This document shows positions 1 through 30,358 of a DNA stretch of 30,358 nucleotides, piece after piece. Source of the stretch: a virus; the IMG/VR virus record IMGVR_UViG_3300028800_000252, positions 1-30,358 of that record; one strand, given 5' to 3'. The position numbers and the translations under genes were made by a program. The notes beneath the pieces are model-generated. The model saw only the letters and a list, made by a program, of their open reading frames with translations. It did no database searches and was not told the DNA's origin. The first letter of the stretch is position 1. Each line of letters begins with the position of its first letter.

Positions 1-363
1 CACGACGGCGGCCAGGGGGGCGATGATCGTGGCACCGGCTATCGCTGCCGCGATGAAACGGCGACGCCACTTCGAGACGGCCGCCTGGGCGGCCTCATCC
101 GTCCTCTGACTGAGGATCAGACCGTCGATCTTGGCTCCCATGGCGGCCAGGCCCTGCTGCACGCGAGCGTGCTCCTCGCTCGAAAGCCGAGACGCGAGAT
201 CCTGCGCGGCGACCTGGTCATGCTGGGCCTGGGCGAGCACTTCGATCTTGCCGGAGAGCGCCTCACGGGTCGCCGCGATCTCGCCCGCGAGCTGCGCGTG
301 GGAGCGTCCGATCTCAGCGTCGAGGAGGCGCTGGGTGACGTAGGTGTCGACCTCGGGCGTCAT
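1..363 (-). CDS. Coiled-coil protein with C-terminal membrane segment (3' end cut by window edge)
   Basis: The ATG at 361-363 overlaps the stop of the upstream gene as ATGA. The frame stays open to base 1, giving 121 residues without a stop. The first ~95 residues are charged and helical with many Gln, Glu and Ala, which suggests a coiled coil. A basic patch (KWRRR) then precedes a hydrophobic run rich in Ala and Ile that continues off the window, a likely transmembrane helix. The gene lies two genes after the lysin, so a lysis accessory role (holin or spanin-like) is possible. No family is recognised, and that role rests on position and topology only. Confidence 0.75.
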   Translation of the reverse strand, partial: MTPEVDTYVTQRLLDAEIGRSHAQLAGEIAATREALSGKIEVLAQAQHDQVAAQDLASRLSSEEHARVQQGLAAMGAKIDGLILSQRTDEAAQAAVSKWRRRFIAAAIAGATIIAPLAAVV

Positions 364-851
364 GCCGGCAGCTCTACGATGTCCCCGGCGGCCACCTCGA
401 CGACGCCCGTGGCAGCGAGGCCGCGCACGATCTGCAACGCGCTGCGCGTCTCGGTGATCTGCGTCGGGCGCCCCGTGAGCGCGAGCACCTTCTCGATGTT
501 GGTCGCCACGACCTTCGACATGCTGGCTGCCGTGCGACCAGGGTCCGTGTCGCGCCCCTCGTCGATGCGCTTCTCGGCGAGCGTGATCGCCTTGTCGATG
601 AGGTTCGTCGCCCGAAGCGCTCGCTCGCGAAGCTGGCGCACGATCTCCTCCTCCACCTGCGGCGCGAACTGGTCCCGCAGGTGGTCGTACTCCTTGCGTC
701 GGGCGTTCATCAGGTCGCGCAGCTCTCTCGCCGTCACGACCACGCCCTGCGCCTTGAGCGACTGCTCCGCTGCGGAGGCGTCGCCGCCGCAGGCGACGAG
801 CGCCAGCAGCTTTCTCGTGTCCTCGTCGATCTCGATGCTCTCGTCGCTCAT
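360..851 (-). CDS. Conserved-looking phage protein, possible helix-turn-helix
   Basis: 163 residues. The ATG at 849-851 overlaps the lysin stop as ATGA, and the TGA at 360-362 overlaps the next start. The N-terminus is acidic (SDESIEIDEDTRKLL). It is followed by a helical stretch, about residues 15-50, that reads like a DNA-binding HTH of the kind seen in small terminase subunits. The second half is a long amphipathic helical region with LIDKAITLAEKRID. The hydrophobic C-terminus ends in VELPA. A small-terminase-like role would be odd this far (about 18 kb) downstream of the large subunit, so the function is left open. A DNA-binding or virion accessory role is possible. Confidence 0.7.
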   Translation of the reverse strand: MSDESIEIDEDTRKLLALVACGGDASAAEQSLKAQGVVVTARELRDLMNARRKEYDHLRDQFAPQVEEEIVRQLRERALRATNLIDKAITLAEKRIDEGRDTDPGRTAASMSKVVATNIEKVLALTGRPTQITETRSALQIVRGLAATGVVEVAAGDIVELPA

Positions 852-1975
852 GCCGGCCGGATCCCGATGTGGACGTGGTTGTGGTGGTCGCCGCCGTCGT
901 ACGTCTTCCAGATCACCTGCACGCGCGTCCCCTTCAACGGCCCCGACGACGGCGTCAGCGTGTACAGGCCGCCCTTCTGCGCCATCTGCCGCGCCTGCGC
1001 GCGCGGGACGCCGGCGAGCATGAGCGCGCGGCCGGCGATCATGTCGCCCTGGGCGCTGTCGACCGGCACCGGCAAGTCGGCGGCGTTCCCGGCCCAGTGG
1101 TCGGAGACGTTGCCGTCGACCGTCATCCGGTTGTGGTTGGTCCCGGTGCCGATCGTGATGGGCTGGCCGATGTTGCCGGCGAGCAGCGAGACGAAGTTCG
1201 TGACGCGCGGGTTGAGGCCGACGCCTGGCCGGTTGGCGCCGGGCGCGACGGTGACCTTGCCGAGCGGGCCTGCTGCCGGGTGCGGGCTGACGGCGAGGCC
1301 GCCGGCGAGGCCGCTGAGCGTGCTGGCTGCCTTCGTGTAGTCGCCGGGCTGCGGCGCTCTGGACGGCAGGATCGACAGCAGCGGGTTCGAGGTGCCGATC
1401 GAGGCTCTCGGCCCAATGTCGAACGGGCTTCTCGGCTGGTTGCGGAGCACCTGCCCGAGCTGGTAGGCGCGCTGAGCGTTCGCGAACGCCTGGCCGTCGA
1501 GCGCGGTGCCGGGCTGGGCCTGCGGCGCCGCGCGCGTGGGGCTCGGCGAGACGCTCGCGGCCTGGCCGCCGAACTGGCTCACGAGCTTGGGCAGGTCGGG
1601 GTAGCCGGAGCTGGCCCAGCCGGAGTGCTGCAGCGCGCTGATCTGCGTGCCGAGCGGCTGGCCGGCGGTGCGCGCGAACGCCTGGATCCCCGGCGCCGCC
1701 TTCCCGAACCCGGGAACGCTGTAGCGGCCCTGCAACCATGCCGCCGAGTTGTTCGCGGCCGTCACGGGATCCCGCCACGACCCGCCACCGCCGTACCACT
1801 TGCTGTCGGTGTTGCCGATGTTCAGCCAGTTCTGGTCGCTGTGCCCGACCGGCGTGCTGGCGCCCGGCGGCTCCTCGGCCACGATCCACGCGCTGATCAG
1901 CGCCGGGCTGAGGCCGGTGCGCTGCGCGAGGGTGTTGGCGAAGACGCTCTGGTTGCGGCTGAGGGCTGGCGCCAT
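848..1975 (-). CDS. Two-domain lysin: lysozyme-like N-terminus plus M15-like peptidase C-terminus
   Basis: 375 residues. The ATG at 1973-1975 is chosen because a strong GGAGGT sits 7 nt upstream; the in-frame GTG at 1984 would lie on that Shine-Dalgarno. Residues ~10-110 (TGLSPALISAWIVAEE, then DQNWLNIGNT and a Trp/Gly-rich patch) look like a glucosaminidase or lysozyme-type domain, with Glu34 or Glu35 as acid candidates. A low-complexity Pro/Gln/Ser linker follows. The C-terminal ~100 residues carry SDHWAGNAADL and end in HNHVHIGIRPA. This is the His/Asp...HxH zinc-ligand layout of M15/hedgehog-type DD-peptidases. The protein should cut both glycan and peptide bonds of peptidoglycan, either as endolysin or as a virion-associated lysin, since it follows the internal virion genes. 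Confidence 0.85.
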   Translation of the reverse strand: MAPALSRNQSVFANTLAQRTGLSPALISAWIVAEEPPGASTPVGHSDQNWLNIGNTDSKWYGGGGSWRDPVTAANNSAAWLQGRYSVPGFGKAAPGIQAFARTAGQPLGTQISALQHSGWASSGYPDLPKLVSQFGGQAASVSPSPTRAAPQAQPGTALDGQAFANAQRAYQLGQVLRNQPRSPFDIGPRASIGTSNPLLSILPSRAPQPGDYTKAASTLSGLAGGLAVSPHPAAGPLGKVTVAPGANRPGVGLNPRVTNFVSLLAGNIGQPITIGTGTNHNRMTVDGNVSDHWAGNAADLPVPVDSAQGDMIAGRALMLAGVPRAQARQMAQKGGLYTLTPSSGPLKGTRVQVIWKTYDGGDHHNHVHIGIRPA

Positions 1976-2002
1976 GCGCGGCACCTCCGTCTAGGGTCGG
2001 CG

Positions 2003-5000
2003 CTAGCGGACGTTGACGGTCGGGACGTTCACCGTCGGTACGTTGACCGAGGGGACGTTCACGGTCGGGATGCCGACGGCCGGACCGGCAGCGCTCGCTC
2101 TTCCCTTCGTGACCGCGAACGGGTTCAGCACTCTCACGAGTCTCTGCCCGAGCGACCCTCTCGCCGCGGCGAACTGCGCGGCCTTGCCGTAGACCGGAAC
2201 CTCACCCTCGGCAAGCTGCTGCACCCCGTACTTGAACAGCTGGAGCTGGTCGTACGGCGTCCCGTCGGCGTTCTTCAGCGCTCTCCCCTTCCAGTCGCGG
2301 CCCTGGAACGCGGCCTGCACGCCGCTGAGCTGCGGCAGCACGAGGCCGGCGACCGTGTCGAGCGGCTGGCTGGCGAACCCGAACGGCGTGTAGCGGCCGA
2401 TGCGGAGGTGGCCGCCGCCGGCCGTCGGGATCGAGCCCTGCAGGAAGCTGGGAAGGCCGCGGCTGCCCTGGAAGAGGTCGAGGCCGTGCTGCTTGCGCCA
2501 CTGCTCGGAGGCGACATGCGCGTCGGCGAGCAGCGCGGTCAGCACCGGATGGTCGGCCGGCAGGACGTGGTAGAGGAATCTCACGGCGTTCAGCGACCAG
2601 GACGCGAACGGCGTGTAGAGCGCGATCGCCTTCCGCAACGCCGGCGAGAACGAGCTGTACTGGCCGTAGGCACGCTGCACCGCGCGGGCCATCGCGATCT
2701 GCTCGGGCGTGTTTCTCAGCCCGTCGGCGGCCTGCTGGACCGCTCTGCGGCTCGCGATCACCTCGGCGTTGCTGAGCCCGAACCGCTGGCGCATGTGGCG
2801 GCCAGCCATCGCGAGCTGCGCGGGCGCCTCCAGGTTGTCGTTGACCTTCGTGAAGACGAGGTGCGTGTAGCCCTGCCAGAGGTTCGCGAGGTTGCGCGGG
2901 CCACGCGCCTGCCAGAACGCTCCGGCCGCGCGCGCGAGGTTCGCGAGCGGCGGCGATGCGTCTCTGAACTGGTCGGCGGCCGTGCGCACGGTTCTGCCCG
3001 CGAAGGCGTAGTGGCCGCCGGGCTTGGCGGCGATCCGCGCGCTGAGAGCGGCCTCGGGGTCCGTCGCGTCCATGTGGGCGAACACTCTGCGCGCGAACAG
3101 CGCGTCCATCGGCGTCGCGCGGTTGATCGCCGCGCGCGTGCCGGCCTCGATGACGTTGCCGGCCAGCCACGTCGGCGACGTCGCGAGCACCGTTCTGCGG
3201 AACGCGCCCGTGGCGAGACGGAACAGCTTGCCGCCGCCGCCAGCACCGAGGACGCTGACGTGCTCGCGCAGACGATCCGCCGCCGGCTTCGGGACGAGGG
3301 TGTAGGGGCCTTCGCCGTCGCCACGGACAGCGGCGTCGAGGATGTCCGAGAGCGACTGCTGTGCGTGCCCCTCCGGGGTCGAGCCGTCGATCATCCCGGC
3401 GACATCCTCGACTCTGCCCTTCCACGGCGCCGTGCGGACGATCTGCCAGCCCTGCGATCCCGGGAGCGCGGAGGCGTCCCGCGCGGCCTGCTCGGCCGCG
3501 GCGCGCGTGTCGAAGCTCGCGAGTCTCCCGTCGTGACGGAGACCGAACTGGTCGAGGAAGCGACCGAAGCCCTCGTGGGCATCGACGAGGCCCTGCATCC
3601 GCGCGACCTGCTCGACCATCGTCTCGGGGTGCGCGTCGAACGTGCCCTTCACCGTCGCCTCGCCCGTGCGGGTCGCGCTGCCCACACCACCGGGGTTGGA
3701 CCAGTGCCGGTAGAAGTTGCCGGGCCCGCGACGGTTCGGCGCCTGCGTGACGAACGACGGCTCGCCGTGCCCGAGGTGCTCCATCGCCGTCGCGATGTCC
3801 GCATTCGAGGCGTCGCGCATGCCCATGCGGGCGGCGAACGGGATCAGCTTGGCACGCTCGGCACGCGCGGCCGGCAGGATCCCGGCGTCGTCGAGCTTCT
3901 TCTCGAGCTGCTGCATCAGCGGCGCGTAGTGCTGCTGCACGAGCGCCGGCACATCGGCCGGGTTGAACTTCCCCTTCGCGGCGTTCGCGATCGATCTGTC
4001 GAGGCCGGCGCGCAGCGCGATGTTCGCCTTCGCCTCCGCCGGCGAGAGCGCCCCCGAGGCGTGCACGCGCGCGAGATCGTCCCGGTACGCCTGGAGATCT
4101 TCGAGCGTCGGCTTCACGATCCCCTGCGCGATCGGCGAGATCGCGTGCCCGGCCGCCTTCGCCTGCTTGATGAGGAGCTGCGGCGCTCTGACGACCTCGG
4201 CGCGGTGCGCGGACTGGATGCCCTGGTTGGACCCTTCGAGGTGGTCGACGAGCTTCGCGACGGCGTGCGGCTTGAGCACGTCCGGGTTCATCGACGCTGC
4301 CTCGTGGCGCAGCTCGTCGGCGCGCTGCTGGAGGTGCGCGGCGTTCGCCGGATCGTGCGCGGCCTGCGCTTCGAGCTGCGCCGCCTGCGTCGCCATGTCG
4401 GCGGCCGCTATGCGCGCACGGCTGGCGCGAAGCACCTGCACGCCCTTCACGAGCGGGTCGCGGCTCCACGAGCGCGCCTGCGCGACGTTCGTGCCCGGGA
4501 CGACCGCGGGCGCGCGCTCGGTCGAGAAGGCGCCGATCCCGGCGCGTCGACCGGCCTCGCCGACCGCCCCCGCAACGCCGCGCACGGGTCCGGCGACCAT
4601 GAGCGCCGTGTCGAGCGGATGCTGCTGGAGGCTGCGCACGGGGTGCTTCGCGAGGTCGATGTACGGCTGCGCGAGCATTCTCGCCGCGGCGCCGACATGG
4701 CCGGATGCCGCCTCGGACGCCGGCAGGTAGGCCGACGGGATGACCTCGGCCGGGAGGTTCACGGCGTCCTTGAGGAAGTTGACGCCGACCTGGCCGCCGT
4801 TGAAGCCGGCCGTCTGCGGCTGGAGGCCCTTCGAGCCGAGCACGCCGGACTGCTGGCCGCGATCGACCGCCTTCCCGAGCGTCGAGGACACCCCGGAGAG
4901 CAGCTGCTGCAGCTGGCCGGCGCGCGCGAGGTCGGGATGCTGGAAGGCGCCCAGCGTTCCCTGGTAGCCGGACGGGTTCGAGAGCGCCGTCCCGATCTCC

Positions 5001-5539
5001 GTCGGGCTGTACGGCGTCAGGCCGCTCTTGACGGCCGAGCCGATCTCTCTGGCGACGTTGCCGATCGAGTCGAACACCGAGTGGTCGTGGAACCCGGTGT
5101 CCTGGAAGGTCTTGATGTAGCCGTCGAGTCTCGCGCCCGACAGGCCCGTGACGTGCGACAGGATGATGCGCCCGTCGTCCGTCGGTCTGCGGATCGCATT
5201 GGCGACGATCCGCTGCTGCACCGGCTTCGGCTGGTGCAGGAACGTGTCGACGAGCGCCTGCCGGTAGGAGTCCTGGTAGCCCTGGGCGACCTGTCTGAGC
5301 GTCGGCGGGTTCGGCAGCTTCGACGCGGCCTGCTGGACACGCTGTCGCTGCTGACGCATCGCCCCAGCGAACGGGCTCGCGCCCGTCAGGCCGAGCGCCT
5401 GCGCGGGCGGCACGGTCGGCCGCGGCGCCGGGCGAGCAGCGGGCCGCGCTGCGGCCTTGCGCTGCTGCATCTGTCTTTCGACTCTCGCGGCCGTCGAGAT
5501 TCCCCCGGCGACGTTCGCGAGGAAGCTGGTGAGTGACAC
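2003..5539 (-). CDS. Very large internal virion (ejection) protein, 1178 aa
   Basis: The GTG at 5537-5539 abuts the upstream TAG exactly, with GGGGGAT as a close ribosome site. This is the largest protein in the window. It is Ala/Gln/Arg-rich and largely helical, with a proline-rich N-terminus. Residues ~44-59 (PAQALGLTGASPFAG) repeat the extreme C-terminus of the upstream gene product. The central part (about 360-560) is helical, and residues ~800-1050 contain hydrophobic helices such as YTPFASWSLNAVRFLYHVL. The C-terminus is a four-fold V-N-V-P-T/S repeat. Size and position between collar/structural genes and lysin match the large internal core proteins that short-tailed phages eject with DNA. 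Similarity to large polyvalent phage proteins is possible. A tape-measure role is less likely because no other long-tail gene is present. Confidence 0.75.
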   Translation of the reverse strand: MSLTSFLANVAGGISTAARVERQMQQRKAAARPAARPAPRPTVPPAQALGLTGASPFAGAMRQQRQRVQQAASKLPNPPTLRQVAQGYQDSYRQALVDTFLHQPKPVQQRIVANAIRRPTDDGRIILSHVTGLSGARLDGYIKTFQDTGFHDHSVFDSIGNVAREIGSAVKSGLTPYSPTEIGTALSNPSGYQGTLGAFQHPDLARAGQLQQLLSGVSSTLGKAVDRGQQSGVLGSKGLQPQTAGFNGGQVGVNFLKDAVNLPAEVIPSAYLPASEAASGHVGAAARMLAQPYIDLAKHPVRSLQQHPLDTALMVAGPVRGVAGAVGEAGRRAGIGAFSTERAPAVVPGTNVAQARSWSRDPLVKGVQVLRASRARIAAADMATQAAQLEAQAAHDPANAAHLQQRADELRHEAASMNPDVLKPHAVAKLVDHLEGSNQGIQSAHRAEVVRAPQLLIKQAKAAGHAISPIAQGIVKPTLEDLQAYRDDLARVHASGALSPAEAKANIALRAGLDRSIANAAKGKFNPADVPALVQQHYAPLMQQLEKKLDDAGILPAARAERAKLIPFAARMGMRDASNADIATAMEHLGHGEPSFVTQAPNRRGPGNFYRHWSNPGGVGSATRTGEATVKGTFDAHPETMVEQVARMQGLVDAHEGFGRFLDQFGLRHDGRLASFDTRAAAEQAARDASALPGSQGWQIVRTAPWKGRVEDVAGMIDGSTPEGHAQQSLSDILDAAVRGDGEGPYTLVPKPAADRLREHVSVLGAGGGGKLFRLATGAFRRTVLATSPTWLAGNVIEAGTRAAINRATPMDALFARRVFAHMDATDPEAALSARIAAKPGGHYAFAGRTVRTAADQFRDASPPLANLARAAGAFWQARGPRNLANLWQGYTHLVFTKVNDNLEAPAQLAMAGRHMRQRFGLSNAEVIASRRAVQQAADGLRNTPEQIAMARAVQRAYGQYSSFSPALRKAIALYTPFASWSLNAVRFLYHVLPADHPVLTALLADAHVASEQWRKQHGLDLFQGSRGLPSFLQGSIPTAGGGHLRIGRYTPFGFASQPLDTVAGLVLPQLSGVQAAFQGRDWKGRALKNADGTPYDQLQLFKYGVQQLAEGEVPVYGKAAQFAAARGSLGQRLVRVLNPFAVTKGRASAAGPAVGIPTVNVPSVNVPTVNVPTVNVR
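2010..2069 (-). repeat. Four 15-bp tandem repeats coding a VNVPT-type C-terminal tail
   Basis: Four consecutive 15-bp units (2010, 2025, 2040, 2055) on the plus strand follow the pattern acgtt[g/c]ac[g/c]g[t/a][c/g]ggg, with a degenerate fifth unit after. They encode PTVNV/PSVNV repeats at the end of the 1178-aa protein. The period is a multiple of three and third-codon changes are tolerated, so selection appears to act on the peptide. Confidence 0.9.
5368..5413 (-). repeat. Imperfect direct repeat, copy in 1178-aa gene
   Basis: About 46 bp starting cgaacgggct and containing aggccgag and cctgcgcgggcg, matching 5548-5593. It encodes PAQALGLTGASPFAG near residue 50 of the 1178-aa protein. Confidence 0.8.
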
Positions 5540-6850
5540 CTATCCCCCGAACGGGCTTCTTCCGGTGAGGCCGAGGCCCTGCGCGGGCGCAACGGTTCTC
5601 GGAGGCGTGAGCTGGTAGCGGCCGTGAATCAGCAGCCCGGACTGGTGCAGCGCGTTGACGTTCGCCGGCGACAGGTAGCCGTTGTAGGCGAGGTCCATCG
5701 CCGAGTTGACGAAGTTGCCGTAGCCGCCGCCGCTGATCTTCGGCACGGACAGGCGCGTGACTCTGCCGTTCACCTTCGCCATGTAGTAGCCGTTCGTCAG
5801 CGCCTGGCGGACCTGCTGCGTGGTGATCTGCGGCGCCTGCTGGCGGATGGCGTTGATCGCGCTGCGCGCCTGGTCGATCTGACCGAAGGCGTTGTTCATC
5901 TGAGCGGTCGTCAGGCCCTTCGTGCCCGTGCCCGCCGCCGACGGCTTGTAGGGGCCGAGGCCGTGCGCTCTCTGGTAGTTGTCGCGAGCGACCGTCAGCC
6001 CGTACTTCTGCGTGTCGAGCTGGAACTGGCGGTCCTTCATCGCCGTGTCGATGTTGAACTTCTGGGCGCTGAGCTGGCGGTTCGCCGCGTCGTTCGCGGT
6101 CGACTCGGCGAGCTTCTGCGTGTTCAGGCCGAGCGTCGCCGTCGAGATCCCGTAGTTGCGCTCGCTGTCGCGCAGCGCGCCGATGTTCTTCGCCTGCAAG
6201 TCGCCGCGGCTCGCCTGGAGGTCGGCGATCTTCTGCTCGGGCGCTGCGTTCGCCTGCGCGAAGGCGTTGCTGAGCTGCTGCAGCGCATCGGTCGCGCGCG
6301 AGGCGCCGACGCCCTGCTCGCCGGCCGTCAGGCCCTGCCAGTTGCCGCCCTGCGCCGCGCCGAAGGAACGGTACGCCTGCCCCTGCTGAGCGGCGTTGCC
6401 CTGCTGCGCGGCGATCTCGGAGGAGAGGCGCGCGAGGCTGCCGCCGTCGAGGCCCGTGCTCGCGAGGCCCTGCATCTGCTGCTGCTGTGCCTGCCCAGCC
6501 GCGCCGATCCGCTGCTGAGCATCGGACGCGATGCCCGCGAGCGTCGAGTTCGTCGCGTCGGCGATCGATCTCTGCTGGCCGACCGCCTGCTGCGCCTGCT
6601 GGCCGAACTGGTTGTAGAAGCCGCCCACGCGATCGGTCGCCGCCTGCCCCTGGCGGTTGTTCGCCGCGATCTGCTGGGCGAGCGCCGAGACCTGCGGGTT
6701 GATCTGGAGGTTCGTGAGCGACGTCGCAGCGTCCTGAAGCGATCTCCCGGACAGGATCTGGCTCGGGTCGAACAGCGGGTTCGGGCGCGCGGGCGCGGCA
6801 CGGTGGACGGCCGGGGCCTTCGGGCGTGCCGGCGCGGGTGCGTGTGCCAT
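5540..6850 (-). CDS. Gln-rich helical internal virion protein, 436 aa
   Basis: The ATG at 6848-6850 lies 2 nt after the upstream TAG (6853). The N-terminus is Ala/Pro/Arg-rich (AHAPAPARPKAPAVHRAA). It is followed by about 300 residues of Gln/Ala/Asn-rich helical sequence (QQIAANNRQGQ, AQQQQMQG), typical of coiled-coil internal core or ejection proteins. Glutamines checked in the QAQQQQMQ stretch are all CAG. The C-terminal ~100 residues become more globular (QVRQALTNGYYMAKVNGRVTRL). The protein ends in PAQGLGLTGRSPFGG, a motif repeated near the start of the next protein. It is the middle gene of a three-gene set (280, 436, 1178 aa) between collar protein and lysin, which is where short-tailed phages keep internal virion proteins. 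Confidence 0.75.
   Translation of the reverse strand: MAHAPAPARPKAPAVHRAAPARPNPLFDPSQILSGRSLQDAATSLTNLQINPQVSALAQQIAANNRQGQAATDRVGGFYNQFGQQAQQAVGQQRSIADATNSTLAGIASDAQQRIGAAGQAQQQQMQGLASTGLDGGSLARLSSEIAAQQGNAAQQGQAYRSFGAAQGGNWQGLTAGEQGVGASRATDALQQLSNAFAQANAAPEQKIADLQASRGDLQAKNIGALRDSERNYGISTATLGLNTQKLAESTANDAANRQLSAQKFNIDTAMKDRQFQLDTQKYGLTVARDNYQRAHGLGPYKPSAAGTGTKGLTTAQMNNAFGQIDQARSAINAIRQQAPQITTQQVRQALTNGYYMAKVNGRVTRLSVPKISGGGYGNFVNSAMDLAYNGYLSPANVNALHQSGLLIHGRYQLTPPRTVAPAQGLGLTGRSPFGG
5548..5593 (-). repeat. Imperfect direct repeat, copy at end of 436-aa gene
   Basis: Partner of 5368-5413, 180 bp away in the same orientation. It encodes the last ~16 residues (PAQGLGLTGRSPFGG) of the 436-aa protein. 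Confidence 0.8.
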
Positions 6851-6852
6851 GG

Positions 6853-7695
6853 CTATCTCCCGGTGTTGGCGACGTAGCGGCCGGGGCCGCGGTAGCGGGC
6901 GGAGTGGCCGACGACGTGAACGTTCGGATTGTTCGGACCGGCGCCTGCGTAGAGGCCGGGGCCGGTGTAGGCCGTCGAGTGCCCCTGCGCACGCGGGACG
7001 CCGAGCGCGTCCGTCGCGGCCGCCGGCATCGGCGGTGCGGTGAGCGCAGCCGATGCCGCCGCTCTGTTTGCCCGCTCGATCGACGCGAGTCGCGCAGCGA
7101 GCTCGGAGTACGGCAGGTTCGCCTGAACGCCCTGGATCTGCGACTGCCGTCCCGCTTCGCGCTGCGCGAAGCCCTGGTTCTGGTTCGCCTCCGTCGTGAG
7201 CAGCGCAGTCTTCATGTTGCCGATCTGGTTGCCGAGCGCCCCGGAGTAGAGGAGGCCCTGCCCATTGGCGGTGTTCGTCGCGTTCTGCTCGAGCACGGGC
7301 TCTCTCTGTTCGAGCTGGCGCTGTGCCTCGGCGAGCGCGATTCTGTCGTAGGCGCTCTGCTGGTTGATCGCGTTTTCCTTCTGGCCGGCCTGGAAGTTCG
7401 CCTGGTTCACCTGCGCCCAATACGTCGCGTCGAGCGGTGACGGCTGCTGCGCCGGCTGGGCCGGGGCTGCCGGGTTCGGCGGCGGCGCGATCGTCGTGCC
7501 GGCGAGCGCCGCCGGCGGCCGGGTGCCGGGCGAGAGGTTCGTTCCGGCCGGCTTCCCCTTCGGAATCCCCGTCGATGCACGCGGCGGCTTCGGGATCACG
7601 AGGACCGGCTTGGACGTGCGAGGCGCCCGGGCGCCACCGTTGAACGGTTGCGGCGCACGCGGGGCCTGCATTGCTGCTCCACCGTTGAAGGCCAT
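6853..7695 (-). CDS. Pro/Ala/Gln-rich virion protein, 280 aa
   Basis: The ATG at 7693-7695 has AGGAG 5 nt upstream, which overlaps the previous stop (TAGGAG). The first 100 residues are disordered, Pro/Ala/Gly-rich and contain FNGGA twice. Residues ~100-220 are Gln/Ala/Glu-rich helix. The C-terminal 45 residues hold an internal duplication: GHSTAYTGPGLY then GHSARYRGPGRY. It is the first of three internal-virion-type genes after the collar gene. No family is recognised, and the assignment rests on position and composition. Confidence 0.7.
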   Translation of the reverse strand: MAFNGGAAMQAPRAPQPFNGGARAPRTSKPVLVIPKPPRASTGIPKGKPAGTNLSPGTRPPAALAGTTIAPPPNPAAPAQPAQQPSPLDATYWAQVNQANFQAGQKENAINQQSAYDRIALAEAQRQLEQREPVLEQNATNTANGQGLLYSGALGNQIGNMKTALLTTEANQNQGFAQREAGRQSQIQGVQANLPYSELAARLASIERANRAAASAALTAPPMPAAATDALGVPRAQGHSTAYTGPGLYAGAGPNNPNVHVVGHSARYRGPGRYVANTGR

Positions 7696-7704
7696 GGCGT
7701 GCTC

Positions 7705-8322
7705 CTACGTCTTGATGAGGAAGTTGACCGCGACGGACGGCTGCATGTTGTTGTGCGCGCCGCCGCCGCCCTGCGAACCGATCGAGTGCTCGTGCGCGAA
7801 GTCCTGGTACTTGCGCGAGTCGCCGCCGATCAGGTTGCCGCCCCAGGTGATCCCGACGAAGTTCGTGGCGCCGCCTGAGCTGTAGACGTTCGTGTTGGGG
7901 TAGCCGCTGTCGCCGCCGGTCGAGCCACCGTGGTTGTGCGACGGCATCTCGGGAACGCTCAGCGTGTGAGCCTCTTCACCGACCTGTGCAGCGAGAGCGC
8001 GTGCCGTCAGGCCCGATCCGGTGCCAGCCCCGATCGGCCCACGGCCGCGGAAGTCGGGAAGGTTGAACGTCGTCGAGCCATCGCCCGGTCCCCATGGTGA
8101 CGAGCCGCCGCCGAGCGCGGTGAACAGCGTGCCGTAGGTCGCGCGCGAGACGGTGCGGCCGTCGCACAGCAGCCAGCCGGTGGGCTCGGAGCCTACAGTG
8201 ATCGCAGCGGCGGTCGGCTTGAGGTCGCCGGGGTCGTAGAGGAGATCGAGCAGTTTCGCGAGCGCGTCGAAGTTGTCCTGGGCGTCGAGGAGTTGCGTCA
8301 GGACCGGATGGGGGAGTGACAT
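7705..8322 (-). CDS. Phage tail collar domain protein (short tail fibre)
   Basis: 205 residues, with ATG at 8320-8322 and GGAGGT just upstream. The sequence shows the collar-domain hallmark: GWLLCDGRTVSRATYGTLF, then GDGSTTFNLPDFRGR (about residues 48-95). A Gly/Ser/His-rich part follows (MPSHNHGGSTGG, HEHSIGSQGGGG). It ends with the usual HNNMQPSVAVNFLIKT. The family includes short tail fibre tips and microcystin-dependent-type proteins, which bind the cell surface or anchor fibres. The preceding minus-strand gene ends at 8877 and a plus-strand gene lies between, so expression needs read-through or a local promoter. Confidence 0.93.
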   Translation of the reverse strand: MSLPHPVLTQLLDAQDNFDALAKLLDLLYDPGDLKPTAAAITVGSEPTGWLLCDGRTVSRATYGTLFTALGGGSSPWGPGDGSTTFNLPDFRGRGPIGAGTGSGLTARALAAQVGEEAHTLSVPEMPSHNHGGSTGGDSGYPNTNVYSSGGATNFVGITWGGNLIGGDSRKYQDFAHEHSIGSQGGGGAHNNMQPSVAVNFLIKT

Positions 8323-8370
8323 CGCACCTCCAAGTTGTGCTCCAATGCCCCGTGCGATAGACGTTGCCGG
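8323..8370. promoter_or_regulatory. Short divergent intergenic region
   Basis: 48 bp between the divergent starts of the collar gene (minus) and the metallopeptidase-like gene (plus). It holds GGAGGT for the minus gene. I see no convincing -35/-10 pair in either direction and no clear Shine-Dalgarno for the plus gene. It is the only place between the two genes where a separate promoter could sit. Confidence 0.35.
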
Positions 8371-8880
8371 ATGCGCAGCATCCTCATCCTGCTTGCGACG
8401 TGTCTCGTAGCCTCAGCCGCCCCAGGCGATTCAGCGGGCGCCGTGCTCATCACGCCGACCGGGGCGCACCTCTCGGTGAACCTCATACGCGCCGAGTGCC
8501 CCTACACCGGCCACACGAGCTGTACCGCGGTCGACGGGCGCACCATCTGGCTCGAACCCCGACTCGGCTCCCTGTACCGCCCGATCCTCGTCCACGAGGA
8601 GGCACATGCCCTCAGCGGGCAAGGGCTCGTGAGCGCCGCCGTCAGAGCCCGCTTCATGCAGCTCGGCGGCTACACCGGCGACTGGTATGCGGACCGTGGG
8701 CCGTCGCTCGCGGGCGACCCGACGTCGCTCGAGGAGCTTTTCGCCGAGGCGTACTCCTACTGCGGCACGACGCCGCGCGCCGACTATCGCTATGACGAGC
8801 CCTTCGGCGAGTACGGCTGGGATCCGCCACGCAAGCAGCGCGTGCAGACGTGCGACGCCTTCTACCGCCGGCTGCGCTAG
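8371..8880 (+). CDS. Secreted HExxH metallopeptidase-like protein, opposite-strand gene
   Basis: 169 residues from the ATG at 8371. A TTG at 8335 would add 12 residues before the signal sequence and is rejected. Residues 1-17 (MRSILILLATCLVASAA) form a clean signal peptide with an ASA-type cleavage site. H75-E-E-A-H79 is a zincin motif. SLEELFAEAY (119-128) offers a third zinc ligand at Glu122 or Glu126, as in HExxH...E gluzincin-type proteins. Cys43, 51, 131 and 161 could form two disulfides in an oxidising compartment. It is the only plus-strand gene, sits antisense inside the virion operon, and its stop shares CTAG with the convergent gene. The substrate is unknown. A moron-type role (host envelope change or surface protein cleavage) is inference. 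Confidence 0.72.
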   Translation: MRSILILLATCLVASAAPGDSAGAVLITPTGAHLSVNLIRAECPYTGHTSCTAVDGRTIWLEPRLGSLYRPILVHEEAHALSGQGLVSAAVRARFMQLGGYTGDWYADRGPSLAGDPTSLEELFAEAYSYCGTTPRADYRYDEPFGEYGWDPPRKQRVQTCDAFYRRLR

Positions 8881-9389
8881 AGCGTCTCCTCACACCGGAC
8901 GGTGCAGGTCGGCAGGACGCCGCCCCCCGCGTTGCTGCCGACGAACCGATACGCCTTGTTCGCCGGCACGAGGAACGTCACACAAAAGGTCTGCTGCCAG
9001 GAGGCCGAGACGGTCGTCGTCGTGCTCATCCCGACCGTGCCGACGGTCGAATAGCTGTCGATCGACACCACGGCGGTCGACCCGCCGCCCCCGCCGCCGC
9101 TGCTGGTTATGGCGCAGACGAACTCGAGGGTGACGAGCGTCGGACGTCTGGTGTTCGGCGTGCGGGGCGTGTTGTTGGCGAGCGCGCCGGGCGACGTGAC
9201 GGCGCTCGGCGCGGTCGCGTAGTCGGTGGCGAGCTGCCCCGGCGTGATGCCGGCTGTGGGCGACAGGTTGTTCGTGTCGATGTTGCCGTTGAGCAGGGCC
9301 TGGAGTGCGGTGAAGTCGGAGGCGACCTTTGCCTCCTCGGTCGCGTCGGACTGGCCGAGCTGCGGGACCTGCAAGGCGATCGTGCCCAT
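8877..9389 (-). CDS. Tail fibre-like structural protein, 170 aa
   Basis: The ATG at 9387-9389 lies one base after the nozzle gene stop, with AAGGA upstream. The N-terminus (residues ~1-40, DATEEAKVASDFTALQALLNGNIDTNNLSP) resembles the particle-binding N-termini of many phage fibre proteins that end in NGNID.NNL. A Thr/Pro-rich segment follows, then a six-Gly linker. The beta-rich C-terminal domain contains VSASWQQTFCVTFLVPANKAY and three cysteines. Gene order (adaptor, nozzle, this, collar protein) fits a fibre or fibre-attachment role. No exact family is recognised. The stop codon CTA at 8877-8879 overlaps the stop of the convergent plus-strand gene. Confidence 0.7.
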   Translation of the reverse strand: MGTIALQVPQLGQSDATEEAKVASDFTALQALLNGNIDTNNLSPTAGITPGQLATDYATAPSAVTSPGALANNTPRTPNTRRPTLVTLEFVCAITSSGGGGGGSTAVVSIDSYSTVGTVGMSTTTTVSASWQQTFCVTFLVPANKAYRFVGSNAGGGVLPTCTVRCEETL

Positions 9390-9390
9390 G

Positions 9391-10884
9391 TCAGTCCTTC
9401 CGGTCCTGGATCAGCAAGGTCATGGAGTAGACGGCTGCGGCGCTCGACGACGTGGCGCCGAAGACGGGCGAGAACGCCCGCGCGACGCCGAGCGAGCCGA
9501 TGCGCGCCAGCGGGACGGTCGGGCCGCCGCCGAACGTGGAGGCCGGGTCGCCGAACGTGCCTGATCCGCCGAACGTGTCGGCCGGGTCGCTGGCGAAGAT
9601 GCCCGAGACGACGAGCTGCTCGGAAGCGGTGAAGTCCTTCGCGACCGAGAAGTCGACGACGCCCTGGCCGTCAACACGAACGTCGCGCAGGCGCTTGCGG
9701 TAGTAGGGCGTCGGGAAGCGTCGCCGGCGGTAGAAGGCGGGCGAGAGCCACGGCCCCTTCCAGTACCAGGTGAAGTTCGAGCCGTTGTCCGTGCTGATGC
9801 CGGGGACGAAGCATTGATCGACGAGCGCGGCGGTCGCCTTCGCGGAGTACAGCCCCGGGTTGTTCGCCGAGGGGTGCCACACCTGCCACTGGTTCGAGCC
9901 GATCCCGTGCAGCCACCAGCTTCCGAGCGTCAGGTCGTAGTCGAGCGTGAGCGTGTTTCTCGTGCCGTCGGTCGAGTACGAGAGGAAGTAGTGGTTATTC
10001 CAGAACGCGGCGGCGGGCGGGACGGCGAGGGATGCCGCCGCGAGGTTCGGCGTCACGGGGTCGGACACAAGTTCGAGCGTCGAGCCGTTTGTACGCCACA
10101 CGCCGCGCTCGGAGAGGAAGAACGTCCCTTGCGGGCTCTCCGCTATCGAGCGATGGGAGACGCAGCCGATCGAGTCGCTGATGCGACGGTTCTCTCCGGT
10201 CGCGGGGTTGAAGACGGCGAAGACCTTGTGGCGCTTGAAGACGAGCAGCAGGTTGCCGGCCTTGCCGAGTCCGGTGATCGCGTCGCCGTCGTTCGGGTCG
10301 AGGTCGATGACGTTCGCCGCAGGCCAGTTGCGCGCGTCGGTGCCGGTGCCCGCGGCGATGTTGCACCAGCAGAGCCGCGACGGGTTGCCGGCGACGCCCG
10401 CGACGAACAGGTAGTTCTGGTGCAGCACGATGTATCTGCCGTTCGGCAGCGTGCCCGAGCTGGCCGTCCAGTCCGAGGTCGTTCTCGCGGCGCCGTCCCA
10501 CTGCTGCGGCGTGTCGACGCCGTTGAGGCCGAAGATCGGACCCTGGCCGCCGGAGACCTGCGTCTGCGCCCACTCCCAGCGGTTCGAGCTGCTCAGCCCC
10601 GTCTTGAGCGTCGAGATCGCGCCGGCAGCCGTGATGCCGAACAGCGACGTGCCGGCGTGCGTGATCAGGACCGGCGACGCGGGCGCCTCGGCGGCGTACA
10701 GCGAGTCGAGGACCGAGGCCGGGGTCGCGAAGGTCACGATGCCGTCGCGCTTGACGATCGCGCGCGCCGTCGTCGACTGGACGTTCAGCACGTCGCGCGC
10801 CTCGTTGTCCTCGAGCACGTACGGCGCGCCCTTCGTGTTGAGCCCTCCTCCGAAGTCGGAGTAGAGCATCGGCTGGCCGCGCAT
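9391..10884 (-). CDS. Tail nozzle / tail tubular protein B-like, 497 aa
   Basis: The ATG at 10882-10884 abuts the previous TAG. A second Met five codons later is an alternative start. The sequence opens with DFGGGLNTKGAPYVLEDNEARDVLNV, typical of gp10 (P22) and gp12 (T7) nozzle-type proteins, in which a beta-propeller forms the distal end of a short tail. Repeated beta blades are visible: RYIVLHQNYLFVAG, NLLLVFKRHKVFAVF, GTFFLSERGVW, NHYFLSYSTDG. The C-terminus has three similar ...FGG.../TFGG segments (DTFGGSGTFGDPASTFGGG). Its place after the adaptor-like gene is exactly that of the family. Its presence is a main reason for calling a short-tailed virion. Confidence 0.82.
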   Translation of the reverse strand: MRGQPMLYSDFGGGLNTKGAPYVLEDNEARDVLNVQSTTARAIVKRDGIVTFATPASVLDSLYAAEAPASPVLITHAGTSLFGITAAGAISTLKTGLSSSNRWEWAQTQVSGGQGPIFGLNGVDTPQQWDGAARTTSDWTASSGTLPNGRYIVLHQNYLFVAGVAGNPSRLCWCNIAAGTGTDARNWPAANVIDLDPNDGDAITGLGKAGNLLLVFKRHKVFAVFNPATGENRRISDSIGCVSHRSIAESPQGTFFLSERGVWRTNGSTLELVSDPVTPNLAAASLAVPPAAAFWNNHYFLSYSTDGTRNTLTLDYDLTLGSWWLHGIGSNQWQVWHPSANNPGLYSAKATAALVDQCFVPGISTDNGSNFTWYWKGPWLSPAFYRRRRFPTPYYRKRLRDVRVDGQGVVDFSVAKDFTASEQLVVSGIFASDPADTFGGSGTFGDPASTFGGGPTVPLARIGSLGVARAFSPVFGATSSSAAAVYSMTLLIQDRKD

Positions 10885-11523
10885 CTACGGCAGCCCCCAT
10901 GCCGCGCTGCCGTCGCTGTCGTCCCACATGCTCGGGACCTGTCGCGGCCCGTCGGTCGAGGGGAACTTCACGTCGACCGCCATGTCGCGCAACGCGGCGG
11001 CCCACTGCCCCTGCCAGTACTGCGCCATCTCGCTGTCGTCCTCGCACTCGTAGCAGCGCTGGAGCGCGTAGTAGGCGAGGAGGCGGTGGTAGTCGGCCGG
11101 GAGCGACGGTGTGTCGCCGTCGGCTGCCAGTAGCGCCGGGAGCTGCCAGTAGCGCAGCGCGAGGTTGTAGACCGCGTCGGGGGTCGGGTAGAGCACGAGC
11201 GTCGCGCCCGCGAGCGCGTACGAGGCCGGTCGTCCGCTGACCGCGGCCGAGGTCTCGATGCTGCGGATCGGAACGAGCTCGAGCGTCTGCGTCAGGTCGA
11301 CGTCGCGCAGGTAGCGCAGCTTCGCGAAGTCCGTCGGCCACGGGTACGCGGCCTGACCGGCGACGGTCGTGATCGACTGCACCGTCTCGTCCTGGTAGTA
11401 GTCGACCTTGCGGGCTGCGAGCCGCAGCGCCTCGTTCAGGTAGCTGGTGGCGCGCGAGACGTAGACGTTCGCCGCGAAGCCGTGGTTGTAGACCTCGGTG
11501 CGCAGCTCCGCGAGCGTGCTCAC
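10885..11523 (-). CDS. Head-to-tail adaptor / tail tubular protein A-like, 212 aa
   Basis: The GTG at 11521-11523 overlaps the upstream TGA (GTGA). The TAG at 10885 abuts the nozzle gene start. The sequence TLAELRTEVYNHGF...YLNEALRLAARKVDYYQDETVQSITTVAGQAAYPWP shows the helical start and the beta 'tva gqa.YplP' motif of gp4/gp11-type adaptors. ALAGATLVLYPTPDAVYNLALRYWQLPALL and PADYHRLLAYYALQRCYE complete the typical pattern. The protein should ring the portal and receive the nozzle protein encoded next. The gene pair is a strong marker of podovirus-like tails. Confidence 0.82.
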   Translation of the reverse strand: MSTLAELRTEVYNHGFAANVYVSRATSYLNEALRLAARKVDYYQDETVQSITTVAGQAAYPWPTDFAKLRYLRDVDLTQTLELVPIRSIETSAAVSGRPASYALAGATLVLYPTPDAVYNLALRYWQLPALLAADGDTPSLPADYHRLLAYYALQRCYECEDDSEMAQYWQGQWAAALRDMAVDVKFPSTDGPRQVPSMWDDSDGSAAWGLP

Positions 11524-11945
11524 GGCACGAAGATCCTTGCCTTGTCGAGTCCGAGGTCCTTCCGGGCGGCGTGCGCGGCGCGGTCGCCCTCAGCGCGGAT
11601 GCGGTCGCGCAGCTCGGCCTTGCTGTCGCGCTCGCGCTGCGCGCGGCGACGCTCGCTGTCGGCCACGAAGTCGTAGTCGGGTGACGCGATCTCCCGCACC
11701 CGGTTCACGACGCGCTGGTCGAGTTCGAGCGCGGTGAGCACGAGATGATCGACGACTCTGCCGTCGGGCGACTCGATGTGCTGGTAGACCACGAAGTGTC
11801 TGCCGCGCTCCGAGTAGCGCACGCGCAGCGTCGGGTCGATCGCCCGCAGATCGCGGACGACCATCCCGACGTCGGACGGGACCTCATAGGTGCGTCCGTC
11901 GGCCCCTTCGATGACCTGCGCGAGCGTCGCCGCTTCGAGCTCCAT
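11520..11945 (-). CDS. Phage connector-region protein, 141 aa, unknown
   Basis: The ATG at 11943-11945 shares its base with the upstream TAA (TAATG). The first 85 residues look like a small alpha/beta fold (GMVVRDLRAIDPTLRVRYSERGRHFVVYQHI) with conserved-looking aromatic and Arg positions. The rest is a highly charged helix rich in Arg/Glu/Asp (DSERRRAQRERDSKAELRDRIRAEGDRAAHAARKDL in the last third). It lies between the small capsid-associated protein and the adaptor gene, so a head-completion or assembly role is plausible. No family is named with confidence. Confidence 0.75.
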   Translation of the reverse strand: MELEAATLAQVIEGADGRTYEVPSDVGMVVRDLRAIDPTLRVRYSERGRHFVVYQHIESPDGRVVDHLVLTALELDQRVVNRVREIASPDYDFVADSERRRAQRERDSKAELRDRIRAEGDRAAHAARKDLGLDKARIFVP

Positions 11946-12253
11946 TAGATGTTGCCGGCACCCTTGCCGTGCACGACGATCCGCGTCGTGAGCGTGTGCA
12001 GGTCGGTCGCGTTCGCGACCTCGGAGGCGCCCGAAAATGCCTTGAGCTTCGAATTCGCGTAGTCGTACGCGAACGTGTGGCCGTCGGTCGACGGCGTGGG
12101 GATGACCGCCCGCAGGGAGGTGCCCATGCCGAGCTGCGCGGCGGTGAGCGCCAGGCCGCCGGTCGTGTAGCTGGCGTCGAACGTCACGTCGGCGATGACC
12201 TCGCGGTGGTCGCCGATGACGTACGAACTGACGCGCGTAATCGAGAGCGCCAT
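11945..12253 (-). CDS. Small capsid-associated structural protein, 102 aa
   Basis: The ATG at 12251-12253 is the first gene after the capsid gene, separated from it by a strong hairpin. The pattern SITRVSSYVIGDHREVIADVTFDASYTTGG, then LGMGTSLRAVIPTP and DYANSKLKAF, matches a small beta-rich protein commonly found directly downstream of major capsid genes in many uncultured phages. A capsid decoration or head-surface role is the usual suspicion but is not proven. It is coupled by TAATG to the next gene. Confidence 0.8.
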   Translation of the reverse strand: MALSITRVSSYVIGDHREVIADVTFDASYTTGGLALTAAQLGMGTSLRAVIPTPSTDGHTFAYDYANSKLKAFSGASEVANATDLHTLTTRIVVHGKGAGNI

Positions 12254-12293
12254 GCTGGCTCCTTACGTCGAGAGGAAGAGGAGGGTGCGGGGG

Positions 12294-12325
12294 CGCTGGC
12301 CGGCCCTTCGCGGGGCCGGCCAGCG
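12294..12325 (-). terminator. Perfect 13-bp GC-rich hairpin after the capsid gene
   Basis: Arms cgctggccggccc (12294-12306) and gggccggccagcg (12313-12325) are perfectly complementary around a 6-nt loop. It lies 12 nt past the capsid stop and 41 nt before the next start. There is no T-run after it on the minus strand. It may therefore be a partial terminator or mRNA-stabilising stem that sets high capsid expression relative to downstream genes. Confidence 0.8.
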
Positions 12326-12336
12326 TGCCGCTGCTA

Positions 12337-13599
12337 CTAGATCCGCGCGACCGGGATGTCGTCGAGGAGCTGCGTGACCTTGCAGTTGGCGTTCGGGCGC
12401 ACGCACACCAGCGTCGCGTACCAGCCGAAGAACGCCTGCCAGGTCGCGTTGAACGTGCCGGCCGTCGCGCCCGGCGTGAGGTGCCAGATGCCGCCCTCGC
12501 CGTCCGGCGCCTGGAGCCAGTCGGGGCTCCCCATCTGCGCCCAGTTGAACGTGTCCTTGCGCAGCCCGTACGCCTCGCCGTTGACGGCGTCGGCGTCGGC
12601 GACGACCGGGATCGGCTTGCCGCCGGCGGACAGCATGATCGCGTCGTAGCCGCCGTTGACTCTCACCGCGTTCGCGTCGGTGAAGCGCTTCATCGACTGG
12701 TACTGAAGCGCGAGCCGGCGCTGGATGCCGTAGGAGGCGACGTACAGGTCGATCGGCTTGCCGCGCTGCGCGGTCAGCTGCGCCTGCTGCATGAGCGTGT
12801 CCTCGTTCACGTTCACCCAGCCGGCCGCGTTCGTGTTGGCGTCCCAGATCGGGTTCACCGACGAGTCGATCGAGTGCAGCGAGCGGCTCGTCGAGATGAT
12901 GTTCCGCAGGCCGTCGGACTCGTTGCCGCGATCGCCGGCGATGTAGATGCCGTCGGCGTTCGTGACGGAAACCGAGCTCGCGAGCGTGACGTTGGCGTTC
13001 GCCTGCGACGAGGTGGCGGCCGTGCCGGTGAACGCGACCGCGGTGACGAGCACGCCCTGGCCCTTGACGGTGCCGTCGGCGCGCGTGAGCACGTCGACCG
13101 TGTCGCCGACCGCGATGTACTGGCCGTTGTCGACGGCGATCGTTCTCGCCGACTGCGTCGAGGTGCAGCTCGCGAGCAGACCGTCACCGGTCCCGTACGC
13201 CATGCGCGTGATGTCCTTGCGCAGGTCGGTCGTGGCGCCGTCGATCTCGACCTCGAGGGCTCTCACGAACGCGCCCTCGTTCGTCGCCGAGGCACGGAAC
13301 AGCTGGTCGTCCAGCTGGATCGTGGTGAAGAGGTTCTTGATCGACACGATGCCGTCGAGGAAGCCCTGGCGCCCGGCGGTCGGGAGCTGGCCTCCGCTGG
13401 TGACCGCTCCGCGGCCACGGTTGCGCGAGGTGTGCACCGGGAAGACGAGCCGGCGGCCGGTGTAGGCCCCCATCTGGTTCGCCTCCTGGCGCTCGAGCTG
13501 ATCGATCAGGTAGGTGTCCTGGTTGAGCTGCTCGACCGCGGGACCGCGGTAGACGTCCTTGAGCATGGCGTCGAATGCCGCCATCGTCTGTCCGGCCAT
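12337..13599 (-). CDS. Major capsid protein (HK97-fold type)
   Basis: 420 residues from the ATG at 13597-13599, which has AAGGAG about 6 nt upstream. The open frame continues upstream but has no ribosome site there. Features fit phage major capsid proteins. An N-arm (AFDAMLKDVYRGPAVEQLNQDTYLIDQL) is followed by GRRLVFPVHTSRNRG, which leads into the E-loop region. Next come a spine helix (EGAFVRALEVEIDGATTDLRKDITRMAYGTGDGLLA region) and the late P-domain strand QAFFGWYATLVCVRPNANCKVTQLLDD. The preceding gene is a scaffold candidate and the following one a small structural protein, the standard order. Several arginines use AGA even in this presumably highly expressed gene. Confidence 0.92.
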   Translation of the reverse strand: MAGQTMAAFDAMLKDVYRGPAVEQLNQDTYLIDQLERQEANQMGAYTGRRLVFPVHTSRNRGRGAVTSGGQLPTAGRQGFLDGIVSIKNLFTTIQLDDQLFRASATNEGAFVRALEVEIDGATTDLRKDITRMAYGTGDGLLASCTSTQSARTIAVDNGQYIAVGDTVDVLTRADGTVKGQGVLVTAVAFTGTAATSSQANANVTLASSVSVTNADGIYIAGDRGNESDGLRNIISTSRSLHSIDSSVNPIWDANTNAAGWVNVNEDTLMQQAQLTAQRGKPIDLYVASYGIQRRLALQYQSMKRFTDANAVRVNGGYDAIMLSAGGKPIPVVADADAVNGEAYGLRKDTFNWAQMGSPDWLQAPDGEGGIWHLTPGATAGTFNATWQAFFGWYATLVCVRPNANCKVTQLLDDIPVARI

Positions 13600-13658
13600 G
13601 TGCTTCTCCTTGGGGTCAGCGGGGAACGCGGATCCCGCAGGCCCGAGGGGGTCAGGAG

Positions 13659-14441
13659 CTAGGCGCCGCGGCTCTGCCGAAGGCGCTCCATCGCGATCTG
13701 CGACGCCTCGCGAAGCGACGTCACGGCGGGCGGACTTGCGTCCGTTCCGCCGCCCGTCTCCGGGGCGGCCGGCTGTCCGAGCTTGCGATTGACGAAGCCC
13801 TGCTCGATCTGCGCAGCGAAACGCTGGTAGTCGGCAAACGCTCTGTCGATCGCGGTCCGCGGGTCCAGGCCGGTGTGGTTGGCGGCGAGGGCCGCCACGA
13901 CGTCGGTCGGGAACTCGCCGTGCTCGGCCTGCAGCTCTCTCATCCGCGCGTCGATCGTCTGGCTGATCTGCGCGGCGCTCGCCTGAAGCTGCTGCTCCTG
14001 TCGCCACTGGGCGATTTCCTGGAGCTGCTGCTGGACGGGGCTGAGCTGCTGCTGAAGCAGCTGCTCCACCGATGGGTCGACCGTCGCGCCCGCCTGATGG
14101 TCGGGTGCGATGAGGCCGGCCTGCTCGGCCTGAGCGCGGAGCCACTCCTGATAGGCAGCGGGGTCCGCGGCCATCTGGCCGAACTCGATGAGCTGCTGCA
14201 GCACTGCCGGGTCGTGCTGGTGGATGCCCGCCTGTTCGTAGGGCGACCACTGATCGCGAAACTGCGAGTGCTCCTGGAACTTGCGCGTCGTCTGTGCGTC
14301 CCAGTCCTTGAAGACGGGCTCGACGACTCCGCGCTGGTCCTCGGGAATGCGGTCGAGGAACTCCGCGTAGGGAGCGCCTCCGGTCGGCTCTCCGCCCTGG
14401 CCCGCTTCGGGCTGTACGGGATCCGTCGTCATGGGGTCCAT
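13659..14441 (-). CDS. Scaffolding-type head assembly protein, 260 aa
   Basis: The ATG at 14439-14441 has AGGTGAG upstream; a second Met three codons in is an alternative. The protein is acidic, Gln-rich and helical. AEFLDRIPEDQRGVVEPVFKDWDAQTTRKFQEHSQ near the start matches a pattern frequent in phage scaffold proteins preceding the capsid gene. The central QLLQQQLSPVQQQLQEIAQWRQEQQ is coiled-coil-like, and a basic short C-terminus (AMERLRQSRGA) could bind the capsid. Scaffolds template procapsid assembly and leave before DNA packaging. Assignment is by composition, length and position 59 bp upstream of the capsid gene. No protease domain is seen. Confidence 0.8.
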   Translation of the reverse strand: MDPMTTDPVQPEAGQGGEPTGGAPYAEFLDRIPEDQRGVVEPVFKDWDAQTTRKFQEHSQFRDQWSPYEQAGIHQHDPAVLQQLIEFGQMAADPAAYQEWLRAQAEQAGLIAPDHQAGATVDPSVEQLLQQQLSPVQQQLQEIAQWRQEQQLQASAAQISQTIDARMRELQAEHGEFPTDVVAALAANHTGLDPRTAIDRAFADYQRFAAQIEQGFVNRKLGQPAAPETGGGTDASPPAVTSLREASQIAMERLRQSRGA

Positions 14442-14460
14442 GACTCACCTGCTCTTTCTG

Positions 14461-14519
14461 TGACGCTGTAACTCGGCGCCCCTGGCCGCGTGCGGCGGCT
14501 GTGGCTCGTCCCTGGCGTC
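14461..14519. repeat. Direct repeat, downstream copy (59 bp)
   Basis: The first 45 bases (tgacgctgtaactcggcgcc...) are identical to 14574-14618. After a small indel both copies end gtccctggcgtc. The copy lies 19 bp upstream of the scaffold start (minus direction). Confidence 0.95.
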
Positions 14520-14541
14520 GGTTGTGGTGGAGGGGATGCGG

Positions 14542-14566
14542 CCGGCGGGGCTTCATGCCCCGCCGG
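14542..14566 (-). terminator. 10-bp perfect hairpin between the two direct repeats
   Basis: Arms ccggcggggc (14542-14551) and gccccgccgg (14557-14566) flank a 5-nt loop ttcat. There is no T-tract. It sits in the 192-bp non-coding gap before the scaffold gene and could be a partial terminator or an RNA-processing or stability element. Confidence 0.75.
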
Positions 14567-14573
14567 TGGCCGC

Positions 14574-14635
14574 TGACGCTGTAACTCGGCGCCCCTGGCC
14601 GCGTGCGGCGGCTGTGGCGGCTGGTCCCTGGCGTC
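14574..14635. repeat. Direct repeat, upstream copy (62 bp)
   Basis: Near-identical to 14461-14519, differing by a 3-nt insertion. Its last bases overlap the stop codon of the 89-aa gene, so the duplicated unit seems to begin at that gene's 3' end. Minus-strand reading ends in gagttacagcgtca in both copies. Confidence 0.95.
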
Positions 14636-14903
14636 AGGTCGTGGCGTCTGCGTCGGCGCCCGTGCGGGCGCTGGCGCGCTGTCTCGACCTCTCTGCGGCC
14701 TCCTCGGCCGCCTCGCGCGCCGAGCGTCTGCCCGGCGATTCCCGGTCGGCTCTGTCAGCCGCGCCGGGGACGAGCTTCTCGACCTGGCCCTCTGCCTCGC
14801 GCAGCGAGGAGACCAGGTCGCTGAATCTGGGGTCGTCCGCGTAGGCGCCGGCGAAGTCGCCGATCGCCGTGACGAGGTTCTTCGCGGCCGTCGTGGTGTC
14901 CAT
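14634..14903 (-). CDS. Small helical protein of the head module, 89 aa
   Basis: The ATG at 14901-14903 overlaps the previous TGA (ATGA). Residues 1-50 form two probable helices (AAKNLVTAIGDFAGAYADDPRFSDLVSSL). The C-terminal 35 residues are charged and Ala/Arg/Glu-rich (REAAEEAAERSRQRASARTGADADATT). Nothing identifies a family. It lies between the portal-associated protein and the scaffold gene, so it may be a head-assembly accessory. Its stop codon sits in the repeat copy 14574-14635. Confidence 0.7.
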   Translation of the reverse strand: MDTTTAAKNLVTAIGDFAGAYADDPRFSDLVSSLREAEGQVEKLVPGAADRADRESPGRRSAREAAEEAAERSRQRASARTGADADATT

Positions 14904-15535
14904 CAGCGGCCGCCGAATTCGGCAGGCCGGATGTCCGCGTAGGGGACCGTGAGCAGCTCGCCGGTGTTGCGGAGTCTCACGTTCACCGTCTCGGGCCAGC
15001 CGTCGGCGCCGTTGGAGGCGACCGACTCGAAGACGCCGATCTCGCCGGCGTGGTCGCCGCTCTCGATCCGGGCGAACGAGCCGGGGAGCACGTCGCTGTC
15101 GTTGCGGCGGTTGTACTGCGTCACGACGATCGTCGTCACGGTCTGCACGACGAAGCCGTCGGGGACGTCCGCCGGGGCCTCGGCCGGCGCGGGGGACGAC
15201 TCCTCGGCCGCCGGCGCGGGGTCGGCAGGTGCCGCGCCGTTCGCCGCCGGCGCGGTGGTGGCCAGCGAGTCCGGCGCGGACTCGCTGGCCGGCGCCTGCG
15301 CGGGGTTGGGGTCGGTCGGCGGCTGAGCGTCGGCGGGCGGCGGGGCGTCCGGTGCCGCAGAAGCCGGCGGTGCGGCCGCAGGGGCCGCGTCAGCGGGCGC
15401 GGGAGCCGGGTCGGGCGCGGGCGGTGCCTCCGCGGGCGGCTGGGCGGCGGGGTCGGCCGTCTCCGGTGCCGGCGCTACTGCCGCCGCGGCGGCGGGATCG
15501 GTCGCGACCGGGGTCGCGTCTTCGGGGCTGCCCAT
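14903..15535 (-). CDS. Ala/Pro-rich protein with C-terminal SH3/KOW-like domain, 210 aa
   Basis: The ATG at 15533-15535 has AAGGAG 8 nt upstream. The first ~130 residues are almost only Ala, Pro, Asp, Glu, Ser and Thr (low complexity, probably disordered). The last ~75 residues form a compact beta-type domain: FVVQTVTTIVVTQYNRRN, then SFARIESGDHAGEIGVFESV, then ETVNVRLRNTGELLTVPYADIRPAE. The G.hAGeiG...v...v.v....L.vp..di pattern resembles KOW/SH3-like barrels. It is translationally coupled to the 89-aa gene. The role is unknown; a long disordered arm on a small barrel would suit a virion surface or assembly tether. Confidence 0.75.
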   Translation of the reverse strand: MGSPEDATPVATDPAAAAAVAPAPETADPAAQPPAEAPPAPDPAPAPADAAPAAAPPASAAPDAPPPADAQPPTDPNPAQAPASESAPDSLATTAPAANGAAPADPAPAAEESSPAPAEAPADVPDGFVVQTVTTIVVTQYNRRNDSDVLPGSFARIESGDHAGEIGVFESVASNGADGWPETVNVRLRNTGELLTVPYADIRPAEFGGR

Positions 15536-15548
15536 AGGAGGGCTCCTT

Positions 15549-17651
15549 TCAGGTGCGTGAACGGGACGCGGACGCCTGCTGGCGCATCCGCTGCTGGTGC
15601 GCCTCTTCCTGCTGACGCAGCCGTTGGTCATGCGTCGCAGCGGACTGCTGGAGCTGCTGCTGGGCCTGCGCGCCCTGCTCCTGCATCTGCTGCTCGGCAT
15701 GGCCGGCGCCGGCGGGCTCGCCGGCCGGCTGCGCGCCCCCCTGTTCGAGCTGCATCTGCGCGGCCTGGGCCTGCGCGAGCTTCTGGCGGTGCTCGTCGAC
15801 GTGTCTCTCGAAGATCGCCTTGATCCCCGGGTCGAGCTGCTCGTAGACGTACGACTTCTGGTACGCCTCGTGACCGTCGACGTGCGCCTGATCGTTGTCG
15901 AAGTTGTTCGTGTCGAGCGGTTGTCCGAGCGTCAGCTGACGGTTCTCGCGGTTGATCTGCGCCTGGTCGTTCGTGAAGTCGGCGACGAGGTGCTCGAGGC
16001 CGCCGACCTGGTAGTCGCGCAGGAATCTCGCGAGGTTCTGATCCTTCAGCGGGACGCCGTTCTGCAAGAACATCGTGAGCATCGACTGCATGGCCGCCTG
16101 CTGGGCGGCGAGCGACCGCGGCATCATCGAGCCGGCGACCTCAACGTGCGTGTGGTCGCGCAGCATCGTGCCGCGGAAGTCGATGATCTCCCACGCCTGA
16201 TCGTCACCGGCGAGCGAGATCGTGCGGCGGTCGTCGTAGTAGCGGGCGACGAGGCGCAGCTCCTTGCGCCCGATCTCGGCGAGCTGGCGTTCGAGGTCCC
16301 AGGCCGCCGGGCCGAGGCGCGTGTCGTCCTGCTCCTGCAGGAGGTTGATCGCGCTCGCGGCGGTGACGCCGGCGGGCACCTGCGCGGAGGAGACCTCGTG
16401 CTGGCCGGCGATGTCCTGGATCGCGGCCTCGCAGCGGTCGATCTCCTGGAGGATGTAGGACGGCAGAGACGGCGGCTCGAGGAAGGTCGGCTGGGCGTTC
16501 TGCATCGTGTCGTCGACCCACGCGATGCCGCCTGGTGCGCTGAGCTGACGCTGGAACTCGTCGGGGTCGCCGACGGCGCTCTTGGACGCGACGACGGTCG
16601 CGTTGCCGAGCCGGTTGCGGTGCTCGGCGATCTGGCTCTTGACCTTGTTGAGCTCGGTCTGTGGTCCGATGAGCTGCTCGCAGATGCTCGTCGGCCAGAG
16701 GCGCCCGGGGACGGGGATGCCGGAGATCATCACGAACGGCATCGGATCCCACGGACGCTCGTCGGTCTCGAGGACTCTTCTGCCCGCCCACACCGCGCGG
16801 AACCCGTGCGGGTGGTCTCTGCACGGCTTGCGCCAGTACTCGAACAGCTTCACGCCTCTGTGAAAGCCGCTGCTCGCTCCGACGCTGCCCATGAGGTGCG
16901 TCTCGATCAGGCCGGGGTTGGCGTCCGTGTCGGCGTCGAGCAGCACGCCGTAGCGGTCGGCGATGTGGTCCTGCGAGACGACGGACTCCTCGATCAGCCA
17001 GTCGACCTCGCTCCAGCTTCCCGCGAGCGGGTCGGGGACGATCTGGAACGGCGAGCGCACGGCGACGCGGATGTCCCCCACGTTGATCGTCTTCGCCTGC
17101 ACGGTGCCCTCGGGGAAGCCGAGGGCGGAGCTGAGCTGCGCGGGGTCGATGACGTCCGGGCGCATCGGGCGCCCGGAGCTGTCGAGCAGCGGTCTCTTGT
17201 CGGGGCCGACGAGCACCTGCGTCCCGTCGCCGATGGAGGGGTCCCACGCTGCCTTGACGAAGCCGGCGCCGCAGATGCGCGACCAGAGGAGCGCGCGTTC
17301 GAGGTGCTCCTGCATCGCGAGGTGAGTCCAGAGGTATTCGAGGACCTTCTCGGCCAGCTCGGCGGCGTTCATGTCGGAGTCGTCGGACGTCCGCGGCGTG
17401 CAGCGGAACGACGGCCGCTGCTTGCTGAGCTTCGCGACCTCGGTGCGAACGGCCGGCTGGATGCGGTTGTCGACGAGTTGGACGCGATCGGCGCGCAGTC
17501 TCGGCCGGTAGAGGCGGCTGCCGTCGTGCGCGAGCCACTGGTCGCCCTGGAAGTAGGCGAGGTTGAGGTACCAGTTCTTCTCGAAGCGTCGCCGTGCCGT
17601 CTTCGCTCTGCGGTAGAGCGTTTGCAGGTCGACGATGCTCGTGTCTCTCAC
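15549..17651 (-). CDS. Portal protein, 700 aa
   Basis: The GTG at 17649-17651 overlaps the upstream TGA (GTGA). The N-terminus (TLYRRAKTARRRFEKNWYLNLAYFQGDQWL) and the following NRIQPAVRTEVAKLSKQRPSFRCTP are typical of P22/T7-like portal proteins, as are the length and helical middle (GPQTELNKVKSQIAEHRNRLGNATVV). Further on, AAIQDIAGQHEVSSAQVPAGVTAASAINLLQEQDDTRLGP matches the conserved portal stem/wing region. The C-terminal 90 residues are Gln-rich (a possible barrel or coiled coil ending QQRMRQQASASRSRT). The ring sits at the capsid vertex and conducts DNA. Ten of its arginines that I checked use AGA. Confidence 0.9.
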   Translation of the reverse strand: MRDTSIVDLQTLYRRAKTARRRFEKNWYLNLAYFQGDQWLAHDGSRLYRPRLRADRVQLVDNRIQPAVRTEVAKLSKQRPSFRCTPRTSDDSDMNAAELAEKVLEYLWTHLAMQEHLERALLWSRICGAGFVKAAWDPSIGDGTQVLVGPDKRPLLDSSGRPMRPDVIDPAQLSSALGFPEGTVQAKTINVGDIRVAVRSPFQIVPDPLAGSWSEVDWLIEESVVSQDHIADRYGVLLDADTDANPGLIETHLMGSVGASSGFHRGVKLFEYWRKPCRDHPHGFRAVWAGRRVLETDERPWDPMPFVMISGIPVPGRLWPTSICEQLIGPQTELNKVKSQIAEHRNRLGNATVVASKSAVGDPDEFQRQLSAPGGIAWVDDTMQNAQPTFLEPPSLPSYILQEIDRCEAAIQDIAGQHEVSSAQVPAGVTAASAINLLQEQDDTRLGPAAWDLERQLAEIGRKELRLVARYYDDRRTISLAGDDQAWEIIDFRGTMLRDHTHVEVAGSMMPRSLAAQQAAMQSMLTMFLQNGVPLKDQNLARFLRDYQVGGLEHLVADFTNDQAQINRENRQLTLGQPLDTNNFDNDQAHVDGHEAYQKSYVYEQLDPGIKAIFERHVDEHRQKLAQAQAAQMQLEQGGAQPAGEPAGAGHAEQQMQEQGAQAQQQLQQSAATHDQRLRQQEEAHQQRMRQQASASRSRT

Positions 17652-17908
17652 GACCCATCCTCCGGGCCGGGGTCGTCAGCGACCGTGCCGACGAGGTCGT
17701 ACTCGTCGTCCTCGGGCGGCTCGGTTCTGGCCGGCTGCCGGCGCGCGGCAGGAAGCTGAACGATCTGCGGGTGCTGGATGCGCGTCAGCAGCTCGCGTCG
17801 CTCTTCAGCCCACGCCTTCTCGCGACGATCGGCGACGATCGCCGTCGTGACCATGAAGGCGCCGAAGATCAGAGCGAGCAGGACGAACGCGATCAGCAGC
17901 CCCGTCAT
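17648..17908 (-). CDS. Single-pass membrane protein, 86 aa
   Basis: The ATG at 17906-17908 overlaps the previous TGA (ATGA). Residues 2-27 are strongly hydrophobic (TGLLIAFVLLALIFGAFMVTTAIVA), one transmembrane helix. It is followed by a basic patch (DRREKAWAEERRE), implying N-out/C-in topology, and an acidic, Pro-rich tail (EPPEDDEYDLVGTVADDPGPEDGS). It is coupled to the portal gene. A membrane protein between terminase and portal is unusual. It might be a misplaced lysis gene (holin- or spanin-like) or a membrane-docked assembly factor. Confidence 0.78.
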   Translation of the reverse strand: MTGLLIAFVLLALIFGAFMVTTAIVADRREKAWAEERRELLTRIQHPQIVQLPAARRQPARTEPPEDDEYDLVGTVADDPGPEDGS

Positions 17909-18057
17909 CGGCTCCGCCCGTTCGCGATGACGTCGGCCGGGTGGTGAACGCCCTTGGCGAGCTTCTTCCATCCGCGGTAGGCCGCGGTCCGTGCCCGCGT
18001 CGTCGCCTTCTGGGCTCTCCGCCGCTCGGCGCGGTTGCGCGGCATCGGCGCGCTCAT
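17905..18057 (-). CDS. Small basic protein, 50 aa
   Basis: The start ATG at 18055-18057 and the stop at 17905-17907 both form ATGA overlaps with neighbours, which makes this short frame credible. The sequence is very basic (PRNRAERRRAQKATTRARTAAYRGWKKLAKG), a likely nucleic-acid or polyanion binder. No family is recognised. Confidence 0.72.
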   Translation of the reverse strand: MSAPMPRNRAERRRAQKATTRARTAAYRGWKKLAKGVHHPADVIANGRSR

Positions 18058-18419
18058 GCGCCCTCCGTCGATCGCGGCCGCCGCGCCGGACGGCCGCGGC
18101 CGCGTCTGACCGGCTCCGGCCGTCTGCCGAGCGCGCCCTCGAGCGCCTCAGCGTACGACTGCCACGATCTCGCCGATCTCTGCGCGTCAGCGAGCTTCGC
18201 CTCGACCGCGGCGAGGGGCTGCTCGTGGATCTCCAGCGCGCGGGCAGCCTCGCGGACGCAGCCCGTGCAGAGGATCAGGTCGTCGATCGTCTGCGGGCTT
18301 CCGTCGGGATGTCTGAGGACGGGTCCCTCGTAGGCGGCACCGAAGTCGACGTGGGGCTCGCCGAGCTTGGCCTGGTAGCAGGCTGAGCAGAACGAGGACG
18401 ACTCGACGACGCGGATCAT
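18054..18419 (-). CDS. Zinc-ribbon protein with AT-hook-like tail, 121 aa
   Basis: The ATG at 18417-18419 has GAGGAG about 7 nt upstream. Cys11-x2-Cys14 and Cys51-x2-Cys54 make a two-knuckle zinc ribbon. Residues 60-100 are helical. The C-terminus RRGRGRPARRPR (about 105-116) has the RGRP core of an AT-hook. The combination suggests a DNA-binding factor, perhaps linked to packaging or to late transcription, given its place right after the large terminase gene and its gap. It starts the coupled chain zinc protein, 50-aa basic protein, membrane protein, portal. Confidence 0.78.
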   Translation of the reverse strand: MIRVVESSSFCSACYQAKLGEPHVDFGAAYEGPVLRHPDGSPQTIDDLILCTGCVREAARALEIHEQPLAAVEAKLADAQRSARSWQSYAEALEGALGRRPEPVRRGRGRPARRPRSTEGA

Positions 18420-18451
18420 GCGGCAACTCCTCGGTTGGTGTGGTCTGCCCT

Positions 18452-18485
18452 TCGGGCGTCGCCTCGGCGCTGAGCGCGCTCGCGA
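18452..18485. repeat. 34-bp perfect inverted repeat, left arm
   Basis: These 34 bases (starting tcgggcgtcgcctcggcgct) recur as an exact reverse complement at 24355-24388, inside the 298-aa gene. Here the copy is non-coding and ends 33 bp upstream of the zinc-ribbon start. Confidence 0.95.
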
Positions 18486-18564
18486 CGACGATCCGGCGTG
18501 GTGGCTGCGGCGTCGTCGGGCGGACGCCCGAGGGGCAGTGCGTTGCCGGGGAGAGCCCGGCGGA

Positions 18565-18636
18565 TGGCGGCGCCCGGTGCGGCCCCGGGTTCTCCGGCCC
18601 ATGAAGCCGGCGTGGTCGCTGTTCCACTACACCGCG
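18565..18636 (-). ncRNA. tRNA-Met(CAT)-like cloverleaf lacking canonical D/T-loop bases
   Basis: Read on the minus strand, 72 nt fold exactly as a tRNA. Acceptor arms CGCGGTG/CGCCGCC have 6 of 7 pairs (one G·U) and a 1:72 mismatch. The rest is linker TA, D-stem GTGG/CCAC, anticodon stem CCGGC/GCCGG with loop TTCATGG (T33, anticodon CAT), a 4-nt variable region, T-stem CCCGG/CCGGG and A73. The 5' CGCGG start and unpaired 1:72 recall initiator tRNA. However, the D-loop lacks GG and the T-loop is GGCCGCA instead of TTCGANT, so the elbow contact would be lost. It could be a decayed tRNA, a tRNA-like RNA or a chance fold in GC-rich DNA. Confidence 0.4.
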
Positions 18637-18754
18637 TTGACTCCGGCGCTATCAGCGCACTTCACGCCGGAAGGTGGTGCTCACAGCACCCACACCCCGC
18701 AGGGCGCACCATGCTGCGCTGACCACCCGAGTCGGGCACGAGGCCCGGCCAGAT

Positions 18755-20257
18755 CTAGGCGAAGATGCCGCCGCCGAGCGGATGCTCGGGCGCGGCCGTG
18801 CCGTTCAACCGTTCAAGGTTCGCGCGCAGGATGCGATCTTGCAGCGTCTGCGACGGCGTCAGCGAGGGACGCTTCGGGCGCACCGTCGGCGACATGCAGA
18901 TGTACCGCAGCGCGTCGAGGAGATGGTCGTCTCTGCGGACCGGGGTTTCCTTCGCTTCGTTCTCGCCAGCGGCCTGTCTTGCCCACCGGTAGCGCTTGAA
19001 CTCGCGGATCAGCTCCGTGCAGTTCGCCGTCACGCGCAGCCGGTCGCCCTCCAACCGCTCCTTCACCGCGTTGATGCCGGCGAGCCGATCGTTCACGCCC
19101 AGCAGCGTGCTGACGCCCGCTGCGCGGTATGCGTCGCGGATCGATCTTCCGGTCTGCTCCTCGGTCCGCCGTGACGCGGGGTCGATTATGTTGAATCGGG
19201 TCCTGATTCCCCATCGTGCGCAACGGTCGAGGAACTGCTCGGCGACGGCGGAGACAGTGAGGCCCTGGAGCGGCAGCTCGTCGAAGACCCACAACACGTC
19301 GTCGGCGTCGAGGAAGGTCAGCAGCACGGCCGCCATGTGGCGGATGCCGTTGTCGATGCCCCCGAGGAGGACAAGCGGCGCATCTCTCGGGACCTCGTCC
19401 AGCTCCGGGTGGACGTGACGCGCGACATCGAAGGTGTCATAGATCAGACCGGCGAAGTGGACGAAGCGGCCGCTCTTACGTGCGGCGCGCTCCTCGTGCG
19501 AGAGGCCGGCGAGCGCGCGCTCTTTCGTCTTCGCGTCGAGGTGGGGGTTCTCGTCCATGTCGACGAGAACGATCGTCGCGTCGGTCAGACGCCCCTCGGT
19601 CCACGGCTCGTAGATATCGACGAACATCCACGACATGCCCAGCAGCGGCGTCATGGTGAACACCTCGTCGCCGCCGTAGTCGATCAGGCGCATGAGGGAC
19701 TCCTTGCGGATGTCCTCGCGCGGCTCCTCGTCGTAGTGGACGCGATGCAGAGCCGCGCCGCCGAACTTGTCGAGATCCTGGTCGTTGCTGAAGAACTGCC
19801 ACCACGAGCCGTTCGCGAACGTCAGCACCCGCTGCTTCTCGCTCCACGCTCTATCGAGCGTGCCGCCGGCGAGCTGCGCCGGAGGCGCCCACTCGCGGAC
19901 CTTCTGCAGCACGACCTTGTCGAGCGTGTTCGTGAGGTCCGGGATGATGATGCGGCAGTAGAACGGCGGCTGGAAGTGCTTGTACGGCAGCAGGTGCTCG
20001 GGGACGACGTCGGGATCGAGCGTCTGGATCAGGTCGTCCACGATCCCCGCGGTCGTCTTGCCGCTGCGGTTGCCGCCCAGGAACGCCTTGAGCGGGTCGC
20101 GGCCGGCGTGGAACACGCGCTGCTTGGCGTGTGGCTCGTAGAACGCGAGCGGGTTCGCTCTCCGCAGCGCTTCAAGTTCCAGCAGCTCGGCGCGGACTCG
20201 AGCCTGCTCGGCGGCCGGGAGCGCCGCGAGGCGCTCAAGGTTGATCCGGAGCTTCAC
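18755..20257 (-). CDS. terL: Terminase large subunit (packaging ATPase/nuclease)
   Basis: 500 residues from the GTG at 20255-20257, which overlaps the RHH stop as GTGA; longer frames run into that gene. The ATPase domain has a Q-type entry motif EPHAKQRVFH (41-50), Walker A GGNRSGKT (61-68) and Walker B VHYDEEP (173-179) with catalytic Glu. The RNase H-like nuclease domain has its Asp triad at GGIDNG (Asp302), IIDP (Asp359) and RRDDHLLDALRY (Asp443/444). The protein pumps DNA into the procapsid through the portal and cuts concatemers. The length is normal. A 335-bp gap separates it from the next gene. Confidence 0.95.
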   Translation of the reverse strand: MKLRINLERLAALPAAEQARVRAELLELEALRRANPLAFYEPHAKQRVFHAGRDPLKAFLGGNRSGKTTAGIVDDLIQTLDPDVVPEHLLPYKHFQPPFYCRIIIPDLTNTLDKVVLQKVREWAPPAQLAGGTLDRAWSEKQRVLTFANGSWWQFFSNDQDLDKFGGAALHRVHYDEEPREDIRKESLMRLIDYGGDEVFTMTPLLGMSWMFVDIYEPWTEGRLTDATIVLVDMDENPHLDAKTKERALAGLSHEERAARKSGRFVHFAGLIYDTFDVARHVHPELDEVPRDAPLVLLGGIDNGIRHMAAVLLTFLDADDVLWVFDELPLQGLTVSAVAEQFLDRCARWGIRTRFNIIDPASRRTEEQTGRSIRDAYRAAGVSTLLGVNDRLAGINAVKERLEGDRLRVTANCTELIREFKRYRWARQAAGENEAKETPVRRDDHLLDALRYICMSPTVRPKRPSLTPSQTLQDRILRANLERLNGTAAPEHPLGGGIFA

Positions 20258-20412
20258 CGCGGGGGCACCCCCGCCTTCTCCTCGGCGGTCGACGCGAGCT
20301 GCGCTTCGGCGGCGCGGATCAGCCACGCGGTGCGCGACTCTTCGCCGCGCGCAGCGTCGATCCGCTCGAGCAGCACCAGCGGCAGTCGGAAGTTCACGAT
20401 CGGGGTCGCCAT
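20254..20412 (-). CDS. Ribbon-helix-helix DNA-binding protein, 52 aa
   Basis: The ATG at 20410-20412 overlaps the glycosidase stop (ATGA), and its own TGA overlaps the terminase GTG (GTGA), so the three genes are translationally coupled. The pattern TPIVNFRLPLVLLERIDAA (strand, then first helix) followed by ESRTAWLIRAAEAQLAS (second helix) is a textbook Arc/MetJ/CopG-type ribbon-helix-helix. Such proteins bind DNA as dimers through a paired beta ribbon. Directly before the large subunit it may act as DNA-recognition partner (small-terminase analogue) or as a local repressor. Neither role is shown by sequence alone. Confidence 0.85.
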   Translation of the reverse strand: MATPIVNFRLPLVLLERIDAARGEESRTAWLIRAAEAQLASTAEEKAGVPPR

Positions 20413-21965
20413 CAGCCGCGGACCGGGATGCGCGCCGGCCGTCGCGCGGGAAGACGGACGGGACGACGCGGAGACGACGCGACGATCGGCAGGGCCGGAC
20501 TGATCGCCTGGGCGGCGACGATGACCGCGGTGCTGACGGTCTGCGAGCCGGTCAGGGCAGCGGTAGTCGTGCCTGCCACGGCGATCGGGTCTTCGGCCCA
20601 GCCAGCAGTCGGCGCGCCCGTCGAGGAACCGTCGAGGATTGTCGGCATGTCGGCCGGCGGGGTGATGACGCTCGGGGCATCGGTGACCGCCCACCACAAC
20701 GCGCGAGCGCGATCGACGGTCGACGTGAGTCTCGGTCCGGTGACGGTTCTCGATGCGGCCGAGGCGACGTCGCCTTCGGCGTCGACGATTCTGCTCGTGT
20801 TCACGGTTGAGCCGACGAGCGCGACGATCGTCGCGGCGCGGTAGCGGCTCGCGCCGCCCCACGTGATCGTGTGCGTCGCCGCGCCGTCGACCGCTGCGAC
20901 ACGCTCGAAGACGGCGAAGTTGAAGCTCGAGAACAGGTCTCTGCGCTCCGTCCAGCCGGCCATCTGGATGTCGACGTCGGCACCAGTGACGTACACGCCA
21001 CACAGCAGCGCGTCGCCGGCTCTCGTCTCGGCCGGCTGCGACGCGGCGAGGGTCGTGCCGGTCGAGCCGCCGGATGCAATCTGGCCCCGCACCTCGACGC
21101 GCTGAGTCGGCACGTAGGCGAGCAGCGCGGTGAGCGCAGCGCCGATCGCCGGCTTCGTGGTCGTGTCGCGCAGCAGGTAGCCGAAGTTCTGCTCGCGGTC
21201 TGTGGGATCGGTGCCCGCGTCGATCATCCCGAACCAGAACAGCCGCTCAACCGAGGGGCATTCCTCGGCGATCCGCTCGATGACCTTCGTCGCGTCGGCG
21301 GCCGCCTGCGCGTAGGTGAGGTTGACCGCGCGGCCGTAGTTGCCGTCGGAGTTCGTGAAGGCCGTTCCGCCTGAGGTCGACACCCCGAACTCCGTCAGCC
21401 AGTACGGGAAGTTCGTTGGGCAGCCGTGTGCGGCGGCCTGCGAGATCCCCGTCTGGATCCGGTCGACTTCCTCGTGCGCGAAGTAGGGATGGCAGCACCA
21501 TGCCCGCACGTAGCTGTGCAGGTTCGGCACCGCGGCGTACATCGCGTCGACCCACGTTGACCCGGCCCAGAGCGCGTAGTCGTTCTGGGCGATGATCCCG
21601 ACTCTGGTCAGGCCGACAGCGTCCAGCGCCGAGCGCAGCGCGGCGATGGCTCTGGCGTAGTTGCCGGCCTTCGTTCTCAGCGTCGTGGTGTTGTTGCCGT
21701 TCTTGTAGCTGTAGCTGTCCTCGTTGCCCAGCTCGACGTTCGTGAGCGTCGGGTATCTCTGGAGCGTTGCGACGATCGTCGCGGGGGCCGTCGTCCAGTC
21801 CTCGACGAGTAGGTGCACGTCTACGCCGAGTCTTCCGTGCGCGGCGACCGCATCGCCGACCGGCCACGCATCCGAGAGTCGCGCACAGCGGAACGGGAAC
21901 GCGGCGTACGCGGTGGGGATGATCGCGGGCCAGCCCGACTGGCCCTCGGTCCCGAGCAGAAACAT
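20412..21965 (-). CDS. GH-A-clan glycosidase with C-terminal beta domain: probable tailspike/depolymerase
   Basis: 517 residues from the ATG at 21963-21965. The N-terminal ~290 residues look like a (beta/alpha)8 glycosidase. VELGNE gives the Asn-Glu pair after strand 4 (acid/base Glu82). CHPYF (157-162) fits the strand-6 His/Tyr. YWLTEFGVS gives a nucleophile Glu192 after strand 7, a normal spacing for clan GH-A. LFWFGMIDAG fits the strand-8 Trp. Residues ~300-490 are Thr/Ala-rich beta strands (AGDALLCGVYVTGADVD), as in phage and secreted carbohydrate-binding modules. The end is basic (RRPVRLPARRPARIPVRG). There is no signal peptide. Its place among virion genes suggests a particle-bound enzyme degrading host surface glycan. 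The substrate cannot be told. Confidence 0.8.
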   Translation of the reverse strand: MFLLGTEGQSGWPAIIPTAYAAFPFRCARLSDAWPVGDAVAAHGRLGVDVHLLVEDWTTAPATIVATLQRYPTLTNVELGNEDSYSYKNGNNTTTLRTKAGNYARAIAALRSALDAVGLTRVGIIAQNDYALWAGSTWVDAMYAAVPNLHSYVRAWCCHPYFAHEEVDRIQTGISQAAAHGCPTNFPYWLTEFGVSTSGGTAFTNSDGNYGRAVNLTYAQAAADATKVIERIAEECPSVERLFWFGMIDAGTDPTDREQNFGYLLRDTTTKPAIGAALTALLAYVPTQRVEVRGQIASGGSTGTTLAASQPAETRAGDALLCGVYVTGADVDIQMAGWTERRDLFSSFNFAVFERVAAVDGAATHTITWGGASRYRAATIVALVGSTVNTSRIVDAEGDVASAASRTVTGPRLTSTVDRARALWWAVTDAPSVITPPADMPTILDGSSTGAPTAGWAEDPIAVAGTTTAALTGSQTVSTAVIVAAQAISPALPIVASSPRRPVRLPARRPARIPVRG

Positions 21966-21970
21966 CTGAC

Positions 21971-22369
21971 TCAGAAGGCGTAGACGACGACGCGAGCGGA
22001 AAAGGCGCCGGAACCGCCGACCTGGGCGGCGTTCTTGAGCGAGACCTGGCCGCCGGCGGCGAGCAGACCGCCGTCGATCAGGAACGCCTGACCGTCACCG
22101 TTCGCTCTGGTGGCAGTGAACGTGCCCAGCGTCGCGTAGCGGGTCGTGCCGCCATCGTCGTATCTGACGCGAACCTCTCCGGCGAGGTCGGTCTCGGTCG
22201 AGGGGTTGCGCACGATGACGAGCAAGCCGGGAGACGGCTGTCGGGAGACGGCATCCGGCGAGCCGAGGTCGATCAGCTTCTCGGTCGCGGCCAGGTCGCT
22301 GTTCGCCCAACTCACGCTCTGGTTCGCGATGCGCGTCGAGGCGTCACCGCCGGGCCAAGTCCGAGCCAT
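21971..22369 (-). CDS. Structural-looking protein, 132 aa
   Basis: The ATG at 22367-22369 has GGAGG 5 nt upstream, so the longer upstream frame is discarded. The sequence is beta-rich: ATEKLIDLGSPDA, LLVIVRNPSTETDLAGEVRVRYDDGG, RYATLGTFTA, QAFLIDGGLLAAGGQVSLKNA, FSARVVVYAF. It ends on a strand, as many small phage tail or head-surface proteins do. It is the first gene of the virion block and lies 5 bp from the glycosidase gene, so it may be an anchor or a partner for that tailspike. No family is recognised. Confidence 0.75.
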   Translation of the reverse strand: MARTWPGGDASTRIANQSVSWANSDLAATEKLIDLGSPDAVSRQPSPGLLVIVRNPSTETDLAGEVRVRYDDGGTTRYATLGTFTATRANGDGQAFLIDGGLLAAGGQVSLKNAAQVGGSGAFSARVVVYAF

Positions 22370-22686
22370 GACGGCCTCCGTTCCCGATTGAAGTCGAGGC
22401 CGGGCACACGCCCGACCGATGAGTGACACCGGGCCCACCCGGGCGCCGCCGCCCGCTGAGCCTGCCGCGTCGATCGCGATAGGAGACGGCGGACAACCCG
22501 AGAGGACCCGCTCGCACCGGCTGAAGGCCAGAGGCCCACGCCGACGCGAGAAGGATCGCTGGCTCAGCGCAACCCGCTCGACGGGAACGGATCGCTCCGC
22601 CGCGCCCACCGCCCGTGCGGCAGTTCAACGCGGCTGGCCCGAAACGCGCCGTAGGCGCCCCGAGGTCTTCCTGCTGGCCAGCGAAA
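22370..22686. other. 317-bp non-coding leader between tRNA-Gln and first virion gene
   Basis: No frame with a ribosome site is found besides the Shine-Dalgarno of the 132-aa gene. There are several GC-rich dyads, e.g. ccgggcccacccgg near 22429-22442, that could act as attenuator stems. No clear promoter is seen. The tRNA and virion genes may be one transcript with this as a long 5' leader. Confidence 0.5.
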
Positions 22687-22757
22687 TCCAGGGGGAGGAC
22701 TCGAACCTCCGCTACGGCGTCCAGAGCGCCGCGTCCTGCCAACTAGACCACCCTGGA
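22687..22757 (-). tRNA. tRNA-Gln(CTG)
   Basis: 71 nt on the minus strand. Acceptor TCCAGGG/CCCTGGA, D-stem GTCT/GGAC (one G·U), anticodon stem CGGCG/CGCCG with loop CTCTGGA (anticodon CTG, reads CAG), T-stem GGAGG/CCTCC with loop TTCGAGT. No encoded CCA. It sits at the head of the virion block, whose scaffold, portal C-terminus and internal proteins are glutamine-rich. Confidence 0.95.
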
Positions 22758-23121
22758 ACGACCCGACAGCATCCCCGCCCAGTGTCTTTACAGCCCCCAC
22801 CACCGGCAAATTGCGCATGGCGGTGATGGGACCAATTCGTCGAACGACTCGAATCCCTGCCTACCCCCCCACGTATCGCGTGCCGGCCGAGCGTGCGTGC
22901 AAGGCCGGAGCCGACCCCGGTCATCGGTGCGTGGTCCCGGTCGCGGGTGTGTGCGCGCACACGAAGCCGCACACGGAGGGTCGAGCGGCCTGTATTTACG
23001 GGGGTTTGTTCCTGTCGCTCGGACAGGAACGGTGCGCGAGCGTCGGTCGCGCGGACGCGAGACACGGCCGGACACACAGTCAGGCGCACGCGCGAAGGCG
23101 CGCTCGTGCGCGCCCCAAGCG
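22758..23121. promoter_or_regulatory. 364-bp non-coding region with palindromes upstream of tRNA-Gln and the virion block
   Basis: No credible gene. It holds a 14-bp perfect palindrome GTGTGCGCGCACAC (22949-22962) and, next to it, ccgcacacgg (22967-22976). A rare AT-rich patch follows (tgtatttacgggggtttgtt, 22991-23010). A 9-bp stem lies at 23008-23030. Another AT-richer spot is ctgtctttacag-like near 22785-22797. This is the likely place for a late-operon promoter and operator; hexamers are not clear enough to call. Confidence 0.55.
23008..23030. terminator. 9-bp perfect hairpin (gttcctgtc / gacaggaac)
   Basis: Perfect stem with a 5-nt loop gctcg, 92 bp after the resolvase stop in the minus direction. 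It is followed on the minus strand by aaacccccgtaaata. It could terminate the early operon (no T-run) or be an operator dyad. Confidence 0.6.
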
Positions 23122-23457
23122 TCACCCGGACGAGTCCGGCGCCCGCGCCGGCCAGCGGTGCTCGGGCCACTCCTGCTCCGCGATCCAACGAAGCTGCCCG
23201 CGCGGCGGCCACCATGCCAGCCATGCCTCCGCTCCAGCGAGCGCAGCAGCACCAGCGAGCTTCGCGCGCTCGGCGGGACCGAAGCGCTCGTACGGCCCTT
23301 GCGCCGTGCTCTTGACCTCGACGAGTCTCGAGCGGCTGCCGTCGCGAAGCGCGACGACGTCGGCGACGCCGAGGCTGGCGGGGGCGCGGAAGGCGAGCCA
23401 GTCGCGGTCGCCGAGGTAGGCGACGACGGCGCGCTCGCGGTCGTGACCGCGGCTCAT
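23122..23457 (-). CDS. Hjc-type Holliday junction resolvase, 111 aa
   Basis: The ATG at 23455-23457 has AAGGATT upstream; the longer frame before it has no ribosome site. The pattern is that of archaeal-type Hjc and related PD-(D/E)xK resolvases. It reads RGHDRERAVVAYL with Glu8, FRAPASLGVADVVAL with Asp33, then LVEVKSTAQGPYERF with Glu47-V-K49. The next helix is AERAKLAGAAALAGAEAWLAWW. Length is normal. It should cut four-way junctions formed during phage replication or recombination, freeing branches before packaging. It is the last gene of the early block. Confidence 0.88.
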   Translation of the reverse strand: MSRGHDRERAVVAYLGDRDWLAFRAPASLGVADVVALRDGSRSRLVEVKSTAQGPYERFGPAERAKLAGAAALAGAEAWLAWWPPRGQLRWIAEQEWPEHRWPARAPDSSG

Positions 23458-23579
23458 GCGGCGAATCCTTCGGAGGAGGGGCCTACGAGACCAACAGCAC
23501 CCGGACGCAGAACGACGACAAGCGCGCCGGGGGCACGTTGGCACCCAAGGTAGGGACCAACCCGGACAGAACGCGTCGC

Positions 23580-24476
23580 CTACGCAGCCTGTCGCGCCGC
23601 GGCGGCGGCCCGCAGGACAACGAGCGTGTGGAACCGCTCAGGGTCCGGCCGCCACGCGCCGGCGTCGTCGCGCGCGAGCGCATCGGCGAGTCTCGAGCGG
23701 ATCGAGGCGAGCACGCGCTCGACGTCGCCTCGAAACGCTGCGTCGTCGGCGAGGCGGTTGACCGTGATCGCGAGGTCGCGATCACCGTCGTCGGCGAGGA
23801 GCTGCTGCTCCGCCATCTCGCGCGCGAGGCGCTCGGCGGCTTCCGCGGCGGCGGTGTGGGCGAGGTAGCGCTCGTGCGCGGCCGCGAAGGCCGCACGCTC
23901 GATCGGGTCGTCGGGCGTCTCCTCGGCGATCGTCGCGATGACGTCGGCGCGCGTGCCGGCGTGCTCGTCGACCGCATGGCGCCTCGCGAGCTCGACGTCG
24001 CACAGCCCCCACAGCTGAGCGCGCCGCGCCGCGGCGGATGGTCTCGTCAGCCCGGCCTCGGCGGCGGCGAGCAGCAGGAGCGTGGCGCGGTGGCCGAGGC
24101 TGCCTCTGTCGAGCTCGGCGAGGAACGCGGCGTGGCGACGGTGCGCGTCGTCGTCGTAGAAGGCGCGCTCGTGCTCGCGCCAAGCGCGATCGAACGCGCG
24201 CGAGCGCGTGCCCTCGATCTCGTCGAGCAGTCGGTCGCGGGCATCGTCGAAGTCACCGGCTGCCGCGTCGAGACGTCGGGCGGCCGAGAGAGCGCTGAGC
24301 TGACGACCAAACGCAGACGCGAGGTCGATGAGCGCGCCGATCGAGTCGAGGCGCTCGCGAGCGCGCTCAGCGCCGAGGCGACGCCCGAGCGACTGCGCGC
24401 CCTGGCGCGTCAGCGGCACTCGACGCTCACGCGCGTGCGCCAGGAGGTCGGCGGTCGGCGTGGCGCTCATCGTCAT
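23580..24476 (-). CDS. Ala/Arg-rich helical protein of unknown function, 298 aa
   Basis: The ATG at 24474-24476 overlaps the previous stop (ATGA). The protein is almost wholly helical and very rich in Ala, Arg, Asp and Glu (REHERAFYDDDAHRRHAAFLAEL, AEAAERLAREMAEQQLLADDGDRD). No catalytic motif or zinc site is seen. The N-terminal 25 residues (ADLLAHARERRVPLTRQGAQSLGRRL) could be a small DNA-binding or helicase-interaction element. It lies between replication genes and the resolvase, so a DNA-metabolism accessory is possible. One arm of a 34-bp inverted repeat lies in it. A 122-bp gap to the resolvase shows no gene. Confidence 0.75.
   Translation of the reverse strand: MTMSATPTADLLAHARERRVPLTRQGAQSLGRRLGAERARERLDSIGALIDLASAFGRQLSALSAARRLDAAAGDFDDARDRLLDEIEGTRSRAFDRAWREHERAFYDDDAHRRHAAFLAELDRGSLGHRATLLLLAAAEAGLTRPSAAARRAQLWGLCDVELARRHAVDEHAGTRADVIATIAEETPDDPIERAAFAAAHERYLAHTAAAEAAERLAREMAEQQLLADDGDRDLAITVNRLADDAAFRGDVERVLASIRSRLADALARDDAGAWRPDPERFHTLVVLRAAAAARQAA
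24355..24388. repeat. 34-bp perfect inverted repeat, right arm
   Basis: Exact reverse complement of 18452-18485. On the minus strand it codes GRRLGAERAR in the 298-aa protein (near residues 30-40). Confidence 0.95.
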
Positions 24477-24718
24477 GCCCGGCTCCAACGCACGACGGCG
24501 TCATCACCGCAGCCCATCTGCGCGAGTCCCTGGTCGCGCAGCGCCCACAGCGCTTCACGGGCCATCTCGATCGGCTGATCCAGGTGGAAGGCGACGAAGT
24601 CGGCCGTGACGCCAGCGGTCGACGAGGACGCGACGGGGAGCGCATCGAGAACGCGACGGATCTCGCGCGGCAGCTGCAGCAGCTCGCGGTCGAGCAGGGC
24701 CGGATCGACGTCGAGCAT
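24473..24718 (-). CDS. Small winged-helix-like protein, 81 aa
   Basis: The ATG at 24716-24718 and the stop at 24473-24475 both form ATGA overlaps. LDRELLQLPREIRRVLDALP, then AGVTADFVAFHLDQPIEMAREALWALRDQGLAQM, reads as a winged-helix core (helix, helix, recognition helix, wing). Such modules in phage replication clusters usually bind DNA. No regulatory target can be assigned. Confidence 0.78.
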   Translation of the reverse strand: MLDVDPALLDRELLQLPREIRRVLDALPVASSSTAGVTADFVAFHLDQPIEMAREALWALRDQGLAQMGCGDDAVVRWSRA

Positions 24719-25245
24719 CAGGCAGCCTCCATCGGATAGTCGCGTTCCAACCTGGTCAGGACCGGCGCGTGGCCGGGGAAGTAGCGCTCGTCGAGCAGCC
24801 GAGCCCACTGAACGAGGCGCTGCCAGATCCCGGCCGCGGCCAGCTCTGCGCGCGTGATCGGGTCGACCTTCGTCTCGTGACGGTCGTGACAGGGCGCGCA
24901 CACCGGGACGCCGAGGTCCAGATCCCACATGTGCCGCGCAAGCACGACCATCCGGCGCATCCACTCCTTCCGGATCGCGTGGTGCCCGTACGGGCCGGCT
25001 TGACCGCCGCACTTCACGCATCGACGCGATCGACACACCAGCTCGTGCCAGTCGCGGGCGATCTCCTGCTCGGTCGCCGGTCGCCGCCGCGGCCGGTGGC
25101 GCATCGGCTTCGGCGGATCGGCCGCTCGGCGCGGTGAGGCGGCCGCGAGCGGCTTGCGACGCTCGAGCAGTCTGCGCTCGGCCTGGAACGTCGAGCCGCG
25201 GTCCAGCGACTTCGCTCCGGCGCCGAGCGGCGCGGCGCGTCTCAC
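24718..25245 (-). CDS. HNH endonuclease, 175 aa
   Basis: The GTG at 25243-25245 overlaps the helicase stop (GTGA). The first 60 residues are basic and disordered. Cys76-x2-Cys79 and Cys116-x2-Cys119 frame the HNH core, with GHHAIRKEW (His88/89) and CHDRHE (His120/123). This is the zinc-stabilised beta-beta-alpha-metal nuclease layout common in phages. It may be a packaging-assisting or recombination nuclease or a free-standing homing enzyme. Because it is fully coupled to neighbours on both sides and no gene is interrupted, a resident role is more likely than recent invasion. Confidence 0.85.
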   Translation of the reverse strand: MRRAAPLGAGAKSLDRGSTFQAERRLLERRKPLAAASPRRAADPPKPMRHRPRRRPATEQEIARDWHELVCRSRRCVKCGGQAGPYGHHAIRKEWMRRMVVLARHMWDLDLGVPVCAPCHDRHETKVDPITRAELAAAGIWQRLVQWARLLDERYFPGHAPVLTRLERDYPMEAA

Positions 25246-26555
25246 GGACGCTCCAGTCGCGGCTCGAAGCGCATGGTGCGGCTGTTGAGCGTGACCTTCA
25301 CGCCGGTGTCGCGCTCGCCGTTGCGGGCCTTCGCGAGCACGATCACGCCGTCGGGCGTCTGACGGAAGCGGCCGGTCTCCTGGCCGCCGATCGTGATCGG
25401 CTCCTGCTCACGGTGGACGAACAGGACGTTGGCGGCGTCGTACTCGAGCCGTCCGCTCTCGCGGATGTCTCGCAGCACGGGCACTGGGTCGATGCCGTCG
25501 CGCTGGCGCTCGCGGTTGAGCATCAGGACGCCGAGGAGGTGGCAGTCGGCCTGTCGGGCGGCGGCGTTGATCGTGCTGCTGACCTCGTCGATCGCGTCAA
25601 CGCCGTGCCGGCCGGGCTGCTTGCGGACGAGGTTGACCGAGTCGATCGCGGCCAGGTCCCACCGGTTGCGACGGACGTGGCGGCTGAGCTCGGCCGCGGT
25701 CCAGCCGGAGCAGTCGGTCATGCCGAACGGCAGCTTCGAGACGGCCGACGCGACCGCGTCGAGCTGCTGCTTGCCCAGCTGCCGCGCAAGCAGGAGGTGG
25801 AACGGCACGCCGGAGAGCGCGGCGACCTGACGCAGCGCGCGATCGCGGCGGCTCATCTCGTTGTGGTAGAGGTGGCAGCGCGCGCCGGCCGCGGCGGCGT
25901 GCTCGAGGATCCCGTCGACGAGGATGCTCTTGCCGTGGCTGGTCCAGCCGCCGATCCAGGTGACGTCGCCGGGGCGCAGGCCGCCGGCGAGCGCGGTGTT
26001 CAGGACCGGGAACGGGAGCGCGAGCGCGTCGTCCTCGCCGGACGGCCCGAACCAGTCGAATATCTCGTGGCCGATCTCCTCCGCGGTGCGCGTGCGTCGC
26101 TCAGCGTCAGCGTCGCCGGCGGCGAGCGCGGCCTCGACCGCCTCGAATCCGTCTTCGTCGCGAGCGTCGACCGCGGCGAGCCCGTGCTGGAGCGTGACGA
26201 GGCGGTGACGCCAGCGGGCGAGACGCACGACGACGCGGCCGTACTCCGCTGCGTTGCCGGCCGCCGGGGCGGCGCCGGACAGCACGTCGACCATGACCTC
26301 CCCACCCACGGCTTCGAGCTGCTGCTGCTCGCGGAGGCGCTCGGTGACCGTGAGCGCGTCGATCGCGCGGTCGGCGTCGTGCATCGCGACCATCGCCGCG
26401 TAGATCGTCCCGTGCTGCTCGCGGTAGAAGTGCTCGGGTCTGAGCCGGACGTCGAGCAGCAGCCGCCCGAGCGTCTCCTCGCCGGTGAGCAGCACAGCGC
26501 CGAGGACGGCCTGCTCGGCCTCCAGGTTGTGCGGCGCCAACTGCACGGCGCTCAT
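25242..26555 (-). CDS. dnaB: Replicative DNA helicase, DnaB type, 437 aa
   Basis: The ATG at 26553-26555 overlaps the initiator stop (ATGA). The N-terminal domain starts APHNLEAEQAVLGAVLL (7-23), as in bacterial DnaB. The RecA-like domain has Walker A GGWTSHGKS (202-210), catalytic NEM (Glu233) and Walker B WDLAAIDSV (Asp305). The DnaB signature LRDIRESGRLEYDAANVLFVHR spans 361-382, and KARNGERDTGVKVTLNSRTMRFE is near the end. The hexamer unwinds DNA 5'-3' at the fork. It is slightly short of cellular DnaB, as phage versions often are. No primase domain is present. Confidence 0.93.
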   Translation of the reverse strand: MSAVQLAPHNLEAEQAVLGAVLLTGEETLGRLLLDVRLRPEHFYREQHGTIYAAMVAMHDADRAIDALTVTERLREQQQLEAVGGEVMVDVLSGAAPAAGNAAEYGRVVVRLARWRHRLVTLQHGLAAVDARDEDGFEAVEAALAAGDADAERRTRTAEEIGHEIFDWFGPSGEDDALALPFPVLNTALAGGLRPGDVTWIGGWTSHGKSILVDGILEHAAAAGARCHLYHNEMSRRDRALRQVAALSGVPFHLLLARQLGKQQLDAVASAVSKLPFGMTDCSGWTAAELSRHVRRNRWDLAAIDSVNLVRKQPGRHGVDAIDEVSSTINAAARQADCHLLGVLMLNRERQRDGIDPVPVLRDIRESGRLEYDAANVLFVHREQEPITIGGQETGRFRQTPDGVIVLAKARNGERDTGVKVTLNSRTMRFEPRLERP

Positions 26556-27391
26556 GCGGCCGCCCCGGTCATGGCGTCGACGAGGTCGCCAGCAGACGTT
26601 GCCGAGCGCGCCGCAGCGAACGGCGCGACGCCCTGCCGCTGCATCTTGCCCACGATGCGATCGACGCCACGGCGAAGGGCAGAAGGCGAGAGCACGACAG
26701 AGCGCTCGAAGTCGTCGGCCTGCGTCCAGCCGATCATCGCTCTGACCTCCGCCGGCTCGTAGCCGTCGCGGTCGAGCAGCAGCCGGATCGGGTCGAGCCA
26801 CGCTCTCGATCTCGGCGAGACGCGGGCCCTCGGGTTGTTCGCCTGCATCGCTCTGGCGAGCTGCTCGGCGAGCACGACGATGACGGAGTCGCGGAGGCGC
26901 TTCTCGAGCAGCTCGTCGCGATCTTCGTCGGGAACCGTCGACGGAGAAGACTGCGAAGCAGGCTTCTCCTTCTCTCGTGCTGTTCTCTCCCCTTTAAAGG
27001 TTCTGGGTCGGCGGGATCTGCCCCGACCCATCGGTGCAGATTGCCCCGACCCATCGGTGCAATTTGCACCGACCCCTTCGAGGGCTTCGACGCGCTCGTA
27101 GACGACCCGGTAGCGCGACTCGCGCCCCTGCGCCGTCGCGACCACCTCGGCCTCGACCAGCCCAAGCGTTCGGAGCTGGCTCAGCGCCCGCTTGATCGTG
27201 TCCTCGTGCCAGAACGGGAACTCGGCCTTCCACGCCTTCCGTGGCCGCTGGACCCAGCCGTCCGCGCAGCTCGCTTCGAGCGACCGGAAGTGGATCTGCT
27301 GCAGCACGATCGCCTCGTTGAGGCCAATCACCAGGGCGAGCGACGGCAGGACGATGAGCGGCGGCTCGCGCAGGAGCAGGCTGGCGCTCAT
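26552..27391 (-). CDS. Phage replication initiator / helicase loader (DnaD- or O-like), 279 aa
   Basis: The ATG at 27389-27391 overlaps the previous TGA (ATGA). Residues ~20-95 hold a winged-helix module: LNEAIVLQQIHFRS, then WVQRPRKAWKAEFPFWHEDTIKRALSQLRTLGLVEAE. This pattern is well known from phage replisome organisers. The middle (about 100-155) is polar and low in structure, and its DNA carries the iteron-like repeats. The C-terminal ~100 residues are helical (LRDSVIVVLAEQLARAMQANN, then PAEVRAMIGW) and may contact the DnaB helicase encoded next. Initiator, internal origin and helicase together mirror lambda O/ori/P logic. Confidence 0.85.
   Translation of the reverse strand: MSASLLLREPPLIVLPSLALVIGLNEAIVLQQIHFRSLEASCADGWVQRPRKAWKAEFPFWHEDTIKRALSQLRTLGLVEAEVVATAQGRESRYRVVYERVEALEGVGANCTDGSGQSAPMGRGRSRRPRTFKGERTAREKEKPASQSSPSTVPDEDRDELLEKRLRDSVIVVLAEQLARAMQANNPRARVSPRSRAWLDPIRLLLDRDGYEPAEVRAMIGWTQADDFERSVVLSPSALRRGVDRIVGKMQRQGVAPFAAARSATSAGDLVDAMTGAAA
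26991..27076. other. Candidate replication origin: 23-bp iterons plus AT-rich palindrome inside the initiator gene
   Basis: Two identical 20-mers (tgccccgacccatcggtgca) begin at 27019 and 27042. A degenerate third copy (tgcaccgacccc) starts in phase at 27065, so the period is 23 bp. An inverted piece tgggtcgg (27004-27011) faces ccgaccca. cggtgca-att-tgcaccg (27056-27072) is a dyad. The 10-bp palindrome cctttaaagg (26991-27000) is unusually AT-rich for the window. The 23-bp period is not a multiple of three, so the DNA, not the peptide, is what repeats. Confidence 0.75.
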
Positions 27392-27840
27392 CGTGCCCCC
27401 GACTGCTGTCGGGCAGGCAGGGCGCCGGCGAGGTGATGCTCGGCGATCTGGCGTGCGGCCTCGGGGGTCGCGGCAGTGTGCGCTCGCAGCATCGCCGCGA
27501 CCGCCTCGACCGCTCTACCGAACGCGATCTGCCGGCCGCTCCTGCTCGTGCGTCTGGTGGCGTTTGTACGGCTGGTACGACCCCGCGTAGCCCGCTGGGG
27601 CGCATACCCCTTCGGCAGCCGTCTATTCTCCCAGCGCCAGCGCGTGACACGACACGTCCCCGAGCAGCACTCCGCATTCTCTCTCGGCCTCGCCGCCATC
27701 GGACCCCTGCACCACGCGCACGCCTGACGCTCGGCCAGCACGCAACCATCGGCGTGTCTCATCGGCGACGGTGGCTCGACGGTCGCGTACACGACCGCCT
27801 GGCAACCCGCGCACTGGCTCAGCACCCGCGGAACGCTCAC
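27388..27840 (-). CDS. Cys-rich zinc-finger protein, 150 aa
   Basis: The GTG at 27838-27840 overlaps the previous TGA (GTGA), and the stop overlaps the initiator ATG. Two zinc modules are visible: Cys10-x2-Cys13 with Cys33, and Cys41-x2-Cys44 with CCSGTC (58-63). The latter is followed by RVTRWRWENRRLPKG, a finger style common in small phage proteins. A basic Arg/Thr stretch (80-105) and a helical C-terminus follow. It is likely a nucleic-acid-binding early protein. The function is not recognised. Confidence 0.75.
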   Translation of the reverse strand: MSVPRVLSQCAGCQAVVYATVEPPSPMRHADGCVLAERQACAWCRGPMAARPRENAECCSGTCRVTRWRWENRRLPKGYAPQRATRGRTSRTNATRRTSRSGRQIAFGRAVEAVAAMLRAHTAATPEAARQIAEHHLAGALPARQQSGAR

Positions 27841-28028
27841 GACCGCCGACCTCCGCAGAACGGACACGGTCGGCCACGCCAGCGCGCGGTCTCGCACCAC
27901 CGACGCGAGCACGCTGTGCACGACCTTCTCGAAAGCAGCTCCGCAGGCCGCTCGACCGACGGTGCCGTCGGCGCGAGCATCTGCTCGAACGGCGTGCCAG
28001 CGCCGCGCACATGCCGGAGCCCGCTCAA
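27837..28028 (-). CDS. Small zinc-ribbon protein, 63 aa
   Basis: The only start that fits is a TTG at 28026-28028, overlapping the previous TGA as TTGA, in line with the ATGA/GTGA overlaps around it. Cys37-x2-Cys40 (SCTAC) and Cys55-x2-Cys58 (CPFCGG) form a rubredoxin-like zinc ribbon in a basic context. It is a probable nucleic-acid or protein-interaction module with unknown role. The start codon is the least certain part. Confidence 0.65.
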   Translation of the reverse strand: MSGLRHVRGAGTPFEQMLAPTAPSVERPAELLSRRSCTACSRRWCETARWRGRPCPFCGGRRS

Positions 28029-28651
28029 CGGTCCGCCTTCTCGGGCGTAAGCCCGTCGATCCATCGCGTGAGGTGGTAGACCTCGCCCGTCGGGATGAAC
28101 GGCTCCTTCGTCTCCGGGTCGAGGAACAGGCGCAGGTGCCAGATCAGCGCGTTCCGACGTCTCTCCGTGACCGTCAGCCGCGGATCCGTCCCACCCGGCT
28201 CGTTCCACAGCTTGTCGACGTGCTCGCCGAAGATCAGACGCGCCCAGTAGCGGACCTCGCTGGTGGGCAACTCCTCGTAGCTGAGATCGCGGCCAGGTGC
28301 GCGACCTGCCTCAGCCGCACGGTACGCGAGACGGTCGCGAGCGCTCAGGCTCAGGTGCCAGCAGTACTCGTACTCGGCGTTGCGCCACCAGCCGACGCTG
28401 TGGTGCATGCGGTCACGCGACAGCAGCAGGCAAACGATCAGCTCAGGCGTCGTGCGGGCGACGGTGAAGCGCTTCGCTCCGAAGGCTTCGAGCGACGGCG
28501 TGTCGCCGATGAGCCAGCCGGTCCGAGTCCGAGCCTTCGCGCGCATCTGCCGCGCGATCGCGTCGTGCTCCCGTGTGGGATCAGGCAACGCCTGCCGCGA
28601 CGCACTCGGCGCCACGGCAGGGATCGATGCGGGGACGATGCCAGCGACCAT
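28025..28651 (-). CDS. Early-region protein of unknown function, 208 aa
   Basis: The ATG at 28649-28651 lies 9 bp after the DUF2303-type gene. No good Shine-Dalgarno is visible, so a later start is possible. The N-terminal ~40 residues are Ala/Pro/Arg-rich. The rest is compact and rich in Trp, Tyr and His (HHSVGWWRNAEYEYCWHLSLSARDRLAYRAAEAG, VRYWARLIFGEHVDKLWNEPGG, EVYHLTRWIDGL). I recognise no family or catalytic motif. Its place between a DUF2303-type gene and zinc-finger genes fits an early DNA-metabolism or host-takeover protein. Confidence 0.75.
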   Translation of the reverse strand: MVAGIVPASIPAVAPSASRQALPDPTREHDAIARQMRAKARTRTGWLIGDTPSLEAFGAKRFTVARTTPELIVCLLLSRDRMHHSVGWWRNAEYEYCWHLSLSARDRLAYRAAEAGRAPGRDLSYEELPTSEVRYWARLIFGEHVDKLWNEPGGTDPRLTVTERRRNALIWHLRLFLDPETKEPFIPTGEVYHLTRWIDGLTPEKADR

Positions 28652-28660
28652 GGCAGAGCG

Positions 28661-29539
28661 TCAGGAGCGCGGCGCGCCCATGTAGACGTGCTCGAACGCC
28701 GGGATCGTCGCGAGGACCTCGCCGGCGTCATCGACGACGGTCCCGCCGTCGCGGAGCTTCTCGGCGATCGCCGCCATCGCGTCCTCGATCACCGCGTACG
28801 GACGGTCGAGCTTGAACCCGAGCTTGAGTCTGTGGTCGAGGACGCGCCACTTCAGCAGCGCTCTGATCCGGTAGGCCGGCTCGCCGATGAACGGCGGCAA
28901 CGCCAGCTCGAACTCACGCGGGATCGGCAGCTCACCGGCTGTGCCAGCGGACGCCTGCTGGTCCTCGTCGAAGCGGAACTTCACCGCGCCGCCCTGCAGG
29001 TCGATGCCGGAGTGGAAGTTCGCCGACGAGCTGACGTAGAACGTCCGGACCAGCTCGAGCATCTCGGCCGCGGTCGGCTCGATGATCTCGCGCTGGCCCT
29101 GCTCGAGCAGCTGCCCGAACTCCTCCTGCGAGAGCAGTCTCCCGTCGAGGCCGACCCAGCGCTGCCACTCCTCGGTCGGCGTCAGCGCGAGCCGCGCCCG
29201 GAAGTCGCCCCACGCGGGCGTGGTGGGCTCGTGGTCGTTGAGGACCGCGGTTACCGCGAACTGCTCACGGTCGATCCACAGCGTCGTGCCGTCCGTGCGG
29301 TGGCGCTGCACGTAGCCGGCGAAGCTCGCGAGGTCGCGCAGCGTGACGCTTCCGGTCGCGCGCGCCGGCTGCGACAGGTATCTGTCGAAGTCGAGGATCT
29401 CGGCACGGGCGCCGGCGGGCACGATCGCGACCGTCTTCGTCAGGTCGGGCGTGACCTCGACGGACTGCACGCCGACCGACGCCTGCGCGGTCGCGATCAC
29501 CGCCTCCAGGCCGCGGGGTTCGTTGCTCTCGGTGCTCAT
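28661..29539 (-). CDS. DUF2303 (YfdQ-like) phage protein, 292 aa
   Basis: The ATG at 29537-29539 has GAAGGAG upstream. The family pattern is clear: LRDLASFAGYVQRHRTDGTTLWID, then a conserved AVLNDHE, then WGDFRARLALTPTEEWQRW, SQEEFGQLLEQ and IIEPTAAEMLELVRTF. Basic IRALLKWRVLDHRLKLGFKLDRP lies near the end. DUF2303 proteins are widespread in phages and prophages, usually near recombination or replication genes, and have no established biochemical role that I can name. It is the second gene of the early operon here. Confidence 0.85.
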   Translation of the reverse strand: MSTESNEPRGLEAVIATAQASVGVQSVEVTPDLTKTVAIVPAGARAEILDFDRYLSQPARATGSVTLRDLASFAGYVQRHRTDGTTLWIDREQFAVTAVLNDHEPTTPAWGDFRARLALTPTEEWQRWVGLDGRLLSQEEFGQLLEQGQREIIEPTAAEMLELVRTFYVSSSANFHSGIDLQGGAVKFRFDEDQQASAGTAGELPIPREFELALPPFIGEPAYRIRALLKWRVLDHRLKLGFKLDRPYAVIEDAMAAIAEKLRDGGTVVDDAGEVLATIPAFEHVYMGAPRS

Positions 29540-29584
29540 CAGGCTCCTTCTCGATTCGATGGGTTGGGGTCGGGGGTGGCGCGG

Positions 29585-29947
29585 CTACTCGCCGGCGGCG
29601 CGCGCCGGCGCGGGCACCTCGCGCAGCGAGGACATCTCCATCTGCCGCGGGTCGCGGCGGTGCAGGCCGCCGCGCTGGTCGGCGAACCACAGCGACGGCT
29701 TCGCCTTCGGCGTCGGCAGCTTCGCTCTGACGCTGTCAGCGATCTCGAGCGTGCCGGTCTCCGTCGGCTTCACCGCGAGCGTGAGGGTCAGCGTGCCGCC
29801 CTTGCCGAGCTCGGCGCATGCGGCGACGAGCTTCGACATCTCGTCCGTCAGCTCACGCAGCAGCTCGCCGCGGCCCTGCTCAGCCAGGAACGTCGTGAAC
29901 GGCGGGACCGGCGGCGCCTCAGCAGCCGTGGTGGGATCAGACGCCAC
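29585..29947 (-). CDS. Conserved early phage protein, 120 aa
   Basis: The GTG at 29945-29947 has a strong AAGGAGG 6-7 nt upstream; the longer frame has no ribosome site. TFLAEQGRGELLRELTDEMSKLVAACAELGKGGTLTLTLAVKP, then PSLWFADQRGGLHRRDPRQMEMSSLREV near the end, follows a pattern I associate with small proteins encoded next to DUF2303 genes in many actinobacterial phages. The KGG.LTL.L.VKP piece suggests a beta-hairpin. Function is unknown. It is the first gene of the early operon. Confidence 0.8.
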   Translation of the reverse strand: MASDPTTAAEAPPVPPFTTFLAEQGRGELLRELTDEMSKLVAACAELGKGGTLTLTLAVKPTETGTLEIADSVRAKLPTPKAKPSLWFADQRGGLHRRDPRQMEMSSLREVPAPARAAGE

Positions 29948-30009
29948 AGGCGCCTCCTTCGGTTGGGGGATGTGACGCGCCCAGGGCGCGCGGAGTCGGC
30001 CCGACCGCG

Positions 30010-30053
30010 CGTGTGCGGTCAGGCGGCGGAGCCGTGTGCGGGATCGTGTGCGG
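30010..30053. repeat. Three direct repeats of cgtgtgcgg
   Basis: Copies at 30010-30018, 30033-30041 and 30045-30053, spaced 23 and 12 bp. The inverted form ccgcacacg occurs at 22967-22975. Candidate binding sites for a phage or host regulator. Confidence 0.6.
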
Positions 30054-30156
30054 TTTCTCCGCGCGACCAACGCCTACGAGATCGTCGGCGTCACCGCCCG
30101 GAGAGCCACAAACCCCCGGTACCGTCGAGAAATCGCGATGCTTCCTGATTCCTCGT

Positions 30157-30174
30157 GAGTCCCCGTGAGGACTC
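30157..30174 (-). terminator. Short hairpin after the tRNA pair
   Basis: gagtcc (30157-30162) pairs with ggactc (30169-30174) around a 6-nt loop, 12 bp downstream of tRNA-Pro on the minus strand. Stem of 6 bp, no T-run; possibly a processing or weak termination signal. Confidence 0.4.
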
Positions 30175-30186
30175 GCGGTTGCCAGT

Positions 30187-30259
30187 CGGGGAGACAGGAT
30201 TTGAACCTGCGACCGCCCGGCCCCCAGCCGGGTGCGCTACCAGACTGCGCCACTCCCCG
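30187..30259 (-). tRNA. tRNA-Pro(GGG)
   Basis: 73 nt on the minus strand. Acceptor CGGGGAG/CTCCCCG, D-stem GCGC/GCGC, anticodon stem CCCGG/CCGGG with loop CTGGGGG (anticodon GGG, reads CCC/CCU), T-stem GCAGG/CCTGT with loop TTCAAAT. No encoded CCA. Confidence 0.96.
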
Positions 30260-30277
30260 TGGTGCTATGTGCCGAGA

Positions 30278-30347
30278 GCGGGCGACGGGAATCGAACCCG
30301 CCCTAGAAGCTTGGAAGGCTTCTGTGCAGCCACAACACTTCGCCCGC
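30278..30347 (-). tRNA. tRNA-Gly(TCC)
   Basis: 70 nt on the minus strand. Acceptor GCGGGCG/CGCCCGC, D-stem GTGT/GCAC, anticodon stem GAAGC/GCTTC with loop CTTCCAA (anticodon TCC, reads GGA/GGG), T-stem GCGGG/CCCGT with loop TTCGATT. It lies 18 bp upstream of tRNA-Pro, probably co-transcribed. Confidence 0.95.
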
Positions 30348-30358
30348 AAAGGCTGACG

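Follow-up and report, generated by a model that had tools for sequence, protein, structure and literature searches.

The viral DNA analysed here (the window, an IMG/VR record, 30,358 bp in full) carries a gene at 8371–8880 on the plus strand for a protein with a secretion signal and a conserved zinc-protease site. The gene lies antisense in the virion operon, in a slot that recurs in related phages and whose cargo is exchanged between them. It is very probably a cargo gene for a secreted zincin. Our overall reading, to which we give a probability of about 0.45, is that the position is a moron slot amid the tail-tip genes, that its product in the window is an exported protease altering the host envelope, and that superinfection exclusion is the main gain. 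The timing of expression, the substrate and the exclusion of superinfecting phages are the parts of this reading that we infer.

The reading frame starts with an ATG at 8371, ends with a TAG at 8878–8880 and encodes P0001, a protein of 169 amino acids. It is the sole convincing plus-strand gene of the window, in agreement with an earlier interpretation made without database searches (the sequence-only reading). Simple gene calling returned two further plus-strand candidates, at 14949–15326 and 27041–27436, but both are shadow ORFs. In each case the opposite strand holds a conserved gene with homologues, and the window genes are therefore on the minus strand except for the zincin gene. A promoter for the zincin gene would have to fit into the 48-bp gap (8323–8370) between its start and that of the divergent collar gene; a consensus scan restricted to promoters of the sigma-70 type and a terminator scan both came back empty. 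Anti-phage defence models gave no match.

The N terminus of P0001 resembles a signal peptide (MRSILILLATCLVASAAPGDSAGA). The corresponding region of ∼22 amino acids (8371–8436) has a basic start, a hydrophobic core and an A-x-A-like end; for P0001 and for the other slot proteins described below, signal peptides were called by hydrophobicity rules, without a trained predictor. No convincing lipobox was apparent on reading the P0001 sequence. One cysteine, C11, falls within the signal peptide, and the mature part contains four others, which are presumed to form two disulphides, C43 to C51 (8497–8523) and C131 to C161 (8761–8853). The HEEAH motif occupies residues 75–79 (8593–8607), with H75 and H79 as predicted zinc ligands and E76 as the predicted catalytic residue. 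It is followed by EELFAEAY at residues 121–128 (8731–8754), in which E122 is the predicted third zinc ligand. The translated ORF confirms the signal-peptide-like N terminus, HEEAH motif and four cysteines listed in the sequence-only reading. The metzincin signature HExxHxxGxxH is absent from P0001, whose site reads HEEAHALSGQG.

Searches with the single P0001 sequence returned nothing convincing in Pfam, PHROGs, NCBIfam, the PDB, phages, plasmids or viral and genome contigs. Matches to Pseudomonas phages (E of 0.1 or worse) were rejected, as they covered the N-terminal part only and missed the active site. Because P0001 alone is too divergent, its family (family A) surfaced only through synteny and codon patterns. 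Family A comprises 13 phage sequences: the window protein and that of locus L021, linked by synteny, and 11 phage-encoded members from two codon-pattern scans. Genome scans yielded no cellular relatives. Residues C43, C51, H75, E76, H79, R92, W105, E122, F124, A125, Y128, C131 and C161 are invariant in all 13 sequences; HExxH and FA[DE].Y were set by the search pattern for the 11, which left E122, R92, W105 and the cysteines free, and R92 and a few other positions hinge on the alignment. The His and Glu positions of the putative zinc site, then, do not vary among the homologues.

A profile of family A matched PPEP-1/Zmp1 in the PDB (E = 0.0012), aligning HEEAH with HETAH of PPEP-1 and E122 with the second Glu of the PPEP motif EEFFAE. 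In PPEPs that Glu serves as the third ligand of the zinc (PMC12828418). The third Glu ligand that the sequence-only reading had thought plausible corresponds to E122. AlphaFold prediction with the 13 sequences gave a pLDDT of 81.1 and a pTM of 0.79, compared with a pLDDT of 34.8 for a two-sequence input. HEEAH lies within helix 66–83 of the predicted model and E122 within helix 120–133. The best structural matches in VIA are all ATLF/PPEP structures, above IrrE and neprilysin types, with Z scores of 5.5–6.4 in a range (Z < 8) that can be unspecific. PPEP-1 itself aligns over 120 residues with Z 5.8, an rmsd of 3.9 and 16% identity. Foldseek alone gave no significant match for the model (E above 0.5). 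The zincin identity proposed earlier is thus borne out by the invariant H75, E76, H79 and E122, by the PPEP-1 profile match and by a confident model whose predicted fold ranks ATLF/PPEP first.

As judged from sequence and model, P0001 is predicted to be a zinc endopeptidase, small and secreted, that resembles the ATLF/PPEP group. Its site would be of the gluzincin type (zinc ligands H75, H79 and E122; E76 as base). The ATLF group includes a toxin domain; nothing in this analysis suggests a toxin role for the phage zincin. PPEP/ATLF-like domains, which we take to be MEROPS family M34, share with family A an HExxH motif and a third-ligand Glu in an (E)E-x-F-A-E motif. The likeness extends to PPEP-1/Zmp1, PPEP-2 and PPEP-3 as small secreted zincins in which HExxH is followed by a Glu two residues before FAE. 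The window family differs from them in having four invariant cysteines, in being phage-encoded and in the catalytic Tyr: no Tyr between H79 and E122 is conserved in the 13 sequences, so that PPEP-1 Y178 has no conserved counterpart by alignment. For this reason we use the term PPEP-like for the window zincin and do not count it among the PPEPs, a class whose feature is cleavage between two prolines.

The sequence-only reading had placed the gene between fibre-like and collar genes, and PHROG, Pfam and domain matches of the neighbours agree with a tail-tip/fibre-like setting. On the divergent side lies a tail collar-domain protein (7705–8322, minus strand; Pfam Collar, 1.6e-14; PHROG tail protein). 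On the convergent side lies a tail-tip-like protein of 170 amino acids (8877–9389, minus strand; PHROG virion structural protein, 5e-4), whose N-terminal domain recurs in the proteins encoded next to the cargo of L036 and L047. CTAG at 8877–8880 belongs to both convergent stop codons, giving a 4-bp overlap. Next comes a 497-amino-acid head-closure-like virion protein (9391–10884, minus strand; PHROG matches), whose homologues in relatives provide the syntenic anchor for locating the slot. We define the slot as the position directly after the gene that follows this homologue.

Relatives of the window were gathered by scanning with capsid and head-closure profiles. Contig G003 (46.7 kb), related to the window through terminase (40%), portal (44%) and capsid (45%), has at the matching point an antisense gene for a secreted protein with HEVGHLLGYSH. 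An antisense secreted ORF occupies the slot in nine podovirus-like phages (the window, G003, L016, L017, L021, L034, L036, L047 and L050). In eight of the nine the stop overlap is exactly 4 bp (CTAG or TTAG), and in L021 it is 26 bp. A control over 28 loci (412 kb) contained 52 antisense secreted-like ORFs; six slot ORFs had the 4-bp overlap, against none of the ORFs outside the slot (at least 44), L021 being the slot ORF without the overlap and L047 and L050 having it but failing the strict filter. The recurrent slot with its conserved 4-bp stop overlap, present in several phage types, goes beyond what the sequence-only reading had claimed.

The control also shows that long secreted-like antisense ORFs are frequent in high-GC DNA, which might suggest that 8371–8880 is a spurious or decaying frame shadowing a virion gene. 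We consider the chance of this negligible and reject a shadow ORF on codon bias, position and conservation. The overlap with the neighbour is just 4 bp, and the codon-position GC of the frame (66.5/54.7/87.1%) resembles that of the remaining window genes. A chance ORF is excluded because 12 relatives keep the active site and the cysteines and because other phages have a gene in this antisense position as well.

The slot is empty in at least L019, L025, L032, L033 and L048. The cargo is thus present between syntenic virion genes in nine phages and absent there in at least five, as is typical of a moron. Lambda-type morons such as lom and bor are likewise extra envelope-protein genes between virion genes, found in some phages only; they are not proteases, unlike the predicted window zincin, and we know of none in a conserved antisense position marked by a 4-bp overlap of the stops. 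Among the closest cultured phages in portal and capsid (∼25–28% identity) are Arthrobacter phage Jasmine, Microbacterium phage Shocker and Cellulosimicrobium phage DS1, and from their hosts we conclude that the host of the window phage probably belongs to Actinomycetota. No minus-strand gene was found among the virion genes in the annotated records of Jasmine and Shocker.

The proposal that the zincin gene is cargo fits the variety of slot contents, since relatives have a zincin, lack one or hold an unrelated secreted protein at this position. Family-A zincins occupy the slot in the window and L021, and metzincins with HExxHxxGxxH (family B) occupy it in G003, L034 and L047, accompanied in G003 and L047 by a Met-turn. 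The profile of the slot metzincins matches matrixins weakly. Small secreted proteins without HExxH are the cargo in L016, L017, L036 and L050; with four of nine slots carrying non-zincins, proteolysis is not the only business of the slot. Comparison of families A and B with hhalign matched only 26 columns around HExxH, which gives no support for homology past the zincin core; the two families are apparently unrelated. G003 and L021 have similar signal peptides, yet the former encodes a metzincin and the latter a family-A zincin. The signal-peptide regions of L021 and L016 are 88% identical over 42 bp, and their mature proteins differ. From these alignments it looks as if the mature part has been exchanged behind a kept start.

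Several slots have additional genes upstream of the cargo. In G003 (L014:15127–15264) and L021 (upstream of 10011) the antisense cargo is immediately preceded by a gene for a small protein with a single membrane segment. These copies are orthologous, with 75% identity over 117 bp, and in both the stop codon overlaps the cargo start (GTGA/ATGA). Other small proteins with one membrane segment, not orthologous to the G003/L021 copies, precede the cargo in L034 (upstream of 8020) and L017 (10223–10573), the stop of the latter overlapping the cargo start by 1 bp. In L017 the slot gene has above it a longer antisense operon (10226–11102) encoding a membrane protein, a secreted protein of 110 amino acids and a protein of 69 amino acids; the match of the membrane protein to ribosome modulation factor (7e-5) stays below threshold.

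Membrane proteins of this kind, in G003, L021, L034 and L017, might suit a lysis module, in which the zincin, made late or at induction, would cut wall-associated proteins and ease holin/endolysin lysis. There is a parallel in Listeria, where a secreted metzincin, Mtz, encoded with the TIMP-like partner Tim in prophages near holin-lysin genes, sensitises to phage lysins and is not reported to lie in an antisense slot (PMC8235301). Mtz resembles the window zincin as a phage-associated secreted zincin but, as a metzincin, stands outside its family, the metzincins of our set being those of G003, L034 and L047. A role in lysis is the main rival of our reading, yet one that we regard as unlikely, given that the zincin gene is antisense to the late operon, that the cargo of four relatives lacks HExxH, and that the window has a probable lysis region elsewhere (848–1984 and 1–363, both minus strand).

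The arrangement is not confined to relatives of the window. Eight of the 13 family-A genes are antisense to and convergent with an adjoining or nearly adjoining virion-type gene (the window, L021, G030, L070, L071, L076, L077 and L093); those of G029, L081 and L087 are co-directional with their neighbours, and those of L086 and L088 could not be placed clearly in either group. Among the eight are unrelated sipho- and myovirus-type contigs with the zincin antisense beside tail genes. G030 is a siphovirus with an HK97-type capsid, a tape measure and a Dit-like protein, and the window portal has no match in it. Its zincin gene is embedded among tail genes of the minus strand and shares CTAG, 4 bp, with its neighbour. 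In L070, L071 and L076 the zincin gene, next to baseplate or tail genes, likewise overlaps by 4 bp; that of L093 abuts its neighbour and that of L077 is a few bp away. In a family-A tree the zincins of the window and L021 never come together, L021 joining L070, L071 and L076 with support of 94/98 in an otherwise weak tree; this suggests separate acquisitions.

An SCxEAR-like motif characterises a secreted domain that is found in these phages both alone and fused to a family-A zincin, with opposite domain order in G029 and L076. It was located in L066 (G029) at 6893–7273, 9308–10363, 11608–11967 and 11972–12418, and in L076 at 2880–3686. These arrangements point to domain shuffling among phage-secreted proteins.

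A C-terminal domain of ∼150 amino acids is common to the cargo-abutting proteins of 11 phages, and one member matches a minor tail protein (2e-4). A convergent secreted gene is present in all seven domain-bearing loci fetched via capsid or head-closure genes; the further cases L070, L071, L076 and L093 were retrieved with the zincin pattern, hence are not independent. Other tip domains are present in the window, L050, G030 and L077. Among 50,697 deposited phage genomes, nothing matched convincingly either to the shared C-terminal domain (query L034) or to family A (query L071). From the weak tail-protein matches and the position we infer that the cargo-abutting protein is an adhesin. A bolder proposal, which we find doubtful, is that the tail-tip domain and the convergent secreted effector, joined through the 4-bp shared stop, form a mobile adsorption module of Actinomycetota phages. 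Non-homologous secreted zinc proteases would then be exchanged within it to destroy the phage's own receptor protein, and the module would have spread over podo-, sipho- and myovirus types. Influenza neuraminidase, which destroys its own sugar receptor, offers a parallel.

On our preferred reading the zincin would be moron-type cargo, placed antisense in the tail-tip cluster of an Actinomycetota phage, its expression probably being separate from that of the late operon. After export by Sec it would cleave proteins on the host surface, in the manner of PPEP-1, which is reported to strip adhesion proteins from the cell surface (PMC11460543). Action on host surface proteins is, in our judgement, probable. 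The likeliest gain would be that the receptor of the neighbouring tail-tip protein is removed or altered, and loss of the receptor would block superinfection and keep progeny off dead cells. Superinfection exclusion as the main role is a more tentative assignment, for which we would give less than even odds.

Phages T5 and BF23 provide the best precedent. In T5, llp is adjacent to the receptor-binding gene oad on the opposite strand, and its product blocks the receptor; BF23 Llp is non-homologous but alike in function. These superinfection-exclusion proteins and the related Cor lipoproteins are, like the slot proteins, exported cargo that is non-homologous between phages. Theirs is encoded opposite to an adjacent receptor-binding gene, and the window zincin gene is antisense to and adjoins tail-tip-like genes (weak tail-protein matches) whose products may bind a receptor. 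In contrast to the window zincin, a predicted protease, Llp is a lipoprotein that blocks the receptor without cutting, and llp of these E. coli phages is divergent from oad, whereas the zincin gene is convergent with a 4-bp overlap. This precedent, together with the stripping of adhesion proteins by PPEP-1, is why we favour host-surface cleavage with superinfection exclusion. Host-surface-changing genes beside receptor-binding genes are known in coliphages, and little is known of them in Actinomycetota phages. The antisense, exchangeable secreted genes beside tail-tip genes suggest a shared way of remodelling the infected-cell surface.

The same location would also suit an enzyme carried by the virion, either packaged or bound to the tail tip, that digests surface proteins at adsorption; enzymes on phage tail tips are common. 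We consider this highly improbable, as a Sec-type signal peptide and Cys pairs fit export, not cytoplasmic assembly, and the gene is on the strand opposite to all virion genes.

Alternatively, the benefit may fall to the host: a lysogen would secrete the protease and shed its own surface proteins, digest polymers or attack competitors or their peptides. Tyrosine integrases are encoded in G003, G007, G012 and G025 (the records of G003, L016, L021 and L034), all of which bear cargo, and the cargo-free records tested have no PF00589 match. None was detected in G006, G010, G016, G020, G026, G027 or the window record, which may be a fragment. G027 is the record of L036 and bears cargo, and G023, which lacks cargo, encodes a serine recombinase. 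The swapping of unrelated secreted proteins in one slot and the several kinds of secreted protein in G029 would also fit lysogenic conversion. However, the temperate link comes from few, partly incomplete records, and a benefit to the host leaves the tail-tip-cluster location across different phage types unexplained; we judge it rather unlikely.

If surface cleavage by the slot proteases includes the receptors, their substrates would point to the receptors of these phages. Surface effectors of uncultured phages may be flagged by a simple rule: an ORF for a secreted protein that runs convergent to a preceding tail-tip gene, with stop codons overlapping by 4 bp.

Further features of the window lie on its minus strand. 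The product of 848–1984, for which Pfam and PHROGs gave no family match, contains M15-like motifs (HNRMTVDGNVSDHW..DHHNHVHIG), and the neighbour at 1–363 has a C-terminal membrane segment. Beside the terminase gene, 20412–21965 encodes a protein of 517 amino acids with a match to a glycosyl hydrolase catalytic core (4e-5), and this region is also present on contig G001 at nearly 100% identity. Three tRNA genes, for Gln(ctg), Pro(ggg) and Gly(tcc), are located at 22686–22757, 30185–30259 and 30276–30347, respectively.
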